Assembly (NCBI RefSeq): GCF_000963885.1
Contig: NZ_BALE01000010.1
Coordinates: 248,001-312,000, forward strand
Length of the DNA stretch: 64,000 bases
DNA from: Tanticharoenia sakaeratensis NBRC 103193
GTDB lineage: Bacteria; Pseudomonadota; Alphaproteobacteria; Acetobacterales; Acetobacteraceae
Direction of reading: 5' to 3'
Part shown: positions 1 to 64,000 of the stretch, one piece after another
Layout: every line of letters begins with the position of its first letter
Position numbering within the stretch: position 1 is the first letter of the stretch
Translations under genes and position numbers: made by a program
Notes under the pieces: model-generated
Told to the model about the DNA's origin: nothing
The model's database searches: none
What the model saw: the letters and a program-made list of their open reading frames with translations, nothing else

Positions 1-1377
1 CGATTCCTGCTCCACGCGATCGTTGACCAGCTCGTCGGCAATTTCGCTCGGCGTCTGTTGCGCGATGTTCTTTTCCTGCTTGGCGCAGATCATGAGGATC
101 GCGATGCCTTCGCCGGACACGAGCGGGCGGCTTGGCTGACCCGGCGCCAGCGTGGCGAGAACCGAGCGCATCTGCGGGTTGAGACGCTCGAGCTGCACCG
201 TTCCCGGATCGGTCTGGTGCTTCTCGCCGAGCTGCTTGTTGAGGGCCGCGAGCTCGTCGCAGGAATGGATCGAGCTGGCTGCCTGCGTTGCACGCTGGAG
301 CATCTGCTTCTGCTGATCGGTCGGCGCCTGCGGGTTCAGCGGGGCATCAAACGGGAAGAAGGCCTGACGCAAGGACACCATGGTGCCGATCTGGTGGCCG
401 ATGGTGCGCTTGGCGGCGAGGGTCGCAATCACGTAGCCGCCCGCCACGCGGATCGGGTTCGAGATCGCGCCTTCCGGCATCTGGCGTACGATCGACACGA
501 CCTGGGGATCGAGCGCGTCTTCCTGCGTCCAGCCCATCTGACCGCCGTCCAGCGCACTCTCGCTTTGCGAGAACTCCGCAGCCACGATGGGGAACGGTGC
601 GCCGTCACGCAGCTGCTGGATGATGGTCTGCGTGAACTTCAGCTCGGTTTCCGGATGACGCGGGTCGGCGACCGGGATGAAGATCTCGCTGATGAGATAT
701 TGCGGCTGGCCTTCATCGGCATGAAGGGCGGCTTCACGCTGGGCGATCTGTTCGGACGTCACGTGCCCGGTCGATCCGATCTCCTCGCGGAGCACCTGCA
801 TCCAGCCGAGCTGCACGCGGATCTGGTCGATCAGGGTCGTCAGCGACACGCCGTCCTGCGCGAGCTTGTCGCGCAGGGCGTTCTTGGGCATCCCGTTGCG
901 GCTCTCGATGTTGCCGATCGCATCCGCAATCTGCTCCGGCGGGATATTGATGTGACGGGACAGGATTTCCTGCACCTTGAGGCGCTCGTCCACGAGCTGA
1001 TGGACGATCTGGGGACGCAGGCGCGACATCAGCTCGGGGCTGATGTCCTGTCCGGTGGACAGCGCGAACAGGCGCCCACGGCTGTCCACGTCGCGCTGGG
1101 TCAGGACCTGCCCGTTGATGACGGCGACGATGGCGTCTTCCGGAGGATCCTCCGGAGCCGGGCTGGCAGCAGCCTTCGGCTGGGTCTTCGCATGCGCATG
1201 GTGATGATGGGCCGGCGTCTGGGCACGGGCGTGCTGGGTTGCCGCTGCGAACAGCGACGTGCCGAGCAGGAGGGCCAGACGGGCGGTGCGCCCCATGCGG
1301 CGATGAGGGCGAAGGCTGGGGGCAGGAACGGTCGTCATCACTCGCGTCATCTGGTCGGGCATGGTCCGGGCCGGCAT
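1..1377 (-). CDS. surA: SurA-type periplasmic peptidyl-prolyl isomerase/chaperone (3' end outside window)
   Basis: Periplasmic chaperone and parvulin-type prolyl isomerase that escorts outer-membrane proteins to the BAM machinery. The minus-strand translation shows a signal peptide (about residues 24-48), a His-rich stretch, a SurA N-terminal domain (INGQVLTQRDVD, then RPQIVHQLVDERLKVQE), and a parvulin domain (ISEIFIPVAD ... FSQSESALDGGQMGWT). A second, degenerate parvulin-like half ends near NDRVEQES at the left edge. Only a few codons appear to be missing. The start ATG overlaps the lptD stop as TGATG, which decides the start and makes surA the last visible gene of lptF-lptG-lptD-surA. This pairing with LptD is common in proteobacteria. 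Confidence 0.9.
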   Translation of the reverse strand, partial: MPARTMPDQMTRVMTTVPAPSLRPHRRMGRTARLALLLGTSLFAAATQHARAQTPAHHHHAHAKTQPKAAASPAPEDPPEDAIVAVINGQVLTQRDVDSRGRLFALSTGQDISPELMSRLRPQIVHQLVDERLKVQEILSRHINIPPEQIADAIGNIESRNGMPKNALRDKLAQDGVSLTTLIDQIRVQLGWMQVLREEIGSTGHVTSEQIAQREAALHADEGQPQYLISEIFIPVADPRHPETELKFTQTIIQQLRDGAPFPIVAAEFSQSESALDGGQMGWTQEDALDPQVVSIVRQMPEGAISNPIRVAGGYVIATLAAKRTIGHQIGTMVSLRQAFFPFDAPLNPQAPTDQQKQMLQRATQAASSIHSCDELAALNKQLGEKHQTDPGTVQLERLNPQMRSVLATLAPGQPSRPLVSGEGIAILMICAKQEKNIAQQTPSEIADELVNDRVEQES

Positions 1378-3875
1378 CAGCCGTTGATCCCGAATGTGCC
1401 GATCGTCTTGAAGGTAAAGTTGAACAGGATCGTCATATTGCGCTGCTGTCCGCCGATGTACGTATATTGCTTGATCGCCAGGATGTCCAAGCCAAAGCAG
1501 TCGTTCGAATATCCCAGATCCCCGCCGACCGCGACAAATGCCTTCCGCGAGAGGCTGCGTCTCGCATAGGCGGACACGTGGTATTCCTTGTAGTGCGTCG
1601 AGAATCCGGCGGTCACCTCATTGGTCGGCGTGTAGTAAATGCTCGTCGGGCCCGAGACACGATAGTTCGTCGCATAGTAGTAATATGGCGTTACAGGCTG
1701 GTAGATGTAGCCGGCATTGACATGGAGCAGCGGAACGCCGGCGCTGAGAAGCCCTTCGCCGAAATCGACGCGCCCGTGCCAGGGATCGTAGCGCCCGCGG
1801 GCGGTCAGGTCGACGAAGCGGTTCGGCGTGAACCGTATGCGACCGACGGGATCGGACGCGTGATGCATCAGGCCGGAATAGGGCAACTGGTTGTGATCGA
1901 TATGCTCCTGCAGACTTTCGCCGACCAGCATGTCGATGACATGTCCGCGCCAGGTCCAGTTGGTATGCAGGCCCACATTGCCGCGCAGGCCACCGTCGAG
2001 CCTGTCCGTGCCGAGATTGCGGTTGAGCGAGAACAGCGTGCTGTCCGTGAATTCGTAGGACAGGCTGTCTTCGTTCGGCAGATAGTCGTTGGCACTGTTG
2101 CCCGTGTTGGGTGCCGCGATCGCCTGCACGATAGGCTCGAGGATCTGTGTCCCGTTGCCGTGCGCGAAGGTGCGCAGGAACGGCCAGTTCATTTTCAGCG
2201 CGACCGTGGGCAGCACCTGCCCGGTGGTCTGGTTATGGCCCGTGCCGTAGTAGAGCGGCTGCTTGTAGAGCTCGTTGGCGCGGTAGACCATGGAATCCAC
2301 CCGCAGCGTCAAGAGCCATTGCTGGCCGAGCCTGTTGTGGAACGGGCGGTTCCAGTTCATCTGCAACTGGGCGCGCTGATCCGACACACCGTCCGGCCGA
2401 TACAGGTCGAAATCTGTCGACTGCGCGCTGAACCGTCCGCCGAGTACATCGGGCTGGCCCTGAAAGGCGTAGGTGAAGCGCGGCAGCACGAAGGGCAGGG
2501 CGCTGTCTGAAATGACGCCCTGGTTCAGTCCCTGGTAATACTGACTGTCGAGCCGCGCATAGGACCCGACGCCGAACCCTTCGAGATAGACGTTCGAGTT
2601 CAGCGTCTGCGAGCCGTATCCGGAGATGCGGTAATCGCGCATGTAGTTGGCGGAACTGGCAAGATTGACGTTGGCACCGGCCCGCCAGTTGCGGTTGATG
2701 TCGAACATCCCCTGCGCGAAGACATAGCCCTGCAGGCCGCGGTCGTCCTGAGCGCTGACGGAGTTGCCGAACGTGTTGGTGAACGCGCCCTGCCGGTGCG
2801 TGTCGTAGGCCACGGCACCCAGCACGCTGAGCGAGCCGAAATTCATCAGGTTGCGATACTGGCCGGTGATCTGCGGCCCGGTCCGGGTCGAGACCAGTCC
2901 CTGGACCGTCAGGTCCGACTGCTTGTCGATCGCCCAGAAATAGGGGACCGTCAGATAGGTGCCCAGGTAACGGTCATGCGGGCTGATGCCCGGCATGAGG
3001 AAGCCACTCTGACGCTTCACCGACGGATCCGACATCGAGAAGATCGGCATGTAGAACACCGGGTAGCCGAAGAATTCGAGCCATGCGTGGCTGAATTCGA
3101 GGCGCTGGTGCTCGTGATCCTGGGTCGCGTCGAAGGCCTGGAACTGCCAGAACGGCGCGCGTTCGGGGTGCTTGAGGCAGATCTCGCAGGCCGTATAGAC
3201 CGCATGCGTCATGTCGTTGATCTGGCCCGCCGTCCGGCGCGAGCCGTTGGCGGCGAGCTTCGCGTTGTTCTGCATGCGGGCATACATCTGGGTCGTGATG
3301 CCGTCCTTCATGCCGTCGGACAGCTCGACATAATCGGAATAGGTCGTCGATCCGTCCGGTTCGGTGATCGCGACATGGCCCCGGGCAGCCAGAACGCCGG
3401 AATTGCGATCATAGGTGATCACGTCCGCGCGCATCGCCTGATCGCCCTGCCAGACCTGCACGTTGCCGGTCCACGTGGTGATGTTGGTCTTGGTGTCGGT
3501 CTGGACCTGATCGGCGACGAAGGTATCGGGTGCGTTCTTCGATGTCGGCTTGCCGACCACGACGATCGGCTGCTGCGCACGCTGCATCGCGGCATAGGCG
3601 TTTCTGTCCGGCAGGATGAGCGCCAGCGCGGCAGACACGCCCGCGAGCGTCGTCGCCGCGGCAAGTGCGCGCCGAGAGTCGATCGCGCCCGCGCGACGCC
3701 CCAGATGGGACATGACAAGGGCCGCGCCGATCAGCCCCCGGGACGGCGCGTGCGGACGCTCGCTCCGCGCGTAGGACGACGCGAAGGGAGGGGTCTGCAC
3801 CTGCGTCTCCGCGCGGTCGTGTCGCACGGATCGGCGGCGCCTGCCATGCCGGCGGCCGGATCGCCTGGATCCCAT
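1377..3875 (-). CDS. lptD: LPS-assembly protein LptD
   Basis: Outer-membrane beta-barrel that receives LPS from the periplasmic bridge and inserts it into the outer leaflet with LptE. The protein (832 aa) has a basic N-terminus and a hydrophobic signal segment ending near DRNAYA. An OstA/LptA-like jellyroll follows (TWTGNVQVWQGDQAMRAD), then the alphaproteobacterial motif YTACEICLKHPERAPFWQ and a long Tyr/Asn-rich barrel ending in Phe-rich strands. I chose ATG 3875 because it overlaps the lptG stop as TGATG. ATG 3941 (inside lptG) and ATG 3713 (just before the signal segment) are alternatives. It lies with lptF and lptG in one operon, so inner- and outer-membrane LPS transport parts are co-expressed. 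Confidence 0.92.
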   Translation of the reverse strand: MGSRRSGRRHGRRRRSVRHDRAETQVQTPPFASSYARSERPHAPSRGLIGAALVMSHLGRRAGAIDSRRALAAATTLAGVSAALALILPDRNAYAAMQRAQQPIVVVGKPTSKNAPDTFVADQVQTDTKTNITTWTGNVQVWQGDQAMRADVITYDRNSGVLAARGHVAITEPDGSTTYSDYVELSDGMKDGITTQMYARMQNNAKLAANGSRRTAGQINDMTHAVYTACEICLKHPERAPFWQFQAFDATQDHEHQRLEFSHAWLEFFGYPVFYMPIFSMSDPSVKRQSGFLMPGISPHDRYLGTYLTVPYFWAIDKQSDLTVQGLVSTRTGPQITGQYRNLMNFGSLSVLGAVAYDTHRQGAFTNTFGNSVSAQDDRGLQGYVFAQGMFDINRNWRAGANVNLASSANYMRDYRISGYGSQTLNSNVYLEGFGVGSYARLDSQYYQGLNQGVISDSALPFVLPRFTYAFQGQPDVLGGRFSAQSTDFDLYRPDGVSDQRAQLQMNWNRPFHNRLGQQWLLTLRVDSMVYRANELYKQPLYYGTGHNQTTGQVLPTVALKMNWPFLRTFAHGNGTQILEPIVQAIAAPNTGNSANDYLPNEDSLSYEFTDSTLFSLNRNLGTDRLDGGLRGNVGLHTNWTWRGHVIDMLVGESLQEHIDHNQLPYSGLMHHASDPVGRIRFTPNRFVDLTARGRYDPWHGRVDFGEGLLSAGVPLLHVNAGYIYQPVTPYYYYATNYRVSGPTSIYYTPTNEVTAGFSTHYKEYHVSAYARRSLSRKAFVAVGGDLGYSNDCFGLDILAIKQYTYIGGQQRNMTILFNFTFKTIGTFGING

Positions 3876-5032
3876 CACCCATCCTCCAGATGCAGCAGCA
3901 GCGCCACCGCCAGACATAAACCAGCACCCGTCGGTGCCCACGCGGCCAGGATCGGCGGCAGGGCACCCGAATCACCGAACTGTTCAGCGATCTTCGAAAC
4001 CATGAACAGCAGGAAGCCCGCGGATACGCCCGAGCCGATCATCCGTGCGACGCCGCCTCGGCGCGTCGGTCGCATGGAAAAACCCGCCGACACCAATGCC
4101 ATCGTTCCGGCCAGAATGGGAAGCGCTAGAAGTGACTGAAAATGCAGGCGATGGCGGATCGAGGAGAAGCCCGACCGGTCGAGGAGCGAAATAAAGCCCG
4201 GCAGCATCCAGACCGAGAGCGTGTCGGGTGAGGCGAAGCTCTCCTGCACGCGGTCAACCGTCAGGTCCGTCGGCAATGTTATGTCACCAACCGTTACCGG
4301 AAGATGGTCGGGACGGATGGTCGATGCGGCATCCAGAACCCATTCATGATGCCCCAGATGCCCGTGAGGCGCCTCGATTCGCACCAGCAGGTCGTCATGA
4401 TCGTCGAGCCGATAGACGCTGACCCCGCCAAGCTGGAGCACGCCGCCATCCATGTGGACGTTGGACGCATGCAGGATGGCAACGCCGTGCGGAACCAGAG
4501 AATGATCGACCTGCCGCAACCACAGCGCGCCGCCATTCAGCGTCAGCGGGCCGCCGCCGGTACGCAGATAGATCTCGTCGAGCGTTTCGGCCTGCCGATA
4601 CATCGACGAAGAGAGCGGCGAGATCGCGGCGGTCGTCACGCCGCCGATCAGCAGCGCGCAGGCAAGGGGGGCCGCGAGAAACTGCCAGGCGGAAATGCCC
4701 GCCGCCCGCGCGACGATGAGTTCCGAGGTCCGGGTCAGCCGCCAGAAACAGACGATCCCGCCGATCAGCACCCCGAACGGCAGGATCATGATCATGTAGT
4801 ACGGCACATGCAGGCCCGCGATTTCCATCACGAGGCTGGTCGGCACGTTCGGCCGCGTCGCGACGCGCCGCAGCAGGTCGATCGTGTCGAACAGCGAGAC
4901 CATGCCGGTAAAGGCCGCGATCATGGCCAGCACCGAGAAGGTGAACTGGCGCGCGATATAGATGGACAGCGTGACGGAGACGCCGCCGCCGAACGATGAT
5001 CTCGCGGAGCCGCGCGTAAGGTGCATGGACAT
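3875..5032 (-). CDS. lptG: LPS export ABC transporter permease LptG
   Basis: Inner-membrane permease that, with LptF and the LptB ATPase, extracts LPS and drives it along the LptC-A-D bridge. The product is 385 aa with the YjgP/YjgQ pattern: two N-terminal transmembrane helices (IYIARQFTFSVLAMIAAFTG), a helix with PYYMIMILPFGVLIGG, a periplasmic beta-jellyroll region, and three C-terminal helices. Its ATG overlaps the lptF stop (TGATG) and its own stop overlaps the lptD start, so all three are probably translationally coupled. The lptB ATPase gene is not in the window. Confidence 0.93.
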   Translation of the reverse strand: MSMHLTRGSARSSFGGGVSVTLSIYIARQFTFSVLAMIAAFTGMVSLFDTIDLLRRVATRPNVPTSLVMEIAGLHVPYYMIMILPFGVLIGGIVCFWRLTRTSELIVARAAGISAWQFLAAPLACALLIGGVTTAAISPLSSSMYRQAETLDEIYLRTGGGPLTLNGGALWLRQVDHSLVPHGVAILHASNVHMDGGVLQLGGVSVYRLDDHDDLLVRIEAPHGHLGHHEWVLDAASTIRPDHLPVTVGDITLPTDLTVDRVQESFASPDTLSVWMLPGFISLLDRSGFSSIRHRLHFQSLLALPILAGTMALVSAGFSMRPTRRGGVARMIGSGVSAGFLLFMVSKIAEQFGDSGALPPILAAWAPTGAGLCLAVALLLHLEDG

Positions 5033-6177
5033 CAGTTCGTCTGCCGCCGGCCCGACAGCATGGCCGCACCGATCTCGGCGCCGAACAGCATGATGCAGCA
5101 GACCGTGCCAGGCAGCAGGGCCGCGACCCACATCAGGGGCACGAGACTGGTGTTGCGTGACGCCAGGTTCTGCAGGGTCAGCGAAACGGCCAGAAGACCC
5201 ACGACGCCCAGGATCGCAAACAGCGGACGCGTGATGCTGCCGTGGCGCGAGAAGGCGCCGCGCAGGATGGCCAGCAAGCCGATCATCGCAAACGAGAAGG
5301 CGGTCAGCGGCGAGGTCAGCCTGTGCCACGCCTCGACGGCGAACTTGCCCCGGTCACGCGGCGCGACTTCGTGCGGATCGGGGTGCAGCAGTTCGTGGAG
5401 CGACATCTCGGCCGCGTCGCGCAGTTCCGTCTGGTCGTGCTTCTGCCCGGTCAGATCCACCGTGTTGCGCGTGAACGTCAGGACGTTGAGCCGGCCCGTC
5501 TTGCGGTCAATCTCTTCGCGCGAGCCGTCATAGAGCACGACACGCGGCTGGTCGTGCACGATCACGATCGCCCCGTGGCGCGCGAGAATGGTGGCGGGGC
5601 TCTGCGGATCGCGGTCGTCCTCGACCAGCACGCCGTGCAGCGTGCCGTCGTTGTCGCGACTGCGCACGTAGACCGTCATCTGCCCCGAGACCTGATTGAA
5701 CACGCCGTCCTGCAGCATGAAGGCGGCCATCCGGTTGCGGATCTGGAACTCGTACTGCCGGAATGAATGATAGGAGTCAGGCGCGATCCAGAGATTCAGC
5801 ACGAAGCACAGGGCGGTTGCGACCATCGCGCAGACAAGGCCGGGGCGCGCCAGTTCGAGGGGCGACAGGCCAGCTGCGCGCATGACCGTCAGTTCCCGGT
5901 CGCCCGCCATGCGCTGATATCCGAACAGCACGACGAGAAACGTCGTGATGGGCAGGATGACGGCCACGAAGCCCGGGATCATCAGCGACGTGAGCTGCAG
6001 GAACACCCGCAGGCTCAGGCCGTGATCCACGATCAGCGGCACGAACCGCAGGGATTGCGTGAGCCAGATCAGCGCGACCAGACCACCCGTGCTGGCGAGC
6101 AGCCCGACGAAGAGCTGGCGCAGCACGTAGCGATCAAGTGTCGGCGGGCGGATCAGTTTGGCGAATGGAGAAGCCAT
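5032..6177 (-). CDS. lptF: LPS export ABC transporter permease LptF
   Basis: Partner permease of LptG in the inner-membrane LPS extractor. The product is 381 aa, the usual length, starting MASPFAKLIRPPTLDRYVLRQ. It has the family arrangement of helices (residues about 25-45, 60-80, 100-125, then three near the C-terminus) flanking a periplasmic domain with a string of beta-strands (QMTVYVRSRDNDGTLHGVLV). The cytoplasmic coupling helix region FGYQRMAGDRELTVMRAAG is clear. It is the first gene of the operon; in many alphaproteobacteria it faces pepA-holC directly, whereas here four unrelated genes lie between. Confidence 0.93.
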   Translation of the reverse strand: MASPFAKLIRPPTLDRYVLRQLFVGLLASTGGLVALIWLTQSLRFVPLIVDHGLSLRVFLQLTSLMIPGFVAVILPITTFLVVLFGYQRMAGDRELTVMRAAGLSPLELARPGLVCAMVATALCFVLNLWIAPDSYHSFRQYEFQIRNRMAAFMLQDGVFNQVSGQMTVYVRSRDNDGTLHGVLVEDDRDPQSPATILARHGAIVIVHDQPRVVLYDGSREEIDRKTGRLNVLTFTRNTVDLTGQKHDQTELRDAAEMSLHELLHPDPHEVAPRDRGKFAVEAWHRLTSPLTAFSFAMIGLLAILRGAFSRHGSITRPLFAILGVVGLLAVSLTLQNLASRNTSLVPLMWVAALLPGTVCCIMLFGAEIGAAMLSGRRQTN

Positions 6178-6210
6178 TCCCGCTCATCTAGCCCATTTGC
6201 GCGTGCAGCG

Positions 6211-7665
6211 TCAGCCCGCCTTCGGCGACGAGGCCGGATCGGCAGGCAGCACCTTGCCGGGATTGAGACGCGAGGCCGGATCGAACGCCGTCCGGATGGC
6301 GCGCATCAGCGCAAGTTCGGTGCCGCCGCGCCAGTCTGGCATCATTTTCGTCTTGAGCTGTCCAACCCCGTGTTCCGCCGAGAACGACCCGTTGAGTGCG
6401 CGCACGACATCGTTTACGGCCGCCATCAGCGACGGGCTCAGCGCCAGAAAATCGGCACCGGCCGCGTCGGCAGGCTGGACCAGGTTGAAGTGGATATTAC
6501 CGTCGCCCATGTGGCCGAACGGCACGCAGCGGATGCCCGGGCAAAGCGCCTCGCACGCGGCAGTCGCCCGCGCGATCAGTTCCGGGATGGCGGGAACCGG
6601 CACGGAGACATCGTTCTTGATCGAGGCGCCGGCCCGCTTCTGCGCCTCGGTATGTTCCTCGCGCAGACGCCACAATCCCTGGGATTGCGTCTCACTCTCG
6701 GCAAGAACGGCGTCGATCACCACGCCTCGATCGAGTGTGTCTTCCAGAACGGCTTCCATCAGGGTGCGCAGGTCGCGCGAGGGATCGCGCGTTCCGAGTT
6801 CGATCAGGACGTAATCCGACGTGCCGGGCGTTTCCGACAGGGGCCAGCCCACTTCCGGGATCATCTCGCACGTCAGCGCCATGCCGGCGCCGGACATGAA
6901 CTCGAACGCCTCGACCGCCATTGGGTCGCGGGCGCGCAACGCTGCAAAGAGGTCGAGCGCCGCGCCCGCATCCGGGACGGCGCACAGTGCCACTTCGGTA
7001 TGGGCGAGTTTCGGCTGAAGCTGGATGATGGCCCGCGTCACGATGCCGAGCGTGCCTTCCGATCCGATCAGAAGATGCTTGAGCGCGTAGCCCGTATTGT
7101 CCTTGCGCAGCGGGCGCATGAGATCCAGCACGTCGCCGTCGGCCGTGACGGCTTCGAGCCCAAGGGTCAGTTCGCGCATGTTGCCGTAGCGCACGGTCCG
7201 CGTGCCCCCTGCATTGGTCGCGATCAGGCCGCCGATCTGTGCGGTTCCTTCGGCTGCGATCGACAGCGGCAGCATGAGACCCGCATCACGCGCGGCATTC
7301 TGCGCGGCCGCGAGCGTCACCCCGGCTTCGACGACCATGGTCTGCCCCACGGGATCAATCGAGACGATCCGGTTCAGGCGCGACAGGACCAGAACGACAT
7401 TGAGGCCATGGTCCGGCGGCGTGGCGCCGCCGCACAGGCCGGTGTTTCCACCTTGGGGCACGATCCGCGCACCATGAGCGGCACAGATCGTTACCGCGCG
7501 GGCCAGTTCCGCCGTATCGGCCGGCCGCATGACGGCGCAGGCCTCGCCATGGAACAGGCCGCGCCAGTCCGTGCAGTAGGGCGCGACGTCGCCTGCTTCG
7601 GTCAGCAGACCGCCCGGGGAAAGGTTTGCGGCGAGGTCTTCGAGCAGGGAAATGGAAGCAGGCAT
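6211..7665 (-). CDS. FAD-linked oxidase, D-2-hydroxyacid dehydrogenase type
   Basis: Member of the GlcD / D-2-hydroxyglutarate dehydrogenase family, oxidising a D-2-hydroxyacid with FAD. The protein (484 aa from ATG 7665) has the PP-loop of the FAD-binding_4 domain (PQGGNTGLCGG, about residues 70-80), the second FAD segment (GGLIATNAGGTRTVRYG), and LIGSEGTLGIVTRA. A C-terminal FAD-oxidase domain holds the His pair FGHMGDGNIHFN and the closing NPGKVLP. ATG 7665 has AGGA five bases upstream; a GTG at 7680 overlapping the upstream stop is the alternative. The exact substrate (2-hydroxyglutarate, lactate, glycolate) cannot be read from sequence. No iron-sulfur or GlcE partner gene lies nearby. 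Confidence 0.85.
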   Translation of the reverse strand: MPASISLLEDLAANLSPGGLLTEAGDVAPYCTDWRGLFHGEACAVMRPADTAELARAVTICAAHGARIVPQGGNTGLCGGATPPDHGLNVVLVLSRLNRIVSIDPVGQTMVVEAGVTLAAAQNAARDAGLMLPLSIAAEGTAQIGGLIATNAGGTRTVRYGNMRELTLGLEAVTADGDVLDLMRPLRKDNTGYALKHLLIGSEGTLGIVTRAIIQLQPKLAHTEVALCAVPDAGAALDLFAALRARDPMAVEAFEFMSGAGMALTCEMIPEVGWPLSETPGTSDYVLIELGTRDPSRDLRTLMEAVLEDTLDRGVVIDAVLAESETQSQGLWRLREEHTEAQKRAGASIKNDVSVPVPAIPELIARATAACEALCPGIRCVPFGHMGDGNIHFNLVQPADAAGADFLALSPSLMAAVNDVVRALNGSFSAEHGVGQLKTKMMPDWRGGTELALMRAIRTAFDPASRLNPGKVLPADPASSPKAG

Positions 7666-7676
7666 CGTCGTCCTGG

Positions 7677-8213
7677 TCACGGGTGGAGATAGGGAAGGTT
7701 GTCGGTCTGCGGCGGCAGTTCGAGCCGGTGGACGAACTGCGTGCTTGCGATGCCGACGAGCGTTCCGACCACGAACGCAATCGCTACCAGCGAATTGCGC
7801 AAGGGTGCGCGGTTGCGCATCGCGCTGAGCTGGCTCTGCAGCGTGGCGCGGGCCATGCGGGTCTGATCGAGTTCCGCGCGGAGTGATTCGCCTTGCGCGC
7901 GGGCGGTCCGCAGGTCGCGATCCAGCCGGCGCAGGTCGTTGGTCAGGGTCGTGATCTGGGCACGGGCGGCGGTCGACATGCCGCCGTCGCTGCCCGCGCT
8001 GTCGGCGCGCGCGCGGGCTCGGGTGCGGGCCGGCGGTTCCGGGGCGATGGCAATGAACAGGTTCTTGAGCGCACCGCCGGTGATCGCGTTGCGCCGGGCG
8101 CGCTTGCGCAGGGCGTCGAGCGCGTTGGACGAGGATCCGGGATGCTCCTCGAGGACGAGCGCCAGGATGTCCGCCAGAACCTTCAGTTCGCGTGGATCGA
8201 GCGCATTACTCAT
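7677..8213 (-). CDS. Hypothetical coiled-coil protein with C-terminal membrane anchor
   Basis: I do not recognise this 178-aa protein. An acidic/basic helical N-terminus (about residues 1-60) is followed by a short Pro/Arg/Ala linker (APEPPARTRARARAD). A heptad-like segment with many Arg, Asp, Gln and Leu (about 85-130) is very probably a coiled coil. One transmembrane helix follows (NSLVAIAFVVGTLVGIAS, about 140-157), with a short tail. Most of the protein would be cytoplasmic and anchored by its C-terminus. Its stop touches the alternative GTG start of the FAD oxidase, so the two are probably co-transcribed. No function is proposed. Confidence 0.65.
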   Translation of the reverse strand: MSNALDPRELKVLADILALVLEEHPGSSSNALDALRKRARRNAITGGALKNLFIAIAPEPPARTRARARADSAGSDGGMSTAARAQITTLTNDLRRLDRDLRTARAQGESLRAELDQTRMARATLQSQLSAMRNRAPLRNSLVAIAFVVGTLVGIASTQFVHRLELPPQTDNLPYLHP

Positions 8214-8249
8214 CGCACAAGCCCTCCGGTCCCTCTCCCGATCGCCGTG

Positions 8250-9224
8250 TCATCCCGCCGAACGCGGGCCCGCGGCGCGGCGCAGGCGATCGAGGATCGC
8301 AAGGCCCAGCCCGGTACGTGCGATGGGCTGTGCCGCGATGCCGGTCAGGCCGCGCCGCCGACCCTCGCCATCCAGAAAGCGCAGGCCCGCATACAGGCGC
8401 GAGGCCGCTTCCTCGAGGTCGCCGCTCTCGCTGAGATTCCAAGTCAGCCCGGCACCGGGCAGTGCGCGCCCGAAGGCGAGAAGGCCTTCCTGCGGAGAGA
8501 CTTCATGGGCCTCCAGACGCAGGGGCAGATCGGGCGCATAGTGGGAAGCCAGACGACCGGGCGAGACAGGCGCCGCATCCTCATGATCGTCGGGATGGAC
8601 GATCCGCCCGCAGACGTGGCGCAGTTCCTCAAGCGTCACGCCACCGGGACGCAACAGGACCGGCACCGTCCGGCTGAGGTCGAGCACCGTGCTCTCCAGT
8701 CCGACCGCACAGGGGCCGGAGTCCAGCACCGCGTCGATCCGGCCTTCGAGCGAACGAAGCACATGATACGCATTGGACGGGCTGATCAGGCCCGAGCGAT
8801 TGGCCGACGGTCCAGCAACCGGCACGCCAGCCTCACGCAGGAAGCGTTGCGGCACGTCGCCGCGCGGCACACGGATCGCGACCGTCGGCAGCCCCGCCGC
8901 CGCCAGATCGGAAATGGTGCAATTCTCGCCGCGTGGCAGCACCATCGTCAGCGGGCCGGGCCAGAACGCGTCAGCCAGCGCGCGCGCCAGTGGCGTTTCC
9001 ACAACCTGCGCGAAGGCTGCATCAGCATCGGGAAAATGGCTGATGAGGGGATTGAAGCGCGGGCGGCCCTTGGCTGCGAAAATCCGCGCAACCGCGGCGT
9101 CCGAGGTCGCATCGGCGCCAAGCCCGTAGACCGTCTCGGTTCCGAACGCGACGAGGCCGCCCTGGCGCACGAGGGCGGCTGCCTGCGCAATCCCGGCGTC
9201 GTCCGCGCGCAGAAGCTCCGTCAT
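8250..9224 (-). CDS. L-threonylcarbamoyladenylate synthase (Sua5/YrdC family)
   Basis: Makes threonylcarbamoyl-AMP from Thr, bicarbonate and ATP, the first step of the t6A37 tRNA modification. The protein has 324 aa: an N-terminal YrdC domain (FGTETVYGLGADA; KGRPRFNPLISH; SANRSGLISP) and the extra C-terminal Sua5 domain (SPGRLASHYAPDLPLRL) that separates Sua5 from shorter TsaC. ATG 9224 is chosen because it overlaps the cysQ stop as ATGA. The same frame stays open upstream to 9254 inside cysQ, but the coupled start is more convincing. Confidence 0.92.
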   Translation of the reverse strand: MTELLRADDAGIAQAAALVRQGGLVAFGTETVYGLGADATSDAAVARIFAAKGRPRFNPLISHFPDADAAFAQVVETPLARALADAFWPGPLTMVLPRGENCTISDLAAAGLPTVAIRVPRGDVPQRFLREAGVPVAGPSANRSGLISPSNAYHVLRSLEGRIDAVLDSGPCAVGLESTVLDLSRTVPVLLRPGGVTLEELRHVCGRIVHPDDHEDAAPVSPGRLASHYAPDLPLRLEAHEVSPQEGLLAFGRALPGAGLTWNLSESGDLEEAASRLYAGLRFLDGEGRRRGLTGIAAQPIARTGLGLAILDRLRRAAGPRSAG

Positions 9225-10024
9225 GATCCGGCCCCGTCGCTGCGGCCCATGCACAGGAAGTGCGGATTGCGCCAGCCCGTCTTGCCATAGCGCAGGTCCT
9301 GACCGTCATCCGTGACGATGCGTCCTCCGGCCGCCTCGACCACGGCCTGGGGGGCTGCGGTATCCCATTCCATCGTAGTGCCGAGGCGCGGGTAGAGATC
9401 GGCGGCACCCTCGGCGACCCGCACGAACTTCACGGAACTGCCCAGGTTGCGCGTCCAGGCGATGCGGCGCGCGCCGATCCAGGCGGCAAGCTGCGGATCG
9501 TCGGCGTAATGGCGCGAGGCGAGCACGCGCGCGCCATCGGCCGGCGGCACGCAGGCTTCGATGGCATGGGTTCCGTCCGCGTCGATCCGGAAGGCGCCGA
9601 GGCCTGCGCCGCCGTAATAGGTCTGCCCGTAGGCCGGAAGCGCCACGGCGCCGAGGACGGCGCGATCACCGCGCACGAGACCGATGTTGACGGTAAAATC
9701 GTCCCGGCCGGCGGCGAACTCGCGTGTGCCATCGAGTGGATCCACGAGCCAGAACATGTCGCCCGGCGCCATGGTCACGCCGGCTGCGAATTCTTCCTCT
9801 CCGATTGCGGGGATATCCGGCCGGGCGGCCCGGAGGCGCTGCAGGATATGAGCCTCCGCCGCGTGATCCGCCTCGGTGACCGGCGAGCGGTCGGCCTTGA
9901 TCTCGGTTTCGAACCCGCGGGCACGGATCGTGTTGACGATCGCGGCAGCTTCCTGCGCCACGGTGGTCGCGAGCGACAGCAGGCTTGCGTCATCGGGATG
10001 GGGAGAGAGGCGGGCTTCGGTCAT
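9221..10024 (-). CDS. cysQ: 3'(2'),5'-bisphosphate nucleotidase CysQ
   Basis: Inositol-monophosphatase-fold Mg2+ phosphatase that removes phosphate from 3'-phosphoadenosine 5'-phosphate, a by-product of sulfate assimilation. The metal motifs are complete: GEEE, WLVDPLDGTREF (DPxDGT) and the C-terminal MEWDTAAPQAVVEAAGG. The change from the usual WDxAAG to WDTAAP is minor, and REF after DGT is typical of CysQ rather than SuhB. The start at ATG 10024 gives 267 aa, normal for the family; the frame continues upstream to 10138 but that part is low-complexity Arg/Pro. The downstream stop is coupled to the Sua5 start. Confidence 0.88.
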   Translation of the reverse strand: MTEARLSPHPDDASLLSLATTVAQEAAAIVNTIRARGFETEIKADRSPVTEADHAAEAHILQRLRAARPDIPAIGEEEFAAGVTMAPGDMFWLVDPLDGTREFAAGRDDFTVNIGLVRGDRAVLGAVALPAYGQTYYGGAGLGAFRIDADGTHAIEACVPPADGARVLASRHYADDPQLAAWIGARRIAWTRNLGSSVKFVRVAEGAADLYPRLGTTMEWDTAAPQAVVEAAGGRIVTDDGQDLRYGKTGWRNPHFLCMGRSDGAGS

Positions 10025-10280
10025 ATCGGGATGAGGCGTTCGTATCGTTCGGGCCGGAGCACGTCGCACGGAGTCGCCGGCGTGCCTTGCAGGCCGTCGG
10101 GCTGATGTGACGCACCAGGGGAAAGGGGCGATTGGCAATCATACCGCAATGCCCCGGCCGCGTCATGTCCCGCCTGCCATCCGCCATGGCCGTCTTTCGG
10201 GGTGCAAACTCCGGCGCAACTTGTCAGGGGCGTTTGCGGGGCGGATATAGGCCACAACAGTTTCAGACGGATATCCTGCC

Positions 10281-11771
10281 ATGCTCGACATCGCCCTGGC
10301 CCCCCGAACACTGCTCGATGCGGCGGCGGATCCGCAGGCTCCGCATTCGATTGCCCTTCTGGTCGATACCGCCTTCGCGGAAGCGCCAGCCTTTCGCGCT
10401 CTGGATGCGCGTCTCGGCGGTGCGCTGACGCGGGCAGCGCGCGTCGGGCGCTTTCTGGGCAAGGCTCGCGAGATCTGCAGCGTGCTCGCACCTGTGGACG
10501 GGATCGATGCCGTCATTCTGGCCGGATGCGGTCAGGCCGGGCATGTGGATGCACCAGCGGTCGAGGCCGCGGGGGCCAAGGCGTTGCGCGTGGCACCGCC
10601 GGCATCCGAACTGCTGATCGCAGGCGACGGGAGCACCGCGCCACTCGTGCTACGGGCCGGCTTCGGTGCCCTGCTCGGCTCATACCGTTTCACCCGCTAT
10701 CACGGGAAAGCCACGGAAGACGGGGCCACCGCCGTCAGCCGGCGCGTGCGCATTCTGGTGGACGATCCGGAAGCGGCGCGTGCGGAGTGGACGGCGGCCG
10801 AGGCCCTGGCGCGTGGCGTGATCGCGGCGCGCGATCTGGTCAACGAGCCGCCCAATGTGCTGACGCCGGGCGAATTCTCGGATCGTATCGAGACACTCGG
10901 CACGCTCGGGGTCGAGGTGGAAGTGCTGGACGTGGCGGCGATGACCCGTCTCGGCTTCGGCGCGCTGCTCGGTGTCGCGCAGGGAAGCGCCAATGCGCCG
11001 CGCACCGTCATCATGCGCTACAGGGGCGCCGGTGCCTCGGGCGCGCCGCTCGCGTTCGTGGGCAAGGGCGTGACGTTTGATTCCGGCGGTCTGTCGCTCA
11101 AGACCGCGTCCGGCATGGAAGAGATGAAGACCGACATGGCGGGAGCCGCCGCCGTCGTCGGTGCGATGACGGCGCTTGCGGCGGCCAAGGCGCCGGTCGA
11201 CGTGATCGGGATCGTGGGGCTGGTCGAGAACATGGTGTCCAGCCGCTCCCAGCGTCCGGGCGATGTTGTGCGCAGCCATTCCGGCCAGACGATCGAGGTG
11301 CTCAATACCGACGCCGAAGGCCGCCTCGTGCTGGCGGATCTGCTGTCCTACACGCGCGAGCGGTTCTCGCCGGCGCTGATGGTCGACCTCGCGACGTTGA
11401 CGGGCGCCATCGTGGTCAGCCTCGGTGCGCATCACGCAGGCCTGTTCAGCAATGACGATGCTCTGGCGGACGATTTGCTCGTCTGCGGTCGCGAAACGGG
11501 GGAAGCGCTGTGGCGGATGCCAATGGGCGAAGCCTACAACCGCGCGCTGCGCTCGCCCATCGCCGACATGAAGAACATCGGCGGCCGCCCCGGCGGCGCC
11601 ATCACGGCGGCCCAGTTCCTGGCCCGGTTCGTCGGCGACACGCCCTGGGCCCATCTCGATATCGCGGGCACGGCATGGGCGAGCGAACAGCAGGCGCTCT
11701 CGCCCAAAGGCGCGACCGGCTTCGGTGTTCGCCTGCTCGATGCGCTGGCCCGTGCGCGGACGCGCGCATGA
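10281..11771 (+). CDS. pepA: Leucyl aminopeptidase (M17)
   Basis: Cytosolic hexameric dimetal aminopeptidase that releases N-terminal residues from peptides. The protein has 496 aa. The C-terminal catalytic domain carries the family motifs: GKGVTFDSGGLSLK (metal-binding Lys and Asp), MKTDMAGAAAVVGA, and the signature NTDAEGRLVLAD with metal-binding Asp and Glu and the catalytic Arg. The N-terminal macro-like domain (about 1-160) is divergent as usual. The next gene, holC, starts 8 bases after the stop; this pepA-holC pairing is widespread in proteobacteria. Cytosolic peptide turnover is the safest role. Confidence 0.93.
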   Translation: MLDIALAPRTLLDAAADPQAPHSIALLVDTAFAEAPAFRALDARLGGALTRAARVGRFLGKAREICSVLAPVDGIDAVILAGCGQAGHVDAPAVEAAGAKALRVAPPASELLIAGDGSTAPLVLRAGFGALLGSYRFTRYHGKATEDGATAVSRRVRILVDDPEAARAEWTAAEALARGVIAARDLVNEPPNVLTPGEFSDRIETLGTLGVEVEVLDVAAMTRLGFGALLGVAQGSANAPRTVIMRYRGAGASGAPLAFVGKGVTFDSGGLSLKTASGMEEMKTDMAGAAAVVGAMTALAAAKAPVDVIGIVGLVENMVSSRSQRPGDVVRSHSGQTIEVLNTDAEGRLVLADLLSYTRERFSPALMVDLATLTGAIVVSLGAHHAGLFSNDDALADDLLVCGRETGEALWRMPMGEAYNRALRSPIADMKNIGGRPGGAITAAQFLARFVGDTPWAHLDIAGTAWASEQQALSPKGATGFGVRLLDALARARTRA

Positions 11772-11778
11772 GCGTCGC

Positions 11779-12228
11779 GTGACGGAGATCGGCTTCTACC
11801 ATCTGACGCGCAGCACGCCGGAACAGGCACTGCCGGCGCTGCTGGGCCGGACATTGGACACGGGCGCGCGGGCCGTAGTGCGATGCGCGTCGGCCGAGCA
11901 GGTGCGGGCCCTTGATGCCGCCCTGTGGCGCTCGACCGATCCGGTCTGGCTGCCGCATGGTGCCTCGGGCGGTCCCAGCCCGGGCCGCCAGCCGATCTGG
12001 CTGACGGCCGGAGACGACGTGCCGAACGGGGCCACGTTCGCGTTTCTGCTCAGTGGCGTCGGCGAGGTGGCAGCCCTCGATGGTTTTGCCCGCGTGTTCG
12101 ACCTGTTCGACGGTGGCGAAGAGGCGCAGGTCGCAGCCGCGCGCACACGCTGGACGGCGGCCAAGGCAGCCGGCTTCACTCTTGCCTACTGGCAGCAACA
12201 GCAGCGAGGGTGGAAACGCGCGCGATGA
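11779..12228 (+). CDS. holC: DNA polymerase III subunit chi
   Basis: Small clamp-loader accessory subunit that links the clamp-loader complex to SSB through psi. The GTG at 11779 opens TEIGFYHLTRSTPEQALPALL, the standard HolC N-terminus. The frame continues with the characteristic DPVWLPHG and PIWLT(A)GDD motifs and FLLSG. At 149 aa it is of normal size. The start is a GTG eight bases past the pepA stop. A four-codon frame (ATG 11768) overlapping the pepA stop may help re-initiation but is probably meaningless. The stop overlaps the ATG of the next gene. Confidence 0.88.
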   Translation: MTEIGFYHLTRSTPEQALPALLGRTLDTGARAVVRCASAEQVRALDAALWRSTDPVWLPHGASGGPSPGRQPIWLTAGDDVPNGATFAFLLSGVGEVAALDGFARVFDLFDGGEEAQVAAARTRWTAAKAAGFTLAYWQQQQRGWKRAR

Positions 12229-12953
12229 TGGTTCTTGGAATGATGGGCCGCAGCATCGTGGCCGCGGCGCGCATGGCGTGGGTCCTTTGGCCCTGGACGC
12301 TTGGTCTTCTGGCGCTCGATCTCGCTCAGTCGTTCGCCGGCTATGTCGGCAAGACGCCGACGGCCGTCGCGCTGGTTCAGGTCGCAGGGTTTGCAGTGAC
12401 GGCCCTTGTGACGCTGCGGTTCTATGCCGGTCATCTGGATGTCGACTGGCGCGCGGTCCTGGCCGACCGGGCGCAGAGAAGCCGGTTTGTCGCCTGGTAC
12501 TGTTTTATCGGCCTTCTGGATCTGATCGGCCTGCCGCAGGGTCTCGCCGGGCACGTGCCGCCGCTGGCGGCGCTCGTGTGCGAGTTGGGCGCGTATTACT
12601 TCCTGCTGCGTCTGATCGCCGTTCTGCCGGCCGTCGTGGCGTGGCGTACCTGGCCGGGGGTGGATCGCATCTGGAATGCCGGCGGCGTCCTTGCCTGGCG
12701 GATCGCCCTGTTCTCGTTCGTGATGATGTTGATCGCGGGTACCCTCGTGACGCTGGCAGCCCTGGCGGTGCACCCGGACATGCATGCGCTGACGGCCGAT
12801 AGGCAACGATTGGCGGCTAGCCTGGACAAGCTGGGCCCGACATGGCTGCTGGTCATGTCCGTCGTGACCGCTTTGATCGAGATGGTGTCGTTCGCCTTTG
12901 ATGTCGCGTGTTTCCGCGTCGTGAGCAGCACTCCCACTCAACGCGCAACGTGA
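12225..12953 (+). CDS. Hypothetical integral membrane protein
   Basis: The protein has 242 aa and I do not recognise the family. It has about six hydrophobic helices: MAWVLWPWTLGLLALDLA, VALVQVAGFAVTALVTLRF, FVAWYCFIGLLDLIGLP, a helix near LAALVCELGAYYFLLRL, IALFSFVMMLIAGTLVTLAAL, and WLLVMSVVTALIEMVSFAF. There are no obvious catalytic residues. Its ATGATG start overlaps the holC stop, so it is translated from the pepA-holC message. Genes ending alphaproteobacterial pepA-holC operons vary, so the context gives little help. The C-terminus is short and polar. Confidence 0.7.
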   Translation: MMVLGMMGRSIVAAARMAWVLWPWTLGLLALDLAQSFAGYVGKTPTAVALVQVAGFAVTALVTLRFYAGHLDVDWRAVLADRAQRSRFVAWYCFIGLLDLIGLPQGLAGHVPPLAALVCELGAYYFLLRLIAVLPAVVAWRTWPGVDRIWNAGGVLAWRIALFSFVMMLIAGTLVTLAALAVHPDMHALTADRQRLAASLDKLGPTWLLVMSVVTALIEMVSFAFDVACFRVVSSTPTQRAT

Positions 12954-13614
12954 GCTTCCGCGCCGGCAGCGCTGTCGGCATCCGAAGGCGCGTGGGCTGG
13001 ATCCAGCGTTCGGAACCTGCGGTGGTGCAGGCCTGTAATGTCGCTCATCGCGCCTGTGGTCCCGCTCCAGCCGGGAATCAAATGCGTATGGGCTTTCCGG
13101 ACGGATACGTGGTTCAGGGCTATGTCCGCTGACCGATGGGGCCGGCATACCGTCCTGCCCGAACGGGTGGATTGCGCATCTGAAAATTCCTGGCCTCATG
13201 TCGTTGCCGAGGCGGATTCCACGCATTTTGAAGGGCGCCATTGGCCGCCTTTTTTTGTGCAATGCATGCATCATTCTGAGCGGCCGATTCATGGTCTGAA
13301 GAACCACGCCAAACCCGGCCTGACTCAGGCGCCGTGCGGAAAAGCCTCGGCTATGGCGGCATAAATCCGTGCGCGATCGGACCGACGACGGCTGGAACGG
13401 GCTGTCTGAGCTTCAACGGCGCCGTGGTCAGCGAGCGGCATGGCATTCGCAGCCCTGCGTGAAGGCGGCCCCGAATTCTGATGCCGGTCGCCGGCTTTTC
13501 CGGGAGCAGGGCTGTCATGCCCGAAAAAGACATGATCCGTCGTGCAAAACCGTTTGTCTCTTCATGCGCTGGAAACTCTGACATCGAATGACATGAAGAG
13601 AAAGGCGCCGGACC
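12954..13614 (+). other. 661-bp region without a convincing gene
   Basis: No reading frame here has recognisable motifs, a good ribosome-binding site or the codon pattern of the neighbours. It contains one T-tailed hairpin (13233-13256, listed separately) about 280 bases after the membrane-protein stop. In related genomes pepA-holC is often followed by ndk; I see no trace of ndk here. The last 40 bases hold the purine-rich ribosome-binding region of the aldo/keto reductase. A small RNA ending at the hairpin is possible but not shown. Confidence 0.5.
13233..13256 (+). terminator. Rho-independent terminator
   Basis: A GC hairpin (GGCGCC, loop ATT, GGCCGCC with one bulged C) is followed by seven T on the plus strand. 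It could end the pepA-holC-membrane protein transcript or a separate small RNA. Confidence 0.6.
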
Positions 13615-14475
13615 ATGCCGGAAGACATCCAGAAAACCGTAAAGCTCAAGAACGGCACTGAACTGCCCGCGCTCGGCATGGGCACGTGGAACATCGGCGA
13701 TCGGCGCGACCGGCGCAGCGACGAGATCGCAAGCCTGCGGGCCGGCATCGATCTGGGCCTGCGTGTGATCGACACGGCGGAAATGTACGGCTCCGGCCGG
13801 TCCGAGGATCTGGTGGGCGAGGCGATCGAGGGACGGCGCGACGACGTCTATCTCGTCAGCAAGGTCTTGCCGTCCAACGCGTCGTTCCAGGGCGTGCAGA
13901 AAGCGTGTCGCACGTCTCTCAGGCGCCTGAAGACCGACGTGATCGACCTCTATCTGCTGCACTGGCGCGGCGGCGTTCCGCTTGAAGAGACGGTGCGCGG
14001 CATGGAAGCGCTGCGTGACGAGGGCCTGATCCGGGACTGGGGCGTCTCCAATTTCGACACGGACGACATGGAGGAAATCGAGGAGGTGGGCAGCGACTGC
14101 ATGGCCAACCAGATCCTCTACAGCCTCGAATATCGCGGCACGGAATACGATCTGCTCGAACATGATGCGTCCCGCGGCATTGTCACGATGGCATATTCTC
14201 CGCTGGGGCAGGGCGGCGACCTTCTGAAGCATCGTGTCATGCGCGAGATCGCCTCGCGGCATTCGACCAGTCTGGGCGAGGCCACCACGGCACAGATCGC
14301 ACTCGCCTGGGTTCTGCGTCGCGAAAACATCCTCGCCATTCCGAAAGCGAGTTCGCCGGCACATCTCAGGGAAAACGCAGCCAGCCTCGAAATCGGCCTG
14401 ACCGACGAGGATCTGGCAGCACTGGACGAGGCCTTTCCGCCGCCGCATCGCAAGACCCGCCTCGCCATGCTCTGA
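13615..14475 (+). CDS. Aldo/keto reductase
   Basis: NADPH-dependent reductase of aldehydes or ketones with a TIM-barrel fold. The protein is 286 aa, with the catalytic tetrad visible as Asp/Tyr in VIDTAEMYG (about residues 51-57), Lys in LVSKVLP and His in LYLLHWRGG. The cofactor-binding end is IPKASSPAHLRENAASLEIGLT. It resembles the DkgA-like/YeaE subgroup. In acetic acid bacteria such enzymes act on keto-sugars and aldehydes, but the substrate cannot be told here. An AAAGG stretch lies upstream of the ATG. The gene stands alone, with a hairpin-forming repeat behind its stop. Confidence 0.87.
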   Translation: MPEDIQKTVKLKNGTELPALGMGTWNIGDRRDRRSDEIASLRAGIDLGLRVIDTAEMYGSGRSEDLVGEAIEGRRDDVYLVSKVLPSNASFQGVQKACRTSLRRLKTDVIDLYLLHWRGGVPLEETVRGMEALRDEGLIRDWGVSNFDTDDMEEIEEVGSDCMANQILYSLEYRGTEYDLLEHDASRGIVTMAYSPLGQGGDLLKHRVMREIASRHSTSLGEATTAQIALAWVLRRENILAIPKASSPAHLRENAASLEIGLTDEDLAALDEAFPPPHRKTRLAML

Positions 14476-14488
14476 GGCGTAGCCCAAG

Positions 14489-14522
14489 CGATCAGGGATG
14501 ATAACGCCCTTGTCCCTGATCG
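14489..14522. repeat. 10-bp inverted repeat between aldo/keto reductase and the Hyf-like cluster
   Basis: The arms CGATCAGGGA and TCCCTGATCG are perfectly complementary across a 14-base spacer. There is no T run after it, so it is either a weak terminator hairpin for the reductase or a dimeric operator for the hydrogenase-like cluster that starts about 120 bases later. Confidence 0.5.
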
Positions 14523-14642
14523 TGCAGCATTGACGCGATCGCGAGGCGTCGCCACAGGTAGGCTGCGTTCAAGCAGGGCCTCGTTTCGTCACGCCGTTCC
14601 ACCGGCCCCGCATAGTTCAGGGAGGCCGCAGAACTGGCGATC

Positions 14643-16013
14643 GTGCCCGATATCGCGCTGATCGGCGGTGCCGTTGCGGTCTGCGCGAGCCTGCGCGGTC
14701 TTGCTGCGCTGCGTCTGGGTGCATGGCTCGCCGTCGCAGTCTGTGGCGTCGTCGGATTGTGTCTTGCCGGTCATCTCTCGACGGATCTGCCGGGCGAAGG
14801 CTGGTTGACGCTCTGGCCGGGCGCCTCGTTTGCCCTCGTCCTCGGCGGCCTCGTCGGGGCCCATTCCGCAATCCACATCGTGCCGGCGACGGAAGAGGGC
14901 ATCTCGGGCCCATCCGCCGATCTCGCGCTGGCGCTTTCCCTTCTGTCGGTCGCGACCGGTGGACTGATCGCCTGCGCCGGTCTGGTGCTGGGTGCAGTCC
15001 TCGTGGTGCAGGCGGAGGGGCGCCGATGGGCTGCCCTGATGCTGGCCGGGCTGATGCCATGTCTGGATGGCGCGCAGGGCGTGTGGATGGGAGCGGCCCT
15101 CCTGTCCGCGACGCTCGCCTTTCCGGGCACAAGCCCAGTTCACGGGGGACGAACCCGAGGCATGCTTGCCGTGGCAGCCTGTCTCGTGGCCTGGCATGTC
15201 GGGTCTCCGCCTGTCTGGGTCGGCGTCATCGGAGCGGCGCTTGCCGTCGGTGGCGTATCGCTTCTGTTCAGCGATGCCGTGCCCGGGTGGCACATGCCTG
15301 ACCGGTTGGCGATCGCCCATTCCCTCCTGTTGCTGGGGCTGGGTGCGGAAACCCGCGACACGATCGCGCCGTGGGTACTGTTCGTGCTCGGCTGGGGCGT
15401 ATGGCCTGCGGGGCGTCCCCTGTGGCGGCTCGTCTGTCCGCCGATGCTCGGTGGCTGGTCGCTCTGGCTCGCACTGCATGATGCGCATGGCGTGGGCGAT
15501 CCGATGGTCCGCGCGGGCCTGCTGGGTGCCTTGTTGGCGTGCGTCGCGCTCGAATGGATTGCATGCTGGCGTCTGATGGCCCGTCCTCAGGCTGCTGACC
15601 GGCCCTGGGACATCTTCGCAGGCTGTGTGTGCGCCGTGCCGGGCCTGGTTCTCGTGCTGGCGCGACCTCTGACCGGCGGCAGCAGACAGGATCCGTGGTC
15701 ATTGACGGCTGTCGACGGGGCGGTCGTTCATCCCTGGCTTTTCGTGATGGCGGCCGCCGCTATCGGGTTCGGGCTCTGGCGGACAGGACATCTGGGTCCC
15801 GTAATCGTCCCATCGGGCGAGGCGCGGATCGCGGGTCCGCTGCCGAACGACCTGTTGCGTCTTGCCGTCCGCGTCCGGCGCGGTTGGCAGGCGGTCCGCA
15901 AGACGGGGACGACATTGGCTGGCTGGCGCGCAGACCGGCGTCCCGAGCGGTCCGCACTGCTTCTCTGGCTTGCGATGCTGGCGGCAGGATTGCTGTGGGA
16001 GACCGGGCGATGA
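14643..16013 (+). CDS. HyfB-like (antiporter-like, NuoL/M family) membrane subunit, reduced
   Basis: First gene of a hydrogenase-4-like set. The protein has 456 aa and about 12-14 hydrophobic helices, well short of about 670 for HyfB. The assignment rests on gene order, a segment resembling HyfB (VGVIGAALAVGGVSLLF ... IAHSLLLLGLGAE, where relatives have the HDLKRLLAY-SxENIG helix), and a HyfB-like basic C-terminal region followed by a last helix (ALLLWLAMLAAGLLW). The usual channel helix with Lys, PLHxWLP and APxxVSA is absent; only SPVHGG stands there. Start: GTG 14643 has poor spacing, whereas GGGAGG at 14620-14625 is eight bases before a CTG at 14634 in the same frame. The stop overlaps the next ATG (ATGA). 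Confidence 0.6.
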   Translation: MPDIALIGGAVAVCASLRGLAALRLGAWLAVAVCGVVGLCLAGHLSTDLPGEGWLTLWPGASFALVLGGLVGAHSAIHIVPATEEGISGPSADLALALSLLSVATGGLIACAGLVLGAVLVVQAEGRRWAALMLAGLMPCLDGAQGVWMGAALLSATLAFPGTSPVHGGRTRGMLAVAACLVAWHVGSPPVWVGVIGAALAVGGVSLLFSDAVPGWHMPDRLAIAHSLLLLGLGAETRDTIAPWVLFVLGWGVWPAGRPLWRLVCPPMLGGWSLWLALHDAHGVGDPMVRAGLLGALLACVALEWIACWRLMARPQAADRPWDIFAGCVCAVPGLVLVLARPLTGGSRQDPWSLTAVDGAVVHPWLFVMAAAAIGFGLWRTGHLGPVIVPSGEARIAGPLPNDLLRLAVRVRRGWQAVRKTGTTLAGWRADRRPERSALLLWLAMLAAGLLWETGR

Positions 16014-16816
16014 CCGGAGCGGCATTCGCCCGCGAGGTGGCAACGCTTCTGTCTCTTCTGATCTGTCTGCTGCTGGCGCCGTGGTGCGCCGGGATTGCGG
16101 CCGCCATCCGCGCCGTGCTGTCAGGCCAGTCTCCGGCGCCCCTCAGCGCGCCGGCCCGGGGTCTCAGTCGTGCGTTGACGGAGCTTCGGCGCGGCCGTTC
16201 GACGCCGTCCGGTATGTCGCCCGGGCTGGCACTGGGCGCGACTGCAACGCTTGCCGCGCTGGCTGTCGACGTGATGCCCGGGATGTTCGATCCGCTTCTG
16301 GCCGCGTTCCTGCTGTCCGGCGCGCGCGTGATGATGTGGCTCGACGTGCGGGATGGCCCGGCCCTGTGGTTTGCCCGGGCCCGGGAGCAGCGAGGGGCTC
16401 TCGTGGTCCTCATGCTCGTGGGCATGATGGCCGGATTCTCGACTGAAGACGGTCGGGCCAGCGTCGGAGACGTGCTCCTGGCGGGTGGCGTTCTGATCGC
16501 GCTTTCCGATGGCGTGCTCGGAGCGCGTGATCCGGTGCGCGTTTCGTCCCAAGGACGCGCATGGGCGCGCGGCGTGGCCGATCTGCTCGTGCTGGGATGG
16601 ATATTGTGGCTGGCGCGGCTGGTCTGGCCGCATGTCACGGGCGGCCCATGGATGATGCCCGCATGGACGATCGCCCGCGCAGTCTGCATGGCCGTCGTTC
16701 TCGGGATTGCTCAGGGCATGTGGTTTCCGCGGGCGTCGGCGCGCCCGCTGGCGTCGGCCCTGTTGCTGGGAGGGCTGGCGCTCGTGCTGCTCGATCTCGG
16801 GGAAACCTCGGGATGA
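16010..16816 (+). CDS. HyfC-like (NuoH family) membrane subunit, reduced
   Basis: Corresponds to the subunit that joins the membrane arm to the iron-sulfur arm in complex I and group 4 hydrogenases. The protein has 268 aa, against about 310 in relatives. The recognisable parts are the first helix (LSLLICLLLAPWCAGIAAAI) and the loop PLSAPARGLSRALTELRRG leading to TPSGMSPGLALGATATLAALAVDVMP. This matches the HyfC pattern of 'P-L-x-x-P-Y-R-D-L-x-K-L-L-R-K-E ... P'. It continues with FLLSGARVMMWLDVRDGPALW and AREQRGALVVLMLVGMM. The first loop has lost most acidic and lysine residues typical of NuoH. ATG 16010 overlaps the previous stop; the stop overlaps the next start (ATGA). Confidence 0.68.
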   Translation: MTGAAFAREVATLLSLLICLLLAPWCAGIAAAIRAVLSGQSPAPLSAPARGLSRALTELRRGRSTPSGMSPGLALGATATLAALAVDVMPGMFDPLLAAFLLSGARVMMWLDVRDGPALWFARAREQRGALVVLMLVGMMAGFSTEDGRASVGDVLLAGGVLIALSDGVLGARDPVRVSSQGRAWARGVADLLVLGWILWLARLVWPHVTGGPWMMPAWTIARAVCMAVVLGIAQGMWFPRASARPLASALLLGGLALVLLDLGETSG

Positions 16817-17346
16817 ATGTGGGCATCGAGGGCATTCTCCTGCTCTGGAGTGTGGGTTCGCTCGGCCGCGACGGGCGCACGCTGCCCGTCCATGCGGTCC
16901 TGTGTGCCCTGTGCATGGCGCGGACGGGCCCGATCGGGGCTCTGGCGGGTGCCGTTCTGGTCGGTGCCGGACTGCTGGCCTGGGGCGCTTTGCGTCAACT
17001 CGCGCCGCAGGACACGGGAGTGACACATGCGCGCTGGTGGCCGGTCGTCTGCGCCGTGGTGCTGTCGGCGGCCGTGGTGAGGGGCGGTGTGGGCCTGCCA
17101 CAGCAAGGCGCGCTCGTTGTCGCATCTGTCCTCGCGGGCCTCGTCGGTGTCGCGACCGCCTCGGAAGCTCTGGCAGGATGTGCCGCGATGCTGCGGACGC
17201 TGAATGCCTGCGTGGTGCTGGCCTGTCTGGGGGGGCATGTGCCGACCCTTCTGGTGGCCGGTGGCTTGTGGGTCTCGGTCGCGGCCGTGGCTCTGCTCGT
17301 GATGCCACGCCTGTCCTGGCTGCGGAGTAATGACCCGCATGAATGA
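16813..17346 (+). CDS. HyfE-like (NuoK-like) membrane subunit, reduced
   Basis: Short membrane protein (177 aa; HyfE has about 216) with five or six helices, in the place where HyfE is expected between HyfC- and HyfF-like genes. Visible segments are PVHAVLCALCMAR, GALAGAVLVGAGLLAWGALR, WWPVVCAVVLSAAVVRGGVG, LVVASVLAGLVGVATASEAL and LLVAGGLWVSVAAVALLVMP. Sequence alone would not identify it, so the assignment depends on synteny. The acidic residues that matter in NuoK are not obvious. ATG 16813 overlaps the previous stop as ATGA; the end overlaps the next gene by 17 bases (or 8 if that gene starts at 17339). Confidence 0.5.
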   Translation: MNVGIEGILLLWSVGSLGRDGRTLPVHAVLCALCMARTGPIGALAGAVLVGAGLLAWGALRQLAPQDTGVTHARWWPVVCAVVLSAAVVRGGVGLPQQGALVVASVLAGLVGVATASEALAGCAAMLRTLNACVVLACLGGHVPTLLVAGGLWVSVAAVALLVMPRLSWLRSNDPHE

Positions 17347-18385
17347 GGCGCCTCTCTGGACCCTTCTGGCGGGCTGGCCGCTGCTGGCTGCCTGCGTGCT
17401 CGCACTGGTGCCGACCGCGCACCGCCGCGCGAGTGCCGCGACGCTTGCGACTACGGGTCTCGCGGCGACACTCGTCCTGGTGTGGCGCATGCCGGCTGAT
17501 GCCGTGGCCAAGGCGGCGTGCGTCGGTCTAGGTGCGGCACTTGCGCTGCACTGGACGCTTGGACACGGTGCCTCCGCGCGGGCACGCGTCCTGCCGGTCT
17601 TCGCATCGGCCGGCATTCTGGGCCTGCTGGCCTGCGGGGCAGACCTGGCGATCTCGGCAGGTTTGCTGGGCGCTCAGGCCGTCTGCGTCGCAGCCGTCGG
17701 CTTGTCTGCCCGCAGGCGGGCCCGGCCCGGCTGGGAGGCGCTCCTGTCCGACCTCTCCGGCGCGGTCCTGCTGCTTGTCTCGTCAGGCGCGCCCGCCGCA
17801 TCGTTCGCACCGGTCTGCGCATCCCTCGGCTTCGGCATGCTCGGCGGTCTCGGACCGCGCCCGCGCGGGGAAGAGCGCGACGACGAGAGCGAGGCGAGTC
17901 TCGCCCGCGCATTGCTGGGCGTGGGCGCCGTGATCGCCCTCGGGCGCAGCACGATGTTGATCTCCACCGACATCGTGCTCGGCCTGGGTGTCCTGACCGT
18001 CTGGCTGGCGGCCGTCTCGCCTGTGCCGCGTGGCGTGCGGATCCAGATCGCGCTTGCCGCGATGGCCGCTGTCCTCCCGCACGGTGCATGGGCGGCAGGC
18101 GTGTCATGCCTTCTGGCTCTGGGCCTCGGTGCGGCCAACTGGATGCCGAACAGGCTGGCAAGCGCCAACATGGTGCCGTGGCCGGGCTTCGTCGCGGCGC
18201 TATGGGTCATCGATGCGTGCTGGCGGCAGCCTGGCCCCGGCACCCTGATCGCGGCGCTCCTGCTCGCCGGGCTTGTTCTCGCGGCGCTGCGTCGAGGCGT
18301 CGCGCCGGTGCGTGCCGATGCCATGACGATCGGGCTCATGATGGCGTCCCTCGGGGCCGCTGTCGTGCTGGAGCAGGCGGGATGA
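17330..18385 (+). CDS. HyfF-like (NuoN/L family) membrane subunit, strongly reduced
   Basis: The protein has 351 aa and about ten helices; HyfF and NuoN are near 480-520. Position and hydrophobic pattern fit HyfF: WTLLAGWPLLAACVLALVP at the N-terminus, then repeated Ala/Leu/Val helices and an acidic loop (GEERDDESEASLARALLGVG). The conserved TM5 Glu, the TM7 Lys and the PLHxWLPxAHxxAP signature are not found. The sequence is rich in Ala and Gly, as in its neighbours. Two in-frame starts exist (17330, 17339). The stop overlaps the large-subunit ATG (ATGA). It could equally be called a membrane protein of unknown function in a Hyf-like operon. Confidence 0.5.
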   Translation: MTRMNEAPLWTLLAGWPLLAACVLALVPTAHRRASAATLATTGLAATLVLVWRMPADAVAKAACVGLGAALALHWTLGHGASARARVLPVFASAGILGLLACGADLAISAGLLGAQAVCVAAVGLSARRRARPGWEALLSDLSGAVLLLVSSGAPAASFAPVCASLGFGMLGGLGPRPRGEERDDESEASLARALLGVGAVIALGRSTMLISTDIVLGLGVLTVWLAAVSPVPRGVRIQIALAAMAAVLPHGAWAAGVSCLLALGLGAANWMPNRLASANMVPWPGFVAALWVIDACWRQPGPGTLIAALLLAGLVLAALRRGVAPVRADAMTIGLMMASLGAAVVLEQAG

Positions 18386-19842
18386 GGCACGAGATCAGCC
18401 TCATCCGCAGTGGCGAGCGCGTGGCCGCCCGCCATTTCCGGCTGGACGAGGAGACATGGCGCACGCTGTGCGAAACGGCCCCCGGCCTGCCGCTCCTGGG
18501 TCTGTGGTGCGACGACGACGCGGTCTTCGCCCTGTTTCTCGAGGCCGATCGTCCGTTGCTGGCCAGCACGGCGCTGATCGGGGGACGGTATCACGCGCTC
18601 TCCGCCGTGATCGCCCCGGCTGCCCTGCACGAGCGGATCGCGCAGGATCTGTGGGGCGCGGAACCCATGAACGCGCGGGATGTCTCCTCGCTGTTCGATA
18701 TCGGCACATGGCGGGCGACATGGCCTGCGAGCGCGCGGTCCGTCCCCGCACAGGCCGGGGCCCCCGCTGCTCCGCCTGATGCATCGCGGCCCATCGCGTT
18801 TCCGCCTGACGGGGCAATCGGTGCGCCATTGATGGCGCTGCAGGCGCGGCCGTGGTCCACCGGCCTTGCCGGTATGGCGATCGGTAGCGGTTACGCCCAT
18901 CGAGGCATCGGTTCCCTGCTGCGCGGGCGCGCACCGGACGAGGCCATGCGTCTGATCGGCCGCGTGTCGGGTGCGGCCTATGTCGCGCATCCGCTCGCCT
19001 TCAGCCGCGCCGTGGAGCGCGCGCGCGGGCAGGCGGTCTCACCCGCGTTGCAGCGGGCGCGCGCCATCCTGGGGGAAATCGAGCGTATTTCCGCCCATCT
19101 CTATGATCTGGGCCGCACGGCCCGGGCGGCGAACGCCCCGCTGTTTGCGGCCCACACGGAGCAGGCACGCGAAACTCTGGCCGGGATCTGCACGGCCCAT
19201 GACCTGCCGCGTCGTCTCACCGATCTCGTGGCGCCCTACAGCGTCCGTCATGCGGATCGGTTGGTCGGACTGGCTCGGTCTGTTGCCGACTGGGCGCCGG
19301 GGATGCTCGCGACGCTGGAGGGGCTGCTGCCGACGATGAAAGCCCGTCTCGTGGGGGTAGGACGGCTTGCCAGCGAACGTGCATATGCGTTCGGGATCGG
19401 CGGGCTCGTTGGGCGGGCATCGGGACGCGGGTTTGACCTGCGACGATTCGAGACGGGGTTCGACCCGCGCGTGCTCTCACCCGGCGGCCTCACGGGTGGC
19501 GATGCCTGGGCGCGCACCGCGCTGCGCCTGCGCGAAATCGATGGTGCGCGGCAGAGCCTGGGCGGCATGGCGGAAGGCTTCGATACCGGCGGCCCGCCGG
19601 AGAGTCGGGACGACGCCGCGGCGAGCGAATTCCGTGAAGGGATCGGCTTTGCGGAGGGCGCGCGCGGCGATATCTGGTACTGGGTGCGTCTGCGCGAGGG
19701 GAAGGTGGACGCCGCCTGGGTGCGTGATCCGGCGCTGCCCCTGTTGCCGCTGCTGCCGGAACTGCTGCGCGGTGGTGACCCGGAGACGATCGCGATCGTG
19801 CTTGCCTCGCTTGGCTGGTCGATGTCGGGAGCGGAACTATGA
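18382..19842 (+). CDS. HyfG-like large subunit (NuoC-NuoD fusion) lacking [NiFe] ligands
   Basis: The protein has 486 aa. Residues 1-120 form a NuoC-like domain (GRYHALSAVIAPAALHERI, QDLWGAEP). Residues about 140-486 form a NuoD / hydrogenase large-subunit domain (GYAHRGIGSLLRGRAPDEA, RVSGAAYVAHPLAFSRAVE, ILGEIERISAHLYDLG, YAFGIGGLVGRASGRGFD). Group 4 [NiFe] hydrogenases have RVCGxC at the place of R194-V-S196-G-A-A199, so both first-motif cysteines are replaced. The C-terminus ends SMSGAEL with no CxxC, and the N-terminal GPxHP quinone-site motif of NuoD is also lacking. It therefore resembles energy-converting hydrogenase-related (Ehr) subunits and should not bind Ni-Fe. ATG 18382 overlaps the previous stop. 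Confidence 0.82.
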   Translation: MRHEISLIRSGERVAARHFRLDEETWRTLCETAPGLPLLGLWCDDDAVFALFLEADRPLLASTALIGGRYHALSAVIAPAALHERIAQDLWGAEPMNARDVSSLFDIGTWRATWPASARSVPAQAGAPAAPPDASRPIAFPPDGAIGAPLMALQARPWSTGLAGMAIGSGYAHRGIGSLLRGRAPDEAMRLIGRVSGAAYVAHPLAFSRAVERARGQAVSPALQRARAILGEIERISAHLYDLGRTARAANAPLFAAHTEQARETLAGICTAHDLPRRLTDLVAPYSVRHADRLVGLARSVADWAPGMLATLEGLLPTMKARLVGVGRLASERAYAFGIGGLVGRASGRGFDLRRFETGFDPRVLSPGGLTGGDAWARTALRLREIDGARQSLGGMAEGFDTGGPPESRDDAAASEFREGIGFAEGARGDIWYWVRLREGKVDAAWVRDPALPLLPLLPELLRGGDPETIAIVLASLGWSMSGAEL

Positions 19843-19897
19843 TCGGCGGCATGAGCCTGTCGACAACATGGCATTTCGCCTTTCGAGAGTGGCTGCC

Positions 19898-20362
19898 GTG
19901 CTGATCCGTGCCTTGATCGAGGCGGCGCAGGGACATGCACGCGTGCCGCGCGGACGTCAGCCCTTGCGTCTGTTTCACATCGAGACGGCCGGATGCGAAG
20001 GATGCGGCATGGAAGTCGCAGCCCTGCGCGGTGCGGCCTATGGGCTTGCCCGGGCAGACATCGCCTTCGTCGATCGGCCCGAGGCGGCCGATTTCCTGCT
20101 CGTCACCGGCGCACTCAGCCGCGCCATGGCGCCGGAACTGGATCGCGCGTGGCAGGCGATGCCAGCGCGACGAGGCCTGATCGCGATTGGCGCCTGCGCG
20201 ATCGATGGCGGTCCATTCGGGGAGACATACGCACTGCTCGGTGGCCTGTCGCGGCTGGCGCGGACGACGATCGACGTACCCGGCTGCCCAGCCGAACCCG
20301 CAGCCATCCTGGATGGCCTGCTGACGCTGGCAGTCCGGCGTGAGGACGAGGCCGCGGGCTAG
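19898..20362 (+). CDS. HyfI-like (NuoB family) small subunit with intact [4Fe-4S] site
   Basis: NuoB/HyfI-type electron-transfer subunit that carries the cluster nearest the large-subunit active site. From GTG 19898 it has 154 aa: VLIRALIEAAQGHARVP, then RLFHIETAGCEGCGMEV with Cys33 and Cys36, IAIGACAIDGGPFG with Cys100 and DVPGCPAEP with Cys130, i.e. all four ligands expected for one [4Fe-4S] cluster. GTG 19898 is chosen because GAGAG sits eight bases upstream and the protein then begins like relatives; ATG 19868 in the same frame lacks a ribosome-binding site. A 21-codon frame from ATG 19839 overlaps the large-subunit stop and runs across this start, perhaps for coupling. The gene ends 10 bases before the convergent alcohol dehydrogenase. 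Confidence 0.82.
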   Translation: MLIRALIEAAQGHARVPRGRQPLRLFHIETAGCEGCGMEVAALRGAAYGLARADIAFVDRPEAADFLLVTGALSRAMAPELDRAWQAMPARRGLIAIGACAIDGGPFGETYALLGGLSRLARTTIDVPGCPAEPAAILDGLLTLAVRREDEAAG

Positions 20363-20372
20363 AACTGCCGCG

Positions 20373-21401
20373 TCAGTTTCGGAAGTCGAGGACTACGCGG
20401 CCTTCGACATGGCCGTGCTCGAGATCGGCGAAGATCGCATTGATGTTCTCGAGGCGGTCCGGGCGGATCACTGAATGGACCTTGCCTTCGGTAAAGAACG
20501 AGAGTGCCTCGATCATGTCGAGCCGCGTGCCGACGATCGAGCCGCGCAGCGTCGTGCCGTTCATGACCATGTCGAAGATCGAGACCGGAAAGTCGCCCGG
20601 CGGCAGTCCGTTCAGGACGATCGTCCCGCCACGGCGCACCATTCCCATCGCCTGCGAGAACGCCGGGCGGGATACGGCAGTGACTAGTGCGCCATGGGCG
20701 CCGCCGACCTGTTTCTTCACGAAGGCGGCCGGATCATCGCTCTGGGCATTGACCACAAGGGCCGCGCCGAGCGTGCGGGCGGTCGCGAGCTTTGCTTCAT
20801 CGATATCGACGGCAATCACGTTCAGGCCCATGGCGACGCCATACTGGACCGCCATCTGCCCGAGACCTCCGACACCCGAGACCACGACCCAGTCGCCGGG
20901 CTTCGTGTCCGTCATCTTCAGGCCCTTGTAGACGGTCACGCCCGCGCACAGGACCGGTGCGACCAGCAGGGGATCCGCGTCTTTCGGCAGATGCGCGACA
21001 TAGTCCGGATCGGCCACCACGTATTCGGCAAAGCAGCCGTTGACCGAATATCCGGTGTCGTCCTGACGTTCGCACAGGGTCTCCCATCCGCCAAGACAAT
21101 GCGCGCAATGTCCACATGCGCTGTAGAGCCAGGGGACCCCCACCACGTCGCCTTGCCGGACCCAGGAGACATCCGCGCCGACCGCCACGACGTGACCGAC
21201 ACCTTCGTGGCCGGGAATGAAAGGCAGGCGCGGCTTGACCGGCCAGTCGCCCTTCGCCGCGTGCAGGTCGGTATGACAGACCCCGCAGGCATCGATTTTC
21301 ACGAGGATCTGGTGACGGTCGATCGCAGGAATATTCACCGTCTCGATCACGAGCGGGGCCCCGAATGCATGGACCATCGCGGCCTTCATCGTGTCAGCCA
21401 T
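20373..21401 (-). CDS. adhP: Zinc-dependent alcohol dehydrogenase (AdhP type)
   Basis: NAD-dependent medium-chain dehydrogenase acting on ethanol and other primary alcohols in the cytoplasm. The protein has 342 aa. The catalytic-zinc motifs are CGVCHTDLH and GHEGVG, and the structural-zinc loop CGHCAHCLGGWETLC has all four Cys. A Rossmann motif (VVSGVGGLGQMAVQYG) is followed by Asp for NAD. ATG 21401 has AGGAGA nine bases upstream, which favours it over the GTG at 21407. An FNR/FixK-like box lies about 65 bases upstream of the start. It is transcribed toward the hydrogenase-like cluster with no terminator visible in the 10-base gap. Confidence 0.9.
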   Translation of the reverse strand: MADTMKAAMVHAFGAPLVIETVNIPAIDRHQILVKIDACGVCHTDLHAAKGDWPVKPRLPFIPGHEGVGHVVAVGADVSWVRQGDVVGVPWLYSACGHCAHCLGGWETLCERQDDTGYSVNGCFAEYVVADPDYVAHLPKDADPLLVAPVLCAGVTVYKGLKMTDTKPGDWVVVSGVGGLGQMAVQYGVAMGLNVIAVDIDEAKLATARTLGAALVVNAQSDDPAAFVKKQVGGAHGALVTAVSRPAFSQAMGMVRRGGTIVLNGLPPGDFPVSIFDMVMNGTTLRGSIVGTRLDMIEALSFFTEGKVHSVIRPDRLENINAIFADLEHGHVEGRVVLDFRN

Positions 21402-21459
21402 GTGCACTCATCTCCTGTCGATGCGCGTCATCCTTGAGGCCGGATCGGCTCCGGATGCG

Positions 21460-21473
21460 TTGATCCAGGTCAA
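21460..21473 (-). promoter_or_regulatory. FNR/FixK-like box upstream of adhP
   Basis: On the minus strand the site reads TTGAC-CTGG-ATCAA, matching the CRP/FNR-family consensus TTGAY-N4-RTCAA at every defined position. Its centre is about 65 bases before the adhP ATG, which would suit class II activation with a short leader. No clear -10 was found, so this is a candidate only. Confidence 0.45.
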
Positions 21474-21504
21474 GTGATACGCGCAAAGGGCGTGCACATT
21501 CCCG

Positions 21505-22410
21505 TCAGGATACGACGTCTTCCTCGACGTCCTCGGACAGGGCCTCCGCCTCGATCTTGAGGCGATGAAAGCTGCGTCGTGAAAATGGCAGCATCACGAG
21601 ATAGATCACACCGGCCGCCGCCAGCGCACCCCAGGGATCGGCAACCAGCACGGCGGCATAGATGCCCGTGCCCAGCATGACCGGCAGCACATAGGCTGCC
21701 GGAACCTTGAAGTTCTTGAAGGACCAGACCGGCAGCGTCGAGACCAGCAGCAACGCGGTGCCGACGAGCACCAGCACCGATACCGCAGGCGCATGGGCGA
21801 AAGCATCAATTCGCGTCGCACCAAGCCGTTCCGCCTCGAGCCCGAGGAAGATCGGGAACATTGCCATGCCGGCACCGGCCGGAGCCGGAACGCCCGTGAA
21901 GAAGCTGTGCGAGTATTCCGGCTTGTCCGCGTCATCGAGGCTCGCATTGAACCGCGCGAGACGCAGCGCCATGCAGACGGTGAACAGGATGCACGGCACG
22001 TAGGCATAGCGCCCGGCGTTGTCGAGCGACCACAGGAACAGCAGGAGAGGCGGCGCCACGCCGAAGCACACGAAGTCCGACAGGCTGTCGAATTCGGCGC
22101 CGAATCGGCTGGTGCCCCGCAGCAGCCGCGCGATCCGTCCGTCCAGCCCGTCGATGCAGGCCGCGATCAGCAGGGCGGCCGCCGCCGAGGAGAACTGATG
22201 AACGAGGCCGAAGCGGATGCCCGAGAGCCCCGCGCACAGGCCGAGCATGGTCAGGATGTTCGGGATCAGCCGGTTGAACGACGGCCCGCGGACTCTTGGC
22301 CGGCGGACACGCCCGATCCGGCGCAGACGCCGTCTGATACGACGGCGGCGCTGACCGGGAGAGGGAGAAAGAGGCTTGGACGTGTCGTCAGCCACGACCG
22401 GGCGCGTCAC
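21505..22410 (-). CDS. pssA: CDP-diacylglycerol-serine O-phosphatidyltransferase
   Basis: Inner-membrane enzyme making phosphatidylserine from CDP-diacylglycerol and serine, the step before Psd. The CDP-alcohol phosphatidyltransferase signature is complete: DGLDGRIARLL ... GAEFDSLSD supplies the DGxxAR-x8-G-x3-D-x3-D pattern. There are about eight hydrophobic helices after a long basic, Arg-rich N-terminus. The end is acidic (EALSEDVEEDVVS). GTG 22410 follows the psd stop at once and gives 301 aa; GTG 22440 inside psd is an alternative. It forms a psd-pssA operon that turns CDP-diacylglycerol into phosphatidylethanolamine. Confidence 0.9.
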   Translation of the reverse strand: MTRPVVADDTSKPLSPSPGQRRRRIRRRLRRIGRVRRPRVRGPSFNRLIPNILTMLGLCAGLSGIRFGLVHQFSSAAAALLIAACIDGLDGRIARLLRGTSRFGAEFDSLSDFVCFGVAPPLLLFLWSLDNAGRYAYVPCILFTVCMALRLARFNASLDDADKPEYSHSFFTGVPAPAGAGMAMFPIFLGLEAERLGATRIDAFAHAPAVSVLVLVGTALLLVSTLPVWSFKNFKVPAAYVLPVMLGTGIYAAVLVADPWGALAAAGVIYLVMLPFSRRSFHRLKIEAEALSEDVEEDVVS

Positions 22411-22411
22411 G

Positions 22412-23104
22412 TCAGAGCTGCGCGAGAACGGTCTCGCCACCGATCATGGTCTGACCGACGCTGACTTTCGGCACCACGCCGTGCGGCAGATAGACATCCG
22501 TGCGGCTGCCGAAGCGGATCAGGCCGAAGCGTTCCCCCGTCTCGACGCGGTCGTTTTCCTCGACCGAGCACAGGATCCGACGCGCGATCAGGCCCGCGAT
22601 CTGCACGACGCCGATGTTGCGGCCGTCGGGCAGCGCGATCGCGAGGCTGTTGCGCTCGTTCAGCTCCGAGGCCTTGTCGAGGCTCGCGTTCACGAACTGG
22701 CCGGGATGATAGACGATCTTCGTGATCGTGCCGGCGGCTGGAATACGGTTCACATGGACGTCCAGCACGGACAGGAACGTCGCGACCCGCCAGACCGGCT
22801 CGGTTCCGATATCCAGATCCGCAGGCGGCGGAACCAGTTCCACCGACGTCACGCGCCCGTCGGCAGATGCCACGACGAAATTGCCGCCGAACGGCGGCAC
22901 GCGCTTGGGATCGCGGAAGAAATACAGGCAGAACCCGAAGAACAGGCCGCCCAGCGTTCCGACGAAGCGCGTCAGGCGCCACGGCGTGGCCCGGCCGAGC
23001 ACGGCGACGAGGCCGCCCGCGAGCAGGAAGGGGCGGCCCGCGCGGTGCGGCGGGGCGAGAACGATCTTGAGCGACTGGATCAGGGACATGATGCGCAAAG
23101 TCAT
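22412..23104 (-). CDS. psd: Phosphatidylserine decarboxylase
   Basis: Membrane-associated pyruvoyl enzyme that converts phosphatidylserine to phosphatidylethanolamine. The protein has 230 aa, matching the short (archaeal/alphaproteobacterial) type. It has an N-terminal hydrophobic pair (PFLLAGGLVAVLG; GTLGGLFFGFCLYFF), FRDPKR, VATFLSVLDVHVNRIP with the catalytic His region, and the self-cleavage site RFGSRTDVYLP, where the Ser becomes the pyruvoyl group. ATG 23104 is preferred; a TTG at 23128 extends the frame by eight residues. It is followed directly by pssA. Confidence 0.92.
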   Translation of the reverse strand: MTLRIMSLIQSLKIVLAPPHRAGRPFLLAGGLVAVLGRATPWRLTRFVGTLGGLFFGFCLYFFRDPKRVPPFGGNFVVASADGRVTSVELVPPPADLDIGTEPVWRVATFLSVLDVHVNRIPAAGTITKIVYHPGQFVNASLDKASELNERNSLAIALPDGRNIGVVQIAGLIARRILCSVEENDRVETGERFGLIRFGSRTDVYLPHGVVPKVSVGQTMIGGETVLAQL

Positions 23105-23152
23105 GGGGTCTTCGCCCGGTTCGGTCAAGCGCGAGGCGTGCGGGATCCGGAC

Positions 23153-23890
23153 TCAGGCAAGTTCGAGAATGCGCCGTTTCAGGCGTCCGACGGCGCCTTC
23201 CGGGGCCAGCGGCATGGCGGCATAAACGTCCTTGCGGGCAACGACGACATGAACGCCTGCGAACCGTCGCCCTAGGATGCCCATTGCCCGGTCTCCCGCC
23301 CGTGCGGTGCGGCGGCCCAGATGCAGGGCCACCGGCGGGACGGCCAGCGCGCCGTCGAGGCGTTCGGCCCGGAACATCGATTGCTTCAGCGTGCGTTCGA
23401 TCTGCCAGGCCGAATACGGCGCGCCATGGCCGAACGGCGTCATGTCACCATGCGCCCACAGACCGGTGCGATTCGGCAGGACGAGGACGAGGAAGCCGTC
23501 ATCGGCCAGGACCTTCCAGATGGCACGCAGGGATTCGCGCGGATCGCGCATCAATTCGACGGCATGAACCGCCAGCACGAGATCGATGCTCAGGTCGTCG
23601 AACGGCAGGGCCGTCTCGTCGATCGCGCATTCCATCGCACTCCCGGCATATTGGGCCGTGATTCGCGTCAGCGGATTGTCCGGTCGTCCGCTGACGGTGC
23701 GCAGCGGGTCGCAGTCGAGCTGGTCGAGATAGGGCGATGCGAAGCCGAGCCCCAGAACCCGCCGTGCGCCAAGCGGCGGCAGCATTCGCCGCAACCGTTC
23801 GACAAGCAGCGTGCGGGTCAGTGCGCCGTGGGGCCCTGCATAGAAATCGGCGGCATGGAGGAGGCCACCGGATGGCCGTCGGATGGACAT
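23153..23890 (-). CDS. SAM-dependent methyltransferase, class I
   Basis: Probable methyltransferase of unknown substrate, 245 aa. It has a Rossmann-like start (RRVLGLGFASPYLDQL) in place of the usual E/DxGxGxG, an acidic strand end at LPFDDLSIDLVLAVHAVEL, and DGFLVLVLPNRTGLWAHGDMTPFGHGAPYS. This is the pattern of a small alphaproteobacterial family commonly found divergent from gloB, as here. ATG 23890 has AGGA eight bases upstream; ATG 23914 is possible. The weak glycine motif leaves open reduced or altered SAM binding. Confidence 0.75.
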   Translation of the reverse strand: MSIRRPSGGLLHAADFYAGPHGALTRTLLVERLRRMLPPLGARRVLGLGFASPYLDQLDCDPLRTVSGRPDNPLTRITAQYAGSAMECAIDETALPFDDLSIDLVLAVHAVELMRDPRESLRAIWKVLADDGFLVLVLPNRTGLWAHGDMTPFGHGAPYSAWQIERTLKQSMFRAERLDGALAVPPVALHLGRRTARAGDRAMGILGRRFAGVHVVVARKDVYAAMPLAPEGAVGRLKRRILELA

Positions 23891-23971
23891 GGACGCGATC
23901 CTATCCGGCTTCATGAAACGCGATAGAGGTGTTCTGCTTTGAACGCCTGCCTGTCCAAGGAGATGCCGCTC

Positions 23972-24700
23972 ATGACATTGATTGTCACACCTGTCCCGGT
24001 CCTGTCCGACAACTATGCCTGGATCCTTCGGGATTCAACGGATGGCACGATCGCCGTGGTCGACCCCGGGGAGGCGGCCCCGGTCGAACGTGCCCTGGCA
24101 GACGGGGGGAGGCTCGACCTGATCCTGCTGACCCACCATCACGCCGATCACACGGGCGGCGTCGAGGCGCTGCGTGCGCGGTTCGGGGCAAAGGTCGCGG
24201 GGCCGGCCTCCGAAGCATATCGGATGCCGGCGTTCGATCTCGCCCTGAATGACGGCGACGCGATCGCCGTTGGTTCGGTGAGGGGCGAGGTGCGTGCAAC
24301 GCCCGGGCATGCCAACGGTCACCTGTCCTATATCCTGTTCGATGAACCCGCACCGCTGCTGTTCAGCGGAGACGCCCTGTTCTCGCTGGGGTGTGGGCGC
24401 ATCATCGAAGGCACGGCGGAGCAGCTTCATGAAAGCCTGCATCGGTATGACGATCTGCCTGATACGACGCAGGTCTATGCAGGCCATGAATACACCGCAG
24501 GCAATGCGCGCTTCGCTTTGAGCGAAGATTCCGACAACGTCGCCCTCAAGGCACGGGCTGCCGAAGTCGAACGGCTGCGCGCGGCTGGCCGTCCGACGCT
24601 GCCGATTACGCTGGGCGAGGAGCGGGCGACGAACCCGTTTCTTCGCGCGCCCGATGCCGCCGCTTTCGCGGGACTTCGGGCGCGGAAGGATCGTTTCTGA
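23972..24700 (+). CDS. gloB: Hydroxyacylglutathione hydrolase (glyoxalase II)
   Basis: Hydrolyses S-lactoylglutathione to D-lactate and glutathione, completing methylglyoxal detoxification. It is a binuclear metallo-beta-lactamase fold, 242 aa. The metal motif LTHHHADHTGG (HxHxDH), the later metal His in TPGHANGHLSY, the bridging Asp in LFSGDALFSLGCGR and YAGHEYTAGNARF are all present. The glyoxalase II C-terminal end (TNPFLRAPD) binds glutathione. GGAG nine bases before ATG 23972 fixes the start; upstream ATGs at 23939 and 23963 are less suitable. It is divergent from the methyltransferase. Confidence 0.93.
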   Translation: MTLIVTPVPVLSDNYAWILRDSTDGTIAVVDPGEAAPVERALADGGRLDLILLTHHHADHTGGVEALRARFGAKVAGPASEAYRMPAFDLALNDGDAIAVGSVRGEVRATPGHANGHLSYILFDEPAPLLFSGDALFSLGCGRIIEGTAEQLHESLHRYDDLPDTTQVYAGHEYTAGNARFALSEDSDNVALKARAAEVERLRAAGRPTLPITLGEERATNPFLRAPDAAAFAGLRARKDRF

Positions 24701-24719
24701 CGGCGTTCCGGCGCGCGGC

Positions 24720-26639
24720 TCAGGCTGCCTGACGCGCTGTTTCCGTCGGTGCGATGCTCACCCGATACGGGCCGGCGGCCGCGATCCTGAGGCCGAGGAG
24801 AGCCGTTCCGTGCGGCGCGCGGGACGGCAGCGGCAGCAGGGCATCGCCGCGCGTCCAGCGATAGGGGCCTTCCGCGTCATGCCAGCCGGGCGCCGCAATA
24901 CCCGCGAGTTCAATCGCCTGCGTCTGGTCCGAATCCCACAGGGTCAGGCTCTCGAGCAGAACGCCCAACATGCGGCGGTCGTCCACGAACGGGCCGATCA
25001 CCTCGTCCGGACGGCTGCTGCGTGAAACGATGCGGACACTGTCGCAGTCCTGCGGCAGGGCGAAGATCGCGTGGCCGTTGCGCATGCGAACGGGTGTCAG
25101 CACGGTGCCCTCGCGGGTGATCAGACGCAGATCGGACTCGTTCGTCATCTCGCCCGATGTGACCGGCTCGAACCCGAGCGCTTGGGCGCGGGCAACCAGA
25201 CGCGCATGGATCGGCTCGACCACGGTGCGCGCGGTGGTGAGCGGCGCTGCGGCATCCTGCGCCCAGCTCTTCGCGGTGATGGCATGGAGCCGGGCAACGG
25301 GGCCGTGCTGCCGGAAAGTGTGACGGTTGCCGGTATCGAGATAGCTCTCGGTCGGCACGCCTTCCGCGAAGATGATCGAGTGGTCCTGCGTTTCGACGTG
25401 ATAATACGTGTAGGCCGTGATGCTGCGATCGTAGGCAATGGTCGTGCCGTTCACGAGCATCCGCACAGGGATCAGGCCGCCGTCGATCTGCAGGCAGTGC
25501 TCGCTGGTGACGAGCAGGTCGCGCTGCGGCAGGCCGTCCGCAATCGCATTCCTGAGCACGCGCACGGGATAGCCGGCATCGGCCTCCGGAGCCGAGACGT
25601 TCACCTGCACATGCTGATGACCGCTCCAGACGACCGGACGCCCGATGCGGCCATCGGTCGTCTGCACCATCACGATGTCGCCCGGCACGAGCGTTTCGAC
25701 CGCGACATCGCCGCGATCGGTGAGGATCAGCGTGCCTTCGAGAAAGCAGGCTGCCGTGTCGCTGGAGGCGGTTGTGGCCGTCGCCCCGTCGATGACGCTC
25801 CAGCTGCCGTCGGCGTTCACGCGGATCGTCGGCGTGCCCGGAACCGAGCCCGCGGCGAAGCTGATATTGGTCAGCTTGATGCCGTTGCCGTATGCGTCGA
25901 ACTTGACGAAGAGCGTGTAGGTGCCGTCGCCGTTCTGCGTGAATGTCGCGCCGATGGCCGGCGTGCCGCCGTGATCGACGGTGATCACGGACGTGCTGTT
26001 GAAGCCATGGATCGCAGTCGTGAACGTCTGGTTGTAGTCGCTCAGGCAGAGCTGGCTTGCCGCCCCGTCCGAACCGAACGTGATGGAGGCGCCGCCGGTG
26101 CTGCCGTTCAGGTAGAGTGCCGCGCCATTGTCCAGCGTCGTGTTGAGCGTGCTGGCAAGCTGGACCGGGCTGCTCGCGCTGCCGATTGTCGAATTATCGA
26201 GATTGATCGTGCCGCTGCCGCTGATCGTGCCATAGCTGCCGAAGCTGACGGCGCTGTTGCCCGTGATGTTCAGCGTGCCGTTGATGGTCGCGTTCGAGCT
26301 GCCGAGCGTGATCGCGCTGGCGGTGTCGATGTTCAGCGTGCCATTCGCGTCTACCGTGACGCCGTTGACGTTCAGGACCGTGCCGCCCGACGTCGCCGTG
26401 ACATCGAGCGTCGCATAGGCGCCGATCTTGAGACCGTTTGTCAGGGTGGCGCTGTTGGCCGTGTCGTACAGGACCGTAACGGGCGCGGTCAGCGTTCCCG
26501 CGATATAGGGCGGCTCATAGCTGATATTCTGCGGGACCTGTCCCGCGCTCCAGTTCCTGGCATCAAACCAGTTACCAGATGTTCCGCCAGTCCAAATATT
26601 GTTTGACACTGCACTACGCCTATTTCGGGATCTATACAT
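24720..26639 (-). CDS. Hint-domain (Hedgehog/intein-type) surface protein with beta-helix-like N-terminus
   Basis: Large protein, 639 aa from ATG 26639. Residues about 12-280 are low in charge and rich in Gly, Asn, Ser and Thr, with repeated short strands (TLNID, TLNITG, TINLDN), typical of a beta-helical adhesin-like passenger. It starts with NIWTGGTSGNW. Next comes a Hint_2-type domain: Cys298 in ACFLEGTLILTDRGDVAVE, VPGD, and the block-B motif T378-S-E-H381. These are residues that catalyse self-cleavage in Hedgehog and inteins. A C-terminal part ends with an all-beta region. There is no clear signal peptide, so export may use a C-terminal or type I route. TTG 26675 and GTG 26609 are other possible starts. 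The AT-rich upstream region holds a good promoter. Confidence 0.72.
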   Translation of the reverse strand: MYRSRNRRSAVSNNIWTGGTSGNWFDARNWSAGQVPQNISYEPPYIAGTLTAPVTVLYDTANSATLTNGLKIGAYATLDVTATSGGTVLNVNGVTVDANGTLNIDTASAITLGSSNATINGTLNITGNSAVSFGSYGTISGSGTINLDNSTIGSASSPVQLASTLNTTLDNGAALYLNGSTGGASITFGSDGAASQLCLSDYNQTFTTAIHGFNSTSVITVDHGGTPAIGATFTQNGDGTYTLFVKFDAYGNGIKLTNISFAAGSVPGTPTIRVNADGSWSVIDGATATTASSDTAACFLEGTLILTDRGDVAVETLVPGDIVMVQTTDGRIGRPVVWSGHQHVQVNVSAPEADAGYPVRVLRNAIADGLPQRDLLVTSEHCLQIDGGLIPVRMLVNGTTIAYDRSITAYTYYHVETQDHSIIFAEGVPTESYLDTGNRHTFRQHGPVARLHAITAKSWAQDAAAPLTTARTVVEPIHARLVARAQALGFEPVTSGEMTNESDLRLITREGTVLTPVRMRNGHAIFALPQDCDSVRIVSRSSRPDEVIGPFVDDRRMLGVLLESLTLWDSDQTQAIELAGIAAPGWHDAEGPYRWTRGDALLPLPSRAPHGTALLGLRIAAAGPYRVSIAPTETARQAA

Positions 26640-26770
26640 GCCCATTGACGCGTCGTGTGCGGCGGCATGTTCCAAAGTGGCGCGGCAGATATCACGCTGA
26701 ATGGGTATTTCTAACAGTAAAGTTTCGAAATCGGGTCGAATAATAAACTATTAACGCTTCCTATTCTTCT

Positions 26771-26800
26771 CTTATACTTTAACCGTTAAAGTGTCGTTAA
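26771..26800 (-). promoter_or_regulatory. Promoter with palindromic operator between -35 and -10
   Basis: On the minus strand, TTAACG (26800-26795) and TATAAG (26776-26771) are separated by 18 bases. The spacer is almost filled by a perfect palindrome, eight bases each side of one central base (26776-26792). It faces the Hint-domain gene and gives a leader of roughly 125 bases to ATG 26639. A regulator bound here would sit between the hexamers. Confidence 0.5.
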
Positions 26801-27165
26801 CGCAGTGCTGCAAAATCACCTTGGATGAGCGCGCGCAGCAGAATCGACGGGCGATGCCGCATTCGTCAGTGAACGAAGCGTATGCACGGAGCGCCATCAT
26901 GGACCTGCCCGGCGGGCCGGAAAGGGAGGGCCCAGGCAAAGAAGTATGCGGATTTCAACGTTTGCTCAGCCCTGCATCGCGTCCTTGCCGCGTCAAGACG
27001 GCGGCGCAGCGGCTCCGGGGGTGCGATACGGGCGCGGCGGACTAATCATGCAGATGGCAATGTCAGGAACGAGCGCGGGCAGGGAAAACCGTGGCTGGAA
27101 TCATCCAGCCGCCGGCCGAGCCCCGAAACTAAGTGTCTTACGGCGTATGCCGAATGGCCGTGCAG

Positions 27166-27203
27166 CTGGAAAGCGCCGGGTTTCGCAAAACTGCGCCTTC
27201 CAG
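27166..27203 (-). terminator. Hairpin behind the TonB-dependent receptor gene
   Basis: The arms CTGGAAAGCGC and GCGCCTTCCAG pair with one mismatch around a 16-base loop, starting 19 bases after the receptor stop on the minus strand. No T run follows, so termination is inferred from position only. Confidence 0.4.
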
Positions 27204-27221
27204 ATGCCGGCAGAGCGTCGA

Positions 27222-29816
27222 TTACAGGTCGTAATTGACGCGCAGGTAATAGAACCCGCCATTGATCCCGAGCTGTGACGTGCTCGGGTAGTATTGCGGC
27301 GCGCCGAGATAGCGGTTCGCCGCCGGCACTTTCGTGGGATAGGAGGCAAAGATGTTGTTGCCGCCCAGCGTTGCCGTCCAGCGATCGGTCACGCGGTAGG
27401 AGACTTCCAGATTGGTCGTCCAGCGCGGCTCGTTATGCCACTGGCGATAGATATGATTGCCGTTCAGCGCCAGCGGCCCCGCATACCAGGTGAGTTCGTC
27501 CGTCGTCTGGCCCCAGCGGATCTCGTGCAGGCCGACCGTCCAGCGGTTCTGGGTCCAGCGACCGCCGAAGATGATCTTGCTGCGCGGATAAGCCGTTGTG
27601 AGATAGGCAACGCTCTGAGCGTCCAGCAGTGGCGCACCGCTTGCGCTGTCGGACTGATGACGCAGGCGCGTGCGGTTCAGGTTGATGGCCGCATCCCAGT
27701 CGATCCGCCCGTAATTTCCAAGGCGGGTCAGATACGTCGCCGTCAGGTCGAGCCCCTGGGTGCGCGTGGAGGCGACATTGGCGAACCAGTTGGCGGAGAC
27801 CGCACCGGACCCCCAGGTCGCGGCGCTGGCCGGGAGGCTGAACCCGTCAAGTGCCAGGGCACTCTGGGCGGCGGAGCCGACGATGCTGCCGCCGGGAAGG
27901 ATCCGGTCGCGCAGGTCGATCTGATAGACGTCAGCCGTGACGTGGAGGTTCTGGATCGGCTCGGCGATCACGCCGCCCTCGACGTTGGTCGAGCGCTCGG
28001 GCTTGAGAGCCGATGCGCCGTTCGCCACAGCGCCGGGCGAATTGACCGCGATCAGACCACGTGCCGCCGTGGGGGACACGTTCAGCGCGCTGTAATGCTC
28101 CTGCGCCAGCGTGGGCGCGTGGAAGCCGTTGCTGATCGTCGCCCGGAAGCCGAGCCTGCGATTGACGTCGTAGCGCGTGGCGATCTTGCCGGTCTGGGTG
28201 TTGCCGACGTCCGAATAGTGCTCGTAGCGGCCGGCGAGATCGACCTGCCAGGCGCGCGTCAGATGCGTCGAGAGATCGAGATAGCCTGCGGTGACATCGC
28301 GATTGGAATTGCCGGCATTGGCCGGGTTGGTGCCGGGCAGCGCATCGGCGCCGCTGCCATAGCCGTACGGCGTCGAGATGCTGTCGGGTGACCCGGTACC
28401 CACCGAGTAGGCTTCGTAGCGATACTCGGCGCCGCCTGCGACGTTGATCGCATAGGGCCAGAAGCCGAAATGCAGACGGCGCGACAGGTCGAAATTGTTC
28501 GTGATCGTCGTGTTGTTGAAGCCCATCACGTCGAAGCTCGTCGGCGTCCGTCCGGTCGCCGCGTAAAGCGCCGTATTGGTGGAATTCTCCAGGCCGATAT
28601 CGTCGAAGTCGCGCGCATAGACGGATGACAGATCCCAGTGCCAGCCTGAATATTCACCACGCAGGCCCGCTTTCACCTCGACGTCGTTTTCATTCAACGT
28701 CTCCAGAGGCGAGTATCCGTAGGGATAGAGCGCGGCATAGCCAGGATAGGCGCTGAGCGACGAAGGCAGCCGGTAGTTCTGGTAGGATTGCGCATGCCGG
28801 TGGCCGTATGTGGCATCGCCGTAGAGCTGGATGGCGTCCGTCAGGTCGTAGCCCGCGTTGATCGCAACCGTTTCGCGCGTCTGTTCGGGCTGGCCGAGGA
28901 TATTGTTGACGTAGGTGTTCGTGCGGTTGTCGCGCGCGCTGCGATATGTCGGATCCATATGGACGAAGTCGCCGCTGATATGGGCCCAGCCCCGCGATCC
29001 CAGCTTCAGGCCGCCATCCAGGTACACACCTTGCTGAAAGCCGTCGCCCTCCGAAGTGATGCCGCTGATGGACTGGGCATGAAACCCGCTCGGCTGCTTT
29101 TTGAGGATGATGTTCACGACACCCGCGACCGCATCGGAGCCGTACTGCGCGGATGCGCCGTCGCGCAGCACCTCCACATGGTCGATCGCCGCCATCGGGA
29201 TCATGTCGATGTCGGGCGCGGTCGATCCCTGCTGGGGACCCGGATCGGCATAGATGTTGGCCGTGCTGTGACGGCGCTTGCCATCCACGAGAACGAGCGT
29301 CTCGTTGGGATTGAGACCGCGCAGGCTGATCGTGTCGGTCAGGGCGCCGGTATCGAACCCGCCGGTCGGCGTGGTGAGGGATGGTAGCAACAGGGACAGT
29401 GCATCGCGCAGGGTCGGCTGCCCGGTTGCCGCAAGCTGCTGGTGGCTGACGACATCAATCGGGGACAGGCTGTCGCGTGCACGGCGGCCGGTTTCACGCG
29501 TTCCGGTCACGACGATGCTTTCGCCGGATGAAGCCGGTGCCGGTGCCGATGCCGCCGGTCGGACGGGAGCGGACGAAGCGCGCGCACCCTGGGCGGTTGC
29601 CGAGGTGTTGGTCGTCGCGGGAGCCCGCGAGGGTGCGGCTGCTGCGCGGGTTCCGTGCGCGGAAGTGCTGCGCGTCGCATGTGCCGTCGACTGGGCTGTC
29701 GTTGCAGCGTCTGGCTCTGCTACGGCAAGGGCAGGCATCAGCGCCGTGCCGAGGAGCAGAAGTTGCCCCCGCCGCAACGCCTTGTGCACAACTGCCGATT
29801 TTTCATAGTATTTCAT
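27222..29816 (-). CDS. TonB-dependent outer-membrane receptor
   Basis: Outer-membrane gated channel, 864 aa, importing an unknown ligand with energy from TonB-ExbBD. A signal peptide (QLLLLGTALMPALAVA) is followed by an unusual Ala/Thr/Ser/Pro stretch of about 60 residues. Then come a TonB box-like ESIVVTGTR, the plug domain (DVVSHQQLAATGQPTLRDAL, ISLRGLNPNETLVLVDGKRR, DHVEVLRDGASAQYGSDAVAGVVNI) and a long barrel ending in aromatic strands and YLRVNYDL. The plug GLNPNETLVLVDGKR-RH... pattern is that of the large iron-complex/sugar receptor class; no siderophore or vitamin genes adjoin it. ATG 29816 is used; a GTG three codons earlier is possible. Confidence 0.9.
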   Translation of the reverse strand: MKYYEKSAVVHKALRRGQLLLLGTALMPALAVAEPDAATTAQSTAHATRSTSAHGTRAAAAPSRAPATTNTSATAQGARASSAPVRPAASAPAPASSGESIVVTGTRETGRRARDSLSPIDVVSHQQLAATGQPTLRDALSLLLPSLTTPTGGFDTGALTDTISLRGLNPNETLVLVDGKRRHSTANIYADPGPQQGSTAPDIDMIPMAAIDHVEVLRDGASAQYGSDAVAGVVNIILKKQPSGFHAQSISGITSEGDGFQQGVYLDGGLKLGSRGWAHISGDFVHMDPTYRSARDNRTNTYVNNILGQPEQTRETVAINAGYDLTDAIQLYGDATYGHRHAQSYQNYRLPSSLSAYPGYAALYPYGYSPLETLNENDVEVKAGLRGEYSGWHWDLSSVYARDFDDIGLENSTNTALYAATGRTPTSFDVMGFNNTTITNNFDLSRRLHFGFWPYAINVAGGAEYRYEAYSVGTGSPDSISTPYGYGSGADALPGTNPANAGNSNRDVTAGYLDLSTHLTRAWQVDLAGRYEHYSDVGNTQTGKIATRYDVNRRLGFRATISNGFHAPTLAQEHYSALNVSPTAARGLIAVNSPGAVANGASALKPERSTNVEGGVIAEPIQNLHVTADVYQIDLRDRILPGGSIVGSAAQSALALDGFSLPASAATWGSGAVSANWFANVASTRTQGLDLTATYLTRLGNYGRIDWDAAINLNRTRLRHQSDSASGAPLLDAQSVAYLTTAYPRSKIIFGGRWTQNRWTVGLHEIRWGQTTDELTWYAGPLALNGNHIYRQWHNEPRWTTNLEVSYRVTDRWTATLGGNNIFASYPTKVPAANRYLGAPQYYPSTSQLGINGGFYYLRVNYDL

Positions 29817-29962
29817 TTTATGCACACCGAAACGACGTGAAATATAGCCGCTTGGGTATTGCGCGCCGGCGGGAGCGTCAACGATTGCCGGGGGTGCTTT
29901 GTAAAGCTGCCTGTCGGATCTGGTATTTCTGCAACAGATCGATGGCGGGACGGGCGAGGGCG

Positions 29963-29985
29963 CCTGGAGCCTTTCGGCTCTCAGG
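29963..29985 (-). terminator. Hairpin behind the cioAB-DUF2474 operon
   Basis: The stem CCTGGAGCC/GGCTC(T)CAGG has a TTTC loop, 10 bases past the DUF2474 stop on the minus strand. It lacks a T run, so it is a weak terminator candidate. Confidence 0.4.
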
Positions 29986-29994
29986 TCGGCAGGG

Positions 29995-30126
29995 TCAGTG
30001 AGTGTGACCGAAGATCAGGAGCTTGAGCGCCTCGGCGCCGACCCCGACCGTGACCACGCCCGCGGCCCAGAGGCCGACGAACCAGAGCGTCTTGCGAAGA
30101 AGGCCGCCCGGGCGCTGGTCCGTCAT
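29995..30126 (-). CDS. DUF2474 small membrane protein of the bd oxidase (CydX-like)
   Basis: A 43-residue single-span membrane peptide: charged start (MTDQRPGGLLRKT), one helix (LWFVGLWAAGVVTVGVGAEAL) and a short tail ending GHTH. DUF2474 peptides are regularly the third gene of cyanide-insensitive bd oxidase operons, and by analogy with CydX they probably stabilise the heme site; that role is inference. It starts 11 bases after the cioB stop. The ATG at 30126 fits this size; the frame is open further upstream but overlaps cioB. Confidence 0.78.
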   Translation of the reverse strand: MTDQRPGGLLRKTLWFVGLWAAGVVTVGVGAEALKLLIFGHTH

Positions 30127-30137
30127 GCTGTGATGCC

Positions 30138-31160
30138 TCAGTGGTAGTGTTGCTCCGCGGTCACTTTCCCGCGGAATACATAGTAGGAATAGAGCGTGTA
30201 ACCGATGATCGTCGGCAGCAGGAACATCGCGCCGACCAGCACGAAGGCCTGGCTCGATGGCGGAGAGGAAGCCTGCCAGATCGTGATCGAGGGCGGCACG
30301 ATATGCGGCCAGATGTTGATCCCGAGCCCGCTGAAGCACAGGAAGAACCAGCCGATCGCGCAGGCGAACGGCAGGATGTGAATGCTTGGCCGTGTCAGGC
30401 TCCAGCCAAGCACGATGCCGAGACCGACCACCGCGACAGGAACCGGCAGGACGAGCGCGATCTGCGGCCACTCGGTCCATTTCAGCATGTAGTCGGCGTG
30501 CAGATGAGGCGTCCACAGCGAGGCCAGCACGATCAGGGCGAAGACGACGGCCGCGAGCGGCATCGACACTTTCCGGAAGGTGTCATGCAGCTCACCGTCC
30601 GTGCGCCAGACGAGCCAGGTCGATCCCAGCAGCGCATAGCCGATGACGACAGCCACACCGCAGAACGCGGCAAAAGGCGTCGCCCAGTCGAGGGACCCGC
30701 CGACAAAGACGTTGTTTCGAACCGGAATGCCCTGAATCAGGGTGCCCAGGATCAGGCCCTGGCAGAACGCCGCGACGATCGAGCCGTAGCAGAACGCATT
30801 GTCCCACAGCCACTGGCTGCGTGCCGAGCGCATCTTGAAGCGGAACTCGAACCCGACGCCGCGCAGGATCAGCGCCAGCAGCATGCCGATGATCGGGAGA
30901 TACAGCGCGGGCAGGATGATGCCGTAGGCGACGGGGAACACGCCGTAGAGCGCGGCGCCGCCGAAGATCATCCAGGTTTCGTTGCCGTCCCAGACGGGGG
31001 CGACCGTGTTGACCATCGTGTTGCGATGGTCGTGGTTGCGCTCGCCCAGGAACAGGATGCCGACGCCGAGATCGAAACCGTCCAGCAGGACGTAGATCAG
31101 GATCGCCATGGCCGCGAGCACGGCCCATATGACGGGGAGCCAGAAGGAAGGATCAACCAT
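30138..31160 (-). CDS. cioB: Cyanide-insensitive cytochrome bd-type quinol oxidase subunit II
   Basis: Membrane subunit II of a bd-family terminal oxidase, 340 aa with eight or nine helices. It opens with FWLPVIWAVLAAMAILIYVLLDGFDLGVGIL, the CydB pattern with the conserved acidic residue in GFDLGVG, followed by NTVAPVWDGNETWMIFGGAALYGVFP, the family signature. Subunit II is needed for assembly and the oxygen channel and binds no heme itself. It lies six bases after the cioA stop, with GGAG nine bases before its ATG. Confidence 0.93.
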   Translation of the reverse strand: MVDPSFWLPVIWAVLAAMAILIYVLLDGFDLGVGILFLGERNHDHRNTMVNTVAPVWDGNETWMIFGGAALYGVFPVAYGIILPALYLPIIGMLLALILRGVGFEFRFKMRSARSQWLWDNAFCYGSIVAAFCQGLILGTLIQGIPVRNNVFVGGSLDWATPFAAFCGVAVVIGYALLGSTWLVWRTDGELHDTFRKVSMPLAAVVFALIVLASLWTPHLHADYMLKWTEWPQIALVLPVPVAVVGLGIVLGWSLTRPSIHILPFACAIGWFFLCFSGLGINIWPHIVPPSITIWQASSPPSSQAFVLVGAMFLLPTIIGYTLYSYYVFRGKVTAEQHYH

Positions 31161-31166
31161 TCGGGC

Positions 31167-32588
31167 TTACTCCGCCATGCCGGTTTCGGGTTGATGGGAG
31201 ACCTGCGTCATGCCTGCCGCGCGCTGCGGCTCATGCGTATCCGGGCCTGTCTCGCCTTCATGTGGCGCATCGCCGAACATGCGGAACAGGATCGTGACGC
31301 CCGCCACGAACACGATGAAATAGATGATCACGAAGCCGGTCATGGACGCGGCCATGTTCGGCAGGGCTACGGTCGAGACGCTGTCCGCCGTGCGCAGGAG
31401 GCCATAGACCGTAAACGGCTGCCGCCCGACCTCAGTGGTGATCCATCCGCACAGGAGGGCGACGAAGCCCGCCGGTCCCATCAGGATCGCCGCCCGCAGA
31501 AGCAGGGCGTTGCTGTAGAACGTGCCGCGCCACCGCAGGAACAGCGAATAGATCCCGAGCAGCGCCATGAGCATGCCCAGCGCCACCATGATGCGGAAGC
31601 TGAAGAACACGATCTGGGACGGCGCGCGGTCCTGCTTCGGGAAGTCCTTCAGGCCGGGAACCTTGCCATTCAGGCTGTGCGTCAGGATCAGCGAGCCGAG
31701 AAGCGGGATCTGGATCTTGTAGCGCGTGGTCTCGGCCTGCATGTCCGGAATGCCGAACAGGATCTCAGGCGCGTGGTCCTCGGAAACCCAGTCGCCTTCC
31801 ATCGCGGCGATCTTCGCCGGCTGATACTCCAGCGTGTTCAGGCCCTGCGTATCACCGGCCAGAATCTGGATCGGGCTGACGATGGCCGCCATCCACATGG
31901 CCATCGAGAACATGACGCGGACGGCTTCCGGCGCGTGGGTGCCGGTGCGCTTCGCACGCAGCAGATGCCATGCACCGACCCCGCCCACGACGAAGGCGAC
32001 GCACAGGAAGGCCGCGAGACCCATGTGGACAAGTCGGTAGGGGAACGACGGGTTGAAGACGATCTGGAACCAGTTCTTCGGCAGGAACCGGCCCGTCGCC
32101 GCGTCGATGATGTAGCCGCGCGGGGTCTGCATCCAAGAATTGGACGCCAGGATCCACGTCATCGAGATAAGGGTGCCGATGGAGACCAGACAGGTTGCCG
32201 CGAAGTGCAGGCGGCGGCCCACGCGGTCGAGCCCGAACATCATGACGCCGAGGAAGCCCGCCTCCAGGAAGAAGGCCGTCATGACCTCATAGGCCAGCAT
32301 CGGTCCAAGGACCGGCCCGGCCTTCTGCGAGAACTGGGACCAGTTCGTGCCGAATTCATACGACATGACGAGGCCGGAGACGACGCCCATCGCGAACACG
32401 ACGGAGAACACCTTCAGCCAGTATTTGAAGAGGTCGAGATAGACCCGTCGATCGGTCTTCAGCCACAGCGCTTCAAGGACCGCGAGGTAGGCGGCCAGCC
32501 CGATCGAGAACGCCGGAAAGACGATGTGGAAACCGACAGTGAACGCGAACTGCATTCGCGCGAGATGGTATGCCGTCAGAAAAGACAT
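31167..32588 (-). CDS. cioA: Cyanide-insensitive cytochrome bd-type ubiquinol oxidase subunit I
   Basis: Heme-binding subunit I that oxidises ubiquinol and reduces oxygen to water without pumping protons. The protein has 473 aa. Axial His candidates sit in ARMQFAFTVGFHIVFPAF (helix 1) and NPSFPYRLVHMGLAAFL. The segment GWITTEVGRQPFTVYGLLRT replaces the GRQPW motif of E. coli CydA with GRQPF. The Q loop between helices 6 and 7 is short, which marks the CIO branch rather than canonical CydA. In acetic acid bacteria this enzyme competes with cytochrome bo3 for electrons from periplasmic dehydrogenases such as Gcd. ATG 32588 begins the conserved MSFLTAYHLAR; an upstream in-frame extension lacks homology. 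Confidence 0.93.
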   Translation of the reverse strand: MSFLTAYHLARMQFAFTVGFHIVFPAFSIGLAAYLAVLEALWLKTDRRVYLDLFKYWLKVFSVVFAMGVVSGLVMSYEFGTNWSQFSQKAGPVLGPMLAYEVMTAFFLEAGFLGVMMFGLDRVGRRLHFAATCLVSIGTLISMTWILASNSWMQTPRGYIIDAATGRFLPKNWFQIVFNPSFPYRLVHMGLAAFLCVAFVVGGVGAWHLLRAKRTGTHAPEAVRVMFSMAMWMAAIVSPIQILAGDTQGLNTLEYQPAKIAAMEGDWVSEDHAPEILFGIPDMQAETTRYKIQIPLLGSLILTHSLNGKVPGLKDFPKQDRAPSQIVFFSFRIMVALGMLMALLGIYSLFLRWRGTFYSNALLLRAAILMGPAGFVALLCGWITTEVGRQPFTVYGLLRTADSVSTVALPNMAASMTGFVIIYFIVFVAGVTILFRMFGDAPHEGETGPDTHEPQRAAGMTQVSHQPETGMAE

Positions 32589-32711
32589 GGAATTGTGCCG
32601 CTCCGAGGTGAGAGAGGACCGGGCGGTGCATACGTTCAGGCAGGCGGCCACCGCAGAACAGACAGACGCCGCAGATCGTATCCCGGACTGAGATCCGGAC
32701 CGAAATTATTG

Positions 32712-32729
32712 ATCACATTTTCGTGTGAT
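32712..32729 (-). promoter_or_regulatory. Inverted repeat upstream of cioA
   Basis: Perfect ATCACA-N6-TGTGAT dyad about 125 bases before the cioA start and 13 bases after the stop of the DUF2125 gene. The half-site resembles those of CRP/FNR-family proteins, but the arms are arranged outward compared with the usual TGTGA-N6-TCACA. It may be an operator for cioAB or a hairpin ending the upstream gene. Confidence 0.4.
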
Positions 32730-32741
32730 ATTGCTGGAAAG

Positions 32742-33896
32742 TCAATGAGCACCTTGGGCGAGAGGCGGCGACGGCATGCCGCCCAGCACGCGCGTCACGT
32801 CATGCGCCCAAGGATTGCCGGGAAGGTCGAGCGCGCCCTGCCGGATCGTGACGGGCAGGTACAGGCGGTCCGGGCGACGAGGCGCCCGGGGGAGAAGACG
32901 GCGCACCGCGACGATGGTCGCAGGATCGAGGCGGATCGGAACCGTGTCATCATTGGGATGGCGAATGGCCCAGTCGAGCCAGCGGTCGAGCATCGCGTAG
33001 GCGCCGTCGACCTCCAGTGTTCCGTCGCCATCCGGCCAGCGCGGAGCTTGCGATGTCAGTGTCGGGCTTGCGAAGATTCCGGCGAACCGCGCCTGCGCGC
33101 CGCCGATCTCCGTCTGGAGGGACTGAACCAGCAGACGCCTTTTCGTTTCGCCAGTGCGCGGTGCGACGAGTGCGATCTGTGCCGCCGGCGCCGTCCAGGG
33201 CCAGGGACGCAACCAGGCGGGCAGGGCGTCCGAATTAAGCAGGGCCGCGTGCGCGTCGATTGCGGCGATCGTCGTATCGGGTGCGGCATGCGGACGCCAC
33301 AGCACCATGCCTGCGACGCCCCAGAGCGTCGTGGTGACCGGCCGTCCCCCGTCGATCCATGTCACGGCCAGTCGCTCGAATGCCACGTGGGCGTCCGGAT
33401 GCGTCGTGCTTACGCCGCGCAGATGCGCCCAGCTTTCGCCGGCCCTGATCCATAACCGGGGCTGTGTCCCGGGAGTGCCGTCAGGCGTGTAGGCAAGCGC
33501 CTGATCTGGGCTCGCGCCGACGGTCAATGTCGCAGGTGCCGACGGATCAATACGCAGGATCAGGCGTGTCGCCCCCCATGCAAGGGTTCCATGGGGCGTG
33601 GTCCCATCAGGAGCAGGACCATCGGGCATAGGATTCGTGCCGGGCGGCAATTGGACCGGGCCCGCAACCCGGGGCGCATCGAATGTGAGGATTGCGGCGA
33701 GCGGCCAGCCGCCGTGATGTCGGGCCTTGAACGAGACGCTGAAGCCGTCCCGGCGCAAGGTCGCGATCGTCTCCGCAGCGCGGGCATCGAGGACCTGTTC
33801 CGCACGATACCAGAGCGCTGTGGAAACGACTGAAATTGCGGTGAGAATCAGGGGCGCCGCCATGATCAGGCTACGACGGCTCACATTCTTGCGCAT
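32742..33896 (-). CDS. DUF2125 domain-containing envelope protein
   Basis: The protein has 384 aa, with one N-terminal membrane anchor or uncleaved signal (RRSLIMAAPLILTAISVVSTALW) and a long, mostly beta periplasmic part. It shows the DUF2125 pattern of alphaproteobacteria: GFSVSFKARHHGGWPLAAILTFDAPRV near the start and GTLEVDGAYAMLDRW ... ALDLPGNPWAHDV near the end. The family is uncharacterised; its fold suggests a role at the envelope. ATG 33896 is chosen; ATG 33920 has AGGA four bases upstream and is equally possible. It is transcribed toward cioA, 153 bases away. Confidence 0.72.
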   Translation of the reverse strand: MRKNVSRRSLIMAAPLILTAISVVSTALWYRAEQVLDARAAETIATLRRDGFSVSFKARHHGGWPLAAILTFDAPRVAGPVQLPPGTNPMPDGPAPDGTTPHGTLAWGATRLILRIDPSAPATLTVGASPDQALAYTPDGTPGTQPRLWIRAGESWAHLRGVSTTHPDAHVAFERLAVTWIDGGRPVTTTLWGVAGMVLWRPHAAPDTTIAAIDAHAALLNSDALPAWLRPWPWTAPAAQIALVAPRTGETKRRLLVQSLQTEIGGAQARFAGIFASPTLTSQAPRWPDGDGTLEVDGAYAMLDRWLDWAIRHPNDDTVPIRLDPATIVAVRRLLPRAPRRPDRLYLPVTIRQGALDLPGNPWAHDVTRVLGGMPSPPLAQGAH

Positions 33897-33958
33897 TTCA
33901 TCCACAGGTTCGATCCACATGAGGTCCTGCCGACACTGTATCCCGGCAGCCGGGCGTC

Positions 33959-33985
33959 AAAAAATACCCAGGCAGACAGGCCGGG
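33959..33985 (-). terminator. Rho-independent terminator of the ftsEX-ydcF-plsC operon
   Basis: On the minus strand, CCCGGC, a six-base loop and GCC(T)GGG are followed by TATTTTTT. It lies about 130 bases after the plsC stop and before the DUF2125 gene start. Confidence 0.6.
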
Positions 33986-34114
33986 ATTGACGATTTGGCA
34001 AGAAATGGCGCTTTTCTGCGGCGATCGGGCCGGGAAAGATCCGAAGGCGGACAGACATGCTCGTTGAAACTGCCTGGGACAAAGATAATTTCCAGTCCGT
34101 GCGTTTCTGCAAAT

Positions 34115-34897
34115 TCAGAGGCTTCCGCCGGAATTCACCCTGTCTTCCGCAGGCGTGCCCACAGAGTTATCCACAGGACGGGATTGACTGGGGACAAGAT
34201 TATGTGCCTGAGAGAGGGAGTCCCAGGCGCCCTGCAGAGCCGCGATCAGGACGGCGCGCGATGCGCCTTCTATCGGCTGACCGATCACGATGGCAAGACG
34301 GCCAGGGCGTTTCACAAATGCATTGCGCCCCCAGAACAGCCCGGAATTGGTCGCGACCGGCACCACGATCGGCGCATGCCGTGCCATTGCGACGATGCCG
34401 GGCTGGAGCGGCACGCGCTCTCCCGGCCGGGTCCGTGTGCCTTCGGGGAAAACAATGATCTGCCGTCTGTCCGCGATCGCGGCTTCCGTGCCGCGCAGAA
34501 GCCCGCGGAGAGCCGATGCGCCTGCGAGACGTTCCACAGGGATCATGCCCGACAGTAGCAGCATCGGGCCGACCAGCGGCACTTTCGTCAGCTCTTTCTT
34601 CATCACATAGGCCGGGCGCGGAACGAGGTTCATCCAGACCAGCGTGTCGAACGCCGACTGATGCTGCGACGCGATCAGGCAGGGCGCGTCTTCCGGCAGG
34701 TTCTCGGTGCCGATGAGTTCGAGTTCGATCCCGCAGATATGGTGCAAGCCCGCGATCGTGGCTGCCGTCCATGCCTGCGCATAGCGCAATGCACGCTCGC
34801 GGCTGCCCGTCAGCCGGACCGGGATCGCGCCGATTCCCATGACGATCGTCAGCAGCACGAAGTACGCGTTGAACACGCAGGAGCGGAAGAATGCCAT
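34115..34897 (-). CDS. plsC: 1-acyl-sn-glycerol-3-phosphate acyltransferase
   Basis: Inner-membrane acyltransferase that makes phosphatidic acid by acylating lysophosphatidic acid. The protein has 260 aa. After an N-terminal helix (FNAYFVLLTIVMGIGAIPV) come the catalytic HxxxxD box (ASQHQSAFDTLVW), the substrate-binding FPEGTRTRPGE box, and LLSGMIPVER and PIVVPVATNSG. The C-terminal tail is polar. It is the last gene of the ftsE-ftsX-ydcF-plsC operon, beginning 10 bases after the ydcF-like stop, which links phospholipid supply with division genes. A TTATCCACA string inside its 3' end is discussed under rejected items. Confidence 0.9.
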   Translation of the reverse strand: MAFFRSCVFNAYFVLLTIVMGIGAIPVRLTGSRERALRYAQAWTAATIAGLHHICGIELELIGTENLPEDAPCLIASQHQSAFDTLVWMNLVPRPAYVMKKELTKVPLVGPMLLLSGMIPVERLAGASALRGLLRGTEAAIADRRQIIVFPEGTRTRPGERVPLQPGIVAMARHAPIVVPVATNSGLFWGRNAFVKRPGRLAIVIGQPIEGASRAVLIAALQGAWDSLSQAHNLVPSQSRPVDNSVGTPAEDRVNSGGSL

Positions 34898-34907
34898 GGG
34901 CGCGTTC

Positions 34908-35492
34908 TTAGGCCATCGGATTGCCGCGCGTCACCCCGACCCATGCGCCGAGCAGCTTTGTGTATTCTCGCAGAAGCAGGAATGCCGTGGCGCGGGTTGC
35001 CGGATGGCGCAGCGCCGGGGGCTGGACGGCATAGGCGGTAAACCGGACATCCGGCGCCGCCCGACGCAGTTCGACCAGCGCGCGACGGATATGATAGCCG
35101 GCCGTCACGACGATGACACTGTGCAGCGCGTTCGCATGTGCCCACTGGGCTGCCTCCATCGCATTGCCGATGGTCGTGATGGCATGGCGTCCCAATGTGA
35201 TCCGGTCCGACAGCCGATAGATGCCGGGTTCGCCCAGCTGGGCCAGCGTCGCATGGGAGCCGACCCCGCTGATGAGAAGCTGCTGGCCATATCCGTCGCG
35301 CAGGAGCGTGAAGGCGGCCGAGATGCGGTCCTGACCGCCGGTAAGGACCGCGATCCCGTCACAGCGGGGCGGCGGCGAGGGCGGGGTCAGCGAATCGATT
35401 GCAAAGACTGCAAAGCCTGCTGCCCAGAGCACGAAGGCGAACAGCATCAGCCGCAGGGAGAACCGCTGCCACGACATGCGCGACCGGCTCAC
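34908..35492 (-). CDS. YdcF/ElyC (DUF218) family membrane protein
   Basis: The protein has 194 aa: one N-terminal helix (LRLMLFAFVLWAAGFAVFAI) and a DUF218 domain: DGIAVLTGGQDRISAAFTLLRDGYGQQLLISG, TLGRHAITTIGNAMEAAQWA, and SVIVVTAGYHIRRALVELRR. Family members such as ElyC and SanA are linked to envelope integrity and peptidoglycan precursor metabolism, but the reaction is not established. GTG 35492 overlaps the ftsX stop as GTGA and is the coupled start; ATG 35477 is a second choice. It is conserved next to ftsEX in many alphaproteobacteria. Confidence 0.82.
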   Translation of the reverse strand: MSRSRMSWQRFSLRLMLFAFVLWAAGFAVFAIDSLTPPSPPPRCDGIAVLTGGQDRISAAFTLLRDGYGQQLLISGVGSHATLAQLGEPGIYRLSDRITLGRHAITTIGNAMEAAQWAHANALHSVIVVTAGYHIRRALVELRRAAPDVRFTAYAVQPPALRHPATRATAFLLLREYTKLLGAWVGVTRGNPMA

Positions 35493-36412
35493 GGCAGGCG
35501 ACGCAACCAGAGCCGCACGTTGCCCTGCGCGGTGACCCAGGCCAGAAGCGCGGACGCAACCGGCAAGGTGCTGAGTGCCCACATGAGGGGCGGCGGCAGC
35601 AGGGCGTCATGCCAGGACAGGGCAACGTGCATCGCAGCCGCCGCACCTTGCGACGTAACGTCCGGCCCGGGCTCTTCCGTGATCGGGGCCGCGAGCCGGG
35701 CTAGTGCCAGCAGCATTCCCCATGCGAACAGGGTGCCGGGAATGCCCCCGACGAGACCGAGAACGAGACCGCGGCGCGCGACGATGCCGGCAATGTAACC
35801 GTCGCTCGCGCCGAGGTCGTGGACGATCTCGATCGGCACGCGCCGCACTCTCAGGGCACCGCGTACGGCAACGCCGATCATCACGACCGCGATCGCAGCC
35901 ACCAGGGCCACCACACAGAATGCGCACGCCTGGATGCTGCCGGCGAACAGTGACAGGCGCTGGGTCCAGTGCCGGTCTTCCGCGATCACGGCATCGGAAG
36001 CCTGGGCGTGGATCAGGCCCTGCAGATCGGCATCAGGGGCGTTTTCGTTGCGTCGCACCTCGATCACCGTCGGCAGTCCCGCCATCAATGCCGGTTCGGC
36101 TGCCGACCCGCTGCCAAGCCACGGGCCGAGCAGTCGTGCGACGTCATCGGTCGGCAGCACGCGCGCCGACATGATCCCGGGTGCGGCCTGCAGATTCTGG
36201 ATCAGCGGGTCGATCTTCGTTCCCGTCTGCGCCGGAAGCTCCACCATGGCGATGCCGCGCGCATCTCCAAGCCAGGACATGGCCAGCAGACGCGCCGCGA
36301 ATGCACCGCCCAGCGCCAGGCCCGCCAGCAGGGTCATGCCCAGGACCACGGCGATCAGGGCGCGGTCTGGCAGTGCACGACCAAGGCCCAGTGCGTCGCG
36401 CGTGCGGTTCAT
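35489..36412 (-). CDS. ftsX: Cell division protein FtsX
   Basis: Permease-like partner of FtsE that passes a signal across the inner membrane to activate periplasmic cell-wall hydrolases during division. The protein has 307 aa with the FtsX topology: helix 1 (LIAVVLGMTLLAGLALGGAF), a periplasmic extracellular-loop domain (about 45-155), and three further helices including FCVVALVAAIAVVMIGVAV and GLVLGLVGGIPGTLFAWGMLL. The cytoplasmic segment RVRRVPIEIVHDLGASDGYIAGIV is characteristic. The start overlaps the ftsE stop (ATGA), and its own stop overlaps the ydcF-like start. Confidence 0.9.
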   Translation of the reverse strand: MNRTRDALGLGRALPDRALIAVVLGMTLLAGLALGGAFAARLLAMSWLGDARGIAMVELPAQTGTKIDPLIQNLQAAPGIMSARVLPTDDVARLLGPWLGSGSAAEPALMAGLPTVIEVRRNENAPDADLQGLIHAQASDAVIAEDRHWTQRLSLFAGSIQACAFCVVALVAAIAVVMIGVAVRGALRVRRVPIEIVHDLGASDGYIAGIVARRGLVLGLVGGIPGTLFAWGMLLALARLAAPITEEPGPDVTSQGAAAAMHVALSWHDALLPPPLMWALSTLPVASALLAWVTAQGNVRLWLRRLP

Positions 36413-37092
36413 GGCGCGCTTTCCACCATCTGGCCGCGCCCGTCGAGCACGAGCGCGCGGGCCGGGACAAGGCGCGGAAGGGCAGGGTTATGGGTTGCGA
36501 TCACGACCGTCGTGCCAAGTCCCGACAACTCCTCGAACAGGCGCACGAGACGCAGGGATTCGGTTTCGTCGAGGGCATTGGTGGGCTCGTCGGCCAGCAG
36601 CAGGCCGGGGCGCTTGACGAGTGCGCGCGCAATGGCCGTGCGCTGTTGCTCGCCGCCCGAGAGATAGCGTGGACTGCGGTCCCGCAGGGGCGAGATCCGC
36701 AGCCACGACAGGATGGCGTCCACCTCCTCGCGGATCGATCGCTCCGCCATGCCGTCGAGCCGGAGCGGCAGCGCCACGTTGTCGAACACGGAGAGTTCCG
36801 GAAGCAGGCGATAATCCTGATGCACGGCGCCGATCCGCCGTCGCAGGCGAGCGGTCGCCCGGCGCCCGGCATGGGCCGGATCCGCGCCGAGGACCTCGAG
36901 CGTGCCGCGTTCGGGGGGGTGCGCGAGCTGCAATGCGCGCAGGAGCGTGCTCTTGCCCGCGCCGGAGGGGCCGAGCAGCCACCTGAAGCCGCCCTGCGGG
37001 ATGTCGCAGTTCGCCTGGTCGAGCACGATCCGGCCTCGGCCTCCGTTCGCGGCCCCGCCGACCGTCAGGCACAGGTTGCGCAGGCGGATCAT
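36409..37092 (-). CDS. ftsE: Cell division ATP-binding protein FtsE
   Basis: ABC-type ATPase that drives FtsX. The protein has 227 aa. Walker A is LGPSGAGKSTLLRAL, the Q-loop lies in GAVHQDYRLLPELSVFDNVALPLRL (typical FtsE), the signature is YLSGGEQQRTAIARAL, Walker B is LLLADEPTNALD, and the switch His is in IATHNPAL. ATG 37092 starts MIRLRNLCLTVGG; the frame extends upstream but without similarity. It is divergent from the zinc-ribbon gene, an arrangement frequent in this group. Confidence 0.92.
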   Translation of the reverse strand: MIRLRNLCLTVGGAANGGRGRIVLDQANCDIPQGGFRWLLGPSGAGKSTLLRALQLAHPPERGTLEVLGADPAHAGRRATARLRRRIGAVHQDYRLLPELSVFDNVALPLRLDGMAERSIREEVDAILSWLRISPLRDRSPRYLSGGEQQRTAIARALVKRPGLLLADEPTNALDETESLRLVRLFEELSGLGTTVVIATHNPALPRLVPARALVLDGRGQMVESAP

Positions 37093-37255
37093 GGCGCGGC
37101 CGCACGCCGGCGGCGCGCAGGCACTATGGTGCTGCATTTACTGTCCGTTAAGGACTGGCCTTGTAGGAGAGGAGCGCCCATGGCGGCAGATCCGAAAAGC
37201 TTATTGGTTCGGTGCGCAGGCACCGCCGTCAAGTCATGTCGTAGCCGGAGCGCCG

Positions 37256-37675
37256 ATGCGTGTAACCTGTCCCCATTGTGCGGCGCTCTATGAAATTCCG
37301 GACATCCTAGCGGCCCGACGGCGCCGGATGCATTGCGCCTGCTGTGATACGGTGTGGAAGACGGACGCATTGCCCGCGCCTGCGACGGAGTGGGAAGTCC
37401 TGCCCGATCCCGTCGCCGAACCGGAGCGTGCGGCGGACGAGCCGCCACTTCGCACGCCTGAGCCGCCGATTTCACAGGAGACCGACCGGCCACGCCCCGT
37501 CGAAGTCGCTGTAACACCGCCATTTGGCGGGCCCCGCTTCTGGATGGTGGCCTGGGCGGGGTCGGCTGTTCTGATGGTCGGAACATGCGCGGCGTGCTGG
37601 CGCTGGCAGCTGCCGCTGTCTCATGCCTGGCCACCGCTTGCGCGCCTGTTCGCGGGTCTGCACGCCGTCTTCTGA
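37256..37675 (+). CDS. MJ0042-type zinc-ribbon membrane protein
   Basis: The protein has 139 aa. The N-terminal zinc ribbon is MRVTCPHCAALYEIPD (Cys5, Cys8) and MHCACCDTVW (Cys27, Cys30). A Pro/Glu-rich linker (about 40-85) and one transmembrane helix (WMVAWAGSAVLMVGTCAACW) follow. Such proteins are common in alphaproteobacteria, often divergent from ftsE; their function is unknown. Start ATG 37256 has GGAG six bases upstream. The tail after the helix is short, so the bulk is cytoplasmic. Confidence 0.8.
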   Translation: MRVTCPHCAALYEIPDILAARRRRMHCACCDTVWKTDALPAPATEWEVLPDPVAEPERAADEPPLRTPEPPISQETDRPRPVEVAVTPPFGGPRFWMVAWAGSAVLMVGTCAACWRWQLPLSHAWPPLARLFAGLHAVF

Positions 37676-37764
37676 CGGCCATGTGGCACGCGGCCACGGT
37701 CATACGTCCGTGGCGAACGGCCCTGCGCCGACCATTTGGTGTCCTGCGGTCGGCCGGGGGCGAC

Positions 37765-38190
37765 TTACATGTTGCGGGCGGCGAGAGCCGAGATCGTGGC
37801 GCCGATGGCTGCAAGCGCCATCAGGAGAAACCCGTCGAAGATCAGCGAGGACGGGGTCATGAGATGTCCGGCCAGCGTGATCTGCTGCGGGATGTTGCCG
37901 GCCACGTGATTCATGACGTCGCGGGCCTGTGGATCGGCGTTGGGCAGGCTGGTCGTGATGGCATCGACCACGTGCGGCAGAAGCGCCCAGCCGATCCCCA
38001 GGATCAGCACCAGAGGTGCCAGCAGCTCGGCGATCTGCTGGCCGAAGTAGAAAACGAAGTAGCAGACCGACCACAGCGCCATGCGCAGGATCGCAATGAC
38101 ATTCGGGTTGGAGCCCGTGTCGTTCACGCGCGGACGCATCATGCGGGTGCCATATCCTTCTGTCCCGTGCTCGCGAGGCGGCATGTCCAT
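37765..38190 (-). CDS. Small membrane protein of unknown function
   Basis: A 141-aa protein. The polar N-terminus (about 1-30) is followed by two or three helices, among them MALWSVCYFVFYFGQQIAELLAPLVLILGIGWALL and FDGFLLMALAAIGATISAL. The middle part (NADPQARDVMNHVAGNIPQQ) is probably periplasmic. I know no family for it. ATG 38190 has AAGG nine bases before it; a second ATG lies two codons later. It is convergent with the zinc-ribbon gene and divergent from the CheW-like gene. Confidence 0.6.
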   Translation of the reverse strand: MDMPPREHGTEGYGTRMMRPRVNDTGSNPNVIAILRMALWSVCYFVFYFGQQIAELLAPLVLILGIGWALLPHVVDAITTSLPNADPQARDVMNHVAGNIPQQITLAGHLMTPSSLIFDGFLLMALAAIGATISALAARNM

Positions 38191-38326
38191 CGGTTCGGAC
38201 CTTATTCTGGAGGCGTCATCAGGACGCGCCGTTCCGCGGCAGGGGCCGGTGCGGCTTGGGGCTTCAGACCTGTCATTTGTCGTGTGGAGGTAGCCGTCAC
38301 GCGCGGCAAATGCAATCGTGGTCCCG

Positions 38327-38812
38327 ATGTCTGACCTGCCGCACAAGCCTGGACCGCATGGAGCAGCCCCGGAGCCGGCGGGTGGATCAGGGCTCCCGGG
38401 AAGCGGCTCCGACCGGCTGGTGGTCACGGCGGCCGGACGCGTGGTGAGCCTTCCGCTTGCCGCCATACGGCGGATCGAGCCTGCCCATGTGTTCGCGATG
38501 CCGCGCGATCCCGCGCTCGACGACCGGCTCTGGCATGCCGTGGTGGGCATGGTCGCGGTGTTCGGCGTGGTTCACGGCGTTGTTTCCCTGACGGTCCTGC
38601 TGAGCGGTGTCATGGTGAAGGGACCCGAGGCGCGCGTCTTGTGCCTGTCGTCGCAATGGCTCACGCAGGTCGGTGCGGGCGGTCTGATGAGGCCCGGCCT
38701 GGCGCTTCTGGTCGATTCCGTGATCGACGTGCAGAGCGACGCTGCCGGAGGAGAAGACGCCGTGATCGATCTGGCTCGCCTTCTGGCGGATGACGTGGAA
38801 CACGCAGCATGA
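38327..38812 (+). CDS. CheW-like coupling protein (divergent)
   Basis: A 161-aa protein; a disordered Pro/Gly-rich start (about 1-30) precedes a divergent CheW-like fold. VVTAAGRVVSLPLAAIRRIEPA matches the first CheW strands, and VVGMVAVFGVVHGVVSLTVLLSG matches the 'G-x-x-x-x-x-G-x-x-x-P-V-x-D-L' region. GLALLVDSVIDVQ matches the third subdomain. The usual Arg in the receptor-binding turn (NLRG) is replaced by AVFG. Its role is inferred from context: the stop overlaps the MCP start (ATGA), and a CheA-like kinase follows. GTG 38318 is an alternative start. Confidence 0.65.
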   Translation: MSDLPHKPGPHGAAPEPAGGSGLPGSGSDRLVVTAAGRVVSLPLAAIRRIEPAHVFAMPRDPALDDRLWHAVVGMVAVFGVVHGVVSLTVLLSGVMVKGPEARVLCLSSQWLTQVGAGGLMRPGLALLVDSVIDVQSDAAGGEDAVIDLARLLADDVEHAA

Positions 38813-40485
38813 CCATTGCCCTGAGACTGCTGGCGGGGTTCGCCGTCGGTGTCGCGCTGCTGCTGCTCGTGGGCGTCTATGCGCTGTCGCAGATCCGCGA
38901 TGTGCGGCAGGAGACGGCCCAGATCGTCAGCCGTGACTTCTACGTCTATCGCCAGCTCGATCGTGTGCGTGATTCGCAGGGCAAGCTTCTGGCGCAGCGC
39001 CTGCAGATCCTCTCAGCCTATGAATCGGGGACGCTCCGGGACGATCCGTCTCGTCTGGATGGAATGGTGGCCCGCTGGCGCCAGGAAGCCGCCAACAACG
39101 AGAGCCTGCTGCGCGATGCATGGCAGGGCACGCTGATCGCCAGCCAGGACAGCATGACCCAGCCGCGCCGGGCCGCGTATCGCGATGTATCGGCCACCCT
39201 GTCGCAAACGCTCGCCGTGCTGCGCAAGAGCGAGGAGGAAGCGGAGCATATCTTTGCCGCCGTCCGGTCGGGCGATGTCAGCGCGGCGCAGAGCGAAGCG
39301 GTCAACGACGAACATCTGGAAGCCCAGATCGACACCTTGCTGTCGACGGCGGGCCTGTCTCTCGAAGGTGCGGTCGCGGCGGGTCAGAACGCCAGCGGCG
39401 CCATGTACGATTTCTCGCGCCGGTCGCTCCTGGTGTTGCTGACGGCAGCGGTCGCGGTCGCGGTGCTGGTGACGTTCTGGACGCGCAATGCGATCCTCGG
39501 GCCTCTGCATTCGATCCTGCGGACGATGGAGCGTGCCGGGCAGGGGGATCTGACGGTGCGCGCGCAGGCGAGCCAGCGGATCCGGGACGAGCTGTCGCGT
39601 CTGGCCGAGGGGCTCAACCAGATGATCGACGGTCTGGCGGACATCGCAGGCCAGAGCCGCCTTCTGACGCACGATCTGGACAGGGCCGTCGCCGACATGC
39701 GCTCGGCGGCCCGTGCCCAGACGAGCAGTATCGACCGGCAGTTCGGCGCGGTGCGGGAGACGGCATCGAGCGTGGATGCAATCACGCGCTCCGGTGCGGA
39801 AATCAGCCGCCATGCGCGTGAGCTGATCGCCCAGGCGCGGGGCACCATCGACATGTCGGCAAGCGGGCTGCAGGCGGCCGGCGAGAACGCCCGCGCGATG
39901 AGTGAAATCCAGGCGGGGGGCGAAGTCCTGTCACGTAATATCGCCGATCTGTCCGAACGGACCGAAGCGATCGGCGAAATCATCTCAAGCGTCACGGATC
40001 TGTCGGAGCGCTCGCATCTCCTGGCGCTCAATGCGGCCATCGAGGCCGCGGCAGCGGGAGAGCATGGGCGCTCCTTTGGCGTCGTCGCAGCGGAGATGAA
40101 GGTTCTGGCCGACCAGTCCCGTGCGGCGACGCGGCATGTGCGGGCCATTCTGGGCGACGTTCAGCGCGGGATCGACACGGCGGTCACGCTGACCGAGGAA
40201 TCGGGCAAGCGGGTCGCGGCGGGTCAGCATCAGACCGATCTCGCCTCCGGCGTGATCGCGCGGATGGCCTCCAGCATCGAGACGAGCGTCCTGGCATTCC
40301 AGGATATCGCGGCGTCCACTGCGCAGCAGCAGGCCGGCATCGAGCAGGTCATGCGGGCGCTGACCGGCATCCGGGAGGATAGCGAGAATGCGGCATCGGG
40401 GACGCGCGAACTCGATGGCGCCGCCGCGGCACTGGGCGAGCTGTCGCGCCAGATGCTGGTGCTGACCGAACGTTACCGGGTCTGA
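38809..40485 (+). CDS. Methyl-accepting chemotaxis-type receptor
   Basis: Transmembrane sensor, 558 aa. Helix 1 spans about residues 4-25 and helix 2 about 203-222. The roughly 175-residue periplasmic region between them is helical, with many Gln/Arg/Glu, consistent with a helical-bundle sensor. A HAMP domain (AILGPLHSILRTMERAGQGDLTVRA) and the cytoplasmic hairpin follow, with the tip SSVTDLSERSHLLALNAAIEAAAAGEHGRSFGVVAAEMKVLADQS. No C-terminal CheR-binding pentapeptide is present (ends LTERYRV). The ligand is unknown. It is coupled to the CheW-like gene before it, with the CheA-like gene nine bases behind. Confidence 0.9.
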   Translation: MTIALRLLAGFAVGVALLLLVGVYALSQIRDVRQETAQIVSRDFYVYRQLDRVRDSQGKLLAQRLQILSAYESGTLRDDPSRLDGMVARWRQEAANNESLLRDAWQGTLIASQDSMTQPRRAAYRDVSATLSQTLAVLRKSEEEAEHIFAAVRSGDVSAAQSEAVNDEHLEAQIDTLLSTAGLSLEGAVAAGQNASGAMYDFSRRSLLVLLTAAVAVAVLVTFWTRNAILGPLHSILRTMERAGQGDLTVRAQASQRIRDELSRLAEGLNQMIDGLADIAGQSRLLTHDLDRAVADMRSAARAQTSSIDRQFGAVRETASSVDAITRSGAEISRHARELIAQARGTIDMSASGLQAAGENARAMSEIQAGGEVLSRNIADLSERTEAIGEIISSVTDLSERSHLLALNAAIEAAAAGEHGRSFGVVAAEMKVLADQSRAATRHVRAILGDVQRGIDTAVTLTEESGKRVAAGQHQTDLASGVIARMASSIETSVLAFQDIAASTAQQQAGIEQVMRALTGIREDSENAASGTRELDGAAAALGELSRQMLVLTERYRV

Positions 40486-40494
40486 GGCGCGGCA

Positions 40495-42588
40495 GTGGAC
40501 GCGCTGCGTCGCGAGCTGCTGGCGGTCTTCGAGGGCGAGTATCGCGCCCACATGCGCGTGCTGAAGGCGCTGACGGCCCGAACAAGCGTCGATCCAGCGA
40601 TGACGGCCGATGTCTTTCGACGCGTCCATTCCCTGAAAGGCGCGGCGCGTGCCGTCGAATATGCGTCGATCGAGACGCTGGCACACGGGCTCGAAGCCAG
40701 GCTGCAGGTGCTGGTGCGCGCCAATCGGGGGCTCGACGAGGCAGCCTTGCGCGATCTCGAATGCGGGCTGGATGCGATCGAGGCCGAGATGGAGCAGCCG
40801 AAGGCCGCACCTGTGGCCGAGCTGGACGCAGGCGACGCGCAGCCCGACATCGCAGAGCGCTACGTGCAGTTGCCCCAGGCCAGAATCGACAGTTTCACGT
40901 CCTCCTTTCGGGCCGTGGTCGCGGCGGTCGAGGCACAGGGGCGGATCTGGTCCGCGCTCGATTCGCTGTTCCCCGAGCGGACGCGTCCCCCGGCTGGTGA
41001 ACTCGGCCGCGTGCAGCGCGCATTCGACATGATCCGACGTGACCGGGAGCTGGCTGACGGCGCATTGCGTGATGCTCTGGCACATCTGCGCGAGGACATT
41101 CATGCAGCGGCCCTCATGCCGGTCGGCGACGTGTTCGCGCCCCTGGCCGGCATGGTCCGGCAGATGGCCCGTGACATCACGGGACGTGATGCGGTCGACG
41201 TAAAGTTGTCGGGCATGGAGTTGAGCATCGATCGTCATACGATCCAGGCCATGCGCGATCCGGTGATCCAGATGCTGCGCAATGCGATCGCGCACGGCGC
41301 GGAGCCGCCGGCTGCGCGCCGTGCGGCAGGCAAGCCCGAGACCATCCGCCTTGCCCTTTCTGCCTCTGTCGAAGCGTCCGTGCTGATGCTCGAGGTTATC
41401 GACGATGGGCGGGGTCCTGACGTTGCGGCAATCAGGGCGCGCGCGGAAGTTCTTGGCCTCGTGAAGCCTGATGTGCCTTTGACCGAAGAGGCGTTGTTCG
41501 CCTTCGTGTTCAGGCCCGGCTTCTCCACGCGCGGCCAGGCCGACGAAATCGCCGGGCGGGGCATGGGCCTGTCGATCGTGGCCGAGCGGGTCCGCGCGCT
41601 GGGCGGTCATGCGGTCATGGCGCGTGGGCAACCATGGGGCACGATTGTCCGCCTTGCTCTGCCGCTGCCGCGTCGCGAGCGGGCCGTGCTTCTGGTCCAG
41701 GTTGAGGGGCAGACATGGGGCCTGGATGGGCTCGCTGTCCGCAGGCTCGGGCGGGCGCGTTCCGGCGTGATCCGCCGGGTCGATGGACGTGATGTCTGGG
41801 ATATCGACGCACTTGCGCCGCCATCCGAGGACGCGGTCCGCGACGGCGGAATGCGCGTGCCGCTGGTTCTGCTTTCAGGGCTGGTGGGACGAGACACGGA
41901 TGCCGTCATGCCGGAGGAGGGATGGCTTGTTGTCGTGTTGTCGGCGGGCGCGATGACGGTCGGTTTGATCGTGGATGCGATTGCCGATGCCCGGGTGTTT
42001 CTGGCCGAACGGGCCGACTGGCCCGGTCTCGATCGGGCGCTGGCACCGGAACTGTGCTGGCCGTCTGCCGACGTGCCGGTCCTGCTGTTGGACACGCGCG
42101 TCCTTCTGGCGCGTGCCTCGACGCGGCGGGATATTCTGCCAGGGCGCGATGCCGGGCCGCAGCTCACGCGGCTTCTGGTCGTCGACGATGCCGCGACCGT
42201 CCGCGCCTTGTCCCGCGTGGTGCTTCGGGCCGAAGGGTTCGTGGTCATGTCGGCGTCCGATGGCGGGCAGGCCCTCGACCTGCTGCGAACGGTTGCGATC
42301 GACTGTGTCATTACCGATCTCGAGATGCCGGGGCTGGACGGTGCCGGCCTGCTGGCGGCCATGGCGGACGATCCCGCACTGGCAGGCGTTCCCGTCGTCG
42401 TCATGACGGGGCATGATCTGGCGCAGGAAGCCGGGAATGATCCGGCGTCGCTCGGGCCGAACGTGCGGGTTGTCATGGCAAAGCAGGGAACCGATCAAAG
42501 ACGGTTGATTGCAACCGTCCGCAGGGTGTTGGCTGGGACACAGGCGGGCGTCGGATTGCCCGACGCAGAGGGAGATCGAACACGGTGA
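40495..42588 (+). CDS. CheA-like histidine kinase with C-terminal receiver domain
   Basis: The protein has 697 aa. An Hpt domain carries phospho-acceptor His45 in RRVHSLKGAARAVE. A short helical dimerisation part follows, then a CheA-type ATPase with the N box VIQMLRNAIAHG, the G1 box IDDGRGPD and the G2 box GRGMGLSIV. A CheW-like domain (about 420-550) and a receiver domain (about 565-690; LLVVDDAATVRAL, CVITDLEMPGLDG, MTGHD) complete it. There is no separate P2 (CheY-binding) domain, which suits transfer to its own or a neighbour's receiver. This CheA-REC build is like FrzE/WspE/ChpA systems used for outputs other than swimming. GTG 40495 is the start; the stop overlaps the next GTG. Confidence 0.88.
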   Translation: MDALRRELLAVFEGEYRAHMRVLKALTARTSVDPAMTADVFRRVHSLKGAARAVEYASIETLAHGLEARLQVLVRANRGLDEAALRDLECGLDAIEAEMEQPKAAPVAELDAGDAQPDIAERYVQLPQARIDSFTSSFRAVVAAVEAQGRIWSALDSLFPERTRPPAGELGRVQRAFDMIRRDRELADGALRDALAHLREDIHAAALMPVGDVFAPLAGMVRQMARDITGRDAVDVKLSGMELSIDRHTIQAMRDPVIQMLRNAIAHGAEPPAARRAAGKPETIRLALSASVEASVLMLEVIDDGRGPDVAAIRARAEVLGLVKPDVPLTEEALFAFVFRPGFSTRGQADEIAGRGMGLSIVAERVRALGGHAVMARGQPWGTIVRLALPLPRRERAVLLVQVEGQTWGLDGLAVRRLGRARSGVIRRVDGRDVWDIDALAPPSEDAVRDGGMRVPLVLLSGLVGRDTDAVMPEEGWLVVVLSAGAMTVGLIVDAIADARVFLAERADWPGLDRALAPELCWPSADVPVLLLDTRVLLARASTRRDILPGRDAGPQLTRLLVVDDAATVRALSRVVLRAEGFVVMSASDGGQALDLLRTVAIDCVITDLEMPGLDGAGLLAAMADDPALAGVPVVVMTGHDLAQEAGNDPASLGPNVRVVMAKQGTDQRRLIATVRRVLAGTQAGVGLPDAEGDRTR

Positions 42589-44522
42589 GCGAAATCGCAC
42601 CGCACATCCTGCTGGTCGAGGATTCGCCGACGCAGGCGTTGCAGCTGCGACGGATGCTCGAGCGTCAGGGATTCCTGGTCGAACAGGCCGAAAGCGGCGA
42701 GAGCGCGCTCACCATGATGGATCGGGCCATCCCCGATCTGGTCCTCGCCGATTACCATTTGCCGGGCATGAACGGCGGCCAGATGGCCCGTCAGTTCCGC
42801 ATGAACCCCGCCACGCGCTCCATCCCGGTCCTCATGCTGACGGAGGATGCGGCCCCCGGACTCGAGCGCGAGGGACTGGAATCCGGGGCTGACGCCTATA
42901 TCTCGAAATCGGCGCACCCGGATCTGCTCGTCCTGCGTATCCGCGCGTTGTTGCGGGACGGCTCGGACCTGATCGCCGAGGAGGCGGGACGCTTCCGGCG
43001 CGCGCGGATCGTGATCGTCACCGGCGCGAGCGAAGAGCGCGTCTTCGACGACGAAGCAGCCGACGACGTGGGCGATCTCCCGGAAACGCACGAGACCTCG
43101 CTGGGCGAGCTTCTCTGGCGCGACGGGCATACCGTGACCACGATCGAGGCATCCGACGACCTCACGGAAGGGGCCTGGCTGAGCGGCGACGACGGGCCGG
43201 ATTGCCTCGTCATCGACCTGTCGCATGCCCATCGCGAGGAAGACCGCCTGCGCGCGCTGCGCCACGACGTCGGCTTCTGCCGCCGGCTGGATGCGCGGCG
43301 TCAGGACATCCTTGATGCGGGCGGCATCCCGTTCCGGATGCTGGGCATCATCGATGCCGGAAGCTTCCGTCAGGAATCCTCGGCCGATCTCTTCGAAGCG
43401 GGTCTCGATGATCTCGTGCCGAGCGATATCGCACGGGATACGCTGGCACTGCGCATTCGCGTCATGGTGCGGCGCAAGCTGATCCAGGACGAATCGCGAC
43501 AGGCGGAAATCGAGCGTCAGGTGCGTGAGGTGGCGCTCCAGACCGCCCAGAGCGAGGCGCAGGCGATCGCGGCCAAGGCCGCGCTGGCGGAGGCGCTGGC
43601 GCAGGCGAATGCGGAACTCGGCACGACCAATGCGCGGCTGATCGAGACGCAGGCCAAGCTGGTCCAGACGGCGAAAATGGCGTCGCTGGGTGAACTGGTC
43701 GCGGGGATCGCGCACGAGATCAACAATCCGCTCGCCTTCACGCTCGCGCATGAAGGGACCGTGACGCGGTCGCTGGACCGGCTCCGGCGGCTGGAAGGAA
43801 CCGATGGTGCCCCCGATGGCACGGATGACCGGATGCGGGCCGAGCGACTGGCGCTGCTCGATCGTGCGGAGGCCCGGATAGGCTCGATGCGGCTCGGGCT
43901 GCAGCGCATCCAAAACCTCGTGCTCAGCCTGCGCCGCTTCTCGCGCCTTGACGAAGGAGCGTTCCAGGAAGTGGACGTGCCGGAATCGATCGAGACGGCG
44001 CTGGCCCTGCTGGCGCACAAGATCGGCGGAGAGATCGCGGTCAGCCGGACGCTGGATGCACCTGCGATGCTTTTCTGTCAGCCGGCCCTGTTGAACCAGG
44101 TCGTGATGAACATCATTGCCAATGCGATCGATGCGCTGCTGGGGCGTGAGGACGGACGCCATGGCGGGCATATCGCGATCCGAAGCTGGCTCACCCCGGC
44201 CGATGGTCAGGCGCGCATGCCCTCGGGCGATGGCGAGGCGCGCTACGTCATCTCCATCAGCGACGACGGTCCGGGGATTCCGGCCGAAATCCGTGCGCGC
44301 ATCTTCGAGCCGTTCTTCACCACGAAACCCGTGGGATCGGGCACCGGCCTCGGACTTGCCATCGCTTACGGCGTGGTGGAGGCACATGCAGGGCAGATCG
44401 TGGTCGACGATGCGCCGAAGGGCGGCGCGCGCTTCACGTTGTCGGTCCCGGTGATGTTGACGCGCGAAGGCGCGAGTGTCGCGAGACAGGCGAATCGTCA
44501 AAGCGAGGAGATGACGGCGTGA
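42585..44522 (+). CDS. Hybrid response regulator / histidine kinase
   Basis: The protein has 645 aa and no membrane segment. The N-terminal receiver domain has the acidic pair Glu12-Asp13, phospho-acceptor Asp56 in [12 protein letters not shown], and the Lys in YISKSAHP. A second receiver-like region (about 140-300; [10 protein letters not shown] with Asp211) looks degenerate. A coiled coil (about 300-365) leads to a HisKA-like helix with His377 in [10 protein letters not shown], and an ATPase domain ([28 protein letters not shown]) near the C-terminus. It is soluble and probably fed by the CheA-like kinase. GTG 42585 overlaps the cheA-like stop (GTGA), and its own stop overlaps the next start. 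Confidence 0.87.
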
Positions 44523-46450
44523 GTCAGGCGGGTACGAACGCTGTGAACCGGCGCGAGGGGCATTATCCCCAACGGGCGCAGATACTTCTGGTCGATGACG
44601 AGCCCGAGATCCTGGTCGCGCTGGCCGATCTGTTCGAGGATGATTTCGACCTTCTGACCAGCACCGACCCGCTCGCAGCACTCGACCTGCTGGCCCGCAA
44701 TCCCGATGTCGCCGTCATCGTGTCGGACCAGCGCATGCCGGGGCTGAACGGAGACGCATTCCTCGCCCGCGCACGGCAGGTTTCGGATGCGAAGGGCATC
44801 CTGCTGACCGGATATGCCGATCTGGCGTCCGTCGCCTCGGCGCTCAATCAGGGGCGCATCCAGTTCTATGCGCACAAGCCGTGGGAAGCGGAGACGCTGG
44901 GCGCCATGGTGCGCGAAGCGGCGGCACATCACCGGCTCGAGCGTGCCCTGCTGACCGAGCGCGTGCTGTTGCGTGGCCTGATGGACAATCTGCCGATGCG
45001 TCTCGTCTTCACCGACGAGCATGGCGTGAGCATGCGGCGCAACGATCGGCCGGCTGACGAGGCCACGGCGCTGCCGGAGGAAACGGGTGCGGCCCCGTGG
45101 GAACAGGCGCTGATCGGCATGATGCGGGCGCGCGTGAGCGATGTCGGACGCGACGAGCGGCTGGTTCAGGATCCGCAGAACGGTCACTGGCACGAGATCC
45201 TGCGCGTTGCGCTGCCATGGCCGGAAGGCGAGGAGGCGCTGCCGCATCATCCGGCCTGGCAGGTGAGCATTGATCGCGATGTCAGCGAGCGCGTGCAGCT
45301 CCAGACGCAGTTGCGTCAGTCAGAAAAGATGCGTGCGCTCGGAACGCTGGCGGGCGGCATTGCGCACGATTTCAACAACCTCCTGACGGCGGTGATCGGC
45401 TCGCTTGAGCTGCTGGACGATCTGCTGCCCGAAGATACGACCATGCGGCGCCTGCTGGAGAACGCGACCGGCTCGGCGCGGCGCGGCGCGACGCTGACAC
45501 GGCGGCTGCTCGATTTCAGCCGGCCGACGCCGACCACGCTGCGTCCGGTGGATGTGGCACAGCTTCTGCGCAGCATGGAGGACCTGCTGGCGCAGAGCAT
45601 GATCCGGCCCGGCATGGGCAGTGCCGCCGAGACGGCCTGCCGGGTCGTCATGGCGCCGGTGCTCGAAGCGGTCCCGCTGGTGCAGACGGATGCGAGCCAG
45701 CTGGAAATGGCGATCCTGAATTTGTGCATCAACGCCCGCGATGCCATGGACCAGGGCGGGACCATCACGATCGCCCTGCATCGGGGCGAGATGGGGGCGG
45801 GCGATCCGATCCTGGCCAGCGGGCCGTATGTGGTGCTGAGCGTGCGTGATCAGGGCTGCGGCATGACACGGGAGGTCGCCGAACGGGTTTTCGAGCCGTT
45901 CTTCACCACCAAGGGGACCGGGCGCGGAACGGGGCTGGGGCTGTCCACGATTTTCGGCTTCCTGCGCCAGAACGGGGGCGACATCCGTGTGGAGACCGCG
46001 CCGGGCGAAGGAACCGAGGTGCGTCTGTGGCTGCCGTTGGCCAAGGGCGTGCCGGGCGCGCAGAACACCGAGTTGCCGGATGCCGCGCATACCTGTGTCG
46101 GTCAGTGCCGTGTGCTGGTCGTCGATGACGAGGCCATGGTGCGCCTCGTGACCGAAGGCTTCCTGCGTCGCGAGGGGTATGTCGTGGAAGGCGTGGGGTC
46201 CGGCGAGGCGGCGTTGGCGCGTCTCGACAGCGGCCCGCCGGTCGATCTCGTCGTGCTCGACCTGCTGATGCCCGGCATGAACGGGCGCGATTGCGGTGCG
46301 GCGATCCGCGCACGCGGCGGCCGGATGCCGCGCATCATGTATGCCAGCGGCTATGCCGATGCCGCGAGCTGGCCGATGGATGCGCCGGTGCTGGCAAAGC
46401 CGTTCACGCCCGCCGCTCTCAACGAGGCCGTCCGGCGCGCATTGGCCTGA
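44519..46450 (+). CDS. Hybrid histidine kinase with receiver domains at both ends
   Basis: The protein has 643 aa and is soluble. The first receiver has Asp70 in [14 protein letters not shown] and the YAHKPWE motif often seen with kinase-coupled receivers. A PAS-like middle (about 150-270; [11 protein letters not shown] ... [11 protein letters not shown]) is followed by a HisKA domain with [17 protein letters not shown], an ATPase domain ([34 protein letters not shown]), and a second receiver ([39 protein letters not shown]). It is the last gene of the phosphorelay and has no DNA-binding or GGDEF output domain. GTG 44519 overlaps the previous stop. Confidence 0.88.
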
Positions 46451-46503
46451 GCGGCGTCCGCAAGACTTGTGATCCGGGGCGTCTGCTCTATCTCTTGGCA
46501 ATC

Positions 46504-47094
46504 ATGCAAGGCACATCCCAAACCCACGATCCGGTCGGCTGGCACGGCACGACCATTCTCTGTGTACGGCGAGGCGGCCAGGTCGCCATGGCGGGCGACG
46601 GACAGGTCACCCTTGGGCAGACCGTCATCAAGGGCAACGCGCGCAAGGTGCGTCGTATCGGGCCCAAGGGGTCGATCCTTTCGGGTTTCGCAGGCGCCAC
46701 GGCGGATGCGTTCACCCTGCTGGAACGGCTGGAGGCCAAGCTCGAGCGTTATCCGGACCAGCTCGAGCGCGCCTGCGTCGAGCTGGCAAAGGACTGGCGT
46801 ACGGACCGCTACCTGCGCCGTCTGGAAGCGATGATGGCGGTGGCCGACGAGCACCGCTCGTTCACGCTGACCGGCAATGGCGACGTGCTGGAGCCCGAGG
46901 ACGGCATCATCGCGATCGGCTCGGGCGGCAACTACGCCCTTTCGGCGGCGCGCGCGCTGGCGGAAATCGATGGACTGACCGCAGCCGACATCGCGCGGCG
47001 GGCCATGCGCATCGCGGGCGATATCTGCGTCTACACCAATCATTCCGTCATCGTTGAAACACTGGGCGATGAGCGGACAGGAGTCGCTCTGTGA
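46504..47094 (+). CDS. hslV: ATP-dependent protease subunit HslV
   Basis: Proteolytic dodecamer of the HslUV protease, N-terminal Thr nucleophile. The protein has 196 aa. Processing at [12 protein letters not shown] would expose the first of the two Thr (about residues 16-17). The family motifs [37 protein letters not shown] and [14 protein letters not shown] are present. Bacterial HslV usually has few residues before the Thr, so the 15-residue propeptide is normal to slightly long. ATG 46504 lacks a good ribosome-binding site; TTG 46495 is in frame. It is coupled to hslU. Confidence 0.93.
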
Positions 47095-48407
47095 TGGACG
47101 TTCCGAACTATTCCCCGCGCGAGATCGTCTCGGAGCTCGACCGCTTCATCATCGGCCAGCACGACGCCAAGCGCGCGGTCGCGATCGCGATGCGCAACCG
47201 CTGGCGTCGTGCGCAGCTTGGCGACGAGATGCGCGACGAAGTCGTGCCGAAGAACATCCTGATGATCGGCCCGACGGGCTGCGGCAAGACCGAGATCGCG
47301 CGCCGGCTGGCGAGGCTTGCGCAATCGCCGTTCATGAAGGTCGAGGCGACGAAATTCACCGAGGTCGGCTATGTCGGCCGGGACGTCGAGCAGATCGTGC
47401 GTGATCTGGTCGAGGTCTCGCTGACCATGCTGCGCGACATCCGCCGCAAGGACGTTCAGGCGCAGGCCGAGCATGCAGCCGAAGCGCGCCTGATCGATGC
47501 GCTGGTGGGCGAGAAGTCGTCGGCCGACACGAAGCTCAAGTTCCGCCAGATGCTGCGCAACGGCGAGATGGAGCAGAAGGAAGTCGAGATCCACGTCCAG
47601 TCGGACGCGCCAGCCGGCGCGGGCGACATGCCGGGATTGCAGCCGGGCAACGTCATCAACTTCAACGACATGATGAAGGGGCTGATGAACCGCGCGCCGC
47701 AGCGCAAGCGCCTTACGGTTGCCGCTGCCCGCGAACATCTGGTGCGTGAGGAAGCAGACAAGCTTCTGGACAACGATGCGCTGACCCGCGAGGCCGTGGC
47801 CCATACGCAGGACCATGGCATCGTGTTCATCGACGAGATCGACAAGGTGTGCGCGCGCTCGTCGGAAGGCGGGTTCCGGGGCGGCGATGTTTCGCGCGAA
47901 GGCGTGCAGCGCGACCTGCTGCCGCTGATCGAGGGCACGACGGTCTCGACCAAGTATGGCCCGGTCAAGACGGACCACATCCTGTTCATCGCCTCCGGCG
48001 CGTTCCATCTCGCCAAGCCGTCCGATCTTCTGCCGGAACTGCAGGGGCGACTGCCGATCCGCGTCGAGCTGTCCGGGCTGTCGCGCAGCGATCTGAGGCG
48101 GATCCTGCAGGAGCCCGAGCACTCGCTGCTCAAGCAGTATGTCGCGTTGATGAGGACGGAAGGCGTCCTGCTCGACTTCGACGAATCCGCGGTCGAGGCG
48201 CTTGCCGATCTCGCGGCCGATATCAACGAGCGCGTCGAGAACATCGGCGCGCGTCGTCTCGCCACCGTGCTGGAGCGGCTTCTGGAAGAGGTGTCGTTCT
48301 CGGCGTCCGACCGTTCGGGCGAGACAGTGACGATCACGGCATCCGACGTGCGTGATCGCGTGGCGCCGCTGGCCCAGAAGGGCGATCTGAGCCGGTTCAT
48401 TCTGTGA
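47094..48407 (+). CDS. hslU: ATP-dependent protease ATPase subunit HslU
   Basis: AAA+ unfoldase that feeds substrates to HslV. The protein has 437 aa. It starts with [18 protein letters not shown], then Walker [19 protein letters not shown], the GYVG pore motif in [18 protein letters not shown], the intermediate I domain (about 110-230), Walker [12 protein letters not shown] and sensor segments ([20 protein letters not shown]), and the conserved C-terminus GDLSRFIL that activates HslV. ATG 47094 overlaps the hslV stop as TGATG; a GTG three bases earlier with AGGAG at better spacing may be used instead. Confidence 0.95.
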
Positions 48408-48853
48408 GCGGTGTGATTGACGGTCCCTGGGTCGCGCCGGAGGATGACACGGCATCGGCGGCGATCGCGGAGATCGGTGCCGAGCTGGACATGTTCGATG
48501 AGTGGATGGAGCGCTACCAGTACATCATCGAGCTCGGCCGGAAGCTGCCGCCGTTTCCATCCGACTGGATGAACGATGCCCATCGTGTGCCGGGCTGCCA
48601 GAGTCAGGTCTGGCTCGAGGCACGCGAGCAGGATGGACGCCTGTGGTTCGCGGGCGCGTCGGATGCGGCGATCGTCTCCGGGCTGGTGGCCCTTCTGCTG
48701 CGCGTCTATTCCGGCCGGCCGCAGTCGGAAATCCTGGAAACCTCCCCGCAGTTCCTGCGCGATCTCGGGCTGGTTCAGGCACTGTCCACCAACCGCGGAA
48801 ACGGGGTCGAGGCGATGGCCGCCGCGATCCGGGCGCGGGCTGCGGCTGCCTGA
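48404..48853 (+). CDS. sufE: Cysteine desulfuration protein SufE
   Basis: Sulfur acceptor that takes persulfide from the SufS cysteine desulfurase and passes it to the SufBCD scaffold. The protein has 149 aa, with the acceptor Cys65 in [14 protein letters not shown] and the family segment [21 protein letters not shown]. The first about 25 residues are extra and acidic. The GTG start overlaps the hslU stop (GTGA). No other suf genes are in the window, so this copy is unlinked from its partners. Confidence 0.9.
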
Positions 48854-49842
48854 TGCGATTAACGCCCCGGCCGGTGGCGGCACTCGCTCTGCTGGCATGG
48901 GCGTCCGTTGCCTGTGCGGGCGGGTTCGACGTCACCGTGCTCGGCGCGCGGGGCGGGCTCGAGGATGGGAATCTCAGCGCCTATCTCGTTCAGCCGATCG
49001 GAGACGACCGCGCGGTTCTATGCGATGCGGGAACCGTCCTTGGAGGGCTGGAAGCGGCTCAGCGACAGGGGGCGCTCGACCATATCGCGATGCCGCAGGC
49101 AGCCGGTCTGACCAGGCCTGGCTATGTCGCGCGAACGATCGTCCGAGGGTATCTCATCAGTCACGCGCATCTGGACCATATCGCGGGTCTGGTCGCGATC
49201 GCGCCGGATGATGCGGCCAAGCCCATCTATGCGCTGCGCAGTGTCAATGACACGCTCGCGCGCAACGTCTTCAACTGGGCCGTGTGGCCCAATGCCGGCG
49301 ATCGCGGCACGCCACCGCTGTTGCGCCAATATCACTACCAGGATCTCGTCGCCGGCCAGGGCGTGCCCGTGCGGGGAACGGCTCTCACGATCACGGCGTT
49401 CCCGCTCAGCCACGGCTCTGTCGAATCCACCGCGTTCCTGATCGAGGGCGGCCGCAATGCGATGCTCTATCTGGGTGACACCGGCGCCGATGCCATCGAG
49501 AAAAGCACCCATCTGCATGATGTCTGGCAGGCCGTGGCACCACTCATCCGGGCCAGACGACTTCGCGGCATCATCATCGAATGTTCCTATGACGATGCGC
49601 GGCCGGACCGGCTGCTGTTCGGCCACCTGACGCCTCGCTGGCTGACGAGCGAACTGGGCGACCTCCAGACGGTGGCGGGCGTTTCACTGCGCGGCCTGCC
49701 TGTGCTGGTAGCCCACATGAAGCCGTCGATGCGTGTCGGGCCACGCCCGGAAACCGTTATCATGTCCGAACTGGCGGCCCATGATACGACGGGTGTCAGG
49801 TTCATTCCCGCCGAGCAGGGGCTTCGGCTGCTGTGGAAATGA
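48853..49842 (+). CDS. Class II (PDE1-type) cyclic-nucleotide phosphodiesterase-like metallohydrolase
   Basis: The protein has 329 aa, with a signal peptide (PVAALALLAWASVACAG), so periplasmic. Its metallo-beta-lactamase-like core has the class II phosphodiesterase metal motif GYLISHAHLDHIAGL, later metal ligands in FPLSHGSVESTAFLI, LYLGDTGAD and GIIIECSYDDARP, and LVAHMKPS. Known members hydrolyse cAMP, but periplasmic bacterial versions are little studied and the substrate is inferred. ATG 48853 overlaps the sufE stop (TGATG), making it the last gene of hslV-hslU-sufE. Confidence 0.82.
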   Translation: MRLTPRPVAALALLAWASVACAGGFDVTVLGARGGLEDGNLSAYLVQPIGDDRAVLCDAGTVLGGLEAAQRQGALDHIAMPQAAGLTRPGYVARTIVRGYLISHAHLDHIAGLVAIAPDDAAKPIYALRSVNDTLARNVFNWAVWPNAGDRGTPPLLRQYHYQDLVAGQGVPVRGTALTITAFPLSHGSVESTAFLIEGGRNAMLYLGDTGADAIEKSTHLHDVWQAVAPLIRARRLRGIIIECSYDDARPDRLLFGHLTPRWLTSELGDLQTVAGVSLRGLPVLVAHMKPSMRVGPRPETVIMSELAAHDTTGVRFIPAEQGLRLLWK

Positions 49843-49956
49843 TCCCAGGTATTTCCGATGTGCTTCAGAGCACGGATCTCATGAAGCGCCGGACGGTGCA
49901 TGATGGCGCTGACAAGGTCGCATTCGATAAAGATATGGACCAAGTCGTGTTCTGGC

Positions 49957-49988
49957 GCTCCGGCGCGGGCGATCGGCCCGGCCGGAGC
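49957..49988. repeat. Strong hairpin between convergent genes
   Basis: GCTCCGGC, one unpaired base and CGGGC pair perfectly with GCCCG and GCCGGAGC around a GATCG loop. It lies 26 bases after the small Cys-repeat gene (minus) and 115 after the phosphodiesterase gene (plus). There is no T run on either side; it may still stop transcription in both directions. Confidence 0.5.
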
Positions 49989-50013
49989 TGACAAGGCCGT
50001 CGGGTCTGCTGCC

Positions 50014-50208
50014 TCAGGCCGGGTTGGCACCGGCTGTCGAGCACTTGGTGAACTTGCCTTTGGCATCACGGCACTTGGTCGGCTTCTTCACGGTCTCGCA
50101 CTTGGTGAACTTGCCCTTCGCGTCGCGACACGGTGCCGCATGCGCTGCGAGCGACGTGCTGGCCATGATGGCGGCGGAGGCGAAGACGAGAGCCAGCTTG
50201 CGGATCAT
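50014..50208 (-). CDS. Small secreted protein with two CRDAKGKFTKC repeats
   Basis: A 64-residue protein. A clear signal peptide (MIRKLALVFASAAIMAS ... AHAA) is followed by two identical 11-residue units, CRDAKGKFTKC, separated by ETVKKPTK, and a short tail. The mature part would be about 38 residues, strongly basic, with four Cys, i.e. two equal Cys-x9-Cys loops. I know no named family; similar small basic Cys repeats occur in alphaproteobacterial genomes as hypothetical proteins. The two repeats differ at the DNA level at only a few third positions, suggesting recent duplication or selection on the peptide. Confidence 0.72.
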   Translation of the reverse strand: MIRKLALVFASAAIMASTSLAAHAAPCRDAKGKFTKCETVKKPTKCRDAKGKFTKCSTAGANPA

Positions 50209-50345
50209 CGGAATGATTTCCTTCAGTCGTGCAGTTGACGCGCGGGCCCGAGCCCAGGACGCGTGTTCGTTTCCGACAGGAAACGGAACGGATGGAAGAA
50301 TTGTGGGGCGCGAAGCTTGTGTTTCACAAGTCCCCGGCTGCCGTA

Positions 50346-51005
50346 TCAGTTGCCGAAACCGTCATCACGGGTGGAATTGGCCAACGCAAAACTGAAATGC
50401 GCCGAGTAGGTGGCGGAGACAGGCTGCTCGTTCTGCATGGCGGGATAGTAGCGGGCCCCATTGAGATAGGTGAGTACCGCCGCATCCAGATCGGAGTCGC
50501 TGCCGGTCGCCACGCAATCATGCGGCACGCCCTGTACATCGATCGTGCAATGGGCCTCGATCGAGCCGCGTGCGTCGCGGTCGATTGCGGCCTTCGGATA
50601 GACCAGACGATGGCTGTGCCAGTGGTCGAACAGGGGCAGATCGATCCGCTTCTGGACCGGCGTCAGACGGAATACGACCCGGATCGTCCTGTGACTGGGT
50701 TTCGCGACACCGTCTTCCAGAGAAGGCAGATAACGCGCTTCGCTGGCATAGAGCAGGGCAGGCTGGACAAAGACGGGATCGCTTGCGCCGGCCGGTGCGC
50801 ACCGTGTCGCGCGTCCCTCTGCGGCGATGTCGCATTCCACGCTTCCCACGCCCTCCTGACGACGTTCGAGCGCTGCGGGCGGATAGGGGACCGTGTGACT
50901 GCGGGCATGGTCGATCCGCGCAATGTCATCGTTGCTGTCGTCATCATGGGCCTGCGCAACACCGAGCATCCAGCAGAACGGCAGGAGCCATAGTGCACGA
51001 TACAT
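50346..51005 (-). CDS. Secreted protein with two TonB C-terminal-like domains (copy 1)
   Basis: A 219-aa protein with a signal peptide (MYRALWLLPFCWMLGVAQA) and no membrane anchor. Two consecutive TonB_C-like halves are visible: YPPAALERRQEGVGSVECDIAAEGRATRC with ARYLPSLEDG, then YPKAAIDRDARGSIEAHCTIDVQGVPHDC with ARYYPAMQNEQPV. Each carries the family 'P-x-x-A ... G-x-x-x-x-x-x-x-V-x-x-x-G' pattern plus a Cys pair. It ends DDGFGN. Lacking the N-terminal helix and Pro-rich spacer of TonB, it cannot span the periplasm as TonB does. It is a paralogue of the gene at 51161. Confidence 0.75.
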   Translation of the reverse strand: MYRALWLLPFCWMLGVAQAHDDDSNDDIARIDHARSHTVPYPPAALERRQEGVGSVECDIAAEGRATRCAPAGASDPVFVQPALLYASEARYLPSLEDGVAKPSHRTIRVVFRLTPVQKRIDLPLFDHWHSHRLVYPKAAIDRDARGSIEAHCTIDVQGVPHDCVATGSDSDLDAAVLTYLNGARYYPAMQNEQPVSATYSAHFSFALANSTRDDGFGN

Positions 51006-51082
51006 GGGGCGTCCCTCTCATCGAGGCCAGGCCGACAGCGGCAGGCTCACGGTTTCATGCATAGTTTGTCACGATTGCACGG

Positions 51083-51104
51083 AAAAGGCGTCGATGCCGC
51101 CTTT
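51083..51104 (-). terminator. Terminator behind double-TonB_C protein (copy 2)
   Basis: On the minus strand AAAGGCG, a seven-base loop and CGCCTTT form a perfect stem followed by TTTTCC (the T run partly in the stem). It lies 57 bases after the stop at 51161. Confidence 0.5.
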
Positions 51105-51160
51105 CACAGGCACGTAAAGTACCGCAGGCGTTCGGGCGGCCGAAAGCGCTTCGCCCCGAG

Positions 51161-51895
51161 TTACTGACCGAACCCGTCATCCGGCGCCTGCTTCACGTTC
51201 ACTGAAAACGGATGCACGTAGGGGGCCTCGACAGGCGCCCCGTCACGGATGGACGGGAAAAAGTGAGCGGTCGCGATGAACTGCGACAGCGATCTGGAAA
51301 ATGCGGGCCAGTCCGAGGTGACCGAGCATTCCCGCTGGTGGCCGGACGCATCGACGATGCAATGCACCTGCGCATGGGCCCAGCCGGATGACGGCCCGGT
51401 GTCCTGTGCAGTCAGATGTGGGAGCGGCATCGGGGGCGATGCCATGTAGTCGATCGCAGGTTCAGTCTGCGTCCGGGCATGTTTCGGCCACGGATAGGCA
51501 AAGTTGATGAAGATTTCAGCGTGCCCAGGCACAGGCAGGCCATTGTGCAAGGCAGGCAGATAGCGAGCATGCAACGCGTATTGCAGCACCGTATCGGCGA
51601 AGATGGGCAGACTGGCGGACACCACCTTGCAGGCTGACGCGCGCCCGTCCGCGGTCACGTCGCAGCTGACCTTGGCCTCGCCTGCGACCTGTGCCGCAAG
51701 CGCCTGCGCCGGATAGGCCGGTGCAGGCGTCAGTGCCGGATTGATGCGCGCATTGTCCTCGTTGCTGCCGGCGTCGGCCAGCGCCACGCCACTCTGCGAA
51801 AGCGAGAGGCCGACGAGGGCAGCCCCCAGTGCCGTGCGATATCTCGCAGCCGGTGAAACGCCGGAGTCAGGAAGAAGAGTGGTGATGAAGCGCAT
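51161..51895 (-). CDS. Secreted protein with two TonB C-terminal-like domains (copy 2)
   Basis: A 244-aa protein with a signal-like helix (TALGAALVGLSLSQSGVALA). It has the same two-half build as the gene at 50346: YPAQALAAQVAGEAKVSCDVTADGRASAC with ARYLPALHNG, then GWAHAQVHCIVDASGHQREC and FFPSIRDGAPV. It ends DDGFGQ where the paralogue has DDGFGN. Both also share an N(E/D)DNARI-type segment soon after the signal. ATG 51895 starts MRFITTLLPD; an earlier in-frame start at 51928 is less likely. It probably arose by duplication; function unknown. It lies between gcd and copy 1, with its own terminator. Confidence 0.75.
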   Translation of the reverse strand: MRFITTLLPDSGVSPAARYRTALGAALVGLSLSQSGVALADAGSNEDNARINPALTPAPAYPAQALAAQVAGEAKVSCDVTADGRASACKVVSASLPIFADTVLQYALHARYLPALHNGLPVPGHAEIFINFAYPWPKHARTQTEPAIDYMASPPMPLPHLTAQDTGPSSGWAHAQVHCIVDASGHQRECSVTSDWPAFSRSLSQFIATAHFFPSIRDGAPVEAPYVHPFSVNVKQAPDDGFGQ

Positions 51896-51956
51896 GTGTT
51901 CTTTGTAATGGCTTCGTATCGTGACCACCAGATCCGGTCATTTTATTTCCGGACAT

Positions 51957-51983
51957 AAAAAAGGCCCGCCTTTCGGCGGGCCT
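51957..51983 (-). terminator. Rho-independent terminator of gcd
   Basis: On the minus strand a nine-base stem (AGGCCCGCC/GGCGGGCCT) with a four-base loop is followed by six T. It lies about 30 bases after the gcd stop. It is the clearest terminator in the window. Confidence 0.88.
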
Positions 51984-52011
51984 CTTCCGGATCCGGAGGA
52001 TACTGGTCGGA

Positions 52012-54438
52012 TCAGTGACCGTCGGGCAGCGCCCAGGCGATGAGGTAGTCGCCGAGCTTCGACGGGAACGACCCGTGTCCACCGACATACGAGACGATGT
52101 ACTGCTTGCCGTTGACCGCATAGGTCATCGGCGTCGACTGGCCACCGGCCGGCAGCGACTGCTGCCAGAGCTGCTTGCCGTTCGTCACGTCATAGGCGCG
52201 GATGTAGTAGTCCATCGATGCCGTCAGGAAGGCGACGTTGCCTGCCGTGACCAGCGGACCACCCAGTGCCGGCACGCCGATCTTCACCGGCGGCAGCGTC
52301 ACGGGCAGCGAGCTGCCATACATGCTGTTCTGCATGGTGCCGTTGCGGTGCTGCCAGATGATCTTGTTCGTGCGGAGGTCCATGGCTGCCATGTAGCCCC
52401 ACGGCGGATTGCGGCACGGCATCTTCAATCCGACCTTGATCAGGATCGGGTCGAGGAACGGATCGAGCTCGACGGCATACGGAATGCCGTAGTTATGCTG
52501 GATGCCGTTCTCGCCACCCGGTGCCAGCGTGCCCTTCTGGGGCGGCCAGAGCGGGTTGTTCGATCCGCGCGGGATGAGCTGCGAGACGAAGGGCAGCGAA
52601 ATCGGATCGCCGATCGCGATCTGACGCTGCGGATCGACTGCAAGGCCACCCCATTCGAACATGCCGAGGTTGCCCGGGAAGATCAGCGACCCTTGGGTCG
52701 ACGGCGGCGTGAACGGGCCTTCATAGCGCAGCTGATGGAAGGCAACGCGGCAGATCAGCTGGTCGAACACCGTGCCGCCCCACATGTCCGCACCCGTCAG
52801 CGGTGCCTTCGGACGGAAGGTCAGCTGCGAGAAGGGCTGGGTCGGGGAGAGGTGATCACCAGGTGCTGCGCCCTGCGGCACGGGCGTCTCGGGCGCCGGG
52901 ACGATCGGCTTGCCGGTGCGGCGGTCGAGCACGAAGATGTTGCCCGTCTTGGCCGGCGCATAGATCGCGGGAACGACGGTGCCGTCCTTCTGGGTGATGT
53001 CCACGAGGCTCGGCTGCGAGGGAATATCCATGTCCCACAGGTCATGGTGGACCGTCTGGTAGAACCAGGCGAGCTTGCCCGTGTCGGCGTTCAGCGCCAG
53101 CAGGCCCGAGGCATAACGCTCGGAATCCGCGTTGCGGTTGCCGCCCCATTCGTCAGGCGTCTGCACGCCGGTCGGAATGTAGATCAGGTTCAGATTGTGA
53201 TCGTAGGACGAGGTGATCCACGAGTTCGGCGAATTCGGAACGAACTTGTGGTCCGGGCCCGGCATCTGGTTCGGGTCAGGGTTGCCCGTATCGAATACCC
53301 AGGTCAGCTTGCCTGTGTAGATGTCGTAGGCACGGGTCACGCCCGAAGGCTCATGCACCGAGTTGTTGTCGGTCACGGCACCCGACTGGATCACTAGCTT
53401 GTCGGTCACGACAGGGGGCGACGTGCCTTCCCATTCACCCGGCGTGGTGACTGTCATGCCTTCTTCGCGCAGGTCGAGTTCGCCGTTGTTGCCGAAGCTC
53501 GGGCAACGGCTGCCGTCGTCGGCATTGATGGCGAACATGCGGCCGTCATTGGTCGGCAGGAAGACGCGATGTGCGCATTCCGTCGGCGCAGGCTGGCCAT
53601 CGATCGTCACCGCGTTCGCAGGCGTCGCATGATAGGTGACGCCGCGGCAGGTCAGATGCTGGAAGCCCGGGTTCACGTAAAGCTTCGGATCGAAGACCCA
53701 CTTCGTCTTGCCGGTGGCGGCGTCGACAGCGAACAGCTTCTGATGCACCGAGCAGAAATACAGCGTCCCGTTCGCCATGACCGGGGTGGCTTCGTTGGTC
53801 GTCTCGCCGGGATCGTTCGCATTCTTCAGATCGCCGGTCCGCATGATCCAGGCAACCTTTAGGTTCTGGGCGTTCGACGAGTTGATCTGCTTCAGGGGCG
53901 AGAAACGGTCACCGTACTGCGTGCGGCCGTAGGCGTGCCATTCGCTGTCGGGAACCGTGCCGGAATCGCTCGGATTGGCATTGACGATCTGCGTCGGCAG
54001 GTTGCCGTCGAACGAATACGGATCCTGCGTGATCGAGAACAGGACGACGACGATCGCGAGCGCCACGCTGGCGGCAAGCGGTGCGATCGTGGCCCGGTTG
54101 GCGGCCAGCGGCCGCGTGATGAACGGCAGCAGGAGCCAGATGCCGAGAATGACGATGACGTCGCCACGCGGGACGAGCGACCAGAAGTCGAACCCGGCCT
54201 CGGCCACGGCCCAGATCAGGCTGCCGATCGTGATTGCGGCATAGACCCAGAGCGCTGATGCGCGGCCACGATACAAAAGGAACGCGGTCGCGAACATCGC
54301 GAGGCCGCAGATGAGATAATAAGGAGTGTCACCGTAAGAGAGGAGCCAGACCCCGCCGACGGCAAGATAGGCGCCAATCAGTGCCGTGACGACGGCTGTC
54401 AGCAGGACCAGTGGCCTTGCCCGTGTGTGCGTGTTCAT
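52012..54438 (-). CDS. gcd: Membrane-bound PQQ-dependent glucose dehydrogenase
   Basis: Inner-membrane quinoprotein that oxidises glucose to glucono-delta-lactone at the periplasmic face and passes electrons to ubiquinone. The protein has 808 aa, the usual length. Five N-terminal helices (about residues 10-140; LVLLTAVVTALIGAYLAVGGVWLL onward) anchor an eight-bladed PQQ propeller: WHAYGRTQYGDRFSPLKQIN, repeated AVDAATGKTKWVFD, ALNADTGKLAWFYQ and AYDVTNGKQLWQ tryptophan-docking motifs, and the segment SSYDHNLNLIYIPTG. Electrons can leave through CioAB or other quinol oxidases. On the minus strand TTGACC (54515-54510) could be a -35, but the -10 is poor. PQQ biosynthesis genes are not in the window. 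Confidence 0.96.
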   Translation of the reverse strand: MNTHTRARPLVLLTAVVTALIGAYLAVGGVWLLSYGDTPYYLICGLAMFATAFLLYRGRASALWVYAAITIGSLIWAVAEAGFDFWSLVPRGDVIVILGIWLLLPFITRPLAANRATIAPLAASVALAIVVVLFSITQDPYSFDGNLPTQIVNANPSDSGTVPDSEWHAYGRTQYGDRFSPLKQINSSNAQNLKVAWIMRTGDLKNANDPGETTNEATPVMANGTLYFCSVHQKLFAVDAATGKTKWVFDPKLYVNPGFQHLTCRGVTYHATPANAVTIDGQPAPTECAHRVFLPTNDGRMFAINADDGSRCPSFGNNGELDLREEGMTVTTPGEWEGTSPPVVTDKLVIQSGAVTDNNSVHEPSGVTRAYDIYTGKLTWVFDTGNPDPNQMPGPDHKFVPNSPNSWITSSYDHNLNLIYIPTGVQTPDEWGGNRNADSERYASGLLALNADTGKLAWFYQTVHHDLWDMDIPSQPSLVDITQKDGTVVPAIYAPAKTGNIFVLDRRTGKPIVPAPETPVPQGAAPGDHLSPTQPFSQLTFRPKAPLTGADMWGGTVFDQLICRVAFHQLRYEGPFTPPSTQGSLIFPGNLGMFEWGGLAVDPQRQIAIGDPISLPFVSQLIPRGSNNPLWPPQKGTLAPGGENGIQHNYGIPYAVELDPFLDPILIKVGLKMPCRNPPWGYMAAMDLRTNKIIWQHRNGTMQNSMYGSSLPVTLPPVKIGVPALGGPLVTAGNVAFLTASMDYYIRAYDVTNGKQLWQQSLPAGGQSTPMTYAVNGKQYIVSYVGGHGSFPSKLGDYLIAWALPDGH

Positions 54439-54768
54439 ATGATTCCCAGATGTTCTGGAGGACGTCGAACGATCGAACTTCTTACAAAAAGCACATGTTT
54501 GGGGTGTATGGTCAACAGGACGTGATCGCCGCCGACAATGCCCTCTTGAACATGGGGTAGCCCTCGTCTATGAGGGCCGCTTCGCTGCGTGGGTACGGGC
54601 ATTGCGCCATGTCATCCATGCAGGTCTGAACGTCTGAGTCACCGCACGCGACCGGGCCGATTGCGGCATGCCCGGCCGTGCGTCTGCGCGCATCTTCCCG
54701 ATAACGGTTGAGTGCGCGTGTCCCGCAAGGGCGTCAGAAATGGCGTCCGTGGAGAAGAGGAGATCGAA
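54439..54768. other. Divergent intergenic region between gcd and rpmI
   Basis: 330 bases with no supported gene. The left part has the upstream region of gcd on the minus strand, including GGGA just before its ATG and a possible -35 TTGACC. The right part must hold the rpmI promoter and leader; an AGAAGAGGAG ribosome-binding site precedes ATG 54769. infC, which precedes rpmI in many bacteria, is not here. I saw no clear ribosomal-protein leader structure. Confidence 0.5.
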
Positions 54769-54972
54769 ATGCCCAAGATGAAGACCAAGTCGTCGGTCAA
54801 GAAGCGGTTCAAGATCACCGCGACCGGCAAGGTGATGTGCGGCCCGGGCAACAAGCGCCATGGCCTCATCAACCGCCCGCAGAAGATGAAGCGCACCAAT
54901 CGCGGCCCGCAGACCATGACGGACATGGATGCGAAGACCGTGAAGCAGTGGGCCCCCTACGGGCTGGCGTGA
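54769..54972 (+). CDS. rpmI: Ribosomal protein bL35
   Basis: Protein of the large ribosomal subunit, 67 aa, starting [20 protein letters not shown] and containing the conserved NKRHGLINR and RTNRGPQTM segments. Strongly basic. A purine-rich ribosome-binding site (AGGAG, six bases before the ATG) fits high expression. rplT follows after 11 bases, as in almost all bacteria. Confidence 0.96.
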
Positions 54973-54983
54973 GGAGATAGGCA

Positions 54984-55340
54984 ATGGCACGAGTCAAACG
55001 CGGCGTTACGACGCACGCCCGTCACAAGAAGGTTCTCGAGCTCGCGAAGGGTTATCGCGGCCGGTCCTCGACCAACTACCGTATCGCGCTCGAGCGCGTC
55101 GAGAAGGCGCTGCGCTATGCGTATCGCGATCGTCGCAACAAGAAGCGCGACTTCCGCGCCCTGTGGATCCAGCGCATCAACGCTGCCGTGCGCGAGCACG
55201 GGCTGACCTACAGCAAGTTCATCAACGGTCTGGACAAGGCCGGGATCGAGATCGACCGCAAGGTGCTCGCCGCCATCGCCTATGACGATGCGGCTGCCTT
55301 CGCCGAGATCGTGAAGAAGGCGCAGGCGGCACTCGCCTGA
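54984..55340 (+). CDS. rplT: Ribosomal protein bL20
   Basis: Large-subunit protein that binds 23S rRNA early in assembly, 118 aa. It begins [27 protein letters not shown] and has [26 protein letters not shown], both family hallmarks. It is co-transcribed with rpmI; in other bacteria L20 represses the operon by binding its leader, but I cannot show that structure here. A terminator follows at 55407-55452 before pheS. Confidence 0.97.
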
Positions 55341-55406
55341 TCCTTCTTACTCGCGCGCCGTTGCAATGTCCTTCGGGAGGTTGCGGCGGCTTCGCGAAGA
55401 TGGTTG

Positions 55407-55452
55407 AAACGGGCCGTTTCCCAGCGACTGGGAAGCGGCCCGTTTTCGTTTT
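55407..55452 (+). terminator. Rho-independent terminator or attenuator between rplT and pheS
   Basis: The long hairpin AAACGGGCC-(G)-TTTCCCAG / CTGGGAA-GC-GGCCCGTTTT has a three-base loop and a T-rich tail. It is placed to end rpmI-rplT. A 13-codon frame just before it (from about 55366) has only one Phe, so a Phe-dependent leader peptide for pheST is not supported. Confidence 0.75.
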
Positions 55453-55528
55453 GGCGCGGCTGTCCGGTCGGTTTCTGGGCGGTATGATGGAACGGGAGGC
55501 CGCGCAGGGCCTGCGCGGGGGCAGTTAG

Positions 55529-56599
55529 ATGAGCGACGATCTCGACGCATTGCGCAGCCAGACGCTTTCAGCGCTTGCCGGGGCAGCCGACATGCAGGCC
55601 TGGGATGCGATCCGCGTCGCGACACTTGGCAAATCCGGCGCGCTGACCGGCATGCTCAAGCAGCTCGGCCGCATGGGACCGGACGAACGTCGGGCACGCG
55701 GGGCTGCGCTGAACCGGTTGCGCGATGAACTGCAGTTGGCGATTGCCGATCGCGGTGCCGCTATCGAGGCACAGGCGCTGGACGCCCGGTTGAGCGCAGA
55801 GCGCGTGGACGTCACGGCTCCTGTGACGGAGTCGCCGTCCGGTCTGATCCACCCGATCAGCCGGACGGTCGAGGAAATGACGGCGATCTTCGGCGCGATG
55901 GGCTTCTCGGTGGCCGAAGGACCGGACATCGAGACGCAGTGGCATAACTTCTCGGCGCTCAATACGCCCGACCATCATCCGGCCCGCACGGAACACGACA
56001 CGTTCTATCTGCCGCCATCCCCGGGTTCCAACCTGCCGCGCGTGTTGCGGACGCAGACGTCGGGCGTGCAGGTGCGTACAATGCTGGACCGGGAGCCGCC
56101 GATCCGGATCATCGCGCCGGGCCGGACATATCGTGCGGATCACGACGCAACCCATTCTCCGATGTTCCACCAGTGCGAGGGGCTCGTCATCGACCGCGGG
56201 ATCACGCTGGGGCATCTGAAAGGCTGCTTGATCGAATTCCTGCGCGTGTTCTTCGACAAGCCGTCGCTCCCGGTGCGCTTCCGGGCATCCTATTTCCCGT
56301 TCACCGAGCCCTCGATGGAGGTCGATATCGGGTGGTCGCGCAAGACCGGCGAGATCGGGGGCGGGTCGGACTGGCTGGAAGTCCTGGGCTCCGGCATGGT
56401 GCACCCGCGCGTGCTGGCGAACTGCGGCATCGATCCTGAAGTCTGGCAGGGCTTCGCGTTCGGGATGGGGATCGAGCGGCTGACGATGCTGAAGAACGGT
56501 ATTCCGGATCTGCGCTCATTCTACGAGAGCGATGTGCGCTGGCTGCGTCACTACGGGACGTCGCCCCTGTCGCCGGCCAATCTGGCGGAGGGAATCTGA
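55529..56599 (+). CDS. pheS: Phenylalanine-tRNA ligase alpha subunit
   Basis: Catalytic subunit of the (alpha-beta)2 synthetase charging tRNA-Phe. The protein has 356 aa. The N-terminal coiled-coil arm (about 1-90, GKSGALTGMLKQLGRM) reaches the tRNA. The class II motifs are FTAIFGAMGFSVAEGPDIE-like (here MTAIFGAMGFSVAEGPDIE), the motif 2 region APGRTYRADHDATHSPMFHQCEG and motif 3 GMGIERLTML. The catalytic region FRASYFPFTEPSMEVDI is intact. Its stop overlaps the pheT start (TGATG). Confidence 0.96.
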   Translation: MSDDLDALRSQTLSALAGAADMQAWDAIRVATLGKSGALTGMLKQLGRMGPDERRARGAALNRLRDELQLAIADRGAAIEAQALDARLSAERVDVTAPVTESPSGLIHPISRTVEEMTAIFGAMGFSVAEGPDIETQWHNFSALNTPDHHPARTEHDTFYLPPSPGSNLPRVLRTQTSGVQVRTMLDREPPIRIIAPGRTYRADHDATHSPMFHQCEGLVIDRGITLGHLKGCLIEFLRVFFDKPSLPVRFRASYFPFTEPSMEVDIGWSRKTGEIGGGSDWLEVLGSGMVHPRVLANCGIDPEVWQGFAFGMGIERLTMLKNGIPDLRSFYESDVRWLRHYGTSPLSPANLAEGI

Positions 56600-59064
56600 T
56601 GCCCATGAAGTTCACCCTGTCCTGGCTGCGCGAGCACCTGGACTTCACGGCGTCCCTCGACGAGATCTGCACGAAGCTCAACAGCATCGGGCTCGAGGTC
56701 GAAAGCGTCGAAAACCCCGGCGACAAGCTGCGAGGCTTCCGGACGGCCAAGATCGTGGAGGCGCACAAGCATCCCGACGCCGACCGTCTGCGGGTCTGCC
56801 GTGTCGCGGCCGGCGGTGACTTCCCGGACGTCCAGGTCGTCTGCGGCGCGCCGAATGCGCGCAGCGGGCTGAACGTGATCTTCGCGGCACCCGGCACGTT
56901 CATTCCGGGCTCGGGCATCACGATCAAGGCAGGCGCAATCCGGGGGCAGAAGAGCGAGGGGATGCTGTGCTCCCTGCGCGAGCTTGGCCTGGGTGAAGAG
57001 CATGACGGCATCGCCGAACTGCCGGAAGGCAGTGTGATCGGCGAGGATTACGCGACCTTTGCAAAGCTCGACGATCCGGTCATCGAAATTGCGATCACGC
57101 CGAACCGAGGCGACGCGCTGTCAGTGCGCGGGATCGCACGTGACCTCGCGGCAGCGGGGATCGGGCATCTCAAGCCGTTCCTGATCGACACGGTCGACGG
57201 GGAATTCCCATCGCCGATTTCCTGGCGGATCGACTATCCCGAGGCCTGTCCCTATGTGCTGGGCCGGCTGGTGCGCGGTGTGCGCAACGGTCCGAGCCCC
57301 GACTGGCTGCGGCGTCGTCTGGAATCGGTCGGTGTGAAGTCGATTTCGGCGCTGGTCGATGTGACGAATCTGCTGGCCTATGATCTTGGTCGGCCACTGC
57401 ACGTGTTCGATGCACGCAAGCTCGCAGGCGATACGCTTGCGATCTGCCGCGCGGCGCGGGAGACGTTCACCGGGCTCGACGGCCGCGAGCATGTGCTCGG
57501 CACCGACGACATGGTGATCGTCGATGCGCATGGCGTTCAGTCGCTGGCGGGCATCATGGGCGGCGCTGCCAGCGGATGCGATCTGGAGACCACGGATGTC
57601 TTCATCGAGTCCGCGCTGTTCGATCCGATCCGCATCGCGCTGACCGGGCGTCGGCTGGCCATTCACACCGATGCACGCGCGCGTTTCGAACGCGGGGTCG
57701 ATCCGGCCCTGCCGCTGTCAGGGCTGGAGCAGGCAACGCGTCTGATCATCGAGCTGTGCGGCGGCGAGGCGAGCGAGATCGTCTCGGCAGGTGAGCCGCC
57801 GGCGTGGGAGCGTCAGGCGACGTTGCGGTTTGAGCGGATCAGCGCGCTGGGCGGCATCGAGATCGCGCCGGATGACGCCGTGACGACGCTCGAGCATCTG
57901 GGCTTTTCGGTGCGCGCGCGCGATGCGGAGGCGGCAACGTTCGCCGTGCCGTCGTGGCGCAACGATATCGCCGTAGCCCCCGTGCTGGATCAGGCGGCGA
58001 CACTCGATGCCGACGTTGCGGCCTCGGCGTCGGCGTCCGTGGCACGCATCGAGGCAGAGTGCGACCTGATCGAGGAAGTACTTCGCCTGCATGGTCTCGA
58101 TGTGATCCCGCCCGTGGGCCTGCCGCAGACGCAGATCGTGCCTCAGGCGGCGCTCTCTGCCGAACAGACACGCGGTATGCTCGCGCGCCGGATCTGTGCG
58201 TCCCGCGGTCTGCTGGAGATGGTCGGATTCTCGTTCGTCTCGGGCGAGGACGCGGCCCTGTTCGGCGGGGTGGACGAATCATTGCGTCTGCTGAATCCGA
58301 TCGCGACCGATCTGGATCAGCTGCGCCCGACACCGCTGGTCAATCTGGCGCGGGCGTTCGGCCGGAATGCCGCACGCGGGGCCAGCGATGCGGCCCTGTT
58401 CGAGCTGGGGGCGGCCTTTGCTGCCGACGGACAGACCCTCGTACTGGCTGGCCTGCGCGGCGGGCTGTCGCCCCGCGCGCCGGGTGTCGCTGCGCGCGAG
58501 CCGTCGGTCTGGGATGCCAAGGCCGATTTCTGGGCCGTGCTTGAGGCGCTGGGTGCAGCCTCCGACGGGCTGACGGTGACGGCCGATGCGCCCGGCCACT
58601 ATCACCCGGGCCGGTCGGGGCAGGTGCGTCAGGGACCGAAGCTGGTGCTCGGGCGGTTCGGCGAACTGCATCCAAAGATCGCGCGGGAGCTCGGTCTGGA
58701 TGGCACGATTGCCTGTTTCGAGCTGTTCCTCGATGCGGTGCCGCTGCCGAAGAAGCGCCGCCGTGCAGCACCCGTTCTGTCGGCGCTGCAGCCGGTGCAT
58801 CGGGATTTCGCATTCGTCGTGGCACCCGGCGTGGAAGCACAGGCCGTCCTGCGGGCGGCGCGCGGCGCGGAACGCAATCTGATCTCAGGCGTGCGTCTGT
58901 TCGATATCTATGAGGGCGTCGGTCTTCCCGAAGGTCACCGTTCTCTCGGCGTCGAGGTGGTGCTGCAGCCGGGCGAGGCGAGCCTGACGGATGCGGAGAT
59001 CGAGGCCGTCTCGGCGAAGATCATCGCCGCCGTGGCCAAGGCAACCGGAGCCACGTTGCGCTGA
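56599..59064 (+). CDS. pheT: Phenylalanine-tRNA ligase beta subunit
   Basis: Editing and tRNA-binding subunit, 821 aa. In order: the start FTLSWLREHLDF, an EMAP II-like tRNA-binding domain (about 40-150, KHPDADRLRVCRVAAG), the B3/B4 editing domain (about 210-390), the B5 helix-turn-helix domain (about 400-480), a catalytic-like core (SRGLLEMVGFSFVS, LLNPIATDLDQLRPTPL), and the C-terminal ferredoxin-fold anticodon-binding domain (LQPVHRDFAFVV ... VEVVLQPGEASLTD). The length is normal. It is coupled to pheS in front and, less usually, to lpxB behind (TGATG). Confidence 0.95.
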   Translation: MPMKFTLSWLREHLDFTASLDEICTKLNSIGLEVESVENPGDKLRGFRTAKIVEAHKHPDADRLRVCRVAAGGDFPDVQVVCGAPNARSGLNVIFAAPGTFIPGSGITIKAGAIRGQKSEGMLCSLRELGLGEEHDGIAELPEGSVIGEDYATFAKLDDPVIEIAITPNRGDALSVRGIARDLAAAGIGHLKPFLIDTVDGEFPSPISWRIDYPEACPYVLGRLVRGVRNGPSPDWLRRRLESVGVKSISALVDVTNLLAYDLGRPLHVFDARKLAGDTLAICRAARETFTGLDGREHVLGTDDMVIVDAHGVQSLAGIMGGAASGCDLETTDVFIESALFDPIRIALTGRRLAIHTDARARFERGVDPALPLSGLEQATRLIIELCGGEASEIVSAGEPPAWERQATLRFERISALGGIEIAPDDAVTTLEHLGFSVRARDAEAATFAVPSWRNDIAVAPVLDQAATLDADVAASASASVARIEAECDLIEEVLRLHGLDVIPPVGLPQTQIVPQAALSAEQTRGMLARRICASRGLLEMVGFSFVSGEDAALFGGVDESLRLLNPIATDLDQLRPTPLVNLARAFGRNAARGASDAALFELGAAFAADGQTLVLAGLRGGLSPRAPGVAAREPSVWDAKADFWAVLEALGAASDGLTVTADAPGHYHPGRSGQVRQGPKLVLGRFGELHPKIARELGLDGTIACFELFLDAVPLPKKRRRAAPVLSALQPVHRDFAFVVAPGVEAQAVLRAARGAERNLISGVRLFDIYEGVGLPEGHRSLGVEVVLQPGEASLTDAEIEAVSAKIIAAVAKATGATLR

Positions 59065-60218
59065 TGCCCACCGATCCGCGCGTCATCTGGATCATGGCCG
59101 GAGAGGCCAGCGGGGACATTCTGGGCGCGCGGCTCATGGAGGCGATACGACGGCGCAGTCCAAGCATCGCCTTCGCCGGCATCGGCGGCCCGCGCATGGA
59201 GGCGTTGGGCCTGCATTCGCTGTTCCCGATGCGTGACCTCTCGGTCATGGGACTGGTCGAGGTGCTGCCGCGCCTGCGGTTTCTCAGGCGCCGGCTGAAC
59301 GAGGCGGTGCGGGATATCGAACTGCGGCGTCCCGACCTGATCGTGACGATCGACAGCCCTGGGTTCGCCCTGCGCCTGCTGCGCCGGATCAAGAATCTCG
59401 GGATACCCCGGGTGCATTACGTGGCACCGCAGGTCTGGGCATGGCGGGAACACCGGGTGAAGGAATTCCCCGGCCTCTGGGATCGCCTGCTCTGCCTTCT
59501 GCCGTTCGAGCAGGACTACTTCTCGGAATTCGATCTCGATGGCCGCTTCGTCGGCCATCCGGTCCTGCAGTCCGAAGCCGATCAGGGGGACGCGGATCGC
59601 TTCCGCAGGCGCCACGACATCCGTCCCGATGCGCCCGTTCTGATCCTGATGCCCGGCAGCCGTCACTCCGAGGCGCCGCGGCTGATGCCGGTGTTCGGCC
59701 GGATGCTGGCTCTTCTGAAGCGGCGCTATCCGACATTGGTCCCGGTTCTCCCGGTCTCGTCCGGGATTGCGGACAGCGTGCGGGCCCAGGCCGCGCGCTG
59801 GCCGATCGCGCCCGTCATCGTAACCGATTTGCACGACAAGCATGACGCGTTTGCCGCTGCCGGAGCTGCCCTGACCAAGTCCGGCACGTCGACGCTGGAA
59901 CTGGCGCTGGCGGGCGTGCCGATGGCCGTGACGTACCGGGTCAATCCGCTGACGGCCGCGGCCGTGCGCCGGATGATCAAGGTGGGCCATGTGGCGATGG
60001 TCAACCTGCTTGCCGGGCGGACCATCGTGCCGGAACTGCTTCAGGAAAACTGCCGCCCGGACATTCTTGCCGAGACGGTGTCGAAGCTCCTGTCCGACCC
60101 GGCAGTCGCGAATGCCCAGCGTGGGGCGTTCGCCGAAGTGCTCGCAAGCCTCAGGCCGGAAACGGGAACACCGGCGGATGCGGCGGCGGATGCCGTGATG
60201 GAGCTGCTTCCGCGCTGA
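59064..60218 (+). CDS. lpxB: Lipid-A-disaccharide synthase
   Basis: Peripheral inner-membrane glycosyltransferase (GT19) that joins UDP-diacylglucosamine and lipid X to form the lipid A disaccharide. The protein has 384 aa. Conserved segments are MAGEASGDILGARLM, GIGGPRMEALG, IDSPGFALRLLRRIK, HYVAPQVWAWREHRVK, LPFEQDYF, FVGHPVLQ and KSGTSTLELALAGVPM. Its ATG overlaps the pheT stop (TGATG), so a lipid A gene is translated from the pheST message. Other lpx genes (lpxD, fabZ, lpxA) that often precede lpxB are not in the window. Confidence 0.95.
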   Translation: MPTDPRVIWIMAGEASGDILGARLMEAIRRRSPSIAFAGIGGPRMEALGLHSLFPMRDLSVMGLVEVLPRLRFLRRRLNEAVRDIELRRPDLIVTIDSPGFALRLLRRIKNLGIPRVHYVAPQVWAWREHRVKEFPGLWDRLLCLLPFEQDYFSEFDLDGRFVGHPVLQSEADQGDADRFRRRHDIRPDAPVLILMPGSRHSEAPRLMPVFGRMLALLKRRYPTLVPVLPVSSGIADSVRAQAARWPIAPVIVTDLHDKHDAFAAAGAALTKSGTSTLELALAGVPMAVTYRVNPLTAAAVRRMIKVGHVAMVNLLAGRTIVPELLQENCRPDILAETVSKLLSDPAVANAQRGAFAEVLASLRPETGTPADAAADAVMELLPR

Positions 60219-60242
60219 TCGAAGCGCGAGCGCGCAGCGGGA

Positions 60243-60614
60243 TCAATCCTGCATGCGGTGCAGGGCGCAGAGCTTGTTGTCGTCCGGATCGCGGAGATAG
60301 GCGAGATAGAGCCTGCCGAGGCCGCTCTGCCTGACGCCGGGCAGGTTTTCGATAGCCTCGCCGCCATGGGCAATCCCCGCTTCGTGCCAAGCGTCAGTGA
60401 TTTCCGGGCTCGCAGACGCAAAGCCGATCGTCATGCCGTTGCCGACCGTTGCCGGATGACCGTCGATCAGCCTCATGACCAGCAGAACCTGACCGTCATG
60501 GCGGTAGACGACGCGGGCCATGGAATCAAACACGCCCGGTGCACATCCCGTCGTGCCCAATATCGCGTCGTAGAAGATTTTCGCCCGGTCGAGGGCGTTG
60601 CTTTGGACCGCTGA
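60243..60614 (-). pseudogene. VOC (glyoxalase-like) family gene without a usable start codon
   Basis: The minus-strand frame reads (S)AVQSNALDRAKIFYDAILGTTGCAP ... FVDSM-like to YLRDPDDNKLCALHRMQD, a complete small VOC protein (glyoxalase/bleomycin-resistance fold). A textbook ribosome-binding site (AAAGGAG, 60632-60626) lies just upstream. Yet no ATG, GTG, TTG or CTG occurs in this frame between it and the conserved first strand; the codons there are gct, acc, ggg, cgt, tca, gcg, gtc. The only start, TTG 60560, would drop the first beta-strand and helix. The start codon seems to have been lost by mutation, or there is a sequence error. The rest of the frame is open. Confidence 0.55.
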
Positions 60615-60724
60615 ACGCCCGGTAGCTCCTTTGAAGTTCAGGGAAGAGGGTCGTGACGGCTGCTTTAAAAGGAGCCCTTAAGACGCGGCGGTGGCATCAC
60701 ATGATGTCTGGCCGGCGATCGCGA

Positions 60725-61267
60725 TCATTCCGGGTGATCGTGGTCGGCGCTGACGTCGCCCTCCGTGATGCGATCCATCCACGCAAAGATCAGGCCGGAG
60801 ATGATGAAGGCAAGATGCAGCCCGACGCTCCAGGCGAGCACGCGGTCGCTGATCTGATCGACACGGATGAAATCGGCCAGAACATGGATCGCCGACATGG
60901 CGACGATGGAGGCCATCAGCTTGAGCTTGATGTCCCCGAACGTCACGTGGCCGATCCAGCGTGGGAAATCGGGATGCTCGCGCACGTCCAGACGGGAGAC
61001 GAAATTCTCGTAGCCCGCGAACATGACGATCAGCAGAAGGTTCGCCAGCAGGACGAGATCGATCAGGTCCAGAACGCCGACGAACACATCGTCGAAGTCG
61101 ATCACCCAGGCATGGGCCAGCAGATGCCAGGCCACCTGCGCGAACTTGATCGGAACGACGATCAGCCCGATTCCAAGGCCCAGATAGAGCGGGGCGGCGA
61201 GCCACCGCATGTTGAAGAAGCAGGCTTCGGCGATCGCCTCGAAGGCGCGGGCGGTCTTGTTGCTCAT
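60725..61267 (-). CDS. YqhA/UPF0114 family membrane protein
   Basis: A 180-aa protein with four helices. The family features are FNMRWLAAPLYLGLGIGL at the N-terminus, DLVLLANLLLIVMFAGYENFVSRLD in the middle and LVADFIRVD-like ADFIRVDQISDRVLAWSVGLHLAFIISGLIFAWMDRI near the end. The function of the family is not established. ATG 61267 starts MSNKTARAFEAIAEACFF, which matches relatives; the frame is open further upstream. It is divergent from the MFS transporter gene. Confidence 0.85.
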   Translation of the reverse strand: MSNKTARAFEAIAEACFFNMRWLAAPLYLGLGIGLIVVPIKFAQVAWHLLAHAWVIDFDDVFVGVLDLIDLVLLANLLLIVMFAGYENFVSRLDVREHPDFPRWIGHVTFGDIKLKLMASIVAMSAIHVLADFIRVDQISDRVLAWSVGLHLAFIISGLIFAWMDRITEGDVSADHDHPE

Positions 61268-61355
61268 GAGGTCTTTCTGTAGGCGCAACATCCCCGGGCT
61301 GGAAAGCCCTGAAGCAGGCATACGCACCTGCCGTGCGCAACGAGGATACGGGGCA

Positions 61356-62582
61356 ATGACGACTGACGCGGAGGGCCATCCGCACTGGCAGCGAAATCTG
61401 GGCATCGCCATGTTCGGCGCGTTCACGACCGTCCTGGCCACGACGCTTCTCGTCCCGTTCCTGCCGCTCTATGTCGAGACGCTGGGCGTTCATGGCCACG
61501 AAGCCGTGGCGGAATGGTCGGCGATCGCCTTTGGCGCGACGTTCCTGAGCGCGGGATTGACGGCGCCGCTGTGGGGCATGGTCGCGGATCGCTTCGGGCG
61601 CAAGATCATCCTCGTGCGGGCCAGCCTCGGCATGGCGGTGTGCATCGCCCTGACGGGTATGGTGCACAGCATCGGCCAGCTCGTTGCGATCCGCCTGCTG
61701 ACAGGGCTGGTCGGCGGTTACGGCTCCGGCGCGCTGATCCTGGTTGCGACCCAGACGCCGAAGGCCCGGAGCGGCTGGGCGCTGGGGCTGTTCGCGTCGG
61801 CGACGACGGCCGGCACGCTGTTCGGCCCGCTCGCGGGCGGCATCATGCCGGGTCTCGTGGGCATCCGCGCCACGTTCTTTGTGGCCTCGGCCCTGATCGC
61901 CGTGGCGTTCGTGGCGACCGTACTGTTCATCCGCGAGCCCGAGCGACCTGTCCGGTCTCGTGCGGCGGTATCGGAGCTGCGCGTGCCCGACCGGGCCCTC
62001 GTCGCAAAGCTTCTGGTCCTGTCGTCGATGGTGACGATCGCGAACTTCTCGATCGAGCCTGTCATCCCGATCTATGCCGCACATCTGCTGGCCCATGCGG
62101 GCGAGGCCGTCGTGCTGTCGCCGCATGCGACGTTTCTGGCGGGCCTCGTGATGGCCGCGTCAGCGCTCGGCAGCGTAGTGGCAAGTCCACGTATCGGGCA
62201 TCTGTCGGACCGGATCGGTCGTGCGCGGGTCCTGACGGCGAGCCTTCTCGCCGGGGCCGTGTTGCTGATCCCGCAGGCGTTTGTCACGGCGGGCTGGCAG
62301 CTCGTGATCCTGCGGTTCCTCATGGGCGTCGCGCTGGCGGGCCTGCTACCCGGCGTGAATGCGATGCTGCGGCACGCTGCGCCTGCCGCGATCGCAGGGC
62401 GCGTCATGGCGCTGGGGACGTCGGCGTTTTACGCCGGACAGGTCGCGGGGCCGTTGATCGGCGGGTTTGTGTTCGGTGAAAGCGGCGGCGGCATGTCCGG
62501 CCTGCGGACCGTTTTCTTCATCACCGCAAGCGTCATGCTGCTGGGCGCGGGCATCGCGACGACGCTCAGGCAACGGGCCTGA
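61356..62582 (+). CDS. MFS transporter, drug:H+ antiporter type
   Basis: Twelve-helix inner-membrane transporter, 408 aa. The loop 2-3 motif GMVADRFGRKIILVRASL and its counterpart in the second half (ASPRIGHLSDRIGRARVLTAS) are classical MFS motif A copies. TPKARSGWALGLFASATTAGTLFGPLAGGIM fits motif C of drug antiporters (TetA/MdtG-like DHA1 group). The substrate cannot be told. ATG 61356 has GAGGA some bases upstream and gives a short cytoplasmic N-terminus. No regulator gene adjoins it. Confidence 0.85.
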   Translation: MTTDAEGHPHWQRNLGIAMFGAFTTVLATTLLVPFLPLYVETLGVHGHEAVAEWSAIAFGATFLSAGLTAPLWGMVADRFGRKIILVRASLGMAVCIALTGMVHSIGQLVAIRLLTGLVGGYGSGALILVATQTPKARSGWALGLFASATTAGTLFGPLAGGIMPGLVGIRATFFVASALIAVAFVATVLFIREPERPVRSRAAVSELRVPDRALVAKLLVLSSMVTIANFSIEPVIPIYAAHLLAHAGEAVVLSPHATFLAGLVMAASALGSVVASPRIGHLSDRIGRARVLTASLLAGAVLLIPQAFVTAGWQLVILRFLMGVALAGLLPGVNAMLRHAAPAAIAGRVMALGTSAFYAGQVAGPLIGGFVFGESGGGMSGLRTVFFITASVMLLGAGIATTLRQRA

Positions 62583-62606
62583 GCACCCCGGAAAGTCGCC
62601 TGCAGG

Positions 62607-62996
62607 TCAGCGCCCGTAAAGTGCTTCCTGGCTGATTTCTGGCGCGGACGTATCGACAAAGCCTTCGGGGCGCATGGCACGATAGAAGCATGACCGGCGA
62701 CCCGTATGGCAGGCGACGCCCTTCTGATTCACGAGCAGAAGGACGGCATCGCCGTCACAGTCCAGACGCGCCTCGACCAGATGCTGCACCTGGCCCGAGG
62801 TTTCACCTTTCCGCCACAGTCCCTTCCGGCTGCGCGACCAGTAGCAGACGCGGCCGGTTTCCAGCGTCTCGCGCAGGGCGTCCCGGTTCATCCAGGCTAG
62901 CATCAGCACCTCGTTGGTGCCGTCCGCCTGCGCGATCGCCGCAATCAGGCCGTCGTCATTGAAACGGACCGCATCGAGCAATGTCTCGATGGTCAT
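62607..62996 (-). CDS. hisI: Phosphoribosyl-AMP cyclohydrolase
   Basis: Third step of histidine biosynthesis: opens the adenine ring of phosphoribosyl-AMP, using Zn2+ and Mg2+. The protein is 129 aa, the monofunctional form. Motifs: [36 protein letters not shown], and the metal residues in [12 protein letters not shown] (Cys80 with flanking Asp) and [14 protein letters not shown] (Cys96, Cys103). ATG 62996 has AAGGAG upstream and overlaps the ygfZ stop as ATGA. HisE and other his genes are not in the window. Confidence 0.94.
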
Positions 62997-63802
62997 GCCG
63001 CCTTCTCCTTGAGGACGAGCCAGTCGGGACGCCGTACTTCGAGTGTCGAGCCGTCCGGTGCAGTCAACGTTTTCTCCCATGCTTCGGTCCGCACGAAGGC
63101 GAGTCCGCGATCGTCGAGATGCGTGCCCATCGTCCCCACGGTCTTGCCGTCGCAGTGTAGCTCTGTGCCGGGTTCCGGCAGGGCGCTGCCGGTAACGGCG
63201 ACAAGGCGGCGACGGACGAGCCCGCGGTAATGCGTCCGGGCGGTCAGTTCCTGGCCCATGTAGCAGCCCTTGGTCCAGGAGACGCCGTGCAGCAGGTCGA
63301 AATTGGCCTCGAGCAACAGCGTGCGGTCGGATTCGCAATCGCGCGGATCGGGGAGGGCGAGGGCCAGCCGATGGCGCTCATAGGCATCGGGCGACGCGGC
63401 ATCGTCCGGAGCCGCGCGCTCGACAAGTGCGCGCCAGCCGGCCTCGGGGAGACGCGGATCGACGGCACTCAGCGCATGATCCGGTCGAGGCGCGTCATCC
63501 CAGCCCGCCACGACGTCCAAACCGACTGGCGCAATCGCCACATCGGCGCGCAGGCGGAAGCGGGACAGCCGGGTCCGCAGCATCTCGGCATGCATCTTCG
63601 GCACGTCGAGCAGGAGACGTGTGCCGTCGGAGAAGATGAAGAAATCGCTGAGCCATTTGCCCTGCGGCGTCAGAAGCGCCGCCCAGATGGCGCATGACGG
63701 CGCGGCGAGCGTCACGTCGTTGCTCACGAGGCCCTGGAGAAACGTCACGCGGTCCGCGCCGGTTATGGCAAGGACGGCGCGGTCGGGAAGGCGGGCATGC
63801 AT
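62993..63802 (-). CDS. ygfZ: Folate-binding YgfZ-like protein
   Basis: Tetrahydrofolate-binding protein related to GcvT that helps maturation or repair of [4Fe-4S] proteins. The protein has 269 aa. It starts [30 protein letters not shown] and contains the signature [17 protein letters not shown] with the conserved Cys. The C-terminal beta-barrel has [20 protein letters not shown] 63802 gives the usual N-terminus; upstream codons of the open frame lack similarity. The stop is coupled to hisI, an uncommon but plausible pairing. Confidence 0.9.
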
Positions 63803-63959
63803 GGATATGTCCCATCCTGGCACAAAAAGTTCGGATCGATGGCGGCAATGTCGGATTGCAGGCCCGGAAGGTAAACCCCGGATCGGCGCATTGCTGTTTT
63901 GACGCAAGAGCCGACGCACGCGATAAGCTCTGTTACGTCCGATCCTTCAGGAGAATGGG

Positions 63960-64000
63960 GTGCCGTCCTACGAGATCGTCGACCCGTCGCAACGACGCAG
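63960..64000 (+). CDS. Start of a rightward gene cut by the window edge
   Basis: GTG 63960 is preceded by AGGAGA five bases upstream and opens V-P-S-Y-E-I-V-D-P-S-Q-R-R, open to the window end. Thirteen codons are too few to name a product. It would be divergent from ygfZ. An overlapping ATG at 63955 in another frame is also open, but has worse spacing. Confidence 0.35.
   Translation, partial: MPSYEIVDPSQRR

Follow-up and report, generated by a model that had tools for sequence, protein, structure and literature searches.

The six-gene operon described here, from a window of 64,000 nucleotides of Tanticharoenia sakaeratensis NBRC 103193 (the whole stretch of DNA that was analysed), encodes a reduced complex of the energy-converting hydrogenase-related (Ehr) type, apparently inherited vertically within one branch of the Acetobacteraceae. 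Ehr complexes without nickel are already a known class; the reduced variant is what is new. Comparison across the family demonstrates orthology, intact frames, constraint, loss of the Ni and channel residues, retention of cysteines, and persistence in genomes without detectable NuoB. As to what the complex does, the best explanation, and one to be held tentatively, is that HyfG and HyfI form a membrane-anchored, non-pumping module with a single cluster, which would serve as an electron relay.

Six open reading frames lie on the forward strand at positions 14643-20362, in the hyf order B-C-E-F-G-I:

14643..16013, + strand: HyfB-like (NuoL/M/N antiporter family), 456 aa, GTG start uncertain
16010..16816, + strand: HyfC-like (NuoH family), 268 aa
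16813..17346, + strand: HyfE-like (NuoK family), 177 aa
17330..18385, + strand: HyfF-like (antiporter family), 351 aa
18382..19842, + strand: HyfG-like (NuoCD / hydrogenase large subunit), 486 aa, without Ni ligands
18898..18900, + strand: HyfG His173 (HRG motif), the aligned counterpart of the His in VHRGMEK of E. coli HyfG
19868..20362, + strand: HyfI-like (NuoB), 164 aa, with the four Cys of a [4Fe-4S] site
19994..20287, + strand: HyfI Cys codons C43 (19994), C46 (20003), C110 (20195) and C140 (20285), from sequence and alignment

The original prediction had described six coupled, intact genes at a locus without HyfA, HyfD, HyfH or HyfJ, and this was borne out: all six frames are open, adjacent frames share 4 bases at B/C, C/E and F/G and 17 at E/F, and none of the four other genes is present at the locus. 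HyfI starts 25 bases past HyfG and has a second possible GTG start at 19898; a start at 19839 was rejected, being in the wrong frame. There is no NADH module among the neighbouring genes, and no electron-donor gene was found at the locus. Upstream, Pfam identifies an aldo/keto reductase (AKR), accompanied by genes that, from their sequence, are presumably leucyl-aminopeptidase-like and holC-like; the downstream neighbours are, on the same footing, presumably alcohol dehydrogenase-like, pssA-like and psd-like. The AKR was considered as an obligate partner and rejected, since the loci of Saccharibacter-type genomes showed none.

A profile search of all six proteins, proposed earlier as a check, was partly successful: Pfam recognised HyfG (PF00346, 8.6e-9; PF00374, 7.5e-7) and HyfI (PF01058, 1.2e-21), and B, C, E and F had no above-cut-off match in Pfam or NCBIfam. 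The closest solved structures to HyfG are FHL subunit 5 (1.2e-15) and MBH alpha (4.3e-12), followed by complex I subunits, and the four columns that hold the Ni-ligand Cys of E. coli HyfG read S, A, S and G in the window, in keeping with the predicted Ehr-like, Ni-less large subunit. Neither RxCGxC nor DPCxxC, the Ni-ligand motifs of hydrogenase-4 and FHL, occurs in the window HyfG, and the Asp of DPCxxC is lost as well. The HRG His is retained in full-length and reduced rows alike, and HyfG has 76 near-invariant positions across 17 acetous rows.

The absence of Ni ligands is real, but full-length Acetobacteraceae relatives are equally without them (Ser/Ser/Ser/Gly or similar). Likewise, HyfH is indeed absent from the locus, but this too is normal for the type: in 13/13 full-length loci the I stop falls 503-865 bases past the G stop, and HyfH cannot fit between. 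Judged from the sequences, what is derived is the dismantling of the membrane arm, and absence of Ni ligands and HyfH is the ordinary state of the six-gene type.

The membrane subunits of the window are 17-31% shorter than full-length relatives, as predicted. HyfB has 456 aa where the median of 12 full-length relatives is 661 aa, and HyfF 351 aa where it is 485 aa; over 17 acetous and 12 full-length rows, respectively, the medians are 475 and 661 for B, 298 and 321 for C, 182 and 217 for E, and 381 and 485 for F. The channel columns are intact in the majority of full-length rows, reading EKKHK for B, EKHDK for F and EREDE for C. Of the 15 such columns checked, five in each of HyfB, HyfF and HyfC, the window keeps one, the HyfC Arg; no tested HyfB or HyfF column is retained, which confirms the predicted loss of the antiporter-like channel signatures. 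Also absent from the window is the E-channel/ND1-loop segment found in full-length HyfC (IPVDNPATHLELTMVHEAM). Near-invariant ionisable residues number 3 in acetous rows against 27 in full-length rows for B, 2 against 29 for C, 2 against 15 for E, and 2 against 23 for F. Near-invariant columns remain most frequent in the peripheral arm, at 16.5% of G and 16.7% of I, with 2.7-9.4% for the four membrane subunits. Predicted structures from seven rows each gave pLDDT 47 for HyfF and 52 for HyfC, values too low to support an anchor role.

The acetous HyfC profile matches full-length HyfC directly (E=9.6e-11). Direct comparison fell short of significance for B (E 0.0025, probability 12%), E (0.017) or F (0.15, with B the best match at 0.13), and the homology of these three to their full-length counterparts runs through intermediate profiles. 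Using hhalign, and rows initially recruited with mixed profiles, the membrane subunits gave 96-99% from acetous to intermediate and 96-99.9% from intermediate to deep profiles (96% and 99.9% for HyfB); cross controls stayed below 1%, except for the paralogues B and F (90.6%).

This set of genes is found repeatedly across the Acetobacteraceae, and the reduced form sits mostly at one conserved locus. In the HyfG tree, a branch with support 97/86 sets the 26 reduced rows apart; L004 and L005 (close species) and L039 and L044 (duplicates) were left out of both the tree and the residue-column comparison. The pump-less version had been called unusual: its pump residues are lost, but it is common to this whole branch, and reduction is graded across the family through intermediate forms. 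One locus (L063, genome G011) has G and I without adjoining B, C, E and F, with full-length B and C on another contig, and is thus split; at another (L064) full-length HyfB lies in two frames, a frameshift or sequencing error. No reduced form was seen outside the family in a full-length HyfG search of 289 class and 200 phylum genomes, samples that include a few Acetobacteraceae members and in which one intermediate match of nearly full length (G269/G400) was inspected. That match was rejected as a DPCxxC hydrogenase. In searches of the open-access literature we found no paper on the complex in acetic acid bacteria.

The iron-sulfur subunit is retained, as predicted. All four HyfI Cys are kept in 52/56 loci read, or in 48/52 with L102, which is a true hydrogenase, and the duplicates L044, L093 and L094 set aside. 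One genus has three genomes (L067, L088, L097) that still carry the genes but read GCGS at these columns, and another locus (L085) reads SCCC, so the complex can outlive its cluster. HyfI was found in 37/37 genomes, a sample picked for possession of HyfG, and in nine it lies far from the operon. Seven loci in the survey lacked HyfI; one (L073) is at a contig end, and for the other six HyfI is elsewhere in the genome or about 4 kb off. In-frame TGA codons suspected in two HyfI matches (G217, G100) were dismissed, the frames being open from their own starts (L003, L008).

The proposed dN/dS check speaks against decay. All six genes give omega 0.007-0.107 among three Gluconobacter species (NG86 pairs), far below 1, with HyfE lowest (0.007-0.017). 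Recurrence of the gene set across the family, together with purifying selection in close species, argues that the arrangement is not due to chance, and since selection still protects the complex it probably has a function.

Among known systems, complex I shares homologous modules of the NuoB, NuoCD, NuoH, NuoK and NuoL/M/N types, but the operon has no NADH module at the locus and no antiporter channel residues. T. sakaeratensis has NuoB- and NuoD-type genes elsewhere in its genome. Of the 37 HyfG-bearing genomes, 14 that are 1.9-2.6 Mb in size show no NuoB-type match and, among the matches listed, a single HyfG/NuoD-type match. Like Ehr complexes, that of the window is a group 4 hydrogenase relative, with homology to the NiFe large subunit, no Ni-Fe ligands, and an Mrp/antiporter-like membrane arm; unlike them, its antiporter-like and HyfC subunits are shortened and have no channel residues fit for ion translocation. 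It is filed as a reduced Ehr variant because ion translocation by Ehr, suspected from the antiporter-like subunits, is unproven (PMC6349859). E. coli FHL and hydrogenase 4 resemble it in HyfG and HyfI sequence, in the [4Fe-4S] Cys and the HRG His, and E. coli hyf in gene order, but the locus has no Ni ligands, HyfA/D/H/J, HyfC loop glutamates or antiporter channel residues (FHL structure, PMC9474812). The same family retains a deranged bc1 complex and a COX1-like protein, respiratory genes that likewise outlast their cofactor ligands (PMC10715153); that is a different complex, and neither 'ehr' nor 'hyf' appears in the main text of the paper.

The relay would have arisen from six-subunit group 4 hydrogenase relatives already without Ni and with channel residues intact. 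In the acetous branch the pump (the antiporter Lys/Glu sites and the HyfC E-channel loop) would have been dismantled, and selection would have held the peripheral HyfG-HyfI pair, with its one [4Fe-4S] site, on a shortened membrane arm whose remaining helices probably serve as anchor only. HyfI, if its cluster is assembled and electrons flow as we infer, would accept electrons from a partner protein or pass them to it, and HyfG would supply a pocket and docking surface, with no charge translocation. Ordinary quinone reduction is argued against, since the Asp of DPCxxC is gone and so is the loop of HyfC beside the active site.

A close rival, possible if on balance doubtful, is a non-redox scaffold or assembly factor, in which another membrane protein would be held or regulated by the HyfG surface and the anchor, any cluster present being structural. 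It stays close because in one genus the genes persist although three of the four cluster ligands are lost, with HyfG omega still 0.10-0.14; L085 has lost one ligand, and for the deranged bc1 complex a structural role, steadying complex I, has been put forward (PMC10715153). A pure scaffold, however, would not need the four Cys kept at 48/52 distinct loci, and steadying complex I is no possible role for it in the 14 genomes where NuoB had no match. Rather less assured than the relay is the broader possibility that in acetic acid bacteria a member of the complex I/hydrogenase superfamily was rebuilt as a non-pumping, possibly non-redox scaffold or regulator, under selection and with no need of complex I.

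Other explanations fare worse than the electron relay. A pump whose classic Lys/Glu channel has given way to new residues is improbable: the subunits are still tied to the antiporter and NuoH families via intermediates, and HyfB keeps its PPxxGFxxxW motif, but across the 17 acetous rows B, C, E and F have no near-invariant Lys or Glu and at most three near-invariant ionisable positions per subunit. That the operon is a decaying relic is very improbable. Erosion is graded across the family, and constraint is weaker in genus g43 (omega 0.14-0.62; NG86, three of six pairs in a four-member group) and in the cluster-less genus (0.10-0.39). That said, the Gluconobacter values are strongly contrary, HyfG has no internal stop among the matches listed, the complex is retained in 14 small genomes without NuoB, and HyfI persists even where it has moved away from the operon. 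A working hydrogenase or formate hydrogenlyase, for all the gene order and similarity to FHL subunits, is refuted by the missing Ni-ligand Cys, the same motif search having recovered RVCGIC and DPCYSC in L102, its positive control from within the family.

Carriers of the complex include Gluconobacter, a genus that can be handled in the laboratory, and relatives with small genomes, Saccharibacter among them, in which no complex I NuoB is detectable. This one bacterial family spans full, partial and pump-less complexes in a natural series, from which it can be asked what a complex I relative must retain after losing both its Ni site and its pump.

The six open frames at 14643-20362 are present as the original prediction stated; the preserved overlaps that it described fail for HyfI, whose start lies at 19868 (or, as a GTG, at 19898) with no overlapping codon. 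Of the six proteins, searches with Pfam and NCBIfam recognised HyfG and HyfI alone; HyfB, HyfC, HyfE and HyfF matched no family above cut-off. Within the same genome the antiporter family PF00361 was found at five places, none of them inside the operon: two antiporter-type genes lie on one contig (G000:C36:37346-40044) and three on another, C85, near NuoD- and NuoB-type genes.

A HyfG protein search matched 239 of 249 Acetobacteraceae genomes at E <= 1e-5, a count that includes genomes whose sole match is probably NuoD of complex I, and no internal stops were present in HyfG among the matches listed. Operon stretches were retrieved in sets of 40 and then 20 (one of the 20 arbitrary and unused), and subunits were extracted from 47 loci with iterated profiles (see table). 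Some unrecovered subunits reflect contig ends (L059, L073), and six unrecovered HyfI are relocated genes. One locus, L063 in genome G011, is split, with HyfG and HyfI lacking adjacent B, C, E and F, and with full-length B and C on a different contig, a natural separation of peripheral-arm from membrane-arm genes.

Table. Recovery and constraint by subunit. Recovery is across 47 loci; near-invariant columns and ionisable near-invariant residues come from 17 acetous rows (reduced members of acetic acid bacteria; 10 for HyfI) and 12 full-length rows, one with a broken HyfB; omega (dN/dS) is from NG86 pairs of three Gluconobacter species, a method by which dS may come out too low in high-GC genes.
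Subunit; recovered; near-invariant columns, acetous vs full-length (%); ionisable residues, full-length to acetous; omega
HyfB; 45/47; 2.7 vs 9.7; 27 to 3; 0.084-0.101
HyfC; 43/47; 6.2 vs 27.5; 29 to 2; 0.079-0.107
HyfE; 39/47; 9.4 vs 19.8; 15 to 2; 0.007-0.017
HyfF; 45/47; 5.6 vs 20.6; 23 to 2; 0.054-0.086
HyfG; 47/47; 16.5 vs 26.3; -; 0.059-0.068
HyfI; 40/47; 16.7 vs 34.2; -; 0.075-0.089

At the full-length locus L062, Pfam recognises HyfB and HyfF as PF00361 (1.8e-48 and 1.7e-47) and HyfC as PF00146 (1.9e-35). Among reduced loci nothing rose above cut-off in L003 (B, C, E, F), L046 and L048 (B, C, F) or L043 (C), and HyfB of L050 retains a residual match of 3.7e-7. Profiles of acetous rows compared directly with full-length ones were significant for HyfC alone (E 9.6e-11). 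By way of intermediate genera, all four membrane subunits are linked to their full-length counterparts, with probabilities of 96-99% (acetous to intermediate) and 96-99.9% (intermediate to full-length), from rows initially recruited with mixed profiles; cross controls between different subunits stayed below 1%, save B against F at 90.6%, these being paralogous families.

Channel columns, defined like the Ni columns from E. coli sequences, read EKKHK (B), EKHDK (F) and EREDE (C) in most full-length forms and AGV-- (B), GL-RG (F) and -RV-- (C) in the window; L054, L059, L069 and L073 are partial. In a structural study of FHL (PMC9474812), H2 production is reported to have fallen by 98% when HycD E138 was mutated and by 99% when E199/E201/E203 were; by our alignment, the counterpart of the loop bearing the latter three is gone from window HyfC. 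No near-invariant Lys or Glu remains in acetous B, C, E or F. Since no family row holds more than one Cys at the four Ni columns (the single case being the second column of L051), loss of the Ni site preceded loss of the pump.

Other hydrogenase-like sets were encountered. A 1.9 Mb Acetobacteraceae genome (G029, L102:6251-10531) encodes a true hydrogenase set of group 4 type, in which RVCGIC and DPCYSC are both present; a compact hydrogenase-like set with DPCISC occurs in two genomes of 1.2-1.4 Mb from the same class (L104, L105); and L107, from another family (genome about 0.9 Mb), has retained G, I and F genes of Ehr type together with a HyfC, cut by the retrieved stretch, whose IPVDNPTTHLELTMIHE loop is intact.

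The signs of a decaying locus that the original prediction named as counter-evidence, omega near 1 or frequent frameshifts, do not appear in Gluconobacter, where omega is 0.007-0.107. The NG86 range was 0.083-0.174 in group g33 and 0.085-0.262 in g85 (five genes each), 0.136-0.623 in g43 (among pairs listed) and 0.096-0.390 in the cluster-less genus (C, F, G, I); constraint is weaker in these last two than in Gluconobacter. Between Gluconobacter species (L003-L005) HyfE shows 99% identity although dS is 0.19-0.36; its acetous rows carry Gly18 (17/17) and Asp20 (16/17) within a motif of GRDxR type that the full-length rows do not show.

In the HyfG tree (44 rows), the 26 reduced rows form one side of a branch with support 97/86, adjoined by the partial rows; the tree is unrooted, its E. 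coli row sits on a very long branch, and L063 already carried the label full when its B and C came to light. Duplication contributed as well, because G150 and G082 each hold one full and one partial copy. Most reduced operons are flanked by pepA-holC(-AKR) and pssA-psd homologues (L055 and L067 are exceptions), a common setting that suggests vertical descent; no pepA, holC, pssA or psd neighbours were seen at full and partial loci, where the sole AKR match is at L063. An aldo/keto reductase gene lies upstream of the window operon and, in Gluconobacter (L003:4312-5168), ends about 10 bases before HyfB, whose start is uncertain; none was found at Saccharibacter-type loci.

HyfI was found in all 37 genomes selected for HyfG. 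By coordinates, nine of them (G022, G227, G148, G008, G191, G084, G037, G046, G001) have it remote from the operon, and in the five g33 genomes the distance is about 4 kb. In the subclade whose HyfI is detached from the operon, the adjoining gene encodes a NUDIX domain (L079, L080, L041; nadA-like frames also lie near in L079 and L080) or, at L084, a regulator of NrtR type, with nadA and a nadB-like gene after it. The full Cys set is kept in 52/56 HyfI rows (48/52 excluding L102 and three duplicates), the four others being L085 (SCCC) and the loci L067, L088 and L097 of a single genus (GCGS). All 17 acetous HyfG rows keep His173, Glu232, Glu234, Arg235, His239, Arg345, Arg349, Asp352, Arg448 and Asp449.

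We tentatively favour, at somewhat under an even chance, a non-pumping HyfG-HyfI module that would be membrane-anchored and carry one cluster. A non-redox scaffold, somewhat less likely in our estimate, is a serious rival because the cluster-less genus has lost three of four ligands yet keeps the genes. One such role, stabilising complex I, has been proposed for a deranged bc1 (PMC10715153), but it cannot explain an Ehr-like complex where complex I is gone, and complex I appears absent from 14 of the 37 genomes, in which the search gave HyfI but no match of NuoB type, and a single HyfG/NuoD-type match was found. Of a further 23 genomes, picked because their HyfG match was weak or absent, one (G009) carries HyfI on a contig that is cut short and another (G029) the true hydrogenase; the remainder gave complex I-like scores, or in two cases no match.

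Ehr is a described class suspected of coupling redox reactions to ion transport (PMC6349859), and Acetobacteraceae are reported to keep other deranged respiratory proteins, bc1 and a COX1-like protein (PMC10715153). Searches of the open-access literature turned up no description of such a reduced form in Acetobacteraceae, and we class the complex in the window as a reduced Ehr that is new as a variant.
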